In this document: in pieces, positions 1 through 59,042 of the stretch | How the letters are laid out: each line of letters opens with the position of its first letter | Numbering within the stretch: position 1 is the first letter of the stretch | NCBI GenBank assembly: GCA_004298675.1 | Contig: SCRI01000026.1 | Span: 1 to 59,042, forward strand | DNA from: a bacterium | GTDB lineage: Bacteria > Vulcanimicrobiota > Vulcanimicrobiia > Vulcanimicrobiales > SCRA01 | DNA: 59,042 bases | Direction: 5' to 3' | Notes under the pieces: model-generated | Database searches by the model: none | The model's input: only the letters and a program-made list of their open reading frames with translations | Told to the model about the DNA's origin: nothing | Position numbers and translations under genes: made by a program

Positions 1-593
1 TCGAGGAAGTGCAGAAGATCTACGGCACGCTCGACATCTTCGAGGCGCAGGAGCACGGCGTCTCACTCACGGATCTGCGCCGCATCTCACAGATCCCGCT
101 GACGAAGTTGAAAGTGATCCTGGCGCTCTTGAAGAAGTCGGGCTTCATCGTCAACCGCGCACGCTCAACGTACGCGCTGGCACCGTTCGCGAAAAAGAAT
201 CCCGCTCTCGTGCTCAACCTCGCCAATTACGAAACCAAGAAGAGCTACGATCAGTCGAAGCTGGTCATGATGCTCCAATACTGCGAGACGCAGTCGTGCC
301 GCCGCCGCTTCATCCTCAACTATTTCGGCGAGGACTACGAAGCCGAATTCTGCGGAGCGTGCGACAACTGCTTGGCGCGCGCGCGCAGCGCCGCCGCCCG
401 CTCCAACGGCGAGCGCAGCGCCGAGAGCGTGGAGCCGGCAAGTTTCCGCATCGGCGATGCCGTCCTGCACGCGAAGTACGGCTCCGGTACCGTCGAGCGC
501 GTCGATCGCGACCTCGTAACCGTGCTCTTCCCAAGCATCGGCTATAAGACGCTACTCGCCTCGGCCGTGCGGAAGGAAGCGCAGATCGCCTAA
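1..593 (+). CDS. recQ: RecQ-like ATP-dependent DNA helicase, C-terminal part (5' end outside window)
   Basis: This is the tail of a RecQ-family 3'-5' DNA helicase. The reading frame is open from base 3 to the left edge, so the helicase core lies outside the window. Visible parts are a winged-helix-like stretch (about residues 18-60 from base 9), then the RecQ zinc domain with CRRRFILNYFGE followed by CGACDNC, which supplies the four metal-binding cysteines. After a short basic linker the last 50 residues read GDAVLHAKYGSGTVERVD and later FPSIGYKTLLAS. That pattern is like the C-terminal Tudor-like domain of PcrA/UvrD helicases. Family assignment from the zinc motif is firm; the Tudor comparison is from memory of PcrA. 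A secreted-protein gene follows 8 bases downstream on the same strand. Confidence 0.88.
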   Translation, partial: EEVQKIYGTLDIFEAQEHGVSLTDLRRISQIPLTKLKVILALLKKSGFIVNRARSTYALAPFAKKNPALVLNLANYETKKSYDQSKLVMMLQYCETQSCRRRFILNYFGEDYEAEFCGACDNCLARARSAAARSNGERSAESVEPASFRIGDAVLHAKYGSGTVERVDRDLVTVLFPSIGYKTLLASAVRKEAQIA

Positions 594-601
594 CGTTGCC
601 G

Positions 602-2266
602 ATGCCACGCTCGCTCCCGCTCCCCGCCGCGCTGCTCCTCGCCGCGTTCGTCGCGCTCGGCGCCCCAGGCATGGGCCAGAGCACCCCGGCGCCGGCGCTC
701 TCGGCTGCGCCGTCACCAACGGCGACGCTTTCGCCGCTCCCCACGCTGACCTCAACGCCGGCGCCCGCACCCTCCGCGACGCCTGCGCCGACACCCACGC
801 CCACGCTCCCGCCGATCACCGTCGAACCCACGTCGGTGGACCTGGTCTACCACCAATCCGCCACGATCCAAGCCGGCGGCATCTTCGGCCAGATCCATGC
901 CGTCTCGTCGAATCCCAACGTGCAGATCCAAGCGCTCGATCAGAGCACGCAACGCGTGACGATTTACGGCACCAATCTGGGCCTGGCCACCGTTACGATC
1001 ACCGATGACCGCGGCGTCTCGGCGAGCGTCTGGGTACGCGTCGCCTATCAGGCGGGCTTTCCTGCCGCCAGCGCAGCGGTGCGGATCACCGGCAACCCCG
1101 CCGACGCCGCGTATATCCGCCGTGCCGCCGCCACCGCCGCCGCGGCCGCCGCCGTAAACGTCCGTCCAGGGGCAAAGGTCTTCGCTCATCCGGAGCAAGT
1201 GCGCGGAGCACGCGATCTTCCGCTGGACAACATCGAGACGGTGCAAGTTCCTGTCACGATCAACGGCGATCCGTACATTCAGGTCAGCGGTACCACTACC
1301 GTGCGTCTTGAGAACTTCGCGCAGCCGCGCATCAAACCGGTCTCGCTGTTGGTAAGCGACTATCCGGAGACGATCACCGAAAACGGCGTGCTCTTCTCCG
1401 ATGACCTCAGCGTCAACCGTCCCGCGCGCTTTCTGTACTACCACTACAACAAACCGGGTTCGGAGAACCGTCGCATCCTGCTCAAGATCACGAACGATGA
1501 CGCCCAGCCCGCGCAGTTGCAGTACATCAGCGGTGCCGCAGGGCCCGAACCGTACGAGATGGAGGTAGGCCACCTCTCGACGATGCGCTTCCTGATTCAC
1601 GAGGCGCGCAACGAAGGCACGGTCGTGGCGGTACCGGCCAACGCCACCATCAACTTGATCGATCAAGAGTTTCCAGCCGGAACGGTCGTCTCCAACTTGC
1701 TGCAGCTGCGCGAGCTCAGCGGCGGCCGCCTGCACTTGAGTCTGCTCGTTCAGAACTACGATCAACCCGCCGACGCAGCCCCGGCCTCGAGCGCGCTGCT
1801 GCAGTCGACGGTGAAGCACGCGCGCGGCGTCTATCCGATTCCGGAGTTCTTCTTCGACTACACGTACTTCGTGGGCAGCCCGCCGATCAACGTGCCCATC
1901 GGCCAGATACCGCTCCCCAACTTGCGGCGCGGCGAGGCACTGGGCGGCGACTACGGGGTACTGCAATCAGTCGCGCTCACGCTCGTCAACCGGACCGCTG
2001 CGCCGGTGCGCCTGGCTCTCTACGAGAACCCGCGCGGCGGCGCCGCCACCGCCACCTACATCATCGACGGCACGGTCGTGCTCTCGCATCCGGTCAAGGC
2101 CTTCACCACGCACAAGGTCCGCCAATACGACGTCCCCGCGCACGGCTTCGTGCGCACGCAGATCGTGACGATGCCCGAGGGCGGCTCTTCGTACCCGCTG
2201 CACCTCGTGGTCGGTCCGGACGACGGCAGCGCTGCGCCCGGTGCCCCGGGCTCACCGATCCACTAA
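602..2266 (+). CDS. Secreted protein of unknown function with Pro/Thr-rich linker
   Basis: The ATG at 602 gives a signal peptide (about residues 1-26, ending near GAPGMGQ); an in-frame TTG at 596 is less likely. A low-complexity Pro/Thr/Ala linker fills residues about 27-72. Residues about 74-150 form a beta-rich module with a GTNLGLATVTITDDRG-like segment. This resembles the small N-terminal domain found in CpaC-type pilus secretins and BIG-type Ig domains, but no secretin domain follows. The rest (about 150-554) is beta-rich with no motif I recognise. No transmembrane helix is seen after the signal peptide, so it is probably periplasmic or surface-exposed. Its stop overlaps the stop of the convergent glycosyltransferase gene by 4 bases. 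Function unknown. Confidence 0.8.
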   Translation: MPRSLPLPAALLLAAFVALGAPGMGQSTPAPALSAAPSPTATLSPLPTLTSTPAPAPSATPAPTPTPTLPPITVEPTSVDLVYHQSATIQAGGIFGQIHAVSSNPNVQIQALDQSTQRVTIYGTNLGLATVTITDDRGVSASVWVRVAYQAGFPAASAAVRITGNPADAAYIRRAAATAAAAAAVNVRPGAKVFAHPEQVRGARDLPLDNIETVQVPVTINGDPYIQVSGTTTVRLENFAQPRIKPVSLLVSDYPETITENGVLFSDDLSVNRPARFLYYHYNKPGSENRRILLKITNDDAQPAQLQYISGAAGPEPYEMEVGHLSTMRFLIHEARNEGTVVAVPANATINLIDQEFPAGTVVSNLLQLRELSGGRLHLSLLVQNYDQPADAAPASSALLQSTVKHARGVYPIPEFFFDYTYFVGSPPINVPIGQIPLPNLRRGEALGGDYGVLQSVALTLVNRTAAPVRLALYENPRGGAATATYIIDGTVVLSHPVKAFTTHKVRQYDVPAHGFVRTQIVTMPEGGSSYPLHLVVGPDDGSAAPGAPGSPIH

Positions 2267-3297
2267 CGTCCCGCGCGGGAGAGCGCCTCCCCGTAACAGG
2301 CCGCCACGCGTTCCGCAGCGCTACCCCACGAGAAACGCTCGCAGGCGCGAGCGCGCAGCTCCGCGCTCTCGCGCTCTCTGGACTCGCGCGCCGCTAGCAG
2401 CTCGCGCAGAGCCTGCGCCCAGGCCGAGGGCTCGTCCACCGGCAGACGAGCCTGATCCGGGGCCACTTCCACGAGCGAGCTCGACCGTGCCGCCAACAGC
2501 GGCACCCCTGCCACGAGCGCCTGCGCGGCGCCCAAGCCGAAGCCCTCGTAGCGCGAGGGCATCAGCGCCACCGCCGCGCGCGCGTAGAGGTCGAGCAGCG
2601 CCTCGCGCGTGACGTAGCCGCGTAGCTCGACGCGTTCGGCAACGCCACAGTCACGCGCAATCTGGAGGCAACGCTCCACGTACGGCGTCGGCGGGCCGAC
2701 GCTCACGAGCCGCAGTTGCGGCACCTCCCGCAACGCGCGGATGGCAACCTCGAGGTTCTTGCGCGGCTCCACCGTTCCCACCGCCAGCGCGAAGGACGGC
2801 TCGCTGGGACGCCGCTCCACGGCGGCGAAGGCCGCGCTCACGCCGGGATAGACCACGCGCACGCGCTGAGGATCGATGCCCCCGAGTTCCACCAGCTCGT
2901 GTCCGGAGAACTCGGAGTCCACCAGGATCAGCCGCGCGCGCCGGTAGCGCGCCACGCTGAACGCGCCGAAGTACCAGCGGGCGTACGGGCGAGCGTGACG
3001 CTGCTCGCGCAGCCACACCACGTCGTGCACGGTGACCACCATCGGTACCCCGGCCAATGCGGGCATGGTTCCGGAGGCACAGTGCAGCAACTCCACACCT
3101 GCGCGGCGCGCGGCCAGCGGCAGCGCGAGTTGATCCCAACGCACGCGCCGGTCGAAGCGCCAGGGGTCGAGGCGCGCGTCCGAGAGCGAACTCACGCTCT
3201 CGCCGCGCGCGCGCAGCGCGGCCACCAGCTCGCGCACGTACTCCCCGATACCGGTCGCCGTTCCCACCGCGAGCTGGGCGTCGATTCCGACCCTCAC
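2263..3297 (-). CDS. Glycosyltransferase family 4
   Basis: A 344-residue GT-B fold glycosyltransferase of the GT4 (glycogen synthase/mannosyltransferase-like) type. The N-terminal Rossmann half begins MRVGIDAQLAVGTATGIGEY, with the Gly-rich loop typical of GT4 enzymes. The C-terminal half shows AVGTVEPRKNLEVAIRAL and the nucleotide-sugar signature PSRYEGFGLGAAQALVAGVP (E-x7-E-like motif with the second acidic residue replaced by Gln). Donor and acceptor cannot be read from sequence. As the last gene of the outer-membrane block it may act on LPS core, O-antigen or a secondary cell-wall polymer. Its start overlaps the TPR gene stop by 4 bases, implying translational coupling. Confidence 0.88.
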   Translation of the reverse strand: MRVGIDAQLAVGTATGIGEYVRELVAALRARGESVSSLSDARLDPWRFDRRVRWDQLALPLAARRAGVELLHCASGTMPALAGVPMVVTVHDVVWLREQRHARPYARWYFGAFSVARYRRARLILVDSEFSGHELVELGGIDPQRVRVVYPGVSAAFAAVERRPSEPSFALAVGTVEPRKNLEVAIRALREVPQLRLVSVGPPTPYVERCLQIARDCGVAERVELRGYVTREALLDLYARAAVALMPSRYEGFGLGAAQALVAGVPLLAARSSSLVEVAPDQARLPVDEPSAWAQALRELLAARESRERESAELRARACERFSWGSAAERVAACYGEALSRAGR

Positions 3298-4127
3298 GTG
3301 GCGCCGGGGACCATGGGGACGTACACGCGCGGGTCGATGGCGCGCGCTCGCGCGAGGTCGGCACGCGCCGTCGCCTGATCTCCGCGCGCGGCCGCTATCT
3401 GCGCGAGGCCCACGTACGCCGGCGCGGCCGCGGGATCGTCCTCGAGCGTGCGCCGGAAGTAACGCTCGGCCAGCACGGCGTCATGCTCTTCATACCAGAG
3501 ATGCTGCGCGTAGCTCAGCGCATAGAGGCCGGCATAGGGCGCCAACTCCACGGCGCGCGCGTAGGCCCGCGCCGCCGCGTCACCGTGGCCGCTGCGCGCC
3601 TCGAGCATTCCCAAGCGCCAATAGGCCTCACCGCGTGAAGGTGGGCGTGAGGGGTCGGCGTCCAGCGCCGCCACCAGGTGGCGCTGAAGCCGTAGCGCGC
3701 GCGGCAGGTCCCGCGTGCTCAATTCGTCGACGATGCGTGCCAACGCACGCGCATCGCCGTCGCGCAGATCGCCGTCGGCGGCGGCCTCCGCATTGCCGCG
3801 CGATTCCGCCAACGCCGCGCGCATTGCGGTAGCGTAGCGGCCGGGCGGCATGCGCGCGATCCAACGTTCCGCCGCAGTATCGTCACCACGTGCCAGCGCG
3901 GCGCGAGCAGCGGCCTCCGCGCTCCACGGCGTCGGGAGCAGGCGGTTCGCTGTCTGCGCAAGCGGCAGGGCCCAGGCGGCAGGCAGGAGGCGCGGCAACG
4001 AAACCGGCGCGGCGGCATCGCGCAGCAGCACGAGCGCCGCGGCGTCGGTCACCGCGAACGCAGCCGCGAGGTAGCAACCGCAGACGATGACGAGCGCTAA
4101 CGCCAGACGACGAACGGGAAGCGACAC
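3294..4127 (-). CDS. TPR-repeat protein with N-terminal membrane anchor
   Basis: A 277-residue protein starting with GTG, which overlaps the stop of the SLH porin gene in a TAGTG junction. Residues about 8-30 form one hydrophobic segment that may be a signal anchor. The C-terminal half carries TPR-like helix pairs: AYWRLGMLEARSGHGDAAAR, then YALSYAQHLWYEEHDAVLAE, then APAYVGLAQIAAARGDQATA. TPR proteins are protein-protein interaction scaffolds; the partner here is unknown. The position between an outer-membrane porin and a glycosyltransferase suggests an envelope role, possibly in polysaccharide assembly. The fold call is good; the role is inference. Confidence 0.8.
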   Translation of the reverse strand: MSLPVRRLALALVIVCGCYLAAAFAVTDAAALVLLRDAAAPVSLPRLLPAAWALPLAQTANRLLPTPWSAEAAARAALARGDDTAAERWIARMPPGRYATAMRAALAESRGNAEAAADGDLRDGDARALARIVDELSTRDLPRALRLQRHLVAALDADPSRPPSRGEAYWRLGMLEARSGHGDAAARAYARAVELAPYAGLYALSYAQHLWYEEHDAVLAERYFRRTLEDDPAAAPAYVGLAQIAAARGDQATARADLARARAIDPRVYVPMVPGAT

Positions 4128-6799
4128 TAGAACTTGACGGTGAAGTAGACGTTCTGCCGCGTCTGATCGAAGTCGAGCTGCGGCATGACGTTATCGGTGT
4201 AGCGGTAGTGCAGCGCCTGTACCGTCACCGACGTATTCGTCTTGGGGATGCGATAGGTCACGGCGCCGGAGTAGAGATCCTTGCGCGCATCGACGTTGTC
4301 GCCCGACGCGGAGCCGTAGCTGCCGCCGAAGTGCTGCGTCGAATATGAGAAGTTCAATTTCACGTCCGGCGAGACCGGGATCCCCGCACCCGCGGCAAAG
4401 CCGGTGTGCTGAACGTCGATGTAGTTGGGGGCAAACGGCACCGTTGCCCCGCCCGCGGCCTGCGTGCGCTGCGCCAGCGCCAGCGCTGCGGCGTCGAACG
4501 TCTGCGTCTGCGGGTCGAACGGCACATAGGTCTGCAGCGAGCGGTCATTGCGCGTCAAATGCTCGTAGAGTCCCGAGACGCTCACGTCGACGTGGCGTCC
4601 GAAGACCGGCAACGTCACCTTCGCGCCGGCCGTATTCGACTGAATGTGCTCGGGGACGCTGCTGGGATAGAGCGAACCGTAGACCGGATTGCCGAAAGCG
4701 CTGGGCTTGATCTGCACGAGGTCTTCACGCCCCACGCTCAACTCGATCGGCATACCCTTGATCTTGACGGGAACCTTGAGAGAGCCCGTGAGCCCGCGCG
4801 CGTTGGGCGCATAGGACTGATAGAAATACGGCCCGCTGCCGGTGAACGGGTTGAACGCCGGATAGGAGTAGCTCACGGCGGGATTGCCGGCCGCGTTCGA
4901 CGTTCCGGCGCCCAGCACCGCATTGACATTGCGGTCGAACTGACGGTTGAGTTGCACGTTGCTGGCCACGCCGATGAAGCCTGGAAGATACGTGAGGCCG
5001 CCCGTGTTGTAGACCGCGGGACTCGGGCCGTAGAACTGCAGCGGCGCGCCGTCGATGAAGTTCTCTCCAACCGCCCGGTAAGCCAGCGTCAGTGAGAGCC
5101 TGCTGACATGCAGCCGCAAGCCAGCGATGCCGGCGCCGTCGACCGTGGCCGGGGCGTTCGCCGCATTGCTCGCATACCTGCTGGAGGCGATCTCCGCGAA
5201 GAGCTCGGGTTTGTTCGCGCCGTGCACGAACGTCAACGGCACCACCGTGTCGATACCGAAGACGGTATCGCTGACCAGGGGCAGACTCGAGGGCGCTCCG
5301 TTGAAGGCGACCGTGACGCCGCCGTTGGTCTCCAGCGCCTCGTTGTCGAAGACGCGATTGAAAGTCAGGCCCAGCTCGAAGCCGGGATAACCCTGCACGT
5401 GATGAACGATTCGTCCACCCGCCATGTAGCGTTGCCAATTGGTGTTCTGCGTCGTTCCCAGCGCGTTGTAGCCCATGACGACGCTGCTGCCCGGCGGCAG
5501 CGGCGCGGTGAAGCTGACACTGTTGTTGGCGGCGCTGAAGACGAATCCGGGAGCGTTCTGACCGTTGGCGCAGCGGCCGTCGGCGCTACACGCAACGCCG
5601 TTGAACTGCGAAACGTAGACACTTCCCAACTGGCCCGGGTGCGAGAGGTAGACGTTCGCAAGGCCGCCGGCCCCGGCCTGGAAGGCGTCGCCGCCGAAGG
5701 CCCCCGGCGCGCCGATCTGAACGTAGCCCGACTGCGGCGGCGTAACCGGTTGGAGGTACCCGTTGGTGCCGTAGCCGGTGGGATCGAGCGCGCCTAGCGT
5801 ATTGAGCAGCACCGGGTCAACGCGCTGCGCGTAGCCGATGAAGTCCGTCTCTCCAAAGAGCGTTCCCGCGATCGAGATGCCGCGCCCAAACGGCTGCAGC
5901 GGCAGCGTCCCTGGAGCGTGCGCGCCGCTTGGCGGCGTGAAGGTGAGGCCCGTGAGCGAGCCGCGCAGATTGTCCAACACTCCGCCGCGCACTTGCAGGT
6001 TGGTCAGCGGCCCGGCTTGATCGACGCCAATCTTCAAGGTCGGCGAGACGTCGGTGTGCACGCCCTGACCGAAGGCGCCGCCGAACTCGTACGAGAGCAG
6101 ACGCACCGGCAACTCCAGCGAAACATTCGACGTCGCGCGATAGCCCAGCGTGAACTCGTTGTCGCTGCGCAACAGATCGCCGGGCTGATTCTCCTCGGCG
6201 AAGGGATCGTTACCGGCACCGGTCTGCAGGAAGGCGGTCACGAACGGATCGGCCGTTGCCGCCTGCCCGGGCTGCACGGCCGTGCCGAACGGCGTGGTCT
6301 GTGCCGCCCCGGTGGTGTTGACGATCGTGAGCGGAAAGACGTCGCGCCGGCGCGCCGAGACCTGCTGGTCGAAGACCCCATGCAGGTACAGTCCCTGCGC
6401 GAAGGCGGTGCGGCGGTCGAGGGTCGCGACGCGGTCCTCGAGATCCGTGGTGCGCACGCCTAGGGCGTCCAATTCGTCCTTCAGCGCGAAGGTCAGTTGC
6501 TGCAACGTCTCCAGGTCCTTACGCGATGCGCCATGCGCGCGGACGTAAGCGAGCGCTTTCGAGACCACCTGCGCCATCTCGTAGCGCGTGAGTGGACGCT
6601 CTCCGCGAAAAGTGCCGTCGGGATATCCCTCTACGATGCCATCGGCTGCGAGCGAGGCCACGGCTTGCGTGGCCCAAAACTGCGTCGGTACATCCGCGAG
6701 CGGCGAGGCTACCGCAGGACGCAGGAGGCCATACGCGGCCCCCAGGACCAGGGCCGCGCCCAGTAGTGACCCTACCAGACGCCTCATCGTAGCCTCCAA
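4127..6799 (-). CDS. SLH-domain outer-membrane porin
   Basis: An 890-residue outer-membrane beta-barrel tethered to the cell wall. Residues about 1-32 are a signal peptide; an internal ATG (residue 5) is an alternative start. Residues about 34-86 are one S-layer-homology domain, with FWATQAVASLAADGIVEGYP and a PLTRYEMAQVV motif. Residues about 93-128 are a heptad-like coiled coil. The rest is a long series of amphipathic beta-strands ending in QNVYFTVKF, with the terminal Phe expected for BAM-recognised barrels. This architecture matches SlpA/OmpM-type porins of Deinococcus, Negativicutes and cyanobacteria, where SLH binds the cell wall and the barrel sits in the outer membrane. It follows the yqgF-like gene by 33 bases. 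Confidence 0.9.
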   Translation of the reverse strand: MEATMRRLVGSLLGAALVLGAAYGLLRPAVASPLADVPTQFWATQAVASLAADGIVEGYPDGTFRGERPLTRYEMAQVVSKALAYVRAHGASRKDLETLQQLTFALKDELDALGVRTTDLEDRVATLDRRTAFAQGLYLHGVFDQQVSARRRDVFPLTIVNTTGAAQTTPFGTAVQPGQAATADPFVTAFLQTGAGNDPFAEENQPGDLLRSDNEFTLGYRATSNVSLELPVRLLSYEFGGAFGQGVHTDVSPTLKIGVDQAGPLTNLQVRGGVLDNLRGSLTGLTFTPPSGAHAPGTLPLQPFGRGISIAGTLFGETDFIGYAQRVDPVLLNTLGALDPTGYGTNGYLQPVTPPQSGYVQIGAPGAFGGDAFQAGAGGLANVYLSHPGQLGSVYVSQFNGVACSADGRCANGQNAPGFVFSAANNSVSFTAPLPPGSSVVMGYNALGTTQNTNWQRYMAGGRIVHHVQGYPGFELGLTFNRVFDNEALETNGGVTVAFNGAPSSLPLVSDTVFGIDTVVPLTFVHGANKPELFAEIASSRYASNAANAPATVDGAGIAGLRLHVSRLSLTLAYRAVGENFIDGAPLQFYGPSPAVYNTGGLTYLPGFIGVASNVQLNRQFDRNVNAVLGAGTSNAAGNPAVSYSYPAFNPFTGSGPYFYQSYAPNARGLTGSLKVPVKIKGMPIELSVGREDLVQIKPSAFGNPVYGSLYPSSVPEHIQSNTAGAKVTLPVFGRHVDVSVSGLYEHLTRNDRSLQTYVPFDPQTQTFDAAALALAQRTQAAGGATVPFAPNYIDVQHTGFAAGAGIPVSPDVKLNFSYSTQHFGGSYGSASGDNVDARKDLYSGAVTYRIPKTNTSVTVQALHYRYTDNVMPQLDFDQTRQNVYFTVKF

Positions 6800-6832
6800 C
6801 GCACCAGGCCCGGGCGGGCTGCCGCGTTCGAC

Positions 6833-7270
6833 CTAGAGAACGAACAGTCGACTTACGCAGCTCGCGCCTCGACTCCTCTGCTTAAGGAATCGGCAGGCGA
6901 TGATCGCGGCCGCATAGGCGTCCAGCGGGACCGGCGGAAAAAGCATCCCGCGCGGCAGCAAGCGCTGTAGCCCACGCGGCGGGTGAAGGCGCCAATAGAG
7001 GGCGCGGGCTTCGTACGAGGAGCCGCGCTCGTCGACCAAGGCCAGCGGCGGCCCGGCCGGCAGCGCCGCGCGCAGCAGCTCCTCCAGGCGCCGGTGCCCG
7101 GTCAGCCCGCCCAGCGCCACCGCCTCCACCCCGTGGCCGCGCACCAGCTCCGCGGCGCGTGCGGCGCTCGCATCGATCTCGACGACGTCGAGCACCAGCG
7201 GCTCCCCCGCCTCGTCCACGACGGCAAGCCCGACCTTACGCGTACCAGGGTCGACTCCCAGGACGCGCAT
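6833..7270 (-). CDS. YqgF/RuvX-like RNase H-fold nuclease
   Basis: A 145-residue protein of the YqgF/RuvC-like RNase H superfamily. The first strand carries the catalytic Asp in VLGVDPGTRKVGLAVVDE. The middle acidic motif is ALVDERGSSYEAR, equivalent to the YqgF DERxT/S element, and the last is PLDAYAAAIIACRFL, which supplies the C-terminal Asp. YqgF proteins are implicated in 16S rRNA 5'-end maturation; the Holliday-junction resolvase idea is older and weaker. It lies 16 bases after the DUF3084 gene. I believe a DUF3084-YqgF neighbourhood also occurs in cyanobacteria, which I could not check. The exact function is not fixed by sequence alone. Confidence 0.8.
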   Translation of the reverse strand: MRVLGVDPGTRKVGLAVVDEAGEPLVLDVVEIDASAARAAELVRGHGVEAVALGGLTGHRRLEELLRAALPAGPPLALVDERGSSYEARALYWRLHPPRGLQRLLPRGMLFPPVPLDAYAAAIIACRFLKQRSRGASCVSRLFVL

Positions 7271-7286
7271 CAGCGCCTCCTCGTCC

Positions 7287-8210
7287 TCACGTGGCGCTCA
7301 CCAGCTCGAAGACGACGATCAGCGGGCCCACGGCGCGCACGTTGGCGCCGGCACGGACCACCAAACGGTACTTGCCGTGCGCGCGCGCGAGGGCATGCTG
7401 CACGGCCTGTAGATTGGTGGGGTTGCCGAACGGCTCCGAGGTGTACGCGGGCATGCCACGATCGGTGGCGGCCTGCTGGGTGAGTGCAAGCAGATACCCG
7501 ATGTTCGGGACGGAGCCTCCCGGCACGTTGATGGATGCGATCTCCTGGCCCTGCGTGAAGAGCCTGCGGTTGCAGGCGATGTTCAGCGAGATCGCGATCT
7601 TGTCGCCGCGAAAGAGGTTGCGCGCCGCCACCGGAAAGACGATGCCGGCGGCGGGGGTGCACGACTTGCTGATGAACGAGGCCGCTTCGCTGAACTTGTG
7701 ATCGTGCTCGGCGTCGTCGAGTGGCTTGTCGTACGGTTTCAAGCCCATCGGCACCCAAACGCGGTCGGCCTCCTTCACCGCATTGGTGAAGATCGACTTG
7801 ACTTCTTCCTGGATGTGCGCCAGCGGCTGATCGGAGTTGACGACGGCATAGGTCGGCGTGATCGGCTGCTGGTTGCCCTGGATCAAGTTCTCGTTCTGCG
7901 TGCGCGCCAGCTCCTGCTCGCGTTCCTGCACCTGTTTCTGCAGCGAGGCCACCTGCGCGTTCAGCTCGCCCAAGCGGAAGAACGCCGTGCGCGCGTAGTG
8001 CGAGGCCGCCAGGATCGCCAACGTCACGCCCAGCGCGATCAGCATGCCGAAGCCCACCGCCACGATCGTCGACGTGTGCTTGGGGCGCAGGCCGAAGAGG
8101 CTCAGGCGCCGCCGCCCCACCTGGTGGCCGACGCGATCGCCGATGAAGGCGATCGCCCCCGCCACCGCCACGATGAAGGCGATGCGGACGAAGCCCAGCA
8201 GCGTCTCCAT
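7287..8210 (-). CDS. DUF3084 domain protein, membrane-anchored
   Basis: A 307-residue protein whose ATG overlaps the lptF/G stop in a TGATG junction. Residues about 5-25 and 45-67 are hydrophobic, flanking GDRVGHQVGRRRLSLFGLRP, a conserved segment I recognise from cyanobacterial DUF3084 proteins. A coiled coil follows at about 75-110. The C-terminal part includes FPVAARNLFRGDKIAI and the closing VRAVGPLIVVFELV, also family-like. The biochemical role is unknown. The tight coupling to the LPS-export permease suggests that it works with the Lpt machine. The gene frame continues open upstream through lptF/G, but that extension is not coding. Confidence 0.82.
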   Translation of the reverse strand: METLLGFVRIAFIVAVAGAIAFIGDRVGHQVGRRRLSLFGLRPKHTSTIVAVGFGMLIALGVTLAILAASHYARTAFFRLGELNAQVASLQKQVQEREQELARTQNENLIQGNQQPITPTYAVVNSDQPLAHIQEEVKSIFTNAVKEADRVWVPMGLKPYDKPLDDAEHDHKFSEAASFISKSCTPAAGIVFPVAARNLFRGDKIAISLNIACNRRLFTQGQEIASINVPGGSVPNIGYLLALTQQAATDRGMPAYTSEPFGNPTNLQAVQHALARAHGKYRLVVRAGANVRAVGPLIVVFELVSAT

Positions 8211-9298
8211 CACACGCTCCCCGCGCGCTGCAGCATGCCCAGGCCGAAGAGGGTGAAGATGGCGTTGGGCGCCCAAGCCGCCGGCAGCGCGAGCGCCGCC
8301 GAGATGGAGCCGATCGAAAGAAAGACCGTGGAAACCACGTAGTACGCGAAGACGATCGCCACGGCGATGCCGAAGCCCAGGCCCGAGCCGCCGCCGCGCG
8401 CCGGGCGCAGACCAAAGGGTACCGCGATCAAGGCAAAGACGAAGGCGGCGAACGGACGCGCCAGCTTCGATTGATAGGTGGCGAAATAGGAGCGCGTTGC
8501 GGGGCTGGTCAGGTGCCCGTCGCGAATCACGCGCATGATCTCGCTGCGGCTCATCTCCTCGGGGTTGTTCGACCGCACGCGCTCGATGAACTGCGCCGGC
8601 CGCTCGCCGATGTCCACACGCATCGAGGGAAAGGTGCTGATGGTCGGCCCGTCGGCTTCGAAGCGGTAGACGGAGGCATGGTCGAAGTTCCAGGCGTCCA
8701 CGCGGAACTGAGCGTGGTCGGCGACGATGATCTGCGTGGGATGCTGGAGACGGTCGTACTGGATCACGGTGACGTGGTCGAGCGTCTGCGAGGAGGGCTG
8801 GAAGGCCGAGGCCGCCGTGACTTGGCGGCCGCCACCGGGGAGCTCTTGCGAGGTGACCAGGCTCTGCGGCACCGCGGCGGCATGCTTGATGACCTCCTCG
8901 CGCACGTAGACCGCGCGATCCTGAGAGATCGGGGCCACCGCCTCCTGCAGGAAGAGCGAGACGAAGGAGGCGACGGCGCCGGCCACCAGCAACGGCGCCG
9001 CGATGCGGTAGAGCGAGATGCCACCGGCCTTCATCGCGGTGATCTCGCTCTCGCTGGAGAGACGCTGCGTGGCCAGCAGCACTCCCAGCAGCAGCGCCAT
9101 CGGGATCACCAGGACAATGATCCCGGGAAGCTGGAGGACGAAGTACTCGACCGCCGCGAGCAGCGGCGCATGCTCCTCGGAGACGAGCTTGGCGATGTTG
9201 AGGATCTGCGTGATCACGAAGATCAGCGTGAAGGCCGAGAGGCCGAACAGCATCGGTGGACCGAGCTCGGTCACCAAGTAGCGATCGAGCGTTCTCAC
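8210..9298 (-). CDS. LPS export permease, LptF/LptG family
   Basis: A 362-residue YjgP/YjgQ family permease. It begins with GTG, overlapping the lptB stop by 4 bases. Three N-terminal helices (about residues 14-33, 48-75, 97-120) precede a periplasmic beta-jellyroll region (about 125-265) and three C-terminal helices (about 275-355). [19 protein letters not shown] is the coupling segment typical of the family, and the C-terminal [20 protein letters not shown]-like stretch is also characteristic. LptF and LptG normally form a heterodimer with LptB2 to extract LPS from the inner membrane. Only one permease gene is present here, so a homodimer or an unlinked partner is implied. Confidence 0.93.
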
Positions 9299-10029
9299 AA
9301 GCGGAAGCCTTCACCCAAGTAGAACTTGCGTGCCACCGGGCTCTCGGCCACGTCGTGCGCGGTTCCGGCCACCTCGATGCGCCCGTTGTTGAGAATGTAG
9401 GCGCGATCGACGATGGCCAGCGTCTCGCGCACCTGGTGGTCGGTGATCAGGATGCCCAGCCCGCGGTCGCGTAACTGGCGGATCATCTGCTGAATATCCG
9501 CCACGGCGATGGGATCGATGCCGCTGAAGGGCTCGTCGAGCAGCAGGAACAAGGGCTCGATGGCGAGCGCGCGCGCGATCTCCACGCGCCGCTTCTCGCC
9601 CCCGGAGAGCGCGTCGGCGCGCGTGCCAGCCAAGCGCTGCAGGCCGAACTCTTCCAACAGCTCGGGCAAACGCCGCTCCTGCTCCGCGTGTGGAACGCCA
9701 TTCATCTCCCAGATCAACCGGATATTGTCGGCCACCGACAGCCGGCGGAAGATCGAAGTCTCCTGCGCGAGGTAGCCGATGCCGCTGCGCGCACGCCGGT
9801 ACATCGGCGAGTGCGAGAGATCGATCACCTCGCTGCCGGTGCGCAGCGTGACGTTACCGCTGTTGGGCTTCACCAGCCCTACGACCATGTAGAACGTGGT
9901 GGTTTTGCCGGCGCCGTTGGGGCCGAGCAGGCCCACCACCTCGCCCTCGTTGACGTCGAGCGAGACGCCGTCGACGACCGCACGCTGGCCGTAGCGCTTG
10001 ACCAGATCGCGCAATTGGATGGTGCTCAA
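9295..10029 (-). CDS. lptB: LPS export ABC transporter ATPase LptB
   Basis: A 244-residue ABC ATPase matching LptB in length and motifs. Walker A is [17 protein letters not shown], the Q-loop region is [17 protein letters not shown], the signature is [15 protein letters not shown], Walker B is [17 protein letters not shown], and the switch His is in [10 protein letters not shown]. The SIFRRLSV and TTFYMVVGL segments separate LptB from branched-chain amino-acid ATPases. It powers LPS extraction together with the LptF/G permease encoded directly downstream (4-base overlap). lptC lies 16 bases upstream, so the C-B-F(G) order keeps the export machine together. Confidence 0.96.
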
Positions 10030-10045
10030 CGTCTTCTTCCGATGC

Positions 10046-10597
10046 TCACGGCGCTACCGTCACCTGCTCCAGGCGGAGGTCGCTTTCGAGGTGCCCGCCG
10101 GTCAGCACGTCGTTTCCCGAGCGCATGCGCACATCCCCGTCGCCGCTCACACGATCGCTCTCCGAATGGTAGACCATGCGCCGGCAGGTGAGGACGATGC
10201 CGTCGTCGCTGACGGCGCGCACGCCGCCATCCATCGTCACCGTCTGCGACGCATGGTCCAGCAGCGCCGACGGCGCGTCGACCGTGAGCGTTCTCGCGCC
10301 GCGATAGAACACGACGTGCGCGTTGTGGAAGCTCGCGCGGCGGTGCGCGTTATCGTAGAGCGCTGAGTGCGCCTCCAGCCGGTAGCGTTTCGAGCCGTTG
10401 GTGCGATAGCTCTCGATCACCACGGGGACTTTGGCGCTCCCGTGCGCGGTGACGCGCAAAGGCGGGAACGTGACCGCCGCCTGCGGCGGGGGCGTCGTCG
10501 CCAACGCCTGCGGCGGCGGCACGGCGGCACGATGGCAGCCGGCCAACGCCAGCAGCACGAGGGCGGCGGTCCAGGCAGCGTGCGGCAGGCCTCTCAC
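10046..10597 (-). CDS. lptC: LPS export protein LptC (lipoprotein-like N-terminus)
   Basis: A 183-residue protein; GTG at 10597 overlaps the upstream stop by 4 bases. The N-terminus [21 protein letters not shown] is a signal with a lipobox (LAGC), so it may be lipidated rather than helix-anchored as in E. coli. The body (about 45-180) is a beta-jellyroll with [21 protein letters not shown], then repeated strand patterns such as [15 protein letters not shown] and [20 protein letters not shown], typical of the LptC/OstA fold. LptC receives LPS from LptB2FG and passes it to LptA. No lptA or lptD is seen in the window. Confidence 0.85.
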
Positions 10598-11781
10598 CCA
10601 GGCGCCTCCTCGAGCAGCCCCAGCGCGGCCCCCATGAACGGAAACCACAGCGCGACGAACACGACGGTGACCAGATCCACGGTTCCCTGCACCCACGTCC
10701 CCACCAAGCCCGCCGCGATCGCCAACACCATGCCCCGCGCGCGTTCGCCACAGGCTCGCAGACCCCCGCGCAGCCTGGCCACGAAGCGCCACCAGAGCGC
10801 CACGTAGAGGGCCAGCCCCAGCAGACCGGCTTCCGTGGCCACCGAGAGCAGGACGTCGTGCGCATGCACGATCTCCGGGTAGCCGTCGGGCGGTCGCAAC
10901 TCCGGATAGACCCGCCAAAACGTCACCGGACCGGACCCCAGCAGCGGCGCGGCTTCAATGGCACGCGCTCCTGCCCGCCAGGCCGCCAGGCGTGTATAGT
11001 CCTCGTCCGGGTTGTGGTGGCGCTCGCCCGCCAACCCAAAGGCCATCCCGGCGGCGAGGACGACGGCCACGACGACCCAGCGGCTGCGCCCGCGTAGCAA
11101 CGTCGCGCCGGCGAAGAGCGCGGCCACGACCGCACCCACCCAGGCGGCGCGGGAGTAGCTGGCGCCCAGCGCGGCGAGGCCCAAGACCCCCGCCGCCCAA
11201 CCCCAGGCGCGCGTCGCCGGAAGCCGCGCGAAGCGCGCCGCCCCCAAGCCCACTGCGGCGAGCAGCAACGAGAAACCGGCCAGCTCCCCGGGATGGAGGA
11301 AGGTCCCGACGGCGCGCCCGTGGGCCAGCGCTACCAGCGCCGCCGGCCGTCCGATGACGGCCAGCACCAGCGCGAAGGCGGCAGCGGCACTGCCGGCCGC
11401 CAGATAGGGTACCAGGAACGCGCGTTCCCCGTACCCCTCACGGTAGGCGTGATAGGCCCCGGCGCAAACCAGCGTCGTCGAGCCCAGGAGCACCAGCATG
11501 AAGAGGCTGCCCACGGGATCGAAGCCCAGCAGCCCCGAGAGCGTCCAGCAGGCGAAGAGCCACGCGAAGGGGCGGTCCAGCGGAGTGCGCAGGCGGCGCA
11601 ATACCCCTGGGCCCGCACTCAGCAGGAGGACGCCCAAGAGCGCGGCCAGCCCCAGGACGATGGGGCGAGGAACGATGGCCAGTCCGGCCGGCGTCAGCGC
11701 CTCCAACGTGATCAGCGACGGCAGCAGCGGGAGGCTCAGGGCGAAGATCGCGAGGCACAGCCGCTGGTAGGGAGTCGTCAT
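10594..11781 (-). CDS. O-antigen ligase-like (Wzy_C/WaaL family) membrane protein
   Basis: A 395-residue polytopic protein; ATG at 11781 overlaps the upstream gene by 4 bases. About ten hydrophobic segments are visible. A long periplasmic loop (about residues 270-325) contains EDYTRLAAWRAGARAIEAAP, LLGSGPVTF and the motif HAHDVLLSVATEAGLLGL. The G-x-G-x-F and H-x-x-x-L-x3-E-G-L patterns are typical of the Wzy_C loop of O-antigen ligases and polymerases. The family transfers undecaprenyl-linked glycans to lipid A core, or polymerises them. In an LPS operon the ligase role is the simplest reading; a polymerase or a protein-glycosylating ligase cannot be excluded. Confidence 0.82.
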   Translation of the reverse strand: MTTPYQRLCLAIFALSLPLLPSLITLEALTPAGLAIVPRPIVLGLAALLGVLLLSAGPGVLRRLRTPLDRPFAWLFACWTLSGLLGFDPVGSLFMLVLLGSTTLVCAGAYHAYREGYGERAFLVPYLAAGSAAAAFALVLAVIGRPAALVALAHGRAVGTFLHPGELAGFSLLLAAVGLGAARFARLPATRAWGWAAGVLGLAALGASYSRAAWVGAVVAALFAGATLLRGRSRWVVVAVVLAAGMAFGLAGERHHNPDEDYTRLAAWRAGARAIEAAPLLGSGPVTFWRVYPELRPPDGYPEIVHAHDVLLSVATEAGLLGLALYVALWWRFVARLRGGLRACGERARGMVLAIAAGLVGTWVQGTVDLVTVVFVALWFPFMGAALGLLEEAPG

Positions 11782-12935
11782 TGGGCGCCCGCCAGCGCCC
11801 TCGCGACCGCTTCCGCGATGGCGGCGGCGCCCCCCGGCGCCCCCATGCGCTCGCGGCCGACGGCGCCCATGCGGGCACGGCGCGGCTCGTCGTCCAATAG
11901 GCGCCGCAACTCCTGCAGGGCGCGCTCCTCGTCCTTCTCCACGACATCTAGCGCCTCGCCCAGCAGGCGCTGCTGGCGCATGCGGTACCACCCCGTACGG
12001 TGGGCCCCGCCTGGTTCGAAGGCCACCACGGGGACGCCCGCGCCGGCGGCCTGCTCGTTAGCGGTGCCTGCTTGCCCCAGCGCCAAGATCGCGCCGCCTC
12101 CTCCCAATGCCGCCGGGCGCAAGAGCGAGCCCACGCGCCCAGACCATCCCAAGAGGCACACGCCGTCCGCGCAGGCCTCGAAGGCGTAGCCCTCGCGTGC
12201 CCCCACGCACCAGCCTTCGCTCTTCAGCAGCGCCGCCACGCGGTTGGGGTCGACCGAATCCGCGATCGAGATCAGAACCGGCAGAGCGCGCTCCGCGCCC
12301 AGGCGCCGCGCCACGCGCGTCAGGAAGCGGGCATCCTCGTACGCGGCCTCGCGCGAGCCCGGCAGGATCGTCAGCCACGGCGCGGCGAGACCGGGCGGAG
12401 GCGCACCCTCGAGCATGTCCATCATCACGTTGCCGGGGGCGCTGGCAGGCACGCCGCGCCCGGCCAGGCTGCGCGCGGTGGGCTCGTCGCGCACGTAGAC
12501 GCCGGCAGCGCCGCGCAGCAGGTTTGCCTCAAAGCCTCCATAGGGCGCCACGCGCACGCTCTTGGCCGTTCCAACGAAGAACACCGGCACACCGCTCAGA
12601 CGCGCCATCATGCAGCAGAACGCATCTCCGACGGCCAGCGCCGCCGCGTAGCGCGCTCCGGTACGGCGCAGGAAACGCACCTGCGCGGTAAACAGCGGCG
12701 CCAGTCCCGCGCGCAGATCGCGCACGATATTCACCACGTTGCCGAACGCGACGATGCCGCCGGACGGCAGCGCCGCGCGCGGACCTACCAACGGCGCGGC
12801 AGCGCCCGCGTCCGGCCCCAAGCCCACCAGCGGGAAGAGTTCGGGTGCCATCTCCCGCGCGCGCAGCTCGCGTGACAGACGCAGTGCGATCGCATCCTCA
12901 CCATGGCCGTTGCTGACCACGAGCACGCGTTTCAC
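11778..12935 (-). CDS. Lipid-A-disaccharide synthase-related glycosyltransferase
   Basis: A 385-residue GT-B protein starting with GTG at 12935 (4-base overlap). It begins VKRVLVVSNGHGEDAIALRL, characteristic of the LpxB-related family I know from cyanobacteria, distinct from true LpxB. Other marks are FVGTAKSVRVAPYGGFEANL, WLTILPGSREAAYEDARFL, and the C-terminal LALGQAGTANEQAAGAGVPV, which fits the donor-binding region. True LpxB is encoded two genes upstream, so this is a second enzyme of the fold. Its substrate is unknown; a glycolipid or LPS-core step is likely from context. An open extension upstream of 12935 overlaps the phosphoesterase gene and is not coding. Confidence 0.83.
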   Translation of the reverse strand: MKRVLVVSNGHGEDAIALRLSRELRAREMAPELFPLVGLGPDAGAAAPLVGPRAALPSGGIVAFGNVVNIVRDLRAGLAPLFTAQVRFLRRTGARYAAALAVGDAFCCMMARLSGVPVFFVGTAKSVRVAPYGGFEANLLRGAAGVYVRDEPTARSLAGRGVPASAPGNVMMDMLEGAPPPGLAAPWLTILPGSREAAYEDARFLTRVARRLGAERALPVLISIADSVDPNRVAALLKSEGWCVGAREGYAFEACADGVCLLGWSGRVGSLLRPAALGGGGAILALGQAGTANEQAAGAGVPVVAFEPGGAHRTGWYRMRQQRLLGEALDVVEKDEERALQELRRLLDDEPRRARMGAVGRERMGAPGGAAAIAEAVARALAGAQ

Positions 12936-13678
12936 GCGGCGTCGCCCCCCAACAGCGGCACCAGCGCGCTGCGCAACACCCGCGGCCGCCCGCGCGTCAG
13001 GTCGAGCTCGGTGCGCGAGACGTAGCGCGCGTAGGGTCCCGCATGGACGATCGGCACGCCGCCCACCCACTCCGGCTCGCGCAGCGTGGTGTGGCTGTGG
13101 CCGCCGAGGACGAGATCGAGGCTTGGAACCTGCCGCGCAATCTCGCGATCGACGCGCAGCCCCAGATGTGAGAGCGCCACCACCGCGTACGGGCGCTCGC
13201 CGTAGCGCGCCGGCGGCGGTATGGCCGCAAACTCCCGTGCCACGGCAACGGGGTCGAGAAAACGCCACCCGAAGAGGCGCTCGTAGAACGAGTACGTACG
13301 GTACTGCGGCACCAGCAAGCCGAAGAGGTGGATCAGCTCGCCGCCGGGCGCCTCCAGCCAGAGATCGCGCACGAACGGCAGCTCGCGACCGCGCACGTCG
13401 AGCAAGTTACTGCAGATCAGCGGATGGTGCATCTGGGCGGCGCGGCCGCGCACGCAGCCGAAAAGATAGTGAAACTCGCGGTTGCCCATCGCTTGCGCGC
13501 TGTAGCCGGCACGATCCACTTCGGCGATGACCGGCTCGCGGCGATGATACACCGTCTGACTGCCGCGCAACGAGTCGCCGCTGTCGAGCAGCAGCCCCGG
13601 CTCGGCCGCCGTCAGCGCGCGCAGCCGCGGCGCGAAGCCGCGGTGATCGTGAATGTCGCCGGTGTGCCACAGAATCAC
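12932..13678 (-). CDS. Calcineurin-like metallophosphoesterase; candidate LpxH substitute
   Basis: A 248-residue two-metal phosphoesterase. Metal-ligand motifs run in order: HTGDIHDH (about residues 5-12), LDSGD (31-35), GNREFH (66-71, in the place of GNHE/D), ALSHLG and LGGHSH (about 192-197). The overall pattern is closest to the UshA/5'-nucleotidase side of the superfamily but without the C-terminal nucleotidase domain. It lies between lpxB and the LpxB-related gene with 4-base overlaps on both sides. The window has LpxA, C, D and B but no standard LpxH or LpxI. This gene is therefore a candidate for UDP-2,3-diacylglucosamine pyrophosphate hydrolysis, by analogy with chlamydial LpxG. That role is inference. 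Confidence 0.8.
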   Translation of the reverse strand: MILWHTGDIHDHRGFAPRLRALTAAEPGLLLDSGDSLRGSQTVYHRREPVIAEVDRAGYSAQAMGNREFHYLFGCVRGRAAQMHHPLICSNLLDVRGRELPFVRDLWLEAPGGELIHLFGLLVPQYRTYSFYERLFGWRFLDPVAVAREFAAIPPPARYGERPYAVVALSHLGLRVDREIARQVPSLDLVLGGHSHTTLREPEWVGGVPIVHAGPYARYVSRTELDLTRGRPRVLRSALVPLLGGDAA

Positions 13679-14790
13679 GCGATGAGCCCCTGCACGTATG
13701 CCGCAAGGTCGTCGAGGGTGCGCGGCGTCCCTAGCAGCAGACGCATGTGCCGGAAGCGCTCGCGCATGCGCTCGGCAGCGGCGCCCTCGAAGAGCTCTGC
13801 AGCGGCGGCCGCCAAGGCTTGCGGCGTCGCGCGCTCCTGCAGCAGCTCGGGCAGGATCTCTTCACCGCTGATCAAGTTGGGCAGGGTGATATAGCGCCCG
13901 CGGTAGACGCGCCGGCCGATGCGCGCCTGCGCTTCGGAGAGCACGTAGAGCGCGGCGCACGGCACGCCCGTCAACGCGGCCTCGAGCACCGCGGTGCCGC
14001 TGGCGATCAGCGCAACATCGGCACACGCCAGCGCCGCGTGCGCCCCCCGCACCACCTCGACGCCCGCAGCCTTGGCCTGGGCGCGCAGGCGCGCCGCCGC
14101 CTCGTCGTCGTGCGCGGCGAGCACGGCATGCAGGTGCGGGCGCTCGCGACGCAGGAGGGCGGTGGCCGCGAACAGGCGCGGCAGATGGTAACGCAGCTCC
14201 TGCGGGCGGCTTCCGGGGAGCAGCGCCAGCGTTCCGCCGCCGGCCGGAGGCAGCGGCAGCGGTGCGCGCTCCTCGATCACGGAGGCCAGCGGATGGCCGA
14301 AGTAGGCCGCATCGATCCCCAGCGAGCGGTAGAAGTCACGCTGGTGCGCAAAGGGAACGATGGGCTGGGACGTGCGCGCCACTTCGCGCGCCGTGCCCTC
14401 GCGATCGAGCCACGCCGAGGGCGGAAAGTAGTATGCGATGGGCGCGGAGTAGCCCAAGCGGCGCAAGCTCTGCGCCAAGCGCAGATTGAAGGCGCCGAAG
14501 TCGACCAGCAGCACCAGCTCCACGGGATCGCGCACCAACGCCAGCGTCTCGAGCCACATGATCGCCAGCAGTTTGGGAATCTTCGCCAGCGCCGAGAGCG
14601 GACCCATGCTGGCCCAGCCGCGGTTGTCGCGCCGCAGGCGCGCGCCGGCCGCACGCAGGCGCGCGCCGCCGATGCCGCTGACGCTGAGATCGGGTAGCAC
14701 GCGCGTAAGGCGCTCGAGCAGCAGCACCGCCTGCAGCTCGCCCGAGGCCTCGCCGCACGAGACGTAGATCCTCGGCGCGCCCGCGCTCAC
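13675..14790 (-). CDS. lpxB: Lipid-A-disaccharide synthase LpxB
   Basis: A 371-residue GT19 enzyme that joins UDP-2,3-diacylglucosamine and lipid X to form the lipid A disaccharide. The N-terminal motif is YVSCGEASGELQA (the common form is AGEPSGDLQG; Glu replaces Asp). Further marks are LLVDFGAFNLRLA, YYFPPSAWLDREGTAREVA, FGHPLASVIEE, LALLPGSRPQELRYHLPRL and ALIASGTAVLEAALTGVP. Length matches the family. It starts with GTG and overlaps both the lpxA stop and the following phosphoesterase start by 4 bases. Confidence 0.95.
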   Translation of the reverse strand: MSAGAPRIYVSCGEASGELQAVLLLERLTRVLPDLSVSGIGGARLRAAGARLRRDNRGWASMGPLSALAKIPKLLAIMWLETLALVRDPVELVLLVDFGAFNLRLAQSLRRLGYSAPIAYYFPPSAWLDREGTAREVARTSQPIVPFAHQRDFYRSLGIDAAYFGHPLASVIEERAPLPLPPAGGGTLALLPGSRPQELRYHLPRLFAATALLRRERPHLHAVLAAHDDEAAARLRAQAKAAGVEVVRGAHAALACADVALIASGTAVLEAALTGVPCAALYVLSEAQARIGRRVYRGRYITLPNLISGEEILPELLQERATPQALAAAAAELFEGAAAERMRERFRHMRLLLGTPRTLDDLAAYVQGLIA

Positions 14791-15557
14791 TTCAAGATGC
14801 CGCGCTTCGATTCGACGGAGAGAAACTCCACGAGCTCGCGACCCTCGGGCGTCTCCACCTTGTCGACGAGCACCGCCAACGCCTGCGAGAGATTGCGTCC
14901 CGAGCGATAGAGGATCTTGTAGGCTTCCTTGAGCTCCGCCTGCGTCTCGGCGCTCACGCCGGCGCGCTGCAGGCCGATCTTGTTGAGGCCGAAGATGCCG
15001 GCTGGGCTGCCGTCACAGAGAAAGAAGGGCGGCACGTCTCGCGCCAACTTGGTGGCCCCGCCCACCATGGCCAAACGTCCGATGCGCACGAACTGATGCA
15101 CCCCGGCCTGACCGCCGATCGTCACGTTGTCCTCGAGCACGCAATGCCCCGCGAGCTGCGCCAGGTTCGACATCGTCACGCCGTTGCCGAGCCGGCTATT
15201 GTGGGAGACGTGCGTGTACGCCAGCAGCCAGCAGTCGTCGCCCACCGCGGTCGTCTCACCTTCTCCGGTGGCGCGGTTGATCGTCACGTACTCGCGAATG
15301 ACGCAGCGATCGCCGACGGTAACGAACGAGACCTCGGCGGACTCGGCCTTCTTGTCCTGCGAGGGCCCACCGAGGGCGGCAAAGGGATAGACGATGCACT
15401 CCGCACCCAGCGTGGTGTATCCGTTGATCACGCAGTGCGCGAGCAGCTTGGAATTGCGGCCAATGGTCACGTGCTCGCCGATCAAGCAGAACGGACCGAT
15501 TTCAACACCCGGGCCGAGGACGGCACCCGGATGTACGATGGCGGTGGGATGGATCAT
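14787..15557 (-). CDS. lpxA: UDP-N-acetylglucosamine acyltransferase LpxA
   Basis: A 256-residue left-handed beta-helix acyltransferase performing the first lipid A step. The ATG at 15557 gives the usual N-terminus MIHPTAIVHPGAVLGPGVEI. Hexapeptide repeats run to about residue 185. The catalytic His region is VSHNSRLGNGVTMSN and the family-specific GQAGVHQFVRIGRLAMVGG is present. The C-terminal helical part starts near FGLNKIGLQRAGVSAE. An in-frame GTG at 15584 overlapping the fabZ stop is an alternative start, but it would add residues not seen in the family. It lies 26 bases after fabZ. Confidence 0.95.
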   Translation of the reverse strand: MIHPTAIVHPGAVLGPGVEIGPFCLIGEHVTIGRNSKLLAHCVINGYTTLGAECIVYPFAALGGPSQDKKAESAEVSFVTVGDRCVIREYVTINRATGEGETTAVGDDCWLLAYTHVSHNSRLGNGVTMSNLAQLAGHCVLEDNVTIGGQAGVHQFVRIGRLAMVGGATKLARDVPPFFLCDGSPAGIFGLNKIGLQRAGVSAETQAELKEAYKILYRSGRNLSQALAVLVDKVETPEGRELVEFLSVESKRGILK

Positions 15558-15583
15558 GGTGGCGGCGTTGGCTTCCAAAGTCA

Positions 15584-16054
15584 CTAGATGTGGAGAATCG
15601 ACGCGTCCATCCGATTGAGACGCTGCTCGTTGGCGATCGAGAACATCAGCTCCGCCGAGACCACCAACTGCCCCTCCACCTTCGCCGACGCGCTCACCTT
15701 GCCGATGTGCTTGCGTGTCCAGAGAACCTCCGCCTCCATCCAAAGCTGGTCGCCCGGAACCACCGGGCGGCGAAACTTGGCCTTGTCGATGCCCGCAAGA
15801 TAGGCCACCTTGCGCATGAACTCGCCGGGCATCAGCATCGTCGTTCCACCCAACTGCGCCATCGCCTCAATCATCAAAACTCCGGGCATCACGGGATTCC
15901 CGGGAAAGTGGCCCTGAAAGTATGGTTCGTTGAAGGTAACGTTCTTGTACCCGACCGCCCGCTTGTAGGGCTCCAACTCGACGATGCGGTCGATCAGCAG
16001 AAACGGATACCGGTGCGGCAGGACGTCCAAGATCTGCCGGGCATCCAGCGACAC
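15584..16054 (-). CDS. fabZ: (3R)-hydroxyacyl-ACP dehydratase FabZ
   Basis: A 156-residue hot-dog-fold dehydratase. Family motifs are ILDVLPHRYPFLLIDRI (with the catalytic His) and GHFPGNPVMPGVLMIEAMAQ (catalytic Glu in the central helix). The GTG at 16054 is taken as start; it lies 13 bases after the lpxC stop and gives a normal family length. The frame is open further upstream inside lpxC but that part is not coding. FabZ competes with LpxA for hydroxyacyl-ACP, which explains its common place between lpxC/D and lpxA. Here lpxC and fabZ are separate, not fused as in some Bacteroidetes. Confidence 0.95.
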   Translation of the reverse strand: MSLDARQILDVLPHRYPFLLIDRIVELEPYKRAVGYKNVTFNEPYFQGHFPGNPVMPGVLMIEAMAQLGGTTMLMPGEFMRKVAYLAGIDKAKFRRPVVPGDQLWMEAEVLWTRKHIGKVSASAKVEGQLVVSAELMFSIANEQRLNRMDASILHI

Positions 16055-16067
16055 CGTAGCCGGTTCC

Positions 16068-16913
16068 TTAGTATGCAACGGCGGAACCCCCCGAGAGCAA
16101 GGCGCGGCGCAGATCGGCCACCGCCATGGCGTGAAGCCTGTGCCCGCTCTTGAACGAGACGATCTCGCATTGCGGATAAGCCCCCAGCAGCGCGAAGTCG
16201 CCCACGAGATCGAGCACTTTATGGCGCACCGCCTCGTCGGCGAAGCGCAACTCGTTGACGGGTCCGTTCTCGTCGTAGACCACGGCGTTGTCGAGCGAGC
16301 CGCCACGCGCGAGGCCGCGCGCAAGCAGCGCCTGCACCTCGTGCAGCCATCCGAAGGTGCGCGCCGGCGCGATCTCCCGGAGATACACTGCGGGTGCGAT
16401 CTCACCCGCGTAGTACTGCGTGCCCACGGGGCGCTCGAAATCAACGGTGCAGCGCACCCGGAAGTCCGCAGCGGGCAGCACGATCAACAATCCTTCGCCG
16501 TCGCGATAGTAAGCAGGCGCAGTCGCCACGAAGCGCCGGCGCGGCGCGGCCAGCGCCGTCAACCCCGCCTGCGCAATCGCCTCGGCAAAGAGCCGCGCGG
16601 AGCCGTCCATGACGGGGATCTCCTCACCGTCGACCGCGATAGCGGCGTTGTCGAGGCCCATCCCCAAGACGGCCGAGAGCAGATGCTCCACCGTGGAGAC
16701 CGTCTCTCCGCCGGCGGCGATGGTCGTGGCCCGTACCGTCTCCACCACCAAGTCGGACGTCAACGCCCGGACGGCGCCCTGACCCACGCGAATCGTCAGA
16801 CCGGTGTTCTGCGGCGCCGGCATGATGGCGACTCGAGCGCGGCAGCCCGTATGGAGGCCGACGCCCTCGAAAGTCACCTCGCGCTGGAGAGTGGTCTGAT
16901 ACTGCTGGGACAC
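16068..16913 (-). CDS. lpxC: UDP-3-O-acyl-N-acetylglucosamine deacetylase LpxC
   Basis: A 281-residue zinc amidase, the committed step of lipid A synthesis. It starts with GTG at 16913. Zinc ligands are visible as His in STVEHLLSAVLGMGLDN and as His and Asp in EAVRHKVLDLVGDFALLG; the catalytic His is near FKSGHRLHAMAV. The N-terminal EVTFEGVGLHTGCRARV is diagnostic. It lies 12 bases after lpxD and 13 before fabZ. Confidence 0.96.
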   Translation of the reverse strand: MSQQYQTTLQREVTFEGVGLHTGCRARVAIMPAPQNTGLTIRVGQGAVRALTSDLVVETVRATTIAAGGETVSTVEHLLSAVLGMGLDNAAIAVDGEEIPVMDGSARLFAEAIAQAGLTALAAPRRRFVATAPAYYRDGEGLLIVLPAADFRVRCTVDFERPVGTQYYAGEIAPAVYLREIAPARTFGWLHEVQALLARGLARGGSLDNAVVYDENGPVNELRFADEAVRHKVLDLVGDFALLGAYPQCEIVSFKSGHRLHAMAVADLRRALLSGGSAVAY

Positions 16914-16925
16914 CGGGGCCTTTCT

Positions 16926-17972
16926 CTACTCGTCTCGCTGGGTGTCGTGCGGCGCGGAGAACGACGCGCGTTCAAGCGCGCGAACGCGATCCAGCAACTT
17001 TGGCAGCTGCCGAAGGAGCACCTGCCGTTGCAGCTCCGCACGCTGCTCGACCGCGGGACTGCCGCCATAGACACCCGGCTGCGTGAGGTCTTTCCACACA
17101 CCGCTCTTGCCCACGAGCGCGACCCGATCGCCGATGCGAACGTGGCCTTTGGTGCCGACTTGTCCGCCCATGCGCACGTAATCGCCCACGATCGTCGTGC
17201 CCGCCAAACCGGTCTGCGCCGCGATGCCCACGTGGCGCCCCAACTCGCAGTTGTGCGCCACCTGCACGAGGTTGTCGATCTTCGTCCCTTCGCCGATCGT
17301 GGTGGAGCCGGTCTGCGCGCGATCGATGCAGGCGTTGGCGCCGATCTCGACGCGCGCGCCCAAGACGACGTTGCCGATTTGGGGGATCTTCACGTAACGG
17401 CCGTCGACGAAGGCGTAACCGAAACCGTCGGAACCCACGACCGCGCCGGCCTGCAGTACCACCTCGTCAGCGGCGACGCAGTCGTCGAGCAGCAACGCGC
17501 GTGGATGGAGCAGACAGCGGCGCCCAAGGCGTGCGCGCGCTCCGAGCTGCGCCCCCGCCTGCAGCACGCAATCGTCGCCGATCGAGGCACCGGCGCCCAC
17601 GACGCACGTCGGCCCGATCCACACGCGCTCACCGATGAGCGCACTGGGATCGACCACGGCGCTGGGATGTACGAAGGGGCCGCTGGGACGCGGTGGCTCG
17701 AGCATGCCGAGGATGCGCGCCAGCGCCCCGCGTGCGTCGGCGACGATCAGCACGTTGCGCCCCGGGTACTGCTCCGCGGCCCCCTCGACGTTGGTGAGGA
17801 CGGCACCGGCCTTGCTCTCCATGGCCGCTTTGAGATAACGCTCGTCGACGGCGAACGTGAGGCTGGCCGGACGGGCCTCCTCGACGGCGTCGACGCGCTC
17901 GACGACGAACTGCGGATCGCCGGCGAGGCGCGCGCCGAGCGCCTCGGCGAGCGTGGCGAGCGTACCGATCAT
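16926..17972 (-). CDS. lpxD: UDP-3-O-(3-hydroxyacyl)glucosamine N-acyltransferase LpxD
   Basis: A 348-residue LpxD. The N-terminal uridine-binding domain (about 1-98) contains EEARPASLTFAVDERYLKA. A left-handed beta-helix follows with VVGSDGFGYAFVDGRYVKIP, IDRAQTGSTTIGEGTKIDN and VQVAHNCELGRHVGIAAQTG, which carries the catalytic His. The C-terminal coiled helix (about 315-348) is normal. Its start overlaps the stop of the small Skp-like lipoprotein gene by 4 bases, keeping the bamA-skp-lpxD order found in many diderms. Confidence 0.96.
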   Translation of the reverse strand: MIGTLATLAEALGARLAGDPQFVVERVDAVEEARPASLTFAVDERYLKAAMESKAGAVLTNVEGAAEQYPGRNVLIVADARGALARILGMLEPPRPSGPFVHPSAVVDPSALIGERVWIGPTCVVGAGASIGDDCVLQAGAQLGARARLGRRCLLHPRALLLDDCVAADEVVLQAGAVVGSDGFGYAFVDGRYVKIPQIGNVVLGARVEIGANACIDRAQTGSTTIGEGTKIDNLVQVAHNCELGRHVGIAAQTGLAGTTIVGDYVRMGGQVGTKGHVRIGDRVALVGKSGVWKDLTQPGVYGGSPAVEQRAELQRQVLLRQLPKLLDRVRALERASFSAPHDTQRDE

Positions 17973-18385
17973 GGCTCTGCTTTCACCCTTTCCGTAATCT
18001 TGAGCATGGACTCGACCTCCGCGGTCGCGTCGACGCCGCCATAGGCGCGCCCTTCGCGCGTCACCACCAGGCGGTAGCCGTGCCGGCGCGCCACCGCCGT
18101 GGCGGCCTCCCGCACCTCGCGCGTGAGATCGCTTTGGTAGCGGCCGTAGAGGGCCTGCACGCGCGCGACCTCCGAGGCTTTGCGCGCGGGTTCGGCCTTG
18201 CTGTTCTCGATGCTCTGCAGATCGCTATAGAGCTGGTTCTGGTCGTTGATGAACTTGGGCCAATTGGCGCTGATGCGCTGCGTGTCGATATAGGCGATGT
18301 TGGCACGGTGCGTGGCGCAACCACCGAGCAGCGCGCTCAACGCCAAGACGCTCACCGCCCTCCGCAGCATCCCATGCTTGCTCAT
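17969..18385 (-). CDS. Skp/OmpH-like periplasmic chaperone, lipoprotein
   Basis: A 138-residue protein with a lipobox signal peptide ending in LGGC (residues about 20-23). The mature part follows the Skp plan: a short strand NIAYIDTQRISANWPKF, a helical arm (about 45-100), and a closing strand RHGYRLVVTREGRAYGGVDA. Skp-type trimers hold unfolded barrel proteins in the periplasm for BamA. Unlike E. coli Skp, this copy appears membrane-anchored by lipid. It is the third of three adjacent Skp-like genes after bamA and overlaps both neighbours by 4 bases. Confidence 0.85.
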   Translation of the reverse strand: MSKHGMLRRAVSVLALSALLGGCATHRANIAYIDTQRISANWPKFINDQNQLYSDLQSIENSKAEPARKASEVARVQALYGRYQSDLTREVREAATAVARRHGYRLVVTREGRAYGGVDATAEVESMLKITERVKAEP

Positions 18386-19701
18386 GCGTGACTCTGCTCC
18401 AGGCTGCGCTCGACGTCGCCGGTCAGGTCGACGCCGGTGCCCGCGGCGATCGCACCGCCCAGCACCACCTTCAACCCACGCTTGGTACCGAGCAGCCGCG
18501 CCGTCGACTCCACCTGATCGACGATGCGCGCATACAGCGTGTCGCGATCGTGCTGCAGACGCGCGACCTCCTTGGCTGTCCGCGCATCGGCGGCGCCGGC
18601 GGCGCCGTGCAACTGCGCGTAGCGCTGCGAGAGCGCGTCGCGAGTTTTGTTGAAGCGCTCCAACTCGCCTTGCGCATCGGCGCGATAGCGGTTCAGGAAA
18701 TCCTGATGAATCGACTCGATACGCGCACGCAGACGTGGTGGCAGCGACGCCAGCTGAAAGCCGTCCAGTTGCGCACCGACCTGCGGCGCCAGCGCCTGCA
18801 CGCGCTGCGCAACGGCCGTGCGCTCCAGCCCCGCGCGCTGCTCGAGCTTGACGTTGGTGTCGCGGTGAACGTTTGCCGCGTAGGCATTCATCTGCTTCTG
18901 CATGCCGCGCTGCAAGTCACTCTGGTAGCCTTGCAGCGTCCTTTGATCCCGATTACGCAATTCGGCCACCTGGTCGGCGTCGGCTTGATCGAGGGCGTGC
19001 AGCTGATTCTGCAGCGCTTGGCGTGACGCATCGTCGAGGGCGAGATTTTGCAGCTTGGTGCGCAACTCTAAACGGTCCGGCGCCGATTTCTGCGCCAACT
19101 GTTGCGCCAGTTGCGCCTCGGACGAATTGAGCGCACGCTCCCGGTCGCGGTACTTGCGGTCCGCCTCGTCCGCGAGGCGTTTGGCGGCGGCGGCCAGCTG
19201 CGCGCGATCCTGCGTCATCACCTGAGTGCGGTAGGCATCGAAAGACTGCTGCGCGCGTTGCTCCACGACGTGGGCCTGCTGCCGATAGCCGCTCGCGACG
19301 CCGCCCACGACGCCGGCCCCGCCGCTGCCGCCCGGCGCCTGCGCGGCCGACTTCACTGCCGCCGTCACGGCCTCGCGCTCCTCGCGCTCGTAACGGTCCT
19401 GAAGGCGTGCCAACTGCGTCTTGGCGTTGTCGGCGGCGGCACGCAGGTCGCCCTGCAGCTGCGCCTCCCGGCGCGCCAACTCCGCAGGATCGGCCGGCGG
19501 CGTGGGAATGCCTACGCCCGAGAGCAGGGCGATCTCCTCGTCGTACTGCTTGAGCTGCGGGTAGAGCGGGTGGTGGCGCACCGCATCGTCGACGCGCACG
19601 TAGCCCACCCCAGTGTAGTCCGGCGTCTGGGTGGGCGCGCCGCCCTTGGCACAACCCGCGAGTATGACGGCCAGCGCAGCGGCGAGGAGAGCGCGGTGCA
19701 T
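18382..19701 (-). CDS. Giant Skp/OmpH-like lipoprotein with very long coiled-coil arms
   Basis: A 439-residue protein with a lipobox (VILAGC, Cys at about residue 17). The first strand GVGYVRVDDAVRHHPLYPQL and the final strand KRGLKVVLGGAIAAGTGVDL match the two edges of a Skp fold. Between them, however, lie about 350 residues of Ala/Gln/Arg-rich helix instead of the usual 80-100. It contains a short Gly-rich break (APGGSGGAGVVGGVASG, about residues 122-138) and a Q-rich stretch. A simple reading is one Skp domain with greatly extended arms; fusion of two coiled-coil segments is an alternative. One base separates it from the upstream Skp-like gene. Confidence 0.8.
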   Translation of the reverse strand: MHRALLAAALAVILAGCAKGGAPTQTPDYTGVGYVRVDDAVRHHPLYPQLKQYDEEIALLSGVGIPTPPADPAELARREAQLQGDLRAAADNAKTQLARLQDRYEREEREAVTAAVKSAAQAPGGSGGAGVVGGVASGYRQQAHVVEQRAQQSFDAYRTQVMTQDRAQLAAAAKRLADEADRKYRDRERALNSSEAQLAQQLAQKSAPDRLELRTKLQNLALDDASRQALQNQLHALDQADADQVAELRNRDQRTLQGYQSDLQRGMQKQMNAYAANVHRDTNVKLEQRAGLERTAVAQRVQALAPQVGAQLDGFQLASLPPRLRARIESIHQDFLNRYRADAQGELERFNKTRDALSQRYAQLHGAAGAADARTAKEVARLQHDRDTLYARIVDQVESTARLLGTKRGLKVVLGGAIAAGTGVDLTGDVERSLEQSHA

Positions 19702-19702
19702 G

Positions 19703-20506
19703 CTATTTCAACGCGGAGACGACGTCGTTCGTGACGTCGGTTCCGCCGTAGACGCGGCTGGCTTGATCGAGCACCAGCAGTAGCCCGCGTTTCTTCGCAA
19801 CCGCGCTGATGACGTTCTGTGTCTCCTGGATGACCGGCCCGAGAATCTGCTGCTGGCGCTGATCGAGATCGGTGTACGACTGCGCCAGCAGCTCGTGGCG
19901 CCGTCCGTCGCTCTTGGCTTGCGCAAGCTGTGCCTGCAGGCGCTTCTCCTCGTCTTGCCGATAGGCTACGAAGCGATCCTGCGCCGCCTTGATGCGCGGC
20001 GTCTGATCGAGCGCCTCTTGATCGATGTAGCCCACGCTCGACGGCGGCGGTGAGTTGACCGGCGTCACCGGTGCACCCGGTCCGGTGACCAAATCAACGA
20101 CGTCCTTGGTGATGTCGAGCCCGCCGAAGAGCACGATGCGCTTGTCGACCACCACCGTAAGCGAGCGGTTGGCGGCCACCGCGGCGATCGCCGTCTGCGC
20201 GCGCGCGAACAGCGGCCCGAACAGCTCCTGCTGGCGCTGGGCCACGCGCTGCTGGAAATCCTGCTGGACGCGTTGTTGGTCGGCTTGCGACTTCGCCGCC
20301 TTCAGCTGGGCTTCGAACGACTGCTCCAGCGACTGCCGGTAGTCGTTGAACTGCCTCTGCGCGCCCTCGAACGCGGGCAGCCGGCCGATCGCCGCCTCGT
20401 CGACGTAACCGATGTCTGAGACGTCGGAGCCCAGCACCGCCGGCGCGGCGATCAGGCACGCCAGCAGGCTCAGCACCCCGGCCATGGTTTTGAGCGTGGG
20501 TCTCAA
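19703..20506 (-). CDS. Tandem-duplicated Skp/OmpH-like periplasmic protein
   Basis: Two Skp-like domains in one chain. Domain 1 opens with IGYVDEAAIGRLPAFEGAQ and closes with VVVDKRIVLFGGLDITKDVV. Domain 2 opens with VGYIDQEALDQTPRIKAAQ and closes with LVLDQASRVYGGTDVTNDVV. A Pro-rich linker (VTPVNSPPPSS) joins them. The TTG at 20506 starts just after the bamA stop and gives a signal peptide with a basic N-region; ATG at 20485 and TTG at 20533 are alternatives. The cleaved signal lacks a lipobox, so it is probably soluble. The internal duplication suggests a dimeric or pseudo-hexameric assembly rather than the usual trimer. Confidence 0.82.
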   Translation of the reverse strand: MRPTLKTMAGVLSLLACLIAAPAVLGSDVSDIGYVDEAAIGRLPAFEGAQRQFNDYRQSLEQSFEAQLKAAKSQADQQRVQQDFQQRVAQRQQELFGPLFARAQTAIAAVAANRSLTVVVDKRIVLFGGLDITKDVVDLVTGPGAPVTPVNSPPPSSVGYIDQEALDQTPRIKAAQDRFVAYRQDEEKRLQAQLAQAKSDGRRHELLAQSYTDLDQRQQQILGPVIQETQNVISAVAKKRGLLLVLDQASRVYGGTDVTNDVVSALK

Positions 20507-20510
20507 ACGC

Positions 20511-22757
20511 TTAGAATTTCTGTCCAATCGCAAAGCTCATGTGACCGCCGCTCTGCCCGACCGCGAAGTCCAGTCGAATCGTATGGAGCCCGAGCTGCGG
20601 CAGATCGAAGCGCACGCCGAAGCCGACGTCGCTGTGGAACTGATAGTTGGCCAGCGGCGAGAGCACGAGCGAGTTGCCGACATACTGCTGCGCGCCCCGC
20701 AACCGCACGCCGCCCGACTCGGCGAAGAGCGCGCCCATGACTTTGCGCTCGTGCGAGAGCGGGAAGCGCAGCTCGGCTTGCCCCAGCAGCAGATCGGTGC
20801 CGTAGAACACGTCGGTATACGCCGAGAGTTCCTGCTCTCCCAGCATGTAGACGGCACTGGGCGGTATCGCGCCGCTGGAGGTGCCGTACTGCCCGTGCAG
20901 TCCGAACGTGGCCCCATGCAAGACCGGCCAGAAGCGCTTGGTGTCGAGAATCGTCTTCGTGTAATCGAAGTCGGAGCCCAGCGATTTGTTGGAGACTTCG
21001 AGCGAGACCGAGTTGTTCCAACCCGCGCGCGGATTGAAGACGTCGTCACGCGTGTCCTGCACCAGCCCCAGCGTCACGGAGTGCAAGTTCTCCGGCCGCG
21101 TGCCTGAGACCGCCGCAATCGACGGGATCGTATTGGCGTAGATCGAGGTCGTGGTACCGGTGCTCGGCAGAATGTTGCTTTGGTTGGGTGTGGTCGGCAG
21201 ACTCAGGATCGTCGGATTGTTGATGAGCGTGTACCCGAGCGGTGCCGTGAACGAGGCGAAGACGCGCTGGAGATTCAGGCCCACGCTGCCGCGCACGTAG
21301 TCGGTGAAACGGCGGCCGAGCTGGAACGAGAAGCCCGCAGTCCGCGAATCGTAGTTGGCCACGGGTCCACCCACCGCACCCTGCCCCGCATACTGCTGGT
21401 AGATCGAGACGGGCGTCGAGGTGGGAATGGGCAATGGTGTGCCGCCCGGCGCCGGCGTTGGATTGGCCACCGCGTAGACGGGATACAGGTTGGTCTGCAC
21501 GTTGTTGAAGACGGAGGCGCCGAAGCTGTACTTCTCGAGCTTGGGCGAGCCGCCTAGGTACGGCATCGTGAGCGAAGCCGAGATCAGCGAGAGGCGCGCA
21601 CCGCGCTGAAACTGCACAGAAGCGCCGTTACCGGTACCGTTGATGTTGTTCTGCGAATATCCGATGTTCCCGACGAGGCCCTCGCCGTTCGCACCACCCG
21701 AGTACCCGACCCCGGCGACGGCTTGACCGGTGCGCTCCTCAGCCACCTTCCAGACCAGCGTCACGTCTTGCGGTTTGGTCGTGTCGGGACCGGGCTTGGC
21801 CGTGACGTCGACCTTCGAGAAGAAGCCGGTGTTGTTGAGGCGCTCGTAGTCGCGGCGCAGTCCGCTCTGCGTGATGATCATGCCCGGACGCAGGCGCAGC
21901 TCGCGACGGATTACGTAGTCGCGCGTCTTGGTGTTGCCGGTGATCTCGACGGCGGCAACGCGCGCGACGTCCACTTCATACTTCACGTCGGCGGTCCCGG
22001 CGGTGAGGTCCACCGTCGCCGGGTCGATGCCGCCCTGGCAGAAGCCGCGCTCTAGATCTAGCGAGTCGAAGTACTTGCTGACGGCGTCGCAGTCTTGGGT
22101 CTCCAACTCCTGCGACCACGTCACCCCGGGCTTGGTCTCCAGCTTCGACGCGATCAGCGGCGCGGGCACCACGGTATCGCCGGTCACGCTGACCTGTTTC
22201 ACGACCAGGCCCTCCTGGACGGTGAGCGCGAGCTGTCCCGTCTTGGAGTCCAGGTTGAGATTCTTCACGTGCGTGGGAAGCTGGCCGCCGTACCCGATCT
22301 TGTCGTAGTAGGAGTTGATCTTCAGCACGTCTTCGTGGAAAGTGTTCTCGTTGAACACCTGCCCGGGGGCGGTGTCCATCAACGCCAACAGCGTGTCCGA
22401 CGGCACGTGCGCGTTGCCGTCGAAGACGATCTTCGTGATGACGGGATTCTCGACCACGCGGAAGGTGATGGCCACGCCGGTGGGGCGCTGCGTCACCAGC
22501 GGGGGCAGCACGTCGGTGAAGTAGCCCAGCTGCGAGATGGCCTGATTGTCGGCGGTGAGCTGCTTCTGATCCAGCGGCTCTCCGGCTTTGGTCTGGACCG
22601 CCGCCAGGATCTTCTCGCTGGGTACGTGGGCATTTCCGGTCACGGAGACAGCGACGACGGTCGACCCGGCGGCTGTGGCCGGTCCACCCGTGAAGAGGGC
22701 GGCCACGAGAGCCAGGATCACGAACGCGACGACGGCGCGCTTCGCGCGAGATTGCAT
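20511..22757 (-). CDS. bamA: Outer-membrane protein assembly factor BamA
   Basis: A 748-residue Omp85 protein. The ATG at 22757 is chosen because AGGAAGGT lies about 8 bases upstream; a longer in-frame start exists at 22799. A signal peptide (about 1-30) is followed by four POTRA domains with repeat openings VVAVSVTGNAHVPSEKIL, ITKIVFDGNAHVPSDTLL, VKQVSVTGDTVVPAPLI and VAAVEITGNTKTRDYVI. E. coli BamA has five. The barrel (about 365-748) ends in MSFAIGQKF with the terminal Phe. POTRA3 carries two Cys residues, possibly a disulfide. It leads the skp-lpx-lpt genes. Confidence 0.95.
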   Translation of the reverse strand: MQSRAKRAVVAFVILALVAALFTGGPATAAGSTVVAVSVTGNAHVPSEKILAAVQTKAGEPLDQKQLTADNQAISQLGYFTDVLPPLVTQRPTGVAITFRVVENPVITKIVFDGNAHVPSDTLLALMDTAPGQVFNENTFHEDVLKINSYYDKIGYGGQLPTHVKNLNLDSKTGQLALTVQEGLVVKQVSVTGDTVVPAPLIASKLETKPGVTWSQELETQDCDAVSKYFDSLDLERGFCQGGIDPATVDLTAGTADVKYEVDVARVAAVEITGNTKTRDYVIRRELRLRPGMIITQSGLRRDYERLNNTGFFSKVDVTAKPGPDTTKPQDVTLVWKVAEERTGQAVAGVGYSGGANGEGLVGNIGYSQNNINGTGNGASVQFQRGARLSLISASLTMPYLGGSPKLEKYSFGASVFNNVQTNLYPVYAVANPTPAPGGTPLPIPTSTPVSIYQQYAGQGAVGGPVANYDSRTAGFSFQLGRRFTDYVRGSVGLNLQRVFASFTAPLGYTLINNPTILSLPTTPNQSNILPSTGTTTSIYANTIPSIAAVSGTRPENLHSVTLGLVQDTRDDVFNPRAGWNNSVSLEVSNKSLGSDFDYTKTILDTKRFWPVLHGATFGLHGQYGTSSGAIPPSAVYMLGEQELSAYTDVFYGTDLLLGQAELRFPLSHERKVMGALFAESGGVRLRGAQQYVGNSLVLSPLANYQFHSDVGFGVRFDLPQLGLHTIRLDFAVGQSGGHMSFAIGQKF

Positions 22758-22895
22758 ACGGCAGGCACCTTCCTCTGAACGTGTTTGACCCACACGCATG
22801 AACGAGCGTAACGTTCCGGGCGTCTCACCGGCGGGTCCAAGCGCGTGCTGGTTCGTTCTTCGGCGGGATCGGCCTCCTTCGAGGTGTGCGTCACC

Positions 22896-25800
22896 TCACG
22901 GGAAGAGGCGACGAATTGAGAGCGCCCAACCCTGCGTCCCTACCACCGGCTCACCGGGACGCACCAGCGGATTGGTGGCGTTGCTGGCGAGCTGGCTCTG
23001 CAACGAACTGGCCCCTTGCTGGAATACTTGCAAGTTCAGCGAGGTATTCGCCGATGGGAAGTAGTCGAAGCCCACGCTCTGCCGCGTGGGGATGGAGAAC
23101 GACTCGCGATAGCTCAGGGAGACGCGATCGCTGAGCGACTTCCCGACGTCGATCGCCAGGCCCCCGCCGTGCTCGATCGAGAGGCCGAGATTCTCGATGC
23201 CCAGCGCCCCGCCCAACGGGGTCAAGAGCGCCCGCCCAAACTGCGCGTTGAGGATGCTCAAAGCCTCGCCGCTCACGTCGAAGCCGCCGTTGGCGCTAGG
23301 TTCCAGCACGCCCGGCGGGATCGGGGCGGTAGGAATCCCCGGCGCCCCCTGGAGCTCGGGGAGGGAGCCTCCAGGCTGAGCCGCTGGATTACCGGCACCC
23401 TGCCCGGGGAGGCTCTGCCCGGTGAACGGGCTGAGATCGAGCAGCATCGCCAAGAGCTGCTGGCGGTCGTAAGGGGCGTCGGAGGAGAATTCGACGTTGA
23501 GATTGGTCACGGGGCCGTTGGCGTGGAGCTTGATCGGCACCGAGGGGCTCACGTTGGTGATGCGGGTGCTGGCCGTGGCATTGATGTAAGGAATGGCGCC
23601 GCTGGCGGGATTGAACGCCAGCGAGGCCCGTTCGACGCGGAAGAGCCGGTCGAAGTAGGAGATCGTCCCGCTGGTGGATTGGAATGAGGCGGTGAGCTTA
23701 GGGTCGGCCAGGGTTCCCGCCACGTTCATGCTCCCGCTGGTCCCAACGTCCAGCACGCTACCCTGGACGCGCACGTTCTTCCCGGCAGCGACATCGAGAT
23801 CGAGGTCGAGACCAAAGGGGGTACCGCCTACGCCGAGACCCACTCCGACGCCATCGGTAGCGAGATTATAGAGCCCTGAGAGGGAAAGCGTGGCGTCGCT
23901 CAACGTGACGTCGCCCGAGAGGCGGGGTGGCTGCGAGGCGCCGGCAGTCAAAGCCAGCTGCCCGTCCAGGGCCCCCTGCCCGAACGCGGGTACGTCAAGC
24001 CGCGCGCGGCGCGCGCGCAGGTGGGCGTCGTACGCCAACGTGGCTCCGCGCGAGCCCGGGGTGATGTCGAGGTGACCGCTGCCGTCCACGCTACCGCCGC
24101 CGACACGCGCCTGCAGTTGATCCACACTGACACGGCGCCCGGCCAGCGTGAGCGTGGCGTTCGCGCCGGTGATGGGCGAGCGCTCGAAGGGGGCGCTGAA
24201 GCGGCCGTCTTTGAGGGTAGCCTGCCCCACCACCAACGGATCGCCCAGCGTGCCCGCCACCGCCAGACGGCCGTCGACGCGCCCGCTCAGCTGACTCTGT
24301 GCGGGCAAAAAGCCTGAGAGGTCGGAGAGATCGGCCCCGTCGATCGTGAGGTTCAAGCCCAGGGACGAGTCCGGCGGCCCCAGCTCCAGCGGTGAAAGAT
24401 GCAACGGCAGCCGCCCGGCCAGCGAGACGGTCCCGGCGGGCAGGCGCAACTCCCCATCACTCAGCTCGAGGTTCCGGCCCTGCAGCGCGAACTCGCCGAA
24501 GGCCCGCTGGAACCGGAGGCGGCCAAACGAACCGCCCGCGAGATCGAAGCCGCCGGAGAGCGCCGGCCGTGCGACGGTGCCGCCGATGCGCAGATCGGCC
24601 TCACCGGAGGCGTCGATGTCGATCGAGCGCTTGAGTAAGTCGAAGAGGGAACGGCGTACGTTGGGTGAGCGCATATGTACGCCCAACGCCAGCGCCCCGT
24701 TGGACCCGATATTGCCGGAGGCGGTACCCGAGACGTCCTGCATCTCGAGATTCACATTGGATATGCGCGTGTTGACGAAGTTCGAGTCGAGCGCGAGCGT
24801 CAGCCGATCGATGGCGAGCTTCGCGACGACGCCGTTGCGCAACTGCGCCGATCCTGTCAAGTGCGCTCGCGGGTAGCGGCCGTCGAGCCGCATGTCGGCG
24901 TCGACGGCGCCCGCCAGCGGGGCCTCGATCCCTAGCACCGGCAACCACTTCTGCAGGTCGAATGCGCTCAGCGAACCTTGCAGATGGGAGTCGACATGCT
25001 CGGCGTACGCCAGCGGCGTCGTGAAGGTGCCGCGCGGTAACGCCGCCGAGCCGCGCACCGAAAACGTGCCCAACGCGGCGTCACCGAGGCCGATGGTGCC
25101 GTTGACCACGGAGTGCTTGGCGGCGAGCGCCGCGTGTACGCCGCCAAAAGGCAACGAGCGCACGCGCACGCCGTCGAGCGCCAGTTGCGCACCGCCCGAG
25201 AGATCGGCGCCGATGCCCGCTGCGGAGAGATCGACGTTGCCCTTACCGCCAAGCATGTCGAACTCGTCGAACCAATCGTTGAAGTCCGCGAGATCGACGT
25301 TGCCGGCATGCACGTGAAAACTCGGATCGGCACCGGTTGCGGCCGCGAATTGCACGTGTGAGCCGCCGACGGTGACATTTCCGCGGTCGACCGCGACGTC
25401 ATGTGGCGAGGCGTCGAAGTGCGCCGTGAGGTCCGAGAAACTCATACCATGTACGGCGCCGACGTTCATGCGTGCCTCACCCTCGACATGCGGATCCGCG
25501 GCCGATCCGGTGAGCCGCACGCGTGCGGCCACGTTACCTGCGCCGTAGAGCGAGCCGTACCCCAAACGCCGCAGCCACGGCGCGACGTCCATGGCACGTA
25601 CGTCGACCGCGAGATCGAGGCGGGGCGGCACGCCCAGTCCCAGACCCGCCACCGTACCCGACGCCGCGCCCCATGTGCCATCATACGCGCCGCTTGCGCT
25701 TTCGATCGTCACGCGGTCACCGGAGGTCGTCAGGCGTGCGCTTCCGGAGGTGCCCTCACCGAAGAGACTACTCCCCACCAGCGCAACGCCGCCGTCGAAG

Positions 25801-28100
25801 TCCGGTGCACCGGCGTTACCCGGCCGCGCGCGACCCACCAGTAACAGGCGCCCGCTCGTCAGGGGCACGCCCGCTCCCCGCAGCTGCGCGAGCTGGAGAT
25901 CGCGCGCGGTGAGGTCGAGCGCGCTGCCCGGCGCAAAGCGCCCCGCGGCGGCCGCGGCGCCTCCGGCTAGCATAGCGCCGGCAGCGTAGACGTCCGCGCC
26001 GAGCGCGTCGACTCCCAACGTCGCAAAGCCGCTCTGCACCGGCACGCCGCGTACCACGTCGCGGCCAACGGCATGCCCTTGGACCTGCACCAGCGTGCCC
26101 TCCGGTCGCAACACCACGGAGAGCGAGCCGTGGGCGGCGCCGTGCGCAGGCGTGCCGGCCAAGAGCGGCCGCGCGCCCGCGAGATCGGCGCGGAAGGGCC
26201 CACGCAGCGCCAAGACGTCATGCGGAGCGTCGAAGCCGCCGGAAAGCAGCGCAGAACCCCACGGTCCTCGCGCACGTGCGTTGAAGATGGCGACACGCGT
26301 TCCCGCGCCCGCGAGATCGGCGTCGGCGCGCGCGATCGTAAGCGGCCCGACGCGCAGGTTACTCGTGCCCACGCTGCCGCTCATGGCCAGATCGGAGAGA
26401 CGCCCCTCCAGCGCCAGGCGTGCGTCCAAGCGCGTGCGCAACGGCGGAATCAGGGGCATCTCCAGACCCGGCAGCGTGACCGGCTGGGACGTGTCGGCGA
26501 TGACGGCACCGCGAGCGGTGCTCCACATCGCCAGGCGATGGCTCCGCTGCTCGATTTGCGCACCCGCCCATAGCGCCGAGCCGTCGGGATGCGCCACGTA
26601 CAGCGGCGCGAGTAGAAACCGCTGCCGGTCGTAACTGAGCGCGGCGAACGTGGTGCCGCCGTTCCCGAGACCGCGCAGGAAGGCATCGCCCGTGAAGTCC
26701 AGATCGCTGCCGGCGATACGGATCGCGCCCTCGATGCGTGGATTGCCCGAGAGGCGCGCGAGGTAGGGCAGGCGCGCCGACGGCGCGACGGCGTCGAGTG
26801 CGGCGTCGGTAATCACGTGGTCGCCCAGGTCCAGCGAACCGCCCAGCGCGAGCGCAATCGGGCCATATTTGCCTAGCAACGGCGCGAAGGTTACGCTGTT
26901 GTGGTAGTAGGCGACGCTGCCGCGCACGCCGTTGAACGGCAGCACGTCATAATGCGCGTGCGGCGCGGCGAAGCGCGCGAGGATGAGCGGATCGTCGGTG
27001 GAGCCGATGAGCCGGACGCCGATGCTGGCCGGACCGCCTAGCGGCACGTCGCCGGAGAAACGGAAGAGCTGCTTGAGCTGCGCGAGATCCTCGCGGCTCT
27101 GCACCGAGAGATCGAGCTGCGGCGCGTTGCCGGTGAGATTGTAGAGCCCGCCTTCAGCGGCGATGGGAGCCGCACCCAGCACGCCGCGCAGGGCCGGCAC
27201 CAGCACGCCGCTGTCGTACAGCAGGATGCGGCCGCGCAGGCCGGTGAGCGGACGCAGCAGCACCCCCACCCCAATGGCTCCCGCGTCCAATTGCGCGCTT
27301 CCCGCGAGATGATAGGACGGCGTGCTGCCGGGCGCCAGCCCCACGGCAAAGAGCGTGGCGTCGAGGCCGTCGATCGTCCCGCCGGCAATCCGCACGGCCG
27401 GCGACAAGATGAAGAGATCGGCGAGATCGGCGATGGGCAGACGCGCTGCGCGCCAATGCTGCACGGCGTCTCCACGTGCGTAGGAGAGCGAACCGCGCGC
27501 GGCAATGGGGTAAACGCTACCGCGATCGGCGACGCCGGCACGGGCGGTGAACGCCGCAGTGCGCAGCGCGTCATCCACGTGCAGATCGACCTCGATCTTC
27601 ACCACGTCAACGCCGTGCGCCGCTTGCGTTACGTGTGCCGGATCACGAATTTGCAACGTGCCGTCATGGACGCGCACCGCAAACCAGAATGGCACGCCGC
27701 TCGGCGCGCCGCCGCCTCCCGTACCGCCGCCACCCAACGCGCCAACGTTCCAATTGCCGTTGCGCAGGCGCTCCAGGCGGAAGAGCGGATCCTCCAGCGC
27801 CAGCGCCGTCAGGCCGAAACGCCGCCGGCGCCACTGGTGCAAGTCGTAGCGCAACTCCACACGCGGGGCACGCAAGATCAGCGGCCCGGAGCGGTCTCGA
27901 ACCTCGACTCCCGTCGCGATCAGCCGGTCGCTGGAGATTCGCAGGTCGTCGAAGTGGGCGTGCGTTCCAGTCGCAAGCGATACGAGCAGTCCCGCGGTCT
28001 TGGGCAGCAGCGGATGCGAGAATGCGAGCGCCAGCAGCACCGCGCAAGCCGCGACGCTGCCGCCGATCCACGCCCACCGCCTGCGCCTCAGGGCAACCAC
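22896..28100 (-). CDS. TamB/DUF490 family AsmA-like translocation protein
   Basis: A 1734-residue protein, longer than E. coli TamB (about 1260). The N-terminus has one signal-anchor helix (about 10-32) and then an AsmA-like opening. The middle is a very long beta-taco of repeating short strands, such as VRVTGTLADPKL-like units and YPRAHLTGSAQLRNGVV. The C-terminal DUF490 domain is clear: TISYFDRLFRVERASLAF, LLAMLLDLSPFTGQ, FGRALLTPLGGALGIENLGL, LSDRVSLSYRESFS. TamB-type proteins bridge the periplasm and are linked to phospholipid transport and barrel assembly. It starts with GTG and lies 138 bases upstream of bamA, which fits the usual TamB/Omp85 partnership. Confidence 0.92.
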   Translation of the reverse strand: MVALRRRRWAWIGGSVAACAVLLALAFSHPLLPKTAGLLVSLATGTHAHFDDLRISSDRLIATGVEVRDRSGPLILRAPRVELRYDLHQWRRRRFGLTALALEDPLFRLERLRNGNWNVGALGGGGTGGGGAPSGVPFWFAVRVHDGTLQIRDPAHVTQAAHGVDVVKIEVDLHVDDALRTAAFTARAGVADRGSVYPIAARGSLSYARGDAVQHWRAARLPIADLADLFILSPAVRIAGGTIDGLDATLFAVGLAPGSTPSYHLAGSAQLDAGAIGVGVLLRPLTGLRGRILLYDSGVLVPALRGVLGAAPIAAEGGLYNLTGNAPQLDLSVQSREDLAQLKQLFRFSGDVPLGGPASIGVRLIGSTDDPLILARFAAPHAHYDVLPFNGVRGSVAYYHNSVTFAPLLGKYGPIALALGGSLDLGDHVITDAALDAVAPSARLPYLARLSGNPRIEGAIRIAGSDLDFTGDAFLRGLGNGGTTFAALSYDRQRFLLAPLYVAHPDGSALWAGAQIEQRSHRLAMWSTARGAVIADTSQPVTLPGLEMPLIPPLRTRLDARLALEGRLSDLAMSGSVGTSNLRVGPLTIARADADLAGAGTRVAIFNARARGPWGSALLSGGFDAPHDVLALRGPFRADLAGARPLLAGTPAHGAAHGSLSVVLRPEGTLVQVQGHAVGRDVVRGVPVQSGFATLGVDALGADVYAAGAMLAGGAAAAAGRFAPGSALDLTARDLQLAQLRGAGVPLTSGRLLLVGRARPGNAGAPDFDGGVALVGSSLFGEGTSGSARLTTSGDRVTIESASGAYDGTWGAASGTVAGLGLGVPPRLDLAVDVRAMDVAPWLRRLGYGSLYGAGNVAARVRLTGSAADPHVEGEARMNVGAVHGMSFSDLTAHFDASPHDVAVDRGNVTVGGSHVQFAAATGADPSFHVHAGNVDLADFNDWFDEFDMLGGKGNVDLSAAGIGADLSGGAQLALDGVRVRSLPFGGVHAALAAKHSVVNGTIGLGDAALGTFSVRGSAALPRGTFTTPLAYAEHVDSHLQGSLSAFDLQKWLPVLGIEAPLAGAVDADMRLDGRYPRAHLTGSAQLRNGVVAKLAIDRLTLALDSNFVNTRISNVNLEMQDVSGTASGNIGSNGALALGVHMRSPNVRRSLFDLLKRSIDIDASGEADLRIGGTVARPALSGGFDLAGGSFGRLRFQRAFGEFALQGRNLELSDGELRLPAGTVSLAGRLPLHLSPLELGPPDSSLGLNLTIDGADLSDLSGFLPAQSQLSGRVDGRLAVAGTLGDPLVVGQATLKDGRFSAPFERSPITGANATLTLAGRRVSVDQLQARVGGGSVDGSGHLDITPGSRGATLAYDAHLRARRARLDVPAFGQGALDGQLALTAGASQPPRLSGDVTLSDATLSLSGLYNLATDGVGVGLGVGGTPFGLDLDLDVAAGKNVRVQGSVLDVGTSGSMNVAGTLADPKLTASFQSTSGTISYFDRLFRVERASLAFNPASGAIPYINATASTRITNVSPSVPIKLHANGPVTNLNVEFSSDAPYDRQQLLAMLLDLSPFTGQSLPGQGAGNPAAQPGGSLPELQGAPGIPTAPIPPGVLEPSANGGFDVSGEALSILNAQFGRALLTPLGGALGIENLGLSIEHGGGLAIDVGKSLSDRVSLSYRESFSIPTRQSVGFDYFPSANTSLNLQVFQQGASSLQSQLASNATNPLVRPGEPVVGTQGWALSIRRLFP

Positions 28101-28206
28101 CCCGTGACGTCAGCCGAACGCTCACCGCTCATCGGGCCTAGTTTCCGAGGGACGCGCCCAACCTCCTCACGGCACGGCCCCTCTCAGCGAAATCTCAGGA
28201 AGCACT

Positions 28207-31295
<3,089 letters not shown>

Positions 31296-31341
31296 TACGT
31301 CCGCCTCGCGGAACGGGGCGCGGAGCGCTGTGCGAGCATCG

Positions 31342-32451
31342 TCATCGTATGCGAGAGAGCCTCGCACCTTCCACCACGTAGTGCGCCGACCCGATCTCCA
31401 AAGCGGGCAGCGCGGTGGCCGTGACAAAGGCCTGTTCGTAGCCTTCAACGCTGCCCAGGAAGGCCTCCTGGCGCTGCGCGTCCAGCTCTGAGAGCACGTC
31501 GTCCAGCAGTAGCACCGGAGCCTCCCCCGTGCGCTCGCGCAGCACCGCGTACTCGGCGGATTTGAGTGCCAATACGGCCGTGCGCTGCTGGCCTTGGCTA
31601 CCGAATTGCGCAAGCGGTAGCTCGCCGAGCAACAACTCGACGTCGTCGCGGTGCGGCCCCACCAAACACTGCCGCCGCGCCAGCTCGCGCGGCAACGCCT
31701 CTTCCAAGGCCGCTCCAATTTGGAGGCGCAACTCCGCTTCGCCGGCAGCGTAGTCGCGCAACGCGGGGCTGGGGTGGTAGACCGCGCTGAGCGGCGCGCC
31801 GCCGGGTATCCAGCGCCGATGGATCGCCGCCGCCGCCCGCGTCAACTGCGTCACGTAGCGGGCACGCGCCAACAGCAGGCGCGCGGCGAGCTCAGCGAGC
31901 AACGCATTATACGTCGCGAGTAGCCGTGGATCGGGACTGGTGGCGGTGCGCAAATACGCGCTCTTCTGTGCGAGGTGCTTCGCATAGCGCGCGAGATCCG
32001 CGTAGTAGGTCGCGCGCTCTTGCGCGAGCGTGGCATTGAGCATGGCACGGCGCAAGCTGGGGGGACCGGTGACCAGCAAGAGATCGGCGGGAACGAAGGT
32101 GACGACTTTGATGCTCCCGAGAAACGATGCAAAACGGACCGGAGCGCCGTTCACGGCGTACGTCTTGCGCGTGACGCCGCCGGCGGAGACGATCCGGCAC
32201 GAGAGTGTGACGCTGCCGTGTGACAACTCGGCGACGCCGTTCACGAACGCCAAGCTTTGGCCGTGCTGCACGAGCTCGGACTCACGCGAGGTGCGAAAGG
32301 ACTTCCCGGTGCCAAGCATCGCGATCGCTTCGAGCAGGTTCGACTTGCCCTGTGCGTTGCGTCCTACGATCAGGTTCAGACCAGGGCTCGGCTGGAAGTC
32401 GAGCGCGGCGTAGTTGCGAAAGCTCCCGAGCGTGACGCTCCGGACGATCAA
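31342..32451 (-). CDS. recF: DNA replication and repair protein RecF
   Basis: A 369-residue SMC-like ATPase. It begins MIVRSVTLGSFRNYAALDF with Walker A in NLIVGRNAQGKSNLLEAI. The C-terminal part has LLGELPLAQFGSQGQQRTAV (ABC signature region) and Walker B in VLLLDDVLSELDAQR. It loads RecA at gaps with RecO/R. It is 15 bases downstream of dnaN and 46 bases upstream of the DUF721 start, in the conserved dnaA-dnaN-recF order. Confidence 0.97.
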   Translation of the reverse strand: MIVRSVTLGSFRNYAALDFQPSPGLNLIVGRNAQGKSNLLEAIAMLGTGKSFRTSRESELVQHGQSLAFVNGVAELSHGSVTLSCRIVSAGGVTRKTYAVNGAPVRFASFLGSIKVVTFVPADLLLVTGPPSLRRAMLNATLAQERATYYADLARYAKHLAQKSAYLRTATSPDPRLLATYNALLAELAARLLLARARYVTQLTRAAAAIHRRWIPGGAPLSAVYHPSPALRDYAAGEAELRLQIGAALEEALPRELARRQCLVGPHRDDVELLLGELPLAQFGSQGQQRTAVLALKSAEYAVLRERTGEAPVLLLDDVLSELDAQRQEAFLGSVEGYEQAFVTATALPALEIGSAHYVVEGARLSRIR

Positions 32452-32466
32452 CGCGCCGCGCGCCGC

Positions 32467-33582
32467 TTACTGACGCAACGGCATCAGGACGTAGAGTTGG
32501 TTACCCTCAGGCGAAGGCTCGAGCGGACGGATCGCGGCCGGCGAAAGCGGCCCCAGGAACTCCATGACGGCCTGCGGTGAGTCGACGTGGTTGAGAATCT
32601 CCACCAGATAGCGCGCATTGAAGGCGATGGTGATGTCTTCGCCGCTCTGCTCGACCTCCAACTCCTCGTACGCATTGCCGGCGACGTCGGAGTTGGCGGT
32701 AATGATCAGCTGCTGTCCGGTGACGTTCAGCTTGACCATCGAGGCGCGATCGCCGGCGACCAGCTCGGCGCGCCGCAGCGACCCGAGCAGCGCCGCAGCG
32801 CTGACCGAGATCTGGCGGTCGAACGAAGGTGGAATCACTTGCTGGTAGTTGGGATACTGCCCGTCCACCAGCCGCACGACGATGGTCGTGCTGCCGGCGT
32901 TGAACGCGAGCTGGTTGGCATTGCTTCCCAGCACGCTCACGTCCACCGTTTCGGCATTGCCGAGGTTACGCGCGACCTCCGCCAGCGCACGTGACGGAAC
33001 GATGTACTTGGCGGCGCCATCGTAAGCCCGTTCGAGCGTCGTGGTCCACTTCGCCAAGCGGTAGCCATCGGTAGCCACGAGCGTGAGGCTCTGCTGCTGG
33101 ATCTCGATCAGCGTCCCCATCAGCACCGCACCGCGCGCCTCCTCGCCGGAGGCGGCGAAGATCACGGAGTTCACACCCTCGCGAAACTTCTTGGCCGAAA
33201 TACTCCAGCCCGCAGCTTTGCCGCCACCGGGCAGCGGCGGGTACTCTTCGGCCGGCAATGCCAGGAAATCGTAGTTCGACTTCTCACACTTGACCGAGGC
33301 GCGCGATGGCGTCCCGCTCAACTCCAGCACGCCCACCGGCAAGTTCCCGAGGTAACCGGCGAAGAGCCGCGCCGGCACCGTGACGCTGCCGCTTTCAGCA
33401 ACCTCCGCGGCAAAGCTGTGCTCGAGCGTCAACTCGAGATCGGTGGCCCGCACGGTCACGCGGCCGGCCTCGGCGGCCAGCAAGACGTTGGAGAGGATCG
33501 GCACGGTCGAATGAGCGTTGATGATCTTGCTCGCTGCCCCGACGGCCTGCGCGATGTCCTTGGTGCTGCACGTAAACTTCAT
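32467..33582 (-). CDS. dnaN: DNA polymerase III beta subunit (sliding clamp)
   Basis: A 371-residue clamp made of three similar domains. It begins MKFTCSTKDIAQAVGAASKI; family marks include VRATDLELTLEHSF, VLMGTLIEIQQQSLTLVATD, GYRLAKW and the C-terminal LYVLMPLR. The dimeric ring tethers polymerase III to DNA. It follows dnaA with a 248-base gap that holds DnaA-box-like sites. Confidence 0.98.
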   Translation of the reverse strand: MKFTCSTKDIAQAVGAASKIINAHSTVPILSNVLLAAEAGRVTVRATDLELTLEHSFAAEVAESGSVTVPARLFAGYLGNLPVGVLELSGTPSRASVKCEKSNYDFLALPAEEYPPLPGGGKAAGWSISAKKFREGVNSVIFAASGEEARGAVLMGTLIEIQQQSLTLVATDGYRLAKWTTTLERAYDGAAKYIVPSRALAEVARNLGNAETVDVSVLGSNANQLAFNAGSTTIVVRLVDGQYPNYQQVIPPSFDRQISVSAAALLGSLRRAELVAGDRASMVKLNVTGQQLIITANSDVAGNAYEELEVEQSGEDITIAFNARYLVEILNHVDSPQAVMEFLGPLSPAAIRPLEPSPEGNQLYVLMPLRQ

Positions 33583-33830
33583 GGCGGTTCGGTACCGTCT
33601 CCGTTCTCTCTCGTCTCTTTTTCTACAAGGTTACCGTAGTATGAGCAGTAAGGGCGTGAGTTCTGCGAATAAGTGGCGAGAACTCCGGTCGCTGCGTGGA
33701 TCGCCGCCGGGCGAAGCTGTGGACGGCGCTGGGTACCGTCATCCACATTTCCACGGCGGAGGCTTGGCTCGCTAGTTATCCACGTCCGCACACACCCCCT
33801 GTGGGCTAAAAGTGGGGAAAGGGGGGAACC
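33583..33830. other. dnaA-dnaN intergenic region with DnaA boxes (part of oriC candidate)
   Basis: DnaA-box-like sites are TTATCCACG at 33776-33784 (one mismatch to TTATCCACA) and TCATCCACA at 33739-33747. A pyrimidine/T-rich stretch at about 33603-33630 could be an unwinding element. Bipartite origins with boxes on both sides of dnaA are known. The dnaN promoter must also lie here but I could not assign it. Confidence 0.6.
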
Positions 33831-35267
33831 TCACTCCTGCTGGATGGTCGCGATCAGCGAACGAATCTTGGAGCGATAGGCCTCGTCACGCTCCATCATG
33901 TCCTTGATCTTGTCACGGGCGTACATGACCGTGGTGTGGTCTTTCTTCCCGAACTCGCGGGCAATTTGAGGCAGCGACGCATCGGTCAGCTCGCAGGCGA
34001 TGAACATCGCGATCTGGCGCGGCTGCGCCAGACGTTGGTCGCGGCGCTGGTTCTCCAGTTCCTTGACGGTGAGCCCGTGCGCCTTGGCTACGCGCTCCTT
34101 GATTCGCGCGATGGTGACGCGCCGCATCGGCATCTCCGCCACGACGTTCTTGAGCACTTCGCTGGCCAAGTCGACGGTGATCTGTGACTTGGTGAGCGAG
34201 GCGAAAGCCACGACGCGAATGAGCGCGCCCTCCAGCTCACGGATGTTGGATGGAATGATCTTCGCGATGAAGGAGGTGACGGCGTCCGGCACGGGCACGC
34301 GCTCGCTCTCCGCTTTCTTACGTAGGATGGCTTCGCGCGTCTCGAGATCCGGCGACTGGATGTCGGTGAGCAAACCCCACTCGAAGCGCGATCGCAGCCG
34401 GCTCTCCAGCGTCTGGATCTCCTTAGGTGGCCGGTCGGACGAGATGACGAGCTGCTTTTCGGCTTCGTGCAAGGAGTTGAACGTATGGAAGAACTCCTCT
34501 TGCGTTTGCTCTTTGCCTTCCAAGAACTGGATGTCGTCGATCAAGAGCACGTCGGCGTAGCGATAGCGGTTCCGGAACTCCAGCGTCTGATTATTTTTAA
34601 TCGCGATGATGAACTCGTTGGTAAACTTCTCGGAGCTGACGTACACCACGTTGGCCGACGGATTGCGTTGCAGCACGCGATGACCGATGGCATGCATGAG
34701 GTGTGTCTTGCCCAGCCCCACGCCTCCGTACAGGAAGAGCGGGTTGTAGGCGCGAGCGGGCGCCTCTGCCACCGCCAGAGCGGCGGCGTGGGCGAAGCGG
34801 TTGTTGGCCCCGACCACGAACTCCTCGAACGTGTAGCGCTGGTTGAGCGGCCCCAGACGCAAGTCGTCGCCGAACGAGCGCACGGGTCCGCTGCGGGCGA
34901 CCGGCGGCTCCAGGGGGGTGGACGGCGGCATGCCGTCCAGAACCCCGCCCGGCTCTTCGCCGGCGAGGGCCCGTGCCTGTTCATCGGTCACGATCGCCAG
35001 TAGCGAGGGATCGATGACGAAGCGGACGCCGATGGGGTGACCCAGGATCTCCGAAACGACCCCTTGGATCGCCGCCTTGAGTCGCCCCTCGACCCACTGC
35101 TTCGCGAACTTGTTGGGGACTCGCAGCGAGAACTCTTCGGTGGTCAGTACCCCCACGCGCATCGGCTTGAGCCACGTCTCGTAGACGGGAGTCGATAATT
35201 TGCGCTCCAAGACACCTAGGCAAGCATCCCACACCGATTCCCCTGCCGGGGTTGGGGCGATCTCCAT
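33831..35267 (-). CDS. dnaA: Chromosomal replication initiator DnaA
   Basis: A 478-residue initiator. The ATG at 35267 gives MEIAPTPAGESVWDACLGVL, the normal domain I start; an open extension upstream crosses DnaA boxes and is not coding. Domain III has Walker A GGVGLGKTHLMHAIG and Walker B LLIDDIQFLEGK, with the sensor region FEWGLLTDIQSPD. Domain IV carries the DNA-binding signature LTDASLPQIAREFGKKDHTT. A TTATCCACC box lies six bases upstream of the start, which fits autoregulation. Confidence 0.98.
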   Translation of the reverse strand: MEIAPTPAGESVWDACLGVLERKLSTPVYETWLKPMRVGVLTTEEFSLRVPNKFAKQWVEGRLKAAIQGVVSEILGHPIGVRFVIDPSLLAIVTDEQARALAGEEPGGVLDGMPPSTPLEPPVARSGPVRSFGDDLRLGPLNQRYTFEEFVVGANNRFAHAAALAVAEAPARAYNPLFLYGGVGLGKTHLMHAIGHRVLQRNPSANVVYVSSEKFTNEFIIAIKNNQTLEFRNRYRYADVLLIDDIQFLEGKEQTQEEFFHTFNSLHEAEKQLVISSDRPPKEIQTLESRLRSRFEWGLLTDIQSPDLETREAILRKKAESERVPVPDAVTSFIAKIIPSNIRELEGALIRVVAFASLTKSQITVDLASEVLKNVVAEMPMRRVTIARIKERVAKAHGLTVKELENQRRDQRLAQPRQIAMFIACELTDASLPQIAREFGKKDHTTVMYARDKIKDMMERDEAYRSKIRSLIATIQQE

Positions 35268-35688
35268 CACGGTTATCCACCTTCGCTCGATAAGGCCTCG
35301 CCGGCGTTTCAAACCGGCCGCGAGGCTCGCGTTACGAGAATCACGACCGCCTCGGTTGATGAGCAATCGAGGTCTCCCGGGGGGGCGGAAGCCGTTCTTG
35401 CCCGGCGACGGCGTAGGCACAGGGGTTATCGCCGCAAACCCTTATTCCTGCTGGGATTGCGCCCCAAAGTTATCCACTTATCCACAGCTTTTGCGCTGGT
35501 TGCCCGGCTCGGGAAATGACCGTCCTGATTGGAGTTGCCGGGACGCGGTTCGTGCGGGGATGGAGCCGGAAAATGGCGGCGCGAAAGGGCGGGGGAGGCC
35601 TCGGGGGCGGAGTTGTCCACAATCTTTTCCACAGGTGTGGAGAGAATGCGAACGGTTCCCAAGAACCACCCTTTCCGGCGCCGGTTTC
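35268..35688. other. oriC: oriC candidate: DnaA-box cluster in the dnaA-rpmH intergenic region
   Basis: Sites read on the plus strand: TTATCCACC 35273-35281, TTATCCACT 35470-35478, TTATCCACA 35478-35486 (perfect), TTGTCCACA 35613-35621, TTTTCCACA 35625-35633. The pair at 35470 and 35478 is head-to-tail with one shared base. All face the same way. Genes diverge in transcription from here (dnaA left, rpmH right). No obvious AT-rich unwinding segment is seen in this part. The whole gene-less stretch is 35268-35819; its right end is the rpmH promoter and leader. Confidence 0.75.
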
Positions 35689-35718
35689 TTGACGCCCGGA
35701 CGGGCTGGCCGCTATACT
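35689..35718 (+). promoter_or_regulatory. Sigma-70-type promoter for rpmH-rnpA
   Basis: TTGACG at 35689-35694 and TATACT at 35713-35718 are separated by 18 bases. Each hexamer has five of six consensus bases. The predicted transcript starts near 35725, giving a leader of about 95 bases before the rpmH ATG. This is the clearest housekeeping promoter in the window. Confidence 0.75.
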
Positions 35719-35819
35719 AGGGTGCTGTTTGCAGCCCGGCCCGGGTGAATCCGGACCGGCATCACATCTTGCCGCCGTGGCCCACCTGTGGGCGGGCGCC
35801 GGAGGAGTTCGAAGGCATC

Positions 35820-35954
35820 ATGAAGCGGACGTATCAGCCGCACAACCGCCGCCGCAAGCGGGTCCATGGATTCTTGTCGCGCATGGCGACGAAGAATGGC
35901 CGCCGCGTGCTCGCGGCGCGCCGCCGTAAGGGGCGTAAGCGCCTCGCCGTTTGA
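35820..35954 (+). CDS. rpmH: 50S ribosomal protein L34
   Basis: A 44-residue basic protein, [20 protein letters not shown], then [20 protein letters not shown], the classic L34 sequence. The ATG at 35820 follows a GGAGG element 14 bases upstream. It opens the conserved rpmH-rnpA-yidD-yidC-jag series and overlaps the rnpA start in a TGATG junction. Confidence 0.98.
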
Positions 35955-36295
35955 TGCGGGCCTACGGCAGCCTGCGCCGCGCGGCCGACTTTCAGCGCGT
36001 CTATCGCCGTGGGGAGCGGGCCGGCTCCAAACACCTGGCCGTCTACGCCCTCGCGTCGTCTCGCGGGGGCGAGTCGCGTCCCGAGGTCGGCTTCAGCATC
36101 GGTAAAGGCGTCGGTTCCGCCGTCGTGCGCAATCGCCTGCGGCGCCGTTGCCGCACGATCCTCGACGCCGCGCCGCTCGGCAGCTGCCTTGGGCGCCGGG
36201 TGGTGATCGTGGCGCGCGCGGGTGCCGGCGAGCTCTCGTTCGAGTCGCTGCGCGCCGAGCTCGGAGCGGGGCTGCACCGCTTGGGACTAGCGTGA
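35954..36295 (+). CDS. rnpA: Ribonuclease P protein component
   Basis: A 113-residue basic protein that partners the RNase P RNA in tRNA 5' maturation. Motifs are [40 protein letters not shown] (the RNR signature) and a C-terminal [17 protein letters not shown]. The ATG at 35954 overlaps the rpmH stop; the in-frame TTG at 35951 is less likely. Confidence 0.96.
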
Positions 36296-36501
36296 GAGCC
36301 GTGCTCGTGGGGGCGATCCGGATCTACCAGCGCGTGATCTCGCCGGGGCTTCCGTCTAGCTGTCGTTTCTATCCCTCTTGCTCGGAGTACGCGCGCCAGG
36401 CCATCGAGAAGCACGGGCCCGTGCGCGGTGTGTGGCTGGCGGCGCTGCGGCTCCTGCGTTGCGGCCCCTGGCACCCCGGAGGGCCGGACCCGGTTCCCTG
36501 A
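36292..36501 (+). CDS. yidD: Membrane protein insertion efficiency factor YidD
   Basis: A 69-residue YidD. The start is GTG at 36292, which overlaps the rnpA stop. It reads [20 protein letters not shown], then [15 protein letters not shown], with the conserved Cys residues, and ends near [13 protein letters not shown]. It helps YidC-dependent insertion. yidC starts 51 bases downstream. Confidence 0.95.
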
Positions 36502-36552
36502 TTCTCGCGCTGCGCCCAGCGCCTCACACCAGCCTCTCCGAAAGGCACCTGC

Positions 36553-37338
36553 GTGCACCCATATCTCGCCATCGCGTTTCCGGATCTGCTCAAGCCCATC
36601 GTCGACGTCATGACGGTGATCCTGCGAGAGATCAACGGAGTCACGCACAGCTACGCGGCCTCGCTGTTGATCTTCGCGCTGCTGATCACGCTGGTGCTCT
36701 GGCCGCTGCGTCAGCAGCAGTACAAGTCGATGGCGGAGATGCAGGCGCTAGCGCCGCACCTCAAGCGCCTGCAACAGAAGCACAAGGGCGATCCCCAGAA
36801 GCTTCAGGCCGAGCAGATGGCGCTCTACAAGGAACACGGCGTCAATCCGATGGCGGGCTGCCTGCCGCTGCTCATTCAGATGCCGATCCTGTTCAGCCTC
36901 TACCGGGCCATCTTCGCCGATAAGGACGCCTTCGGCACGGCGCATTTCTTGTGGATCGGCTCGGGGCTCTCCGCGGCCTATCCGAAGATCTTCGCGGCCA
37001 GCCTGGCGGCCCCCGACGTGGTGCTGCTAGCGTTGTATGTCATCTCGATGTATTTCACGGTGCGCTTCAGCTCGCCGGTGACGGATCCGCAGCAGGCGCA
37101 GCAGCAGAAGATCATGGCGCTGATCTCACCGTTGATGATCGCCTTTGTCGGCCGCGGCTGGCCTTCGGCGTTGATCCTATACTGGCTGGCCTACAACGTC
37201 TTCTCGACCGGTCAGCAGATCTACCTGATGCGCACCTTGAAGCACTCGATTCCGCCGCCCTCGGAGGAGCCGGCCGCGGAGGAGAAGCAGAACACGCAGC
37301 CTTCGAAACGGCAGCAGAAACGCGCCGCCAATAAGTAG
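36553..37338 (+). CDS. yidC: Membrane protein insertase YidC (short, Oxa1-like)
   Basis: A 261-residue insertase starting with GTG. Core helices include SYAASLLIFALLITLVLWPL and SALILYWLAYNVFSTGQQIY. The cytoplasmic loop carries LKRLQQKHKGDPQKLQAEQM and the family segment NPMAGCLPLLIQMPILFSLY, with an Arg (YRAIF) just after. The large periplasmic P1 domain of Gram-negative YidC (about 548 residues) is missing, as in Gram-positive proteins, although this is an LPS-bearing diderm. The C-terminal tail is basic and could touch ribosomes. Confidence 0.96.
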   Translation: MHPYLAIAFPDLLKPIVDVMTVILREINGVTHSYAASLLIFALLITLVLWPLRQQQYKSMAEMQALAPHLKRLQQKHKGDPQKLQAEQMALYKEHGVNPMAGCLPLLIQMPILFSLYRAIFADKDAFGTAHFLWIGSGLSAAYPKIFAASLAAPDVVLLALYVISMYFTVRFSSPVTDPQQAQQQKIMALISPLMIAFVGRGWPSALILYWLAYNVFSTGQQIYLMRTLKHSIPPPSEEPAAEEKQNTQPSKRQQKRAANK

Positions 37339-37435
37339 CGAACGGAGTGAAGCGTAGCGATCGCGTCTAGCGCGATCGCGCTCCCGGAGGGGCTTAGAGG
37401 CAACGGGCCCCCACGAACGGAGCGAAGCGTAGTGA
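37339..37435. repeat. Direct repeat pair and hairpin between yidC and khpB
   Basis: A 22-bp repeat, CGAACGGAGTGAAGCGTAGC followed by GA, occurs at 37339-37360 and again at 37414-37435 with two changes. Between them 37357-37365 and 37371-37379 form a perfect 9-bp inverted repeat (GCGATCGCG) with a 5-base loop. Gene-flanking GAGCGAAGCG-type repeats of this kind are dispersed elements in some genomes; I see no further copy in this window. Confidence 0.6.
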
Positions 37436-37445
37436 GTGGGAGACA

Positions 37446-38159
37446 ATGGACGAAGAGTTTTACGACGAGCCCCAGCCGGCCGATATCCGTGACCGGCAGA
37501 TCCCCGGCCGCCAGAGCGGGCGCGCGTTGCCCGAAGGCGGAGTGCCGCAGGACGACGACGTTCAGCCCGCGGACGTTCACCACATCGCACGTCCGCAGCG
37601 CGAGCGCGGCGGGCGCCGTCGCAGCTTTGGCGGCGGCGAGGGGCGGCGCGGCGGGCACGCGCGTGAGGTAGAGATGCGCCCCGCGGCACCGAGCGTCGAG
37701 CCCGCAGAGGCGAAGCCGGCGCACGAGCTGTTGGCGCAACTGCTGGAGAAGATGGGCGTGCGCGGCGACATCCTCTACGTCGCGCGTCCCGAGGGCGAGT
37801 ATTTCGAGGTGCGGGGGCCGGAGTTGGCCAACCTCATCGGCCGCCGCGGCAGCACGCTCGAAGCGCTCAACTTGGTCTTCAACAACATTCTCAACCGCGG
37901 TGTGAAGAGCGAGCGTCACTACTATACGGTCGACGCCGAAGGTTACCGCTCGCGGCGCGCCGAGCAGCTCAAGGGGTTGGCTCTGCGCATGCTCGAGCGC
38001 GCGGTGCGCGAGCATAAGCCGCAAGAGCTCGAACCGATGATGCCGTCGGAGCGCAAGATCATCCACCAGGCGCTGACAAACAACGCGTTCGTGACGACGG
38101 GATCGATCGGCGAGGAGCCCGAGCGCCGCGTGGTCATCACGCCGGTGGCCTCGCTTTAA
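37446..38159 (+). CDS. khpB: RNA-binding protein KhpB (Jag), KH and R3H domains
   Basis: A 237-residue protein. The first 90 residues are acidic then Gly/Arg-rich and look disordered; I do not see the usual Jag_N domain. The KH domain is at about 100-175 with ANLIGRRGSTLEALNLVFNN. The R3H domain follows, with LEPMMPSERKIIHQALTNNA. KhpB pairs with KhpA to bind many RNAs and affects cell division and envelope genes in Gram-positives. GGGAG lies six bases before the ATG. The yidC-jag-mnmE order is widely conserved. Confidence 0.92.
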   Translation: MDEEFYDEPQPADIRDRQIPGRQSGRALPEGGVPQDDDVQPADVHHIARPQRERGGRRRSFGGGEGRRGGHAREVEMRPAAPSVEPAEAKPAHELLAQLLEKMGVRGDILYVARPEGEYFEVRGPELANLIGRRGSTLEALNLVFNNILNRGVKSERHYYTVDAEGYRSRRAEQLKGLALRMLERAVREHKPQELEPMMPSERKIIHQALTNNAFVTTGSIGEEPERRVVITPVASL

Positions 38160-38195
38160 CCGGGTATAAGGGTGGCGCCCCGGCAAGGGGCGCTC

Positions 38196-39620
38196 ATGAG
38201 CATGGTCCTATCGAGTTTGGTTGTGCGGGATGCCGCCCCGGCACGCGCGTTTGCGGAGACGATCGTGGCCTTGGCCACGCCTCCGGGCCGGGGTGCAATC
38301 GCCGTGGTTCGCTGTTCGGGTGCCGATGCTCGCGTGGTCGCGGCGCGCGTGTTCCGTCCCTCCACGCCGGGGCCACTCGAGAGCCGCTTCGTACGCTACG
38401 GTCACGTGGTCGACGCCGAGGGGCACGTCGTCGATCAAGCGATGGCACTCTACTTGGCGGCCCCCGCGACGCCCACGGGTGAGGACGTCCTCGAGCTGCA
38501 CGTACACGGGAGTCCCGTCGTCGTGCGCGAGACACTCGCTGCGGCGCAGGCAGCCGGCGCGCGCATGGCACTCGCGGGTGAGTTCACGCGCCGCGCGTTC
38601 CTGAACGGCAAGATCGATCTCTCGCAGGCGGAGGCCGTCGCCGACCTGATCGAGGCGGAGCACCGCGCCGCCGCCCGTGCCGCCGAGTCCCGCCTAGATG
38701 GGGCCCTGCGCGATGCCGTGCGCGCGCTGCGGGACCCGCTCGACGCCGCGCTGGAAGAGCTCGCCGCCGCTGTCGACTTTCCGGACGAGGTACCGGCTCC
38801 CAACCCGGCCTCGCTGACGGCGCTGCTGGAGGCGCTGCGCGAAGGGGCCGCCGAGTTACGCTCGTCGTGGGAGATGGGGCGGCTGCTGCGCGAGGGGCTC
38901 TCCGCAGCCATCGTGGGCCCACCCAATGCCGGCAAGTCCTCTCTGCTCAACGCGTTGTTGGGTGAGGAGCGCGCCTTGGTGGCGCAGACGCCGGGGACGA
39001 CGCGCGATACGCTGGACGGTCAGACGGTCATCGACGGCGTGCTGGTGCGGCTGATCGATACGGCGGGTATCCGCGAGACGGAGGAAGCGGTGGAGGCGGC
39101 CGGAATCGAGCGCGCGCAGCGCGCGGCGGCGCAGGCCAGTCTCTTGATCGTGGTGATCGACGGCTCGGCGCCCCTGGCAACGGATGCGCGCGCCGTGCTC
39201 GAGCGCACGCGCGGTCGCAGACGCTTGCTGCTCTTCAACAAGGCCGATGCGGGAGCCGCCGGTTGGCAGCAGTGGCTGGGCTTACCGGAGTCGGCGAACA
39301 GCGAGACCACGATCTTCGGCAGCGTCCTGCGCGCCGGCGACGTCGAGCGCATCAAGTCCGCGCTGGCGTCGCTGGGTTGGGACGACGCCGCACCCGATCC
39401 CGCGCGTCCGCATCTCGCGAGCGCCTGGCAGGCGCAGGCGGTGGAGACGGCGATTACCGCGCTCGATCGTGCGCTCCAGACGCTGCGCGCCGGACATCCT
39501 GCGGACATCTGCGTCGGCGATCTGGTGGAGGCAAGCGCAGCGCTCGGGCAGATCAGCGGCGAGGCCGTCACGGAGCAACTGCTCGAGTCGATCTTCTCGC
39601 GCTTCTGCATCGGAAAGTAG
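38196..39620 (+). CDS. mnmE: tRNA-5-carboxymethylaminomethyl-2-thiouridine GTPase MnmE
   Basis: A 474-residue GTPase; the ATG at 38196 has AGGGG upstream and is preferred over an in-frame GTG at 38172. The N-terminal folate-binding domain opens with ETIVALATPPGRGAIAVVRC. The G domain has GPPNAGKSSLLNALLGEERA, the switch TPGTTRDTLDG, DTAGIRET and NKAD. The C-terminus ends in the invariant CIGK motif, whose Cys is functional. It works with MnmG at the wobble uridine of tRNAs; mnmG lies about 305 bases downstream. Confidence 0.97.
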   Translation: MSMVLSSLVVRDAAPARAFAETIVALATPPGRGAIAVVRCSGADARVVAARVFRPSTPGPLESRFVRYGHVVDAEGHVVDQAMALYLAAPATPTGEDVLELHVHGSPVVVRETLAAAQAAGARMALAGEFTRRAFLNGKIDLSQAEAVADLIEAEHRAAARAAESRLDGALRDAVRALRDPLDAALEELAAAVDFPDEVPAPNPASLTALLEALREGAAELRSSWEMGRLLREGLSAAIVGPPNAGKSSLLNALLGEERALVAQTPGTTRDTLDGQTVIDGVLVRLIDTAGIRETEEAVEAAGIERAQRAAAQASLLIVVIDGSAPLATDARAVLERTRGRRRLLLFNKADAGAAGWQQWLGLPESANSETTIFGSVLRAGDVERIKSALASLGWDDAAPDPARPHLASAWQAQAVETAITALDRALQTLRAGHPADICVGDLVEASAALGQISGEAVTEQLLESIFSRFCIGK

Positions 39621-39925
39621 GCGGGTTCGATACGCCACGGCTTTACGTTGCGGCTGCTGCTGCGCGGGGTCGGGCGTCGTGGGGTGTCCGCTCCGGGGTC
39701 GCTGCGCCCACATCCTGTGGGCTTGCTCAAAGCCTCGCGCGCTCCGTCATCCTGACTGCGCGCGCTGCGGAAACCCCGGAGCGGACACCCCCGTAGCGCC
39801 CGATTCCTGACGTCTGGTCTTGCGGCATTGGTGCGCTGCACGGCGTATCGTTTGGGGGAGGGACTGTGTAGGGTTCGCGATCGTCGCACGCGGGGATGGG
39901 TGGCGATGATACAATGATTCGCGGA
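39621..39925. other. Gene-less stretch between mnmE and mnmG
   Basis: These 305 bases hold a long inverted repeat (39681-39791, listed separately). Just before mnmG there is a TACAAT (39910-39915) that could be a -10 box, with no convincing -35. If real, the start point would be near the ATG at 39926, so mnmG mRNA could be almost leaderless. No coding frame looks credible. Confidence 0.5.
39681..39791. repeat. Palindromic element with 19-bp perfect inverted repeats
   Basis: GGGGTGTCCGCTCCGGGGT at 39681-39699 is repeated in inverted form at 39773-39791 with no mismatch. The 73-base interior contains a second perfect hairpin, GCCCACA-TCC-TGTGGGC at 39706-39722, and GC-rich half-palindromes around 39747-39770. 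It looks like a folded intergenic repeat or a small non-autonomous mobile element. No duplicated target site is evident and no other copy is seen in the window. Confidence 0.7.
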
Positions 39926-41734
39926 ATGCGAAGTGATGATGCGGGCGTGATCGTCGTCGGCGGCGGTCATGCGGGCGCGGAGGCGGCATTGGCGGCGGCG
40001 CGGATGGGCGTGGAGACGCTGCTGGTGACGGGAAACCCCGAGACGATCTGCACGATGCCGTGCAACCCCTCGATCGGCGGTCCGGCCAAGGGCCAGCTCG
40101 TGCGCGAGATTGACGCGTTGGGCGGCGAGATGGCACGTGCGATCGACGACACGTATCTGCACATTCGCTTTCTCAACGAAAGCCGCGGCCCTGCGGTACG
40201 GGCGTTGCGCGCTCAAGCCGATAAGCTTGCCTATGCGCGCAGGGTCAGCGCGGCCGTGCACGCGCAGCGCGGCTTGCGTGTCGAGCGTGGGATGGTGGTG
40301 GAGCTGCTGACGGCGGCGGGCGAGGTGCGCGGCGTACAGACCGAGGACGGCCGCCGTTACCACGCGCGCAACGTGGTGATCGCCAGCGGCACCTTCCTAG
40401 GTGGGAAGATCTATCGCGGCGATCACGTCGAGGCGGCTGGACGTTATGGAGAGCCGCCGTCGGTTGGACTCTCGTCCGCGCTGGCGCGTCTAGGCTTTAC
40501 GATGGGGCGGCTGAAGACGGGGACGCCGCCGCGCGTGGACATCGGCAGTGTCGATTTCTCGCGCGCGCAGCCGCAGGTGCCCAGTCCCGTGCCGCTCACC
40601 TTCTCCTACCGCTCTGCGCCGGTGTTCCCGGGTCCACAGCTGCGCTGCTGGATCGTTCACAGCAACGAGCGGACGCATGCGCTGGTGCGCGAGAACTTGC
40701 ACCGCTCGCCGCTCTACGGCCTCGACTTGATCAAGGGCATCGGTCCGCGCTACTGCCCCTCGATCGAGGACAAGGTCATCAAGTTCGCCCATAATCCCAC
40801 GCACCAGATCTTCCTGGAGCCCGAGGGGTGGGAGAGCCGCTCGCTCTATATCGGTGGCTTCTCGACCTCGCTGCCGGCCGAGGTGCAGCTGGCAATGCTG
40901 CGCACGCTGCCGGGGCTCGAATCCTGCGGGATGCTGCGCGCCGGCTATGCGGTGGAGTACGACTTCGTCCAGCCGACTGAACTCGATGCCTCGCTCGAGA
41001 CCCGCCGCGTGGCCGGCCTCTTCCACTGCGGCCAACTCAACGGAACCTCCGGCTACGAGGAGGCGGCGGCCCAGGGTCTGCTGGCAGGGATCAATGCGGC
41101 GCGCCGTGCCCAGGGCCGCGAGCCCGTGCGCTTGACGCGCAGCGAATCGTACACCGGCACGATGATCGACGATCTGGTTGCCAAGGGCGTGGACGAGCCC
41201 TACCGCATGCTCACCTCGCGTGCCGAACACCGGCTGGTGCTGCGCCACGACAACGCGGACGATCGCCTCTCGCCGTTGGGGCACGAGATCGGGCTGCTCT
41301 CCGCCGAAGCCTTTGAGGCCTATCGCGGACGCCGCGCGCGCATCGACGGCGAGCGGGCGCGCCTGGAGCGGTTGCGGACGGCGGACGGTACGACCTATGC
41401 CGCGCTCTTGCGACGTCCTGGGATGACGTACGTCGGATTGCCGCCGCTGCCGCGACCGCTGCCGGCGGAGTTGGGGGAGCGGGTCGCGGTGGAGATCGCC
41501 TTCGAGGGGTACATCCGCCGTCAGCGCGAGCAGATCGCGCGCGCGGCCGCCGGTGCGGCTACCGAGATCCCCTCCGGTATGAGTTTCGAGGGTCTGCGAG
41601 CGCTTTCGCGGGAGGCGCGCGAGAAGCTGGCGCGCCATCGTCCGCGCACGCTCGGTCAGGCGGGGCGCATCCCCGGGGTCACCCCGGCCGATCTCGCTGT
41701 GCTCTCGGTGTACGTGAAGGTGGCGGCGTCGTGA
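39926..41734 (+). CDS. mnmG: tRNA uridine 5-carboxymethylaminomethyl modification enzyme MnmG
   Basis: A 602-residue FAD enzyme, the partner of MnmE. The N-terminus has the dinucleotide fold [20 protein letters not shown] and then [20 protein letters not shown]. Two family signatures are [18 protein letters not shown] and ESLYIGG-like [19 protein letters not shown]. The C-terminal tRNA-binding part is intact to [12 protein letters not shown] codons at 39896 and 39914 are alternative starts; 39926 gives the usual N-terminal length. Its stop overlaps the rsmG start by 4 bases. Confidence 0.96.
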
Positions 41735-42378
41735 GCTTGGCAGCGGCGGAAGTGGATCGTCTCCAGGCGTTTGCGGCGCTGTTGCTGGAGGCGAACAAGC
41801 ACGTCAATCTCACCTCCGCGCGTACGTTGGAGGCGATCTGGGGGCACATCGAAGACAGCCTAAGCGTGGCGCCGTACCTCGCCGAGGGCGAGTTGATCGA
41901 CGTCGGCTCCGGCGGCGGCTTCCCCGCCATTCCCTTGGCCATCGTGAGCGGGGTGCGGATTACGCTGGTTGAGGCGATCGGAAAGAAGGCGGCCTTTCTA
42001 CGAGCGGCGCTGGACGAGCTTGGGCTAGCGGGGGAGGTCGTGGTGGGGCGGGCCGAGAGCGTCGGGCACGCGCCCGCGCAGCGGGAGCGCTATGCCACGG
42101 CCACCGCGCGTGCGGTGGCGTCGGCTCCGGCCGTGTTGGAAATGACCCTGCCCCTGCTGAGGGTGGGCGGCCGGGCCGTGCTGCAGCGTGGGCGGCTCGA
42201 CGAAGCCGAACGGCGCGCCGTCGAGGCGGCGGCGCCGATGCTGGGCGGCGCGGCGCCGCGCGAGCAGCTGCTGGCGGGAGAGCGGCGCCTGCTGGTGGTG
42301 GAGAAGTCGGCGCCGACGCCGGTGAGGTTTCCGCGGCGCGTCGGAGTTCCCGAGCGCAAGCCGCTGTGTTTCACGTGA
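41731..42378 (+). CDS. rsmG: 16S rRNA (guanine527-N7)-methyltransferase RsmG
   Basis: A 215-residue SAM methyltransferase starting with GTG. Motifs are [20 protein letters not shown], the SAM-binding [18 protein letters not shown], then [14 protein letters not shown] and the catalytic-region [14 protein letters not shown]. Loss of this enzyme gives low-level streptomycin resistance in other bacteria. Its last codons (Cys-Phe-Thr-stop) are part of a perfect parS site, and the gene overlaps the start of cca by 13 bases. Confidence 0.95.
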
Positions 42379-43793
42379 AACATCCTCTCGACGAGGCGCT
42401 GGCGCAGGCCTTCCCTGCGCGCGTCTATACCGTGGGCGGGCGCGTGCGGGACGAGGAGATGGCGCGCCTGCTCGGACGCGCTCAGGAGCACGAGGACTCC
42501 GACTACGTGGTGGTGGGCCTGCCGCTGGAGGAGGTGCGCCTGCGCCTGGAGCGCATCGGCCAGGTCGATCTGGTAGGCGCCAGCTTCGCCGTCTTCAAGC
42601 TGCGGGCGCAGGGGCATACGGTCGACGTCGCGCTGGCGCGGCGCGAGCGCTCCACCGGCGTGGCGCATCGGGACTTCGCCGTGGACTTCGATCCCAGCGT
42701 GAGCCTGGAGGAGGACCTAGCACGCCGCGACTTCCGCATGAACATGCTGGCGCGCAGCTTGCCGGACGGTCCGCTGATCGATCCCTACGGCGGCTCCGCC
42801 GATATCAGCGCGCGCCGTATCGATATCTTGAGCGAGCGCAGCTTTGAGGAGGACCCGCTACGTATGCTGCGCGGGGCGCAGTTCGCGGCCCGCTTCGAGT
42901 TCGAGCTGACGCCGCGGACCTTGGCGGCGATGCGCGCGGCCGCGCCACTGGTGCGCGAGGTCTCGCCGGAGCGTATCTCGGACGAGTTGACGAAGCTGCT
43001 GACGCGCGCGTCGCGCCCCTCGACCGGGCTGGAGCTGCTGCGCTCGACAGGCGTGTTGACGCACATCTGGCCCGAGTTAGCCGAGGGCTACGGCGTCGAG
43101 CAGAACGAGTGGCACGCCTATGACGTCTGGCGCCATAACCTCGCGACCATGGATGCGGCGCGCCCAGACTTAACGGACCGTCTCGCCGCGCTCTTGCATG
43201 ACGTGGGCAAGCCCAGGACCAAGGTGGGCCCGACGTTCTACCGCCACGAGCTGGTGGGTGAGGAGTTGGCCCGGGCGATGCTGACGCGCCTGCGCTTCCC
43301 GGCACAGATCGTCGCGGACGTGACGGCGCTGGTGCGTCACCACATGTATCAGACCGGCCCCGAGCTGACGCCGGCGGCGATCCGGCGCTTCGTGCGCCGG
43401 GTGGGCTTGGAGCGTATCGAGCGCCTATTCGCGCTGCGGCTGGCGGACGTGGCGGGCAGCGGCTTGCCCAAGCGCGGCGATCACAACGAGCGTTTTGCCG
43501 AGCGCGTGCGGGCCTTGTTGGCGGAGTGCCCGCCCTTGGGTGTGGCGGATCTCGCGCTTGGCGGGCGTGAGATCATCGCACTGTTGATCCGCCGGGGGCG
43601 GGCGCCGGAGGGGTATCGCGGTGGGCCCGACGTCGGCTTACTGCTGCACTATCTGCTGGAGCAGGTGCTTGAAGAGCCTACCCGAAACACGCCCGAAACG
43701 TTGCTCGGCATCGCCGAGCGCGCCCTTGATCGTGCGGGACCGTTGGCCGGACCGGGAGCGTGCGAGGAGCCGGCGCATCCATCGACGCCATGA
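42366..43793 (+). CDS. cca: CCA-adding enzyme / tRNA nucleotidyltransferase with HD domain
   Basis: A 475-residue class II nucleotidyltransferase. The GTG at 42366 sits on the parS site (MFHVKH); a second GTG at 42375 is also possible. Motifs: VYTVGGRVRDEEMARL, EDSDYVVVG (catalytic Asp pair), ARRDFRMNMLARSL, and YGGSADISARRIDIL. The C-terminal half has an HD phosphohydrolase domain (ALLHDVGKPRTKVG, later HH in LVRHHMYQTGP). Whether it adds all of CCA or works as an A- or CC-adding enzyme cannot be told without its possible partner. Confidence 0.93.
   Translation: MFHVKHPLDEALAQAFPARVYTVGGRVRDEEMARLLGRAQEHEDSDYVVVGLPLEEVRLRLERIGQVDLVGASFAVFKLRAQGHTVDVALARRERSTGVAHRDFAVDFDPSVSLEEDLARRDFRMNMLARSLPDGPLIDPYGGSADISARRIDILSERSFEEDPLRMLRGAQFAARFEFELTPRTLAAMRAAAPLVREVSPERISDELTKLLTRASRPSTGLELLRSTGVLTHIWPELAEGYGVEQNEWHAYDVWRHNLATMDAARPDLTDRLAALLHDVGKPRTKVGPTFYRHELVGEELARAMLTRLRFPAQIVADVTALVRHHMYQTGPELTPAAIRRFVRRVGLERIERLFALRLADVAGSGLPKRGDHNERFAERVRALLAECPPLGVADLALGGREIIALLIRRGRAPEGYRGGPDVGLLLHYLLEQVLEEPTRNTPETLLGIAERALDRAGPLAGPGACEEPAHPSTP
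42367..42382. promoter_or_regulatory. parS: parS centromere-like site (perfect 16-mer)
   Basis: TGTTTCACGTGAAACA matches the consensus ParB-binding site exactly. It spans the last codons of rsmG and the first codons of cca, so it is kept inside coding DNA. parB lies about 2.3 kb downstream. Confidence 0.95.
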
Positions 43794-43838
43794 GGAAGCC
43801 CGCGTGACCCTGCCGATCGGCTTACGAGCGATCCCGTG

Positions 43839-44642
43839 ATGAAACGTGTTCCACGTGAAACAAGCCGCGTCGTCGCGATCGTGAATCAGAAGGGGGGCGT
43901 GGGAAAGAGCACCACCACGGTCAACCTTGGCGCGTGCCTCGCCGTGCTCGGTAAACGCGTCCTAGTCGTCGACGTCGATCCGCAGGGGAACACCACCACG
44001 GGGCTAGGCATCGACAAGCGCCGCATCGCCAAGGACGTCTACGACCTGCTGCTCCACCGCGCCGCCGCGAACGAAGTGATCTATCCTACCGAGGTCCCCG
44101 GCCTCGAGATCATTCCCGCCACGCTCAACCTCGCCGGCGCCGAGATCGAATTGGTCAGCGCGCTCTCGCGCGAGGCACGCCTGAAGCTGGCGCTAGACGC
44201 CCTGGCGCCGGCCTACGACTACGTCTTCATCGACTGTCCGCCCAGCCTGGGCCTGCTGACGATCAACGCCATGACCGCCGCCGATTGGGTGATCATTCCG
44301 GTGCAGGCCGAGTACTATGCGCTCGAGGGTCTGGCGCAGCTGACCACCGTGCTGGGGCGCGTGCGCGAGGCTTTGAACCCCAGCCTGCAGATCATGGGGG
44401 TGCTGGTGACGATGGTGGACGCCCGCACCAACCTCGCCGTCGATGTGATCGACGAGGTCTCGCGCTACTTTCCCTCGCAGGTCTTCCGCACGCGCATTCC
44501 CCGTAACGTCCGCCTCTCGGAGGCGCCATCCTTCGGCAAGCCCGCGATCCTCTTCGACGCCAAGAGCCGCGGCGCGCAGGCTTATCTGGCGCTGGCCAAA
44601 GAGGTGGCCGGCGACAGCGCGCTCCAGGAGGTAGGTTCGTGA
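43839..44642 (+). CDS. parA: Chromosome partitioning ATPase ParA (Soj)
   Basis: A deviant Walker A ATPase of 267 residues. The P-loop is NQKGGVGKSTTTVNLGACLA with the signature Lys before Gly-Gly-Val. Further motifs: VLVVDVDPQGNTTTGLG, VFIDCPPSLGLLTINAM and FRTRIPRNVRLSEAPSFGK. ParA and ParB segregate replicated origins. The ATG at 43839 is preferred over an in-frame GTG at 43836. The first codons contain a parS variant. The stop overlaps parB by 4 bases. Confidence 0.97.
   Translation: MKRVPRETSRVVAIVNQKGGVGKSTTTVNLGACLAVLGKRVLVVDVDPQGNTTTGLGIDKRRIAKDVYDLLLHRAAANEVIYPTEVPGLEIIPATLNLAGAEIELVSALSREARLKLALDALAPAYDYVFIDCPPSLGLLTINAMTAADWVIIPVQAEYYALEGLAQLTTVLGRVREALNPSLQIMGVLVTMVDARTNLAVDVIDEVSRYFPSQVFRTRIPRNVRLSEAPSFGKPAILFDAKSRGAQAYLALAKEVAGDSALQEVGS
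43847..43862. promoter_or_regulatory. parS: parS-like site in the start of parA (one mismatch)
   Basis: TGTTCCACGTGAAACA differs from the consensus only at position 5. It encodes VPRET of ParA. It lies about 1.5 kb from the perfect site, so ParB spreading could link both and feed back on parA expression. Confidence 0.88.
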
Positions 44643-45502
44643 GCGGAATCAAGCGCGGCTTGGGACGCGGCCTCGGCGCCTTTTTCCCCGACGGCCAGGG
44701 CGTCCGCCCGAGCTCACCGCTGCAGCAGCTGGCGGTCTCGGCGATCCATCCCAACCCCCAGCAGCCGCGGCGCGTCTTTGAAGAAGGAGCGCTGGCGGAT
44801 CTTGCCGCCTCCATCGCGCTGCACGGCGTGCTGGTACCCTTGCTCGTGCGCCCTCTGGCCGGCGGCCGTTACGAGCTGATCGCGGGCGAGCGGCGCTGGC
44901 GTGCCGCGCAGATCGCGGGGCTCACGTCCGTGCCGGCGCTGGTGCGCTCGGCCGACGATCGCCAGAGCCTGGAGGTGGCGATCCTCGAGAATCTCCAGCG
45001 CGAGGACCTCGACCCGCTGGAGGAGGCGATGGGCATTCAGCACCTGGTCGGGACCTACGGCCTGACTCAGGAGCAGGTGGCGGAGCGCCTTGGGCGCAGC
45101 CGCCCCGCCATCGCCAATGCGCTGCGGCTCTTAACGTTGCCCGATGACGTGCAGGCGCTGGTACGCGCGCGGTCGCTGAGCGCGGGGCACGCACGTGCGT
45201 TGTTGGGGGCTAAGCCGGGGGCGATCAGGGAACTAGCCAAGCGGATCGTCAGCGAGGGGCTAAACGTCCGGCAGGCTGAACGGCTGATCAGTCTCGACGG
45301 CGCGGCGCGCCGGCGCGATCGCCGCCGGCGGCTTCTGGAGCGCGACGCCGAGGTGGCCGCCTTCGAGCAGCAGTTGCGCGAGCGTTTGGGGGCTCCGGTC
45401 AGCGTGGTGCCGCAAGGGGCGGGCGGGCGATTGGAGATCCGGTATGCCAATGCCGACGATCTCATGCGAATCGGGGACGTGCTGCTTGGCCTGCCGCACT
45501 GA
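44639..45502 (+). CDS. parB: Chromosome partitioning protein ParB (Spo0J)
   Basis: A 287-residue ParB starting with GTG. The N-terminal KRGLGRGLGAFFPDG is the ParA-stimulating basic segment. The CTP-binding ParB/Srx core shows SIALHGVLVPLLVRPLAGGR, ELIAGERRWRAAQIAGL (box II) and VAILENLQREDLDPLEEAMG. The helix-turn-helix follows with LTQEQVAERLGRSRPAIANA. The C-terminal dimerisation part ends in DVLLGLPH. It recognises the parS sites at 42.4 and 43.8 kb. Confidence 0.97.
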   Translation: MSGIKRGLGRGLGAFFPDGQGVRPSSPLQQLAVSAIHPNPQQPRRVFEEGALADLAASIALHGVLVPLLVRPLAGGRYELIAGERRWRAAQIAGLTSVPALVRSADDRQSLEVAILENLQREDLDPLEEAMGIQHLVGTYGLTQEQVAERLGRSRPAIANALRLLTLPDDVQALVRARSLSAGHARALLGAKPGAIRELAKRIVSEGLNVRQAERLISLDGAARRRDRRRRLLERDAEVAAFEQQLRERLGAPVSVVPQGAGGRLEIRYANADDLMRIGDVLLGLPH

Positions 45503-45524
45503 GCGATAAGGCCTACGGTATGTT

Positions 45525-45639
45525 GTGGCCGAACGAATGTTCTCCACAAGTCCCTGTGGAGTGTGTGGAAAACAGCAGGCGACTCCTAGCCCTAGTGGCC
45601 GAACGGACGTTCTCCACAAGCGCCTGTGGAGACTGTGGA
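45525..45639. repeat. Duplicated 45-bp element rich in DnaA-box-like sequences, parB-thiE gap
   Basis: Two copies, 45525-45569 and 45595-45639, share 39 of 45 bases with a 70-base period. Each begins GTGGCCGAACG and contains TTCTCCACAAG, then CTGTGGAG, forming a CTCCACA/TGTGGAG hairpin. Each ends in a minus-strand DnaA-box-like site: TTTTCCACA in copy 1 (about 45564-45572, minus strand) and TCATCCACA in copy 2 (about 45634-45642, minus strand). It may bind DnaA or another origin-region protein. The thiE start lies at its right edge. Confidence 0.7.
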
Positions 45640-46256
45640 TGAACGCCGTTGCCGATTCACGCTTGACGGGTATCTATGCGATTCTGGGGCACGAAGGCGC
45701 GCTCGAACGCCTGGACGCTTGCCTGGAAGTAGGCATCCGCGTCGTCCAATATCGTGGGAAGGCGGCGGCCACGCTGGAGATGGCGCGTGCCTTGGCTCAA
45801 CGCTGCCGGAGTGCGGGGGCCCTGCTGATCGTCAACGACGATCTCGAGCTGGCTCTGGCGGCCGGGGCCGGCGGCCTCCATCTTGGCCAAGAGGACGCCG
45901 GGGGCGCAGATCTTGCCGCCGTACGCAGGCGTTTGGGTCCGGCGATCCTGGGACTCTCTACCCACGACGCGGAGCAGGCGCGCCGCGCGGCGGAGCTCGG
46001 GGCCGATTACGTGGGCGCGGGCTGCGTCTTCCCCACGCGCTCGAAGGAGCGCGTCATCGAGATCGGGGTGGAGGGCCTGCGCCGTATCGTCGCGGCTAGT
46101 CCGCTACCCGTGGTTGCCATCGGCGGCATCGATGCGAACAACGTGCGCGAGGTGCGCGCAAGCGGCGCGGCGATGGCGGCCGTCATCGGTGCCATCGCCG
46201 GCGCACCCGATGCGCGCGCCGCGGTACGCGCGCTCACCGACGCCTGGGACGGGTAA
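45639..46256 (+). CDS. thiE: Thiamine-phosphate synthase ThiE
   Basis: A 205-residue TIM-barrel enzyme that joins hydroxymethylpyrimidine and thiazole phosphates. The ATG at 45639 has GGAG about eight bases upstream; an open frame further left runs through the repeat and is not coding. Motifs: VVQYRGKAAATLEMARAL, LLIVNDDLELALAAGAGGLH, LGQEDA, GADYVGAGCVFPTRSKE (phosphate loop, T-x-S-K) and VVAIGGIDANNVREVRASG. The loop favours ThiE over TenI. No TPP riboswitch is seen upstream. The stop end overlaps the convergent VOC gene by 23 bases. Confidence 0.9.
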   Translation: MNAVADSRLTGIYAILGHEGALERLDACLEVGIRVVQYRGKAAATLEMARALAQRCRSAGALLIVNDDLELALAAGAGGLHLGQEDAGGADLAAVRRRLGPAILGLSTHDAEQARRAAELGADYVGAGCVFPTRSKERVIEIGVEGLRRIVAASPLPVVAIGGIDANNVREVRASGAAMAAVIGAIAGAPDARAAVRALTDAWDG

Positions 46257-46635
46257 CGGCCGCGTTCTGCACCGAGAGCTCCCAGCGGTAGCCATCGGGA
46301 TCGTGCAGCCACAGTCCCAAGTGCGGTGAGCCCGGACCCTCCGGCCCGATCTCCTCGCCCGGATCCTCCATCTCCACGCCTTTGCGGCGCAGCTCACGTA
46401 CGGCTGCGCGCAACTCACGCAGCGTATTCAGATGGAACGAAAGATGGTCGAGCGCTTCAGGATGTGGCTTGCCGCGAAAGAGCGCGATCGTCACGGCAGC
46501 GTTGCCGACGGCTACGCCGTCGGTGAAGTCGAACTCGTGACGCAGATTGAGCTTCTCGATCCACCAACGCGCGCTGGCTTTGGGATCGCGCACGGCCAAA
46601 CCGAAATGCCCGACGCTGCCGAGTTTGATGGGCAT
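46234..46635 (-). CDS. VOC (glyoxalase/dioxygenase-fold) family protein
   Basis: A 133-residue single-domain VOC protein with two beta-alpha-beta-beta-beta halves. Likely metal ligands are His in GHFGLAVRDP (about residue 10), His in ALDHLSFHLN and Glu in DPDGYRWELSV. The closing DPDGYRWEL motif is typical. Substrate cannot be assigned. It starts five bases after the aminotransferase stop and is probably cotranscribed with it. Confidence 0.85.
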   Translation of the reverse strand: MPIKLGSVGHFGLAVRDPKASARWWIEKLNLRHEFDFTDGVAVGNAAVTIALFRGKPHPEALDHLSFHLNTLRELRAAVRELRRKGVEMEDPGEEIGPEGPGSPHLGLWLHDPDGYRWELSVQNAAVTRPRRR

Positions 46636-46640
46636 GCGCG

Positions 46641-47858
46641 TTACGCGGTTTCGTCCTTATACTTCGGCAACGCCTCGCCGATGCGCGTCAAAGCCAACTG
46701 CAGATTCTCGATCGAGTTGGCGTACGACAGACGGATGTAGCCCTTACCGGCGGCACCGAACGCCGTCCCCGCCAGCGTCGCAACGCCCGCCTCTTCCAAC
46801 AGAAAACGCGCCAGCCGTTTCTCGTCACGCGCGACGCGTGAAACGTTGGGGAAAGCGTAGAAGGCACCCTGCGGCATCACGCAACTAAGCCCGGGAATGG
46901 CATTGAGCCCGGCGATCAGCACGTCGCGGCGGCGGCGGAACTCTTCATTCATACGCGTGACCGCGTCATCGGGCCCGGTCAACGCAGCGATGCCCGCCAT
47001 CTGCACGAACGCGGTGGTGCACGAGACGGTGTTGTTGAGGAAGAGCGTGACGGCGCGCGCGATCTCCTTAGGCAGCGCGGCGTAGCCCAGCCGCCAACCC
47101 GTCATCGCGTACGCCTTCGAAAAGCCGTCGACGATGATCGTGCGCTCGAGCATTCCGGGCAGCGAGGAGATGGAGAGAAACTGCGAGCCATAGATGTTGC
47201 GCGAGTAGATCTCGTCGGAGATCACGAGCAGATCGTGGCGTTGCGCGAGTTCGGCGATGCGCTCGAGGTCCTCGCGCGTCAACACGCCGCCGGTTGGATT
47301 GTGGGGCGAGTTGATGACGATGGCCTTGGTGCGCGGGCCGATCTTGGCAGCCAGCACGTCGAGATCCAAGCGGAAGTCGCGCGACTCCAGCAGCGGCACG
47401 GGAACCGCCTTCGCGCCGAGGTACCCCGCCGCCGAGGCGTACGCGGGATAGGCGGGATCGGCGTAGATCAGCTCGTCGCCGGGATCGAGCAGCGCCGAGA
47501 GGATGCACCAGATGACGGGCTTGCCGCCGGGACCCACGATCACGTTCTCCGCTTCCAGCGAGACGTTGCGCGTGCGCGAGAGATGGCGCGCGATGGTCTC
47601 GCGCAGCTCGTGGATGCCCGCTGAGGGCACATAGTGTGTCCAGCCGCACTCCATGGCCTCGGTAGCCGCGCGCTTGACGTGCTCCGGGGTATCGAAATCG
47701 GGCTCCCCGATCTCCAGGTGGACGACGGAGCGCCCCTGACGTTCCAACTCTTTGGCGCGCGCCATGACTTCGAACGCGGATTCGCCCCCAAGGCGGCCGA
47801 CGGTGGCGGCCAGGCGGCGCTCGACGGAAGGTGCCAACATCTCTCTCGTATTCCTCAT
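46641..47858 (-). CDS. Class I/II pyridoxal-phosphate aminotransferase
   Basis: About 405 residues, aspartate-aminotransferase fold type I. Motifs: VVHLEIGEPDFDTPEHVKRA, GPGGKPVIWCILSALLDPGD, VINSPHNPTGGVLTREDL, VISDEIYSRNIYG and VDGFSKAYAMTGWRLGYA, where Lys binds PLP. The C-terminal GYIRLSYANSIENLQLAL holds the substrate-carboxylate Arg. ATG at 47858 is used; ATG at 47840 is an alternative. It is divergent from the large repeat protein, 118 bases away. Exact amino-acid specificity is unknown. Confidence 0.92.
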   Translation of the reverse strand: MRNTREMLAPSVERRLAATVGRLGGESAFEVMARAKELERQGRSVVHLEIGEPDFDTPEHVKRAATEAMECGWTHYVPSAGIHELRETIARHLSRTRNVSLEAENVIVGPGGKPVIWCILSALLDPGDELIYADPAYPAYASAAGYLGAKAVPVPLLESRDFRLDLDVLAAKIGPRTKAIVINSPHNPTGGVLTREDLERIAELAQRHDLLVISDEIYSRNIYGSQFLSISSLPGMLERTIIVDGFSKAYAMTGWRLGYAALPKEIARAVTLFLNNTVSCTTAFVQMAGIAALTGPDDAVTRMNEEFRRRRDVLIAGLNAIPGLSCVMPQGAFYAFPNVSRVARDEKRLARFLLEEAGVATLAGTAFGAAGKGYIRLSYANSIENLQLALTRIGEALPKYKDETA

Positions 47859-47976
47859 TGTGGTCGTGCCCGTCGAGCAAGGCAAGCCGCGTAGGTTGCG
47901 GGTAGCGACGTGGCGAACGCCTAGCGCATCGCCACGGATCGGCGGGTGCCTATTACGACGTCGCCGCGGAGCGCTA

Positions 47977-50900
47977 ATGTCGACGCTTACGGAAATCTTC
48001 GCGCCGGGTGCGCAGCCTTTGGCCGAAGGGCTGAAAACCCTCACACTTTCTCCGGACCGCGCGGTCAAACCTGGAGAGACCGTTCGCGTTCGCTTTGCGT
48101 TCTCCAACGTTGGAAGCGCGATCGCCACCGGCGTGCGGGTGAAGCTGCGCCTGCCCGATCACGGGCGTTACGTTGCCAACTCCGCGCAGATCGACGAGAA
48201 CCGCTATCCCGACGAAGGCGGCACGACGCCGTTTTTGGCGGCTGCCGGCGGCGCGGTTCCGGATCTCACCCCCGGCGAGGCGCGCGTGCTCTCGCTCGAG
48301 TTTCGCGTCGAGGGGCCTATCGAGGACGGCACCCAGTTGGCCGCGCAAGCGGCGCTGGCCGCCGACGGCACGCCCGTCGTGGGCTCGAACGTGGCAACTG
48401 TGACGGTGCGAAGCCGCCCGCAGCTGCGCGGCGAGCTGACCGCGTTGACGATTGAGGCTCCGCACGGCAATCGGCCGGGTTCTGAGATCGCGCTGCGCGT
48501 CACCATCCACAACCACGGTCAGTCGACGGCACGCGAGGTCACCTTGGCCCTGCCCGTGCCGGATCGAACCGTCTACGTTGCGCGCTCCGTGCGCGTCGAT
48601 GGCCGCCAACTCGGCGAGAGTGCGGGCGAGCCCTTCCCCGTCCAGGAGCAACGCGTGGTCTGCGCGGCGCTTGCGCCTTCGCGCACGCTCGTCGTCAGCT
48701 ATGGCGTGAAGATCACGCAACCGCTCGCCGATGGCGCGCTGATCACCGCGCAGGGCTCGATCGGCGCGCGTGAGGAAGGTGAGTTCGAGCTGGCGCCCGC
48801 CAGCATCGAGGTGCGCTCCCCGGCCGAGTTCGGCGTGGGCACGGGCATCGAAGTCGATGCCGGTGAGGACGTCACGCCGGGGCAGCGGCTGCGCATCGGA
48901 GTCGGCTACCATAATGTCGGCAGCGGCACGGCCGACGACGTGCGGATCGCGCTGGCGCTGCCGGAGGGCCTGATCTACTCACCGGGCTCGACCACCGCGA
49001 ACGGGCGCGCCGCCGGCGACGATTTGGCCGTGCGCATCGCGGAGATCCCTCCGGGGGGCAGCGGGCGCGTCGCGGTCGAGGCCATCGTGGCCTCGCCGGC
49101 GCCGACTGGGCGCCGCCTGGCCGTGCGCGCGATGATGCAGTGGCGCGGCGGCGAGCGTGCCTTCGATAAAGTCCTGCGCGTGCGCTCGGCACCGGAGTTT
49201 CCGGAGGCCATCAATCGCTTCGAATTGCGCAGTTCCAACCACGCCGCGCCCGGCGAGGACGTGGTGGGGCGGCTGACGATCAGTAATGGCGGCACCGATT
49301 TGGCACGCGACGTGCGGGTGAGCGTCGCCGCCGGCGAGGGCTTGGAGTCCCTGCGCGTTCGCCGCGACGGTGCGACGCTCGAGATCGAGGACGGCAACGT
49401 GCGGATCGGCGACATGGCTCCACTGGAGCCGGTGCGCCTGGACGTCATCGCGCGCGTCTCCAGCCCGCTGCCCGACAAGAGCGAGTTGCGCCTGTGGGCC
49501 AAGGTGGCGGCGCAGGACGTCGCGGAGAGCGATGTGGGCTCGATCGCCGTCGTGGCTGTATCGCGCCCGCGCTTCCCACAGCAAGCACAGCGCCTGCGCG
49601 TGGCCTCCGAGCAGCCGGTGCGCCCCGGCAAGAGCGTAGAGGTTGCGTTCTCGATTCGCAACGAGGGCACCGATGCCGCGCGCGACGTGGCATTGACGCT
49701 GGAGTTGCCGGCCGAATTGACGCTTGAGAGCGTGGAGGGGGCGTCGCGGCGCGGCGAGCGGATGCTGGTGTTGGGCGCGGTGGAGCCGGAGGGCACGGCA
49801 TCCGGGACGTTGACGCTTGCGCTGACGGAGGGGGTGCGCGCGGGCACGCTGCTGCCGGTGGGGGCGCGGCTCGCGTGCGCCAACGGGCCCACCGCACTGT
49901 TGGAGCCGGTGGAGATCGCGGTGACCGCCGCGCCCTCGTTCGCCTCGGCTACCCTGCGGGTCGATCCCTCCGACGAGGCCTCGCCGGGGGAGATCCTCGC
50001 CTGCACGCTGGCGGCGCGCAACGACGGCGACGGGATCGCAACGCGCCTCACGCTCACCGTCGAGCCGCCCGCGCAAACTACGTATCTGCCCGGCTCCACG
50101 GAGATCAACGGCGTGGGCGTGGTCGACATCGCCGGTGCCTCGCCGCTCGTAGGCGGCCTGACGTTGGCGGGCGTCGCGCCGGGTACCGAGCTGGTGGTCG
50201 CCTGGCGCGCGGCGGTGAACTCGCCCGTGGAGCCCGGCAGTGAATTGGTGGCGCGGGCGCGCCTGACGTGGGAGGAGGGAGCGCTGCAGCTGGAGAGCAC
50301 GCCGGCAATCGTGCGCTCGCTCCCCGCCTTCGGCGTTGCCTCGCCGCTGCCGTTTACGGTCTTGGGGGTCGTGCTGCAGCCCCGCGTCGAGCGTTCAGTT
50401 ATTCCGGCGCCGGCGCCGGCATTAGCGGAAGCGCTTGCGGCGCCAGAGCCGCTGCGGCCGGAACCTCTACAACCGGAACCCCTACAGGAACTAGAGCCCG
50501 TACCGGCGTTGGAGGCGCCCACACCTCCGCCCGCGTCCGCCCCTGCGGCACCCTCGCTGCTCGAGAGCGTGGGCGGCAGCGTGGCGGCCGTTTCGGTCTA
50601 TTCGGCCGAGCGTCTCGGCCGAGCCCTCCGCTTGATCTCCGGCGTGGAGGGCGGCGCGCTCTTCCCGCACCTCTTTGCCATCCGGGCCTTCCTGCCCGAT
50701 CGCCTCATCGGCGCGCCGGCGTTGGAGGAGTTGCTGGAGGGCGAGCGCGAGCGGCTGCACGAGTTGCTCGATCATCTCTTCATCAAGTTGCGGCTGCCGC
50801 GTTACTTGGTATCGCAAAAGGACCTGGAGGACCGGCCAGCCCGCGCGGCTCTGATCGCGCTCATGCGTGGGATCGCAGAGCAGCATGGGGCTTCCAGCGA

Positions 50901-51243
50901 GTCCGTGCCGGCCGGATATGTGGTGTTGACGGGTGCGATCGGCACGGCGGAGGCAAGTGTTGCCGTGGATGATCTCGAGGGGGCCCCACTCGGCGGCGCG
51001 CGGCCGTGGCGGGCGCTGGCGGCGCTGCTGCCCACGGAGGGTGCAGGCGAGGTTGGATCGGCGTTGAGTGAGGCGCTGGCGGCCTACCGTATGCGTCTGC
51101 TGGAAGCGTTCGCCGATTTGGAGCGTCTGCCGCCCGGTGAGTTCCACCGCGTGCTTGCCGCACGCTCGCCCGAGCCGCTCGACGGCGCGCTCGAGCACGT
51201 GCGTCTGGTTGCAGCGCGTCTAGGGGAGCGCGCGACCGCGTAG
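47977..51243 (+). CDS. Large DUF11/CARDB-like repeat protein without signal peptide
   Basis: A 1088-residue protein; GGAG lies before the ATG at 47977. Residues about 1-810 hold at least six Ig-like repeats of about 130 residues. Each opens with a PGE/PGK motif and an N-x-G step: PGETVRVRFAFSNVGSAIAT, PGSEIALRVTIHNHGQSTAR, PGQRLRIGVGYHNVGSGTAD, PGEDVVGRLTISNGGTDLAR, PGKSVEVAFSIRNEGTDAAR, PGEILACTLAARNDGDGIAT. A Pro/Glu/Leu linker (about 835-870) leads to a helical C-terminal domain of about 215 residues with LLEGERERLHELLDHLF. No signal peptide or membrane helix is seen, which is odd for DUF11, a family usually found outside the cell. Function unknown. Confidence 0.8.
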   Translation: MSTLTEIFAPGAQPLAEGLKTLTLSPDRAVKPGETVRVRFAFSNVGSAIATGVRVKLRLPDHGRYVANSAQIDENRYPDEGGTTPFLAAAGGAVPDLTPGEARVLSLEFRVEGPIEDGTQLAAQAALAADGTPVVGSNVATVTVRSRPQLRGELTALTIEAPHGNRPGSEIALRVTIHNHGQSTAREVTLALPVPDRTVYVARSVRVDGRQLGESAGEPFPVQEQRVVCAALAPSRTLVVSYGVKITQPLADGALITAQGSIGAREEGEFELAPASIEVRSPAEFGVGTGIEVDAGEDVTPGQRLRIGVGYHNVGSGTADDVRIALALPEGLIYSPGSTTANGRAAGDDLAVRIAEIPPGGSGRVAVEAIVASPAPTGRRLAVRAMMQWRGGERAFDKVLRVRSAPEFPEAINRFELRSSNHAAPGEDVVGRLTISNGGTDLARDVRVSVAAGEGLESLRVRRDGATLEIEDGNVRIGDMAPLEPVRLDVIARVSSPLPDKSELRLWAKVAAQDVAESDVGSIAVVAVSRPRFPQQAQRLRVASEQPVRPGKSVEVAFSIRNEGTDAARDVALTLELPAELTLESVEGASRRGERMLVLGAVEPEGTASGTLTLALTEGVRAGTLLPVGARLACANGPTALLEPVEIAVTAAPSFASATLRVDPSDEASPGEILACTLAARNDGDGIATRLTLTVEPPAQTTYLPGSTEINGVGVVDIAGASPLVGGLTLAGVAPGTELVVAWRAAVNSPVEPGSELVARARLTWEEGALQLESTPAIVRSLPAFGVASPLPFTVLGVVLQPRVERSVIPAPAPALAEALAAPEPLRPEPLQPEPLQELEPVPALEAPTPPPASAPAAPSLLESVGGSVAAVSVYSAERLGRALRLISGVEGGALFPHLFAIRAFLPDRLIGAPALEELLEGERERLHELLDHLFIKLRLPRYLVSQKDLEDRPARAALIALMRGIAEQHGASSESVPAGYVVLTGAIGTAEASVAVDDLEGAPLGGARPWRALAALLPTEGAGEVGSALSEALAAYRMRLLEAFADLERLPPGEFHRVLAARSPEPLDGALEHVRLVAARLGERATA

Positions 51244-51244
51244 C

Positions 51245-51847
51245 ATGCTCTTGGCTATCTCGCCCGCACGCGCGGATGCCGCAATCGCACTGGCGATCCT
51301 CGCGGCGGTGGCGCTGGCCGTGGGCGGCCTCTGGCTGACGCGCATCGATCGCGCCGAGGTGTCCGCGCCGCCGCCGGTGCCGGATTCCATCGCTGTGGAG
51401 CCTCCGTCGATCCCGTGGTGGCGCGCCGCCGGCGCGGAGGTTCCCGGGGACGCCGCCGCGCGCACGGCATTGGTTGAAGAACTCGGGGCGGCGACGGATC
51501 ACGATGCCGTCACGCTGCTCGGGAGGGCGTGGCGTGAAGAGCGCGAGCCAGACGTTCGCGCCGCCGTGCTCGCCGCGCTGGCCTGGTGCGAAGGCGAGAT
51601 TCCGCTGGCGGTCTTCGAGCAAGCATTGGCCGAAGGCGGCGACGCTGAGCGCATCCTCGCCATCGAGGGGTTCGAGCGGCGCGGGCGCTACGAGCGCATC
51701 GCCGTTGCTCTCGACGACTCGTCCGACGTCGTGGCGCTCGCAGCCGCGCATGCGCTACATCGCGGCGGACGCGCTGATGCGCTCGCGGGTGCACGCGCGC
51801 GCCGCGGCGAGGGGTTCGCCGAGATGTTGGAGTTGCTGGAACTGTAA
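51245..51847 (+). CDS. Small membrane protein with HEAT-like repeats
   Basis: A 200-residue protein starting one base after the upstream stop. One transmembrane helix spans about residues 12-31 (AAIALAILAAVALAVGGLWL). A Pro-rich spacer follows, and then alpha-helical repeats rich in Ala/Leu/Arg: PDVRAAVLAALAWCEGEIPL, LAIEGFERRGRYERIAVAL, SDVVALAAAHALHRGG, resembling HEAT/PBS repeats. Probably a partner of the large repeat protein because of the one-base gap. Function unknown. Confidence 0.75.
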   Translation: MLLAISPARADAAIALAILAAVALAVGGLWLTRIDRAEVSAPPPVPDSIAVEPPSIPWWRAAGAEVPGDAAARTALVEELGAATDHDAVTLLGRAWREEREPDVRAAVLAALAWCEGEIPLAVFEQALAEGGDAERILAIEGFERRGRYERIAVALDDSSDVVALAAAHALHRGGRADALAGARARRGEGFAEMLELLEL

Positions 51848-51850
51848 GCG

Positions 51851-51865
51851 GCGGCGCTACGCCGC
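51851..51865. terminator. Short perfect hairpin between convergent genes
   Basis: GCGGCG-CTA-CGCCGC is a perfect 6-bp stem in the 9-base gap and the flagellin 3' end. It could serve both directions, but no T-run follows on either strand. Confidence 0.4.
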
Positions 51866-53161
51866 GGCGAACGACTGCTTCACCAGGGTGAATACTTGGT
51901 GGGAGTCGACGAACAGCGAGTGCAGCACGGCGGCCTGAACTTGTGAGAGCACTTGATCGCGCGTGAGACGCGTAGCGTCGCTGCCGATGTTGGCGTCACG
52001 GATCGTTGATGCCGCTGCCTGCAGCGAGGTTTGCTCGATCTGCGAGTTCGTTGCCTGCTCCTGCAGGCCGACTTCCTGCGCGCCCAGTTGTGCGCGCGCG
52101 CTCTCGACGAGTTGTAATGCGGTATCGATGCGCAGCAGCGCGTCGTTGACCGCGTACTCGTTGCTTTTGCCAGGCAGAATCGTGGAGCCGTCCGGCGAGT
52201 AGTTCGGCGGGAGGATCGAGATGTTCTGTAGCCCGAGGTCAGCGAGCTGGACGCTAGGCAGCGCCACCTGCAAGATGTCGCCTTCCGCGCCGCCGAGATT
52301 GATCTGCAGCGGGTGCGCGTCCATCTGTGCCGGGGTCGGCATCGGCGGGACGTAGGTAGCGAAAGCCATCGCCGTGCCTACATCCTGCGGTGAGAGATTG
52401 TTCAGCGTGAAGGATGCCTCGAGCTTCGTTCCACTGAAGTCGGTGATCGGAACGTTGATGAGAGAACCCATGCCGACCGGCACGAGTGACGTCGCGACCT
52501 GCTCCGGCCCGAAGTTCGGATCGGGGCTGTAGACGATCGTTTCGACCGTATCATTTCCGCCACTGTAGCCCGTGACGTGGATCTCGAAGTAGATCGGTGA
52601 AGCCGAGGCTCCCATGACAGGCACCGTGATCTGTGAGATCAGCTGGCCGCCGGTCGCGACGTTTGATCCCGGCGTCGACCCGTCGGGGTTGCGGCTGGGT
52701 GTGAGCATCTGAATGATCGGCAGTTGCGCTCTTAGCTCGGGCATGGCGAGGCTGCCGTCGAGAAGTTGACGTCCGTTGAACGAGGTGCGCTCCGCGATGG
52801 CATTGACCTCGTCCAATAGCGACGCGATCTCGGTTTGCATGGAGGTGAGGTCCTGCATACCGTTGAGGTCGGAGCCTGCCTGTATCGCCAAGTCGCGAAC
52901 GCGGGTCAAGATGTCCGTGACCGTTTGCAGCGCGCCGTCGGCGGTCTGCACCAGACCCTCGGCTTCTTGAACTCCCTGCAAACCCGTTTGGAGGCCGTTG
53001 ACCGTTGCCTGTTGGCGCTCCGAGATGGCCAGCCCGCTGGGATCATCGGCAGCCGACGATATGCGAAGTCCGCTCGACAGCCGGCGTACGGCAGTCGATA
53101 GATCCTCCATCGTTCGGCTTTGCCCAGACAGCACCGCGCCGCCCAGGCTGAGGACATCCAT
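51857..53161 (-). CDS. Flagellin
   Basis: A 434-residue flagellin. The conserved N-terminal D0/D1 region has LSSGLRISSAADDPSGLAIS, then ERQQATVNGLQTGLQGVQEA and DILTRVRDLAIQAGSDLNG. The C-terminal D1/D0 helix runs DALLRIDTALQLVESARAQL to QVQAAVLHSLFVD. The middle (about 155-335) is a variable beta-rich domain. The first residues MDVLSLGGAVLSGQSRTMED differ from the usual INTNxxAL start, and the tail extends about 20 residues further than typical. A FlgL-type hook protein is possible but less likely. No other flagellar genes are in the window. ATG at 53161 is preferred; the frame is open upstream. Confidence 0.88.
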   Translation of the reverse strand: MDVLSLGGAVLSGQSRTMEDLSTAVRRLSSGLRISSAADDPSGLAISERQQATVNGLQTGLQGVQEAEGLVQTADGALQTVTDILTRVRDLAIQAGSDLNGMQDLTSMQTEIASLLDEVNAIAERTSFNGRQLLDGSLAMPELRAQLPIIQMLTPSRNPDGSTPGSNVATGGQLISQITVPVMGASASPIYFEIHVTGYSGGNDTVETIVYSPDPNFGPEQVATSLVPVGMGSLINVPITDFSGTKLEASFTLNNLSPQDVGTAMAFATYVPPMPTPAQMDAHPLQINLGGAEGDILQVALPSVQLADLGLQNISILPPNYSPDGSTILPGKSNEYAVNDALLRIDTALQLVESARAQLGAQEVGLQEQATNSQIEQTSLQAAASTIRDANIGSDATRLTRDQVLSQVQAAVLHSLFVDSHQVFTLVKQSFAAA

Positions 53162-53238
53162 GTTACTCGTTCGACCCTTCCGTGGTTCGTAGACGAGAAC
53201 ACCCCACGACGCGTCCGCCGGGGGCCCCAGATACCATC

Positions 53239-53266
53239 TCATCGGCAGGCACGAGCCTCAGCTTCA
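53239..53266 (-). promoter_or_regulatory. Possible sigma-28 (FliA) promoter of the flagellin gene
   Basis: On the minus strand, TGAAGCTG (53259-53266) is followed after 12 bases by GCCGATGA (53239-53246). The FliA consensus is TAAAGTTT-N11-GCCGATAA, so the -10 matches seven of eight and the -35 five of eight, with one extra spacer base. The leader would be about 70 bases. Confidence 0.45.
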
Positions 53267-53374
53267 GCCGCGGATGCTCGTTCACCGTCAAGATACCTTG
53301 ATGGAAGCGTTCTGGATAAGGACAGTCGACGGCCTGCCGAACACGCACTAAGAAAGAACTTCATGTAGAATAGC

Positions 53375-56300
53375 ATGCGCGGCGGCCGCTCCGTTCCCAC
53401 GTTAATGCTCCTCTCTGGGCTGCTCGCTGTCGGCGGGTCGGTCTCGTTGGCGCTTGGCACCGGTGCGCCACCGAAGTCTGTTTCGGATGTCGAAGGTGTT
53501 CGCGCTCGTGCCGTGCGGCATGCGGCGCCGTTGAAGGCTCGTCAAGATGCAGTCTCTGTCGTTGTAACGCCGAAGCTGCGGCTCGTCCGCACGCCACCGC
53601 CGTATCCGATCAGGAACGTGTGGTTGCGGCGCCTGGCCGTGCGTGTAGCGGATAGCGTAATCCTCGGCGCCGGCGCGGATGTGGAGCCCGAGGCGGCAAC
53701 GGACTCGCTACCGCCTGCGCCGGGGGTACCTCTGGCATTAGCGCCTTCGCCGGTGGCGTCGGCGGCGCCCGGCCCAGCGGCGGCGCCCGCGTACTCGCGT
53801 CGCGGCGGTCCGCTTACCTTTCAAGTCACCGGATCGCTCACGGCAGGCGAGCGTTACTCCTCGAGCACGTTGAGCGGTTCGATGGCCACGACGCAGAACA
53901 GTCTTGGGCTCACGACCGTCATCGGGCGCAGAACGCCGCGCACCGCGTTCTCACTGCAAGTTCCAACCACCGCCGCAGGGCACAACATCAACCTTGGGCA
54001 GACGCAGGCGGAGTACGACACCACGACGGCGAGCCTCATTTACGGGCCGCAGAGCATCTCGGCCCTGGGTCTGCTGCCGCTTGGCGGCACGTTGCGTGGC
54101 CTGGGTCTGGTCAAACCGATCCGCGGTGGGGATCTCTTGTTCTTCGCCGGGCCTGGCTATGCCAATGGTACCGACGGGGTGCATGTGTACGGCATGCGTG
54201 AGCGCGTTCTGGTCCATGGCGGGCTCATCAGCATGGGCGTTTTCTCGGGCAGCAGCGAGGTTGGTGCGGGGCGCATCGCCGGGCTCGATCTCGGCTACGC
54301 CGGTACGCAAGGGCGTTGGAACGAGACGTTGGAGGCTTTGCTCGAGCGGACGAGCGGTATGGCGCAAGGCGGTGTGTTTACGGGCCTCGCGGCGCCGGTG
54401 TCGACGCCGGCCAATGCGTTTGCGTATCAAGCGCGCGTCGATTACGGCGGCCGCTCGTCGTACGTCTCGGCCACGCTGCGCAACCTCCCAGTGACGTTTG
54501 CCGCGTTCTCTTCAGGCTTCCAAGGCGATAGGCTCGCCTCGCTCACCGCGCGTACAGCAGCGGGGAGCAGTAACCTAGCGCTGCAGACGGCGCGCGAAAC
54601 GGTGGGCGCGGGGTTGGCGCAGGAGCTCAATACACGCACGACTTTCTCCATCGACCGCCCGCTCTGGAGATCGACGGACGCCTCGCTCTTCCTCACGGAC
54701 GACAAGCAGACGCTGGCGGATCAGCAGCTTTGGACCGGCGGCGCGATCGCGACGCTAACGACCACGCTGAAGAACGTCGGAATTCAGGTGAACGGGCAGC
54801 TGCAGCGCTCCACCTATGACATCGCGGCACCTTCGGCGCAGAGCTCCTATGGGCTCACGGCCACGGGCGCGCTCTTCAAGCGGTACCAATTGCAGTCGTC
54901 ATATCAGATCGCGCAGCAGACGTCGTTGGGAACGATCAATCGATCCCGCGTCTTTTCCGCCGGCATCTCGCGAACGTTCGGCCGGCTCGCCGTCAGCCTC
55001 GTGGACACGCTAACGCGGACCGTCACTCCCGCCACGGATAGCCTCAGTACACAGCCGGTTCTCGCGATCAGCCGAAGCCTTTCACCGGCGATCACCCTGA
55101 CGGCGCAGGCTGGGTGGCAGTCCAATCGCGACAGGCTCAACCCTCTTGCCAACGGACGCTCCGCCATCTTCAACATTTCGCTCGGCACGCCGTTCTCGTT
55201 CGGTAACGGCGCGGCCACCGGGCGTGTCGATCCGCACCTGCCGGCCACGATCAGCGGAACCGTCTTCAGTGAGTCGACGAACTTCACCGGATTGCAGGCC
55301 GTGGCAATGCCAACCGGCGTGGGCAACATCGGCGTAATTCTCGACGGAACGCAGATCCAGCGTACCGATGCGCAGGGCCGTTTCCAATTCCAGTTCGTCA
55401 AGCCGGGAAACCATTACGTCGCGCTCGACGATGCAGGGCTGCCGCGCGGTATGACGCCGCTGCAACCGTACCTGAACGTCACCGTGCAAGGCGGTCAAGT
55501 GGCGCAGGTCTCGCTCGGCCTCGGTTCGTACGGCGCGCTCGGAGGGCGCGTCGTGGGGAGAGATCGCGAAGGCCGGGTCTTCCCGCTCCCGGCGGTACAG
55601 CTCACGCTCGACAAGGATGCGCAGACGACCGTTACCGGACCGAACGGGTACTACGGCTTTGGCCGCCTGGGGGCTGGGCGCCACACGGTGAGCGTGCGCG
55701 TCGACAGTCTCCCCGCCGAAGTGGGCCTCTCCGGTGCTCCCGAGCGCGCGGTCTCCGTACAGCTCGGGCAGGTAACGGAGTTGGATTTCCTGGCGGAGCC
55801 GCTGGGATCGATCGCGGGCCACGTCGTGCCGCAGGGCACTCCGGTTAGCGCTGGTGTTGGTATCAACAATGCCTACGTGATCGCGGAGCCCGGCGAACAC
55901 GCTGCCATCACCAACGAAGACGGAAGCTTCTTGCTCGACAATCTGCCGCCGGGAACGTACACGCTCAGTGTCGACCCCGAGACGCTTCCAATGGATACGG
56001 CTGTCGCTTCCGGCCCAACGGCGCCGGTGGTTTTGGCGGCAAATCAAAAGATCACGGATGTCTTGTTCGAGGTCGGCGCCAAAGAGCGGCCGATCGTCTT
56101 CAGCTTCCAGCAAAGCAGCGCTCCGGTGGTGTTGGCCTCGCTCGCACGCGCAGAGTTGCCGCCGGGCGGCGTCACGAGCGTGCGTGTCTCCGCGAGCGGG
56201 CCGGTCTCGGCGATCGTGGCCCGCGGTCTCGGTGTGGCGACACCGCTTCAGTACGATCAGCATGCGAAAGCGTGGCTCGGAAACTTCGTCGTTCCACCAA

Positions 56301-56635
56301 CTGCGAAGCCGGGGAAGTACACGTTGGAGATCGAGATATCCGGCGGCTCTAGCGCCACTGCGCCGTTGCAGGTAAACTCCTCCATTCCAACGCTCATGGC
56401 CAAACTGACGCCGGCGCGGCCGGAGCGCGGACAGTACGTGCGCGTCCAGGCGCTCTTCATCGTGGATGCGCGGGCAGGAGATGCGATCGCGTGGCAGGAC
56501 GGCGCGGTGACGCGGTTGCCCAAGCCGCTCAATGGACGCCTCTTCGCGTTCGACGTCAAAATTCCGCAGCTTCCGTATCATGGGATGCTAACGACGCGTG
56601 AGGGCGCCGTCCCGATCGTGCTCACGGCTCGCTAA
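53375..56635 (+). CDS. Outer-membrane barrel protein with carboxypeptidase-regulatory-like domains, usher-like candidate
   Basis: A 1086-residue exported protein. A signal peptide covers about 1-28. A Pro/Ala-rich stretch (about 105-150) precedes a long run of amphipathic beta-strands (about 155-620), such as LGLTTVIGRRTPRTAFSLQV and RRYQLQSSYQIAQQ-like pairs, which looks like an outer-membrane barrel. Residues about 625-910 hold three SdrD/carboxypeptidase-regulatory-like modules: DAQGRFQFQFVKPGNHYVAL, GPNGYYGFGRLGAGRHTVSV, NEDGSFLLDNLPPGTYTLSV. A further beta domain ends the chain. Genes for two secreted subunit-like proteins and a chaperone-like protein follow. I see no classic FimD usher motif, so the usher role is inference. 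Confidence 0.72.
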   Translation: MRGGRSVPTLMLLSGLLAVGGSVSLALGTGAPPKSVSDVEGVRARAVRHAAPLKARQDAVSVVVTPKLRLVRTPPPYPIRNVWLRRLAVRVADSVILGAGADVEPEAATDSLPPAPGVPLALAPSPVASAAPGPAAAPAYSRRGGPLTFQVTGSLTAGERYSSSTLSGSMATTQNSLGLTTVIGRRTPRTAFSLQVPTTAAGHNINLGQTQAEYDTTTASLIYGPQSISALGLLPLGGTLRGLGLVKPIRGGDLLFFAGPGYANGTDGVHVYGMRERVLVHGGLISMGVFSGSSEVGAGRIAGLDLGYAGTQGRWNETLEALLERTSGMAQGGVFTGLAAPVSTPANAFAYQARVDYGGRSSYVSATLRNLPVTFAAFSSGFQGDRLASLTARTAAGSSNLALQTARETVGAGLAQELNTRTTFSIDRPLWRSTDASLFLTDDKQTLADQQLWTGGAIATLTTTLKNVGIQVNGQLQRSTYDIAAPSAQSSYGLTATGALFKRYQLQSSYQIAQQTSLGTINRSRVFSAGISRTFGRLAVSLVDTLTRTVTPATDSLSTQPVLAISRSLSPAITLTAQAGWQSNRDRLNPLANGRSAIFNISLGTPFSFGNGAATGRVDPHLPATISGTVFSESTNFTGLQAVAMPTGVGNIGVILDGTQIQRTDAQGRFQFQFVKPGNHYVALDDAGLPRGMTPLQPYLNVTVQGGQVAQVSLGLGSYGALGGRVVGRDREGRVFPLPAVQLTLDKDAQTTVTGPNGYYGFGRLGAGRHTVSVRVDSLPAEVGLSGAPERAVSVQLGQVTELDFLAEPLGSIAGHVVPQGTPVSAGVGINNAYVIAEPGEHAAITNEDGSFLLDNLPPGTYTLSVDPETLPMDTAVASGPTAPVVLAANQKITDVLFEVGAKERPIVFSFQQSSAPVVLASLARAELPPGGVTSVRVSASGPVSAIVARGLGVATPLQYDQHAKAWLGNFVVPPTAKPGKYTLEIEISGGSSATAPLQVNSSIPTLMAKLTPARPERGQYVRVQALFIVDARAGDAIAWQDGAVTRLPKPLNGRLFAFDVKIPQLPYHGMLTTREGAVPIVLTAR

Positions 56636-56644
56636 GCGCGAATG

Positions 56645-56672
56645 TAAAGTTTCCATCAACTTCTCCCGATTG
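56645..56672 (+). promoter_or_regulatory. Sigma-28-like promoter and TAAAG repeats upstream of subunit gene
   Basis: TAAAGTTT at 56645-56652 equals the FliA -35 consensus. CCCGATTG follows at 56665-56672 after 12 bases and shares CCGAT with the -10 consensus. The GTAAAGT word recurs at 56696 (direct, with a shared CATCAA block after it) and at 56674 (inverted). The region 56636-56835 is less GC-rich than its surroundings and holds no gene. Confidence 0.5.
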
Positions 56673-56835
56673 CACTTTACAGAGAAATGTAGAACGTAAA
56701 GTGTGCATCAATTCAACCGCAGCGTCCTTGATGCGCGCGTAAACGTGCGCTACTCTCAAAACGGAGAGGGACCACAAGGGATACCACGGACGGTCGCCTC
56801 CCACTCTCCCGTAGCTCAGCCGAAAGGGACACACA

Positions 56836-57513
56836 ATGCGGAAGTTTGCCTCTGTCGCGGCGCTCATGGCGTTCTCCATTGCCTTCGCGACACCGACATT
56901 CGCGGCCGTCACCAAGACCGGGACGGTCAATATCACATGGAACACGAGTGCCACAGCCTCGCTCAGCGTCAACACAAATTACGTGAGTACCGGCCTCTTC
57001 TCGGCCACCACGGTAAACGAGTTGACGACCGCGAACGGCGGTACCGGCACGTGCACTGCATCGAGCCCCGCAGTAGCCGGCACCGATAACTTCGGGACCA
57101 TCAGCCCCGACTTCACCAACCCCACCGACTGCACGTACCAGAACGCCGTCAACCTTCAGGTTGCGACGAACAGCGTCAACTGGAACGTGACGGAGGCGCT
57201 CGGCGCCAATCCCGCGGGTGGTTACCTCCTCTGCGCGCTGCCGAACCCCGGCACGTCGAGCTGGCCGCTGGCGGCCACGGGCGCGGCTATGGCCGCTACG
57301 GTGAGCACGCGCACGAGCACCTCGGTCTCCGGCGGCGCCTGCGCCGCGGGTGATGCGCTTACGACAACGGCGTTGACGGTCGCCACCGGGACCGGCGCCT
57401 ATGCCTCCGGATCGCCGGCGAACTTGGGTGAGGACTTCGAGCTCATCGTGCCGGCAAACGGTGCCACCGGTTCGCAGACGCCGGTCATGAACATCACGCT
57501 GACGGCGAACTAG
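56836..57513 (+). CDS. Secreted beta-rich protein, putative fibre subunit A
   Basis: A 225-residue protein with a clear signal peptide (about 1-23, cut near TFAAVTK). AAAGGGA lies eight bases before the ATG. The mature chain is Thr/Ser/Ala-rich and beta-rich. Key segments are TGTVNITWNTSATASLSVNT, DNFGTISPDF and AVNLQVATNSVNWNVTEAL. Four Cys residues could form two disulfides. It is paralogous to the protein at the right edge: both share an early strand with WNT, a DFG-type turn, and an LxVxTN-x3-WxV block. It has the size and make-up of a pilin or surface-fibre subunit, but no named family is recognised. Confidence 0.75.
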   Translation: MRKFASVAALMAFSIAFATPTFAAVTKTGTVNITWNTSATASLSVNTNYVSTGLFSATTVNELTTANGGTGTCTASSPAVAGTDNFGTISPDFTNPTDCTYQNAVNLQVATNSVNWNVTEALGANPAGGYLLCALPNPGTSSWPLAATGAAMAATVSTRTSTSVSGGACAAGDALTTTALTVATGTGAYASGSPANLGEDFELIVPANGATGSQTPVMNITLTAN

Positions 57514-57595
57514 ACGGGTTTATCGGGAGAGGTCACGCGGCGGCGACGAAGTGTTAGGCTCCGTCCCGCCGGAGGACCTGCCGATACTGTAGAGC

Positions 57596-58387
57596 ATGAA
57601 GTTCAGCGCCCTCTTTCTCGCAGCGGGTCTCGCGCTGGCCGGGCTGGTTTCGGCCGCCCCGTCTTCCAGCATCGGTCTCGGTCTGGACGTCACCCCCGCG
57701 AAACTCGACATCTCGGTTCCCGCGGGCTCCAGTGAGAACATCCCGATCACCGTGCACAACTCCAGTGGATCGGGGACGCACGTGCAGGCATCGATGGCGG
57801 ACTTCACCGTGACAGGCCAGGGGCAGTATGAGTTCGCGAAGGTTGGGAGCATGCCGTACTCGCTGATGAGATGGGCATCCATCAACCCGCGTGAGTTCGA
57901 CCTCCCGCAGGATACGACGGAGCAGGTGCGCTTGACGCTCGCAGTTCCCGCCGGAGAGAAACTGACCGGGGAGTATGCCGGCGTGGTCTTCTTCCAGACT
58001 CGGCCGGAGCGGCGGAAAGGCGCGATCTCGTTCTCAGCGCGCATCGCGGCCAAGGTCTATGCAACGGTGCCGGGTACCGTGAAACTTTCGGGCGCCATCG
58101 AAAAGGTTAGCGCGAGCGCGAGTTCCGGCGGGGAATCCTATCGGGTCTTGTTCGCGAATCTCGGTAACGCCCACGTCTATCTCAACGGCCGTATCGAGGT
58201 GCGGCAGAACGGAACGACCATCGAACGCGTTAATATGCCACCGCAGTTGCTGGTCGAGCGCGGTGGCAAGCGGCTCATCGAGGTCACTGGGAAGGCTCTT
58301 CCGGCAGGTAGCTATCAGGTCGTGGCGATCATCGACTATGGTGGCGCGGCGCTGACCGGGGGAGAGGCCCAGATCGTAGTCCATTAG
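57596..58387 (+). CDS. Periplasmic PapD-like chaperone candidate (Ig-fold)
   Basis: A 263-residue exported protein. The signal peptide ends near LVSAAPSS (about residue 22). The first Ig-like domain (about 28-150) shows LDVTPAKLDISVPAGSSENI, SLMRWASINPREFDLPQDTT and EYAGVVFFQTRPERRKG. This is the layout of pilus-assembly chaperones (basic residues before a hydrophobic edge strand, and a W-x-S/x-P-x-x-F/L block). A second beta domain ends the chain. It lies between the two subunit-like genes, as chaperones do in fimbrial operons. Fold similarity is moderate; no catalytic residue is expected. A plain DUF11-like adaptor is the alternative. Confidence 0.68.
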   Translation: MKFSALFLAAGLALAGLVSAAPSSSIGLGLDVTPAKLDISVPAGSSENIPITVHNSSGSGTHVQASMADFTVTGQGQYEFAKVGSMPYSLMRWASINPREFDLPQDTTEQVRLTLAVPAGEKLTGEYAGVVFFQTRPERRKGAISFSARIAAKVYATVPGTVKLSGAIEKVSASASSGGESYRVLFANLGNAHVYLNGRIEVRQNGTTIERVNMPPQLLVERGGKRLIEVTGKALPAGSYQVVAIIDYGGAALTGGEAQIVVH

Positions 58388-58405
58388 CGGTTGCGGAGTC
58401 ATCCA

Positions 58406-58419
58406 CGTCCACGTGGACG
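58406..58419. promoter_or_regulatory. Perfect 14-bp palindrome between chaperone and subunit B genes
   Basis: CGTCCACGTGGACG is self-complementary over all 14 bases. It sits 18 bases before the GTG start of the next gene. It could be a regulator-binding site or a small mRNA hairpin that tunes expression of the following gene. Confidence 0.45.
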
Positions 58420-58436
58420 AGGGCAGGGAAGCAAGA

Positions 58437-59042
58437 GTGTCGGTGCGTCGTCTGGTTCCACCCCTTTTTATAGCAGTGTTGCTGACGGCAGCGCCCTGTC
58501 TCGCGGCGGGCGGCTCGGTGGGGACGAAGTGGAACACCACCGGCATCGTCAAGATGGCCGTGACGCCAAATTACGCTACCGGGTACGGCACGGTGAAGGC
58601 GGTCTTCGGCACACAACCGGCGCCTGCACCGGGTCCCGGCGCCTCATACCAGGGGGGAGCCGTAGACTTCGGCAACGTGGTTCAAGGGTCGGACTACTTA
58701 TACAAATACGCCGCCCACTTGAACGTCTACACCAACGCCTCCAGCTTTATCGTGTACGCCGAGGGCTCCGCCGATTTCACCGGGACCGGATCCAACACCG
58801 GCAACGTGCTGCCCATCAATCAGAGCATCTACTGGCTCCCATCGGTGAACGGGACGTCGCAGACCGACGCCAATACCGGCTTCTCGTCTTCAACGCCGTT
58901 CCAGAAGACCTCGCAGCCGGGCTCCGCGTATAACAACCCGGCGATCACCTATACGACGACGCCGTCGCCGATCTACGTCTCCCCCATCGGTGGAACGGTC
59001 GATCTCTACTATGACTTCCAGTTGAAGCTTCCCAGCACGGCC
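58437..59042 (+). CDS. Secreted putative fibre subunit B (3' end outside window)
   Basis: A frame open from GTG at 58437 to the right edge (202 codons, no stop). AGGGA lies seven bases upstream of the start. The signal peptide (about 1-25) ends near CLAAGGS. The mature part reads TKWNTTGIVKMAVTPNYATG, then VDFGNVVQGSDYLYKYAAHL, NVYTNASSFIVYAEGSADF and, near the edge, VDLYYDFQLKLPSTA. It parallels subunit A in the WNT strand, the DFG turn and the LxVxTN block, so the two are paralogues. It is cut by the window edge; more subunits may follow. Confidence 0.78.
   Translation, partial: MSVRRLVPPLFIAVLLTAAPCLAAGGSVGTKWNTTGIVKMAVTPNYATGYGTVKAVFGTQPAPAPGPGASYQGGAVDFGNVVQGSDYLYKYAAHLNVYTNASSFIVYAEGSADFTGTGSNTGNVLPINQSIYWLPSVNGTSQTDANTGFSSSTPFQKTSQPGSAYNNPAITYTTTPSPIYVSPIGGTVDLYYDFQLKLPSTA

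Follow-up and report, generated by a model that had tools for sequence, protein, structure and literature searches.

A far-diverged, probably chaperone-usher-like operon beside a flagellin-family gene in a member of the Eremiobacterota

Ushers of the FimD/PapC kind have a barrel of 24 strands, and their N-terminal domain and plug count as core components of the chaperone-usher pathway. In Gram-positive WxL/WxLIP clusters, the WxLIP protein carries a transmembrane-helix anchor and has WxL-domain proteins as partners (PMC10599100). Literature searches joining chaperone-usher with Eremiobacterota gave no paper, an absence that proves little; searches for outer membrane usher together with carboxypeptidase regulatory-like domain (no paper) and for chaperone-usher with WxL or transthyretin-like (nothing relevant) are likewise weak as proof.

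The window, i.e. the whole stretch of DNA analysed (59,042 nucleotides), is one complete contig of an uncultured bacterium and stops within the gene S2. Positions 53375-59042 carry four consecutive genes on the same strand in the order U, S1, C, S2, for which a preliminary description had proposed a divergent chaperone-usher-like operon. The contig end overlaps with the start of a second contig of the same genome (C34), which holds the remainder of S2, then S3, then B. Completed across the two contigs, the operon comprises six genes (U-S1-C-S2-S3-B). The features are as follows:

51857..53161, minus strand: flagellin-family gene, divergently adjacent to U
53375..56635, plus strand: U, usher-like outer-membrane barrel protein, 1086 aa (ORF, profile comparison, AlphaFold2, Foldseek)
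53813..55186, plus strand: predicted beta-barrel of U, aa 147-604 (AlphaFold2, 24 long strands)
55226..55804, plus strand: TTR-like domains 1 and 2 of U, aa 618-810 (end-to-end alignment with usher CTD1-CTD2)
55790..56623, plus strand: TTR-like domain 3 of U (aa 806-902) and two more C-terminal beta domains (aa 919-1083; Pfam, AlphaFold2)
56836..57513, plus strand: S1, secreted beta-sandwich subunit, 225 aa (ORF; model pLDDT 84)
56905..56946, plus strand: S1 aa 24-37, AVTKTGTVNITWNT, candidate N-terminal donor strand (alternating hydrophobic V31/I33/W35)
57487..57507, plus strand: S1 aa 218-224, alternating C-terminal strand, candidate chaperone-binding (F-like) strand (model, alignment)
57596..58387, plus strand: C, 263 aa with signal peptide, predicted periplasmic chaperone of two Ig-like domains (profile comparison)
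58437..59042, plus strand: S2, paralogue of S1 and second subunit, truncated at the contig end and completed on C34
58923..59042, no strand: overlap with the start of C34 (exactly 120 bp, exact)
C34:171-884: S3, subunit, 237 aa, continuing the operon
C34:894-4802: B, 1302 aa, last gene of the operon, after S3

The four reading frames are of the kinds described earlier and are conserved genes rather than chance frames, with relatives of U and C across 61 genomes. S2 was listed from 58413; the GTG at 58437 is the likelier start, and the complete protein ends in ...FVYIVYTVVPN. Extension to the right in search of more subunits, as the preliminary description had suggested, added S3 and the two-domain, tip-like B, after which PBP2/MreD/MreC/MreB-like genes follow on the opposite strand of C34. 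Pfam and NCBIfam returned no usher, chaperone or pilin match (PF00577, PF00345 and the pilin families were absent from all four proteins), in agreement with the earlier statement that none carries the classic FimD, FimC or FimA motifs.

U is laid out as an N-terminal signal-like segment, a low-complexity linker to about aa 142, the barrel, three TTR/CarboxypepD_reg domains and two C-terminal beta domains, so that five beta domains are predicted C-terminal of the barrel. The AlphaFold2 model was built from a 25-row alignment (mean pLDDT 74, pTM 0.52), and its 24 strands, together with significant CarboxypepD_reg modules (E 2.3e-17; found in 25 of 25 U members), uphold the first description of U as a large barrel protein with carboxypeptidase-regulatory-like modules. 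PF00577 was sought with Pfam in the same 25 members and was not found, nor was there a direct profile match of U to FimD alone or to EcpC. Alignment of the U family (hhalign) with classical ushers of the same phylum, which match FimD at 99.6%, gave Prob 97.6, E 4.2e-12 over 395 columns; reversed and column-shuffled U profiles reached at most 5.0% and at most 35 bits, against 113 bits for the real one. Taken singly, the window U matched these ushers at 93.3% and 24 of 25 U members did so at 53-96%; the barrel half alone was weak (at most 45%). TTR-like domains 1 and 2 aligned with usher CTD1-CTD2 at Prob 96.8, E 2.6e-10 over 174 columns (hhalign). The genome has other CarboxypepD_reg loci, and six large proteins taken from these scored 0.4-5.8% against ushers, which rules out generic CarboxypepD_reg similarity as the source of the match. 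Judged by these profiles, the usher domains CTD1-CTD2 are present in U as remote homologues, and the likeness is specific relative to the six controls. When the U model was compared with the PDB by Foldseek, the ten best matches were FimD/PapC (E 1.3e-16 to 1.0e-12) and porins followed at 4.9e-7 or worse, with TM-scores that were low (0.2-0.4).

The N-terminal docking domain and the plug envisaged in the preliminary description were not borne out. Residues 1-142 are disordered and poorly conserved and gave no usher N-terminus match, and the barrel of the AlphaFold2 model contains no plug, the longest break between long strands being about 42 residues. That description had itself named a missing docking domain as a reason to reject its reading, and the apparent lack of one in U counts against strict chaperone-usher membership, despite the five beta domains predicted after its barrel. 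It is proposed that TTR-like domain 3 and the two C-terminal beta domains may substitute for the absent N-terminal domain and plug.

C matched the classical chaperones of the same phylum in profile comparison at 96.9% (E 1.3e-10, 193 columns, spanning both domains) and at 97.1% when FimC was added, in line with its first description as an Ig-fold chaperone-like protein. PF00345 was sought in C and its family members without a match, and no direct profile match to FimC alone or to EcpB was obtained; C is thus a predicted PapD-like two-domain chaperone by remote homology only. K36 (57701-57703; K in 23 of 25 members) aligns with FimC Arg8, and K153 (58052-58054) lies within a RIxxK[V/I]Y strand that is similar to SRIKLYY of FimC, near FimC K112 but displaced from it by one residue in the profile alignment. 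The position of the archaic carboxylate anchor R89 is not conserved in the C family (R 14, Q 10, T 1; n=25).

S1 and S2 merged into one family on iterated search, as expected of the paralogues that they had been taken for. Among 39 subunits, the residue at S1 position 35 is aromatic in every case, which recalls Trp11 of EcpA (PMC4654587), and aa 24-37 were not assigned a strand in the isolated S1 model. The subunits have in common an N-terminal segment and a C-terminal strand of alternating pattern. The 16 best Foldseek matches of the subunit were mostly pilins or fibre subunits, none of them significant (none passed E 0.001), and in sequence comparison with archaic pilins nothing but the signal peptide of the subunits aligned. 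This picture suggests an Ig fold with a missing strand that would be filled by a donor strand. In the B family, the last ~130 aa resemble the subunits in profile comparison (96.3%, E 2e-9) and are preceded by about 1100 other residues; the C-terminus of the window organism's own B, taken singly, was weak against the subunits (35%). The subunit-like C-terminal domain of this family is reminiscent of tip adhesins.

The operon U-S1-C-S2-S3-B probably encodes a machinery that assembles a fibre of subunits on the outer membrane in a chaperone-usher-like, though far-diverged, manner. The cell is diderm, since Omp85 and FlgH are present. The operon proteins would be exported by Sec, after which C would cap each subunit in the periplasm, gripping the alternating strand at the subunit's C-terminus and donating a strand of its own to the groove. 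Because U has no N-terminal docking domain, its 24-strand barrel would take up the complexes by means of the TTR-like and beta domains at the C-terminal end, among them the counterparts of usher CTD1 and CTD2. Each incoming subunit would then place its N-terminal strand (GxVxVxWNT) in the groove of the one before it by donor-strand exchange, and B might sit at the tip as an adhesive or functional end; fibre formation and surface display are themselves inferred. Of the earlier proposal of a divergent, chaperone-usher-like separate lineage, the remote similarities of U and C, the 24 strands and the additional subunits speak in favour, and the absence of N-terminal domain and plug from U against. 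As U lacks these two parts, the system would work like a chaperone-usher system and yet form a separate lineage.

Relatives of U were found in 29 of the 61 genomes and relatives of C in 28, with both on one contig in 25 of 28 genomes, ~0.8-1.1 kb apart. A flagellin-family gene is divergently adjacent to U in the window and at 26 of 28 other U loci; U occurs in 29 of 33 flagellin-positive and in none of 28 flagellin-negative relatives (Fisher p 2.6e-13, with genomes counted without phylogenetic correction), so that within the order it was found solely in genomes carrying flagellin. A sigma-70 promoter or terminator was sought between the flagellin gene and U, and none was found. This linkage speaks for a flagellar accessory, in which U would secrete beta-rich proteins that coat, sheathe or anchor the filament or would replace part of its outer-membrane passage. 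We consider this unlikely: FlgH is present in 10 of 11 U-bearing genomes (21 genomes tested), which rules out U as a stand-in for the flagellar L-ring, the set of genes is the one found in chaperone-usher operons, and the link may reflect just shared regulation or inheritance. It is compatible with the preferred fibre-building machine if the fibre is motility-regulated, and co-regulation of the operon with flagella is inferred.

It is very improbable that U is an outer-membrane channel with CarboxypepD_reg modules which merely shares a transcription unit, and no assembly pathway, with unrelated secreted beta proteins. Large CarboxypepD_reg proteins are indeed common, several of them in this genome; those others do not match ushers, the co-localisation is kept across the order and in Deinococcus, and U and C resemble two halves of one known machine, so that this reading is already largely contradicted. 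Least probable of all is a WxL/WxLIP-type diderm surface complex, in which C would hold WxL-like proteins and U would be their outer-membrane anchor with no polymerisation: WxLIP_PGBD matched 24 of 25 C members (best 2.1e-7; the window C, at 20.4 bits, stayed below the cut-off of 27.3) and EfmWxLIP1 was the best PDB profile match of C, but the latter was not significant (E 0.023), C matches chaperones too, over both domains, none of the 39 subunits matches a WxL family (which rules them out as WxL proteins), and this reading would leave unexplained why U resembles ushers and is linked to C.

With C as query, cousin clusters (S-C-X-U') were found on Deinococcus plasmids (NZ_CP140100, NZ_CP026517, NZ_CP034185); tblastn with U gave no plasmid relatives. 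The families of the two groups match in profile comparison (C 99.8%, U 98.9%), a recurrence of the composition that speaks for the fibre-building machine, and two of three Deinococcus subunits have a near-terminal strand of the same kind (TLTYTL). The clusters differ in that U' has N-terminal Ig-like domains ahead of the barrel, the small gene X is a different one, the subunit sequences are not alignable with those of the window operon, and the annotated neighbours include neither giant B nor flagellin, the last point again weighing against a flagellar accessory.

Tentatively, we entertain a fourth chaperone-usher-like lineage common to Eremiobacterota and Deinococcota, whose usher would do without N-terminal domain and plug and which in Eremiobacterota would be functionally tied to the flagellum; the first cultivated representative of the phylum is without flagella. 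A lineage apparently lacking both domains, found in two phyla distant from the model organisms, would reveal which parts are essential, serve as a deep outgroup when the evolution of donor-strand fibres is traced, and connect such fibres with motility in Eremiobacterota. Since none of the standard family models tried detects this type of operon, such systems have probably been missed in surveys.

Among the known systems, the WxL/WxLIP clusters share with the window operon the below-cut-off WxLIP_PGBD-like N-terminal domain of C; neither a transmembrane helix anchor (C ends in ...GGEAQIVVH without a hydrophobic helix) nor WxL-domain partners were found. The alternative (alpha) systems (EcpABCDE) have the same composition of barrel, chaperone and subunit, whereas the profiles do not match between U and EcpC or C and EcpB. 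From type 1 pili (FimACDFGH) the operon is set apart in that neither FimC nor FimD alone gives a direct profile match and that N-terminal domain and plug are lacking; it resembles them in the best fold matches of U (FimD/PapC), in K36 of C at the place of FimC Arg8 and in a two-domain tip-like protein. Compared with archaic (sigma) pili of the Csu type, the classical operons of this phylum among them, it has no PF00577, PF00345 or pilin match, a U without N-terminal domain or plug but with three extra C-terminal domains, a C without conserved anchor arginine, subunits unrelated in sequence and a tip protein of ~1300-1450 aa. It nevertheless shares with them a two-domain Ig-like chaperone encoded in one operon, a 24-strand barrel (predicted in U) with two usher C-terminal domains, and several small subunits together with a tip-like protein.

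The window is the entire contig C9 of a 3.03 Mb genome, and relatives within the organism's order are recorded as Candidatus Eremiobacterota. The organism is diderm: an Omp85 (BamA-like) gene in the window is evidence of an outer membrane, and FlgH is present in the genome. The four consecutive plus-strand genes of the preliminary description were recovered among the open reading frames. Its suggestion that more subunits be sought to the right was borne out on a second contig of the same genome (C34), which was located with a relative's giant protein and a subunit profile, and which completes S2 and adds S3 and B.

20514-21647, minus strand: Omp85 (BamA-like) gene
51857-53161, minus strand: flagellin-family gene, divergently adjacent to U
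53375-56635, plus strand: U, usher-like barrel protein
56836-57513, plus strand: S1, secreted subunit
57596-58387, plus strand: C, chaperone-like protein
to the contig end, plus strand: S2, subunit, truncated
C34:171-884: S3, subunit (237 aa)
C34:894-4802: B, tip-like protein (1302 aa)
C34:4807-9047 (L146), opposite strand to B and running towards its end: PBP2-, MreD-, MreC- and MreB-like cell-shape genes, named from their sequences

The last 120 bases of the window are the first 120 of C34, and this stretch is single-copy both in the window and in the part of C34 that was read. The six-gene order was identical in one relative (L037, direct reading); in others S2 follows B, or the simple gene call lacks one gene. 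A protein with several DUF11/CARDB Ig-like repeats, for which no match to chaperone and usher profiles was found, is encoded upstream of flagellin (47953-51243, plus strand).

Carboxypeptidase-regulatory-like modules in U were confirmed with Pfam (CarboxypepD_reg, 2.3e-17). When a profile from a 25-member U alignment was compared with 16 classical ushers from the same phylum, a match over 395 columns was obtained (Prob 97.6, E 4.2e-12), with reversed and shuffled profiles scoring far lower. The signal came mostly from the C-terminal part: the first two of the modules behind the barrel (TTR domains 1-2) aligned end to end with usher domains CTD1-CTD2 (96.8%), the barrel half reached 45% at most, and the first 142 residues gave no match to ushers. 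Generic CarboxypepD_reg likeness was rejected as the source, since six further large proteins, encoded at CarboxypepD_reg loci in this genome, reached only 0.4-5.8% against the usher profile, versus 93.3% for the window U alone; singly, 24 of the 25 family members gave 53-96%. In the AlphaFold2 model (mean pLDDT 74, pTM 0.52), 24 long strands (aa 147-604) are followed by five beta domains, counted from the strand list. The best ten Foldseek matches were FimD and PapC, with TM-scores so low that the overall arrangement is unreliable. Judged from profiles and model, U is usher-like.

For C, Pfam returned a sub-threshold WxLIP_PGBD match and nothing else. Against 13 classical chaperones from the same phylum, it matched over 193 columns spanning both domains (Prob 96.9), and on this sequence evidence C is chaperone-like. 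K36, aligned to FimC Arg8 once FimC was added, is K in 23/25 sequences, as is K153; R149 is R in 24/25.

S1 and S2 gave zero Pfam matches; their proposed paralogy held, both falling into one family upon iteration. The S1 model is a beta-sandwich (pLDDT 84) with an N-terminal segment lacking an assigned strand. Across 39 subunits this segment alternates, with large hydrophobic fractions of 0.69 at position 31, 0.95 at position 33 and 1.00 at position 35, which is W or Y in all 39, and ≤0.08 at the residues between; the C-terminal strand alternates likewise. The former would fit a donor strand, the latter a chaperone-held strand. Foldseek with the S1 model gave no significant match, the best 16 being mostly pilins or fibre subunits, and no sequence similarity of the subunits to archaic pilins was found.

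The U-adjacent flagellin, whose match to Flagellin_N starts around profile position 15, is a paralogue distinct from two flagellin-family genes on another contig (C38). Of the 28 other U loci (L050-L077), 26 have a flagellin-family gene divergently adjacent to U. Among 61 genomes, flagellin was above cut-off in 29/29 with a real U match, and U occurred in 0/28 without flagellin (Fisher 2.6e-13, a test that ignores shared ancestry). Vulcanimicrobium alpinus, with a 3.50 Mb genome, is described as lacking flagella (PMC9758169); both U and flagellin are absent from G004, a 3.5-Mb single-contig genome. The link may be functional, or may reflect regulation or inheritance alone.

C is present in 46/149 genomes of the phylum and classical ushers (PF00577) in 23/148; both U and a PF00577 usher occur in five (G018, G042, G044, G049 and G050), so that the two systems coexist. 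The classical archaic-type chaperone-usher operons of Eremiobacterota (L083-L100) were used for comparison, and the literature searched yielded no paper on them. In some Eremiobacterota a C relative is paired, in place of U, with a protein roughly 700-780 aa long that has one TTR-like domain in common with U (96.9%). This protein, in some members with a weak Cu_amine_oxidN1-like N-terminus, was noted at L134, L135, L136, L137, L139 and L140; at L134, L135, L137 and L139 it is close to a C relative, possibly as a second subtype retaining an N-terminal domain. The same C and U families (profile matches 99.8% and 98.9%) recur on Deinococcus plasmids in four-gene S-C-X-U' clusters (L131, L132, L133; about 10.9-16.6 kb), gene X encoding about 180 aa. 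In a distant genome of the phylum (G075, L138), a C relative adjoins a Deinococcus-type U' of 1023 aa, with several small secreted-looking proteins.

There is a good probability, on sequence and modelling grounds, that the operon works like a chaperone-usher system; on the same grounds its products are inferred to assemble a fibre. The chaperone-usher-like reading stands as regards the remote profile matches of U and C to ushers and chaperones; strict membership is denied because the N-terminus of U is disordered in the model and without usher match, its barrel holds no insertion of plug size, and PF00577 is not matched. The Deinococcus U' differs in carrying Ig-like domains N-terminal to the barrel. 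In archaic systems an anchor arginine is described for CsuC (PMC4654587). Its counterpart in C would be position 112, placed in our reading of the alignments by spacing from an invariant proline; 14 sequences have R there, 10 have Q and one has T, and the anchor is therefore not conserved. The resemblance that C also shows to WxLIP (PDB profile match, E 0.023) we read as common Ig-like ancestry, not membership. As in two-domain tip adhesins, members of the B family, represented by 13 distinct proteins, end in a subunit-like domain: their final ~130 aa match the subunit family at 96.3% (35% for the organism's own B taken singly).
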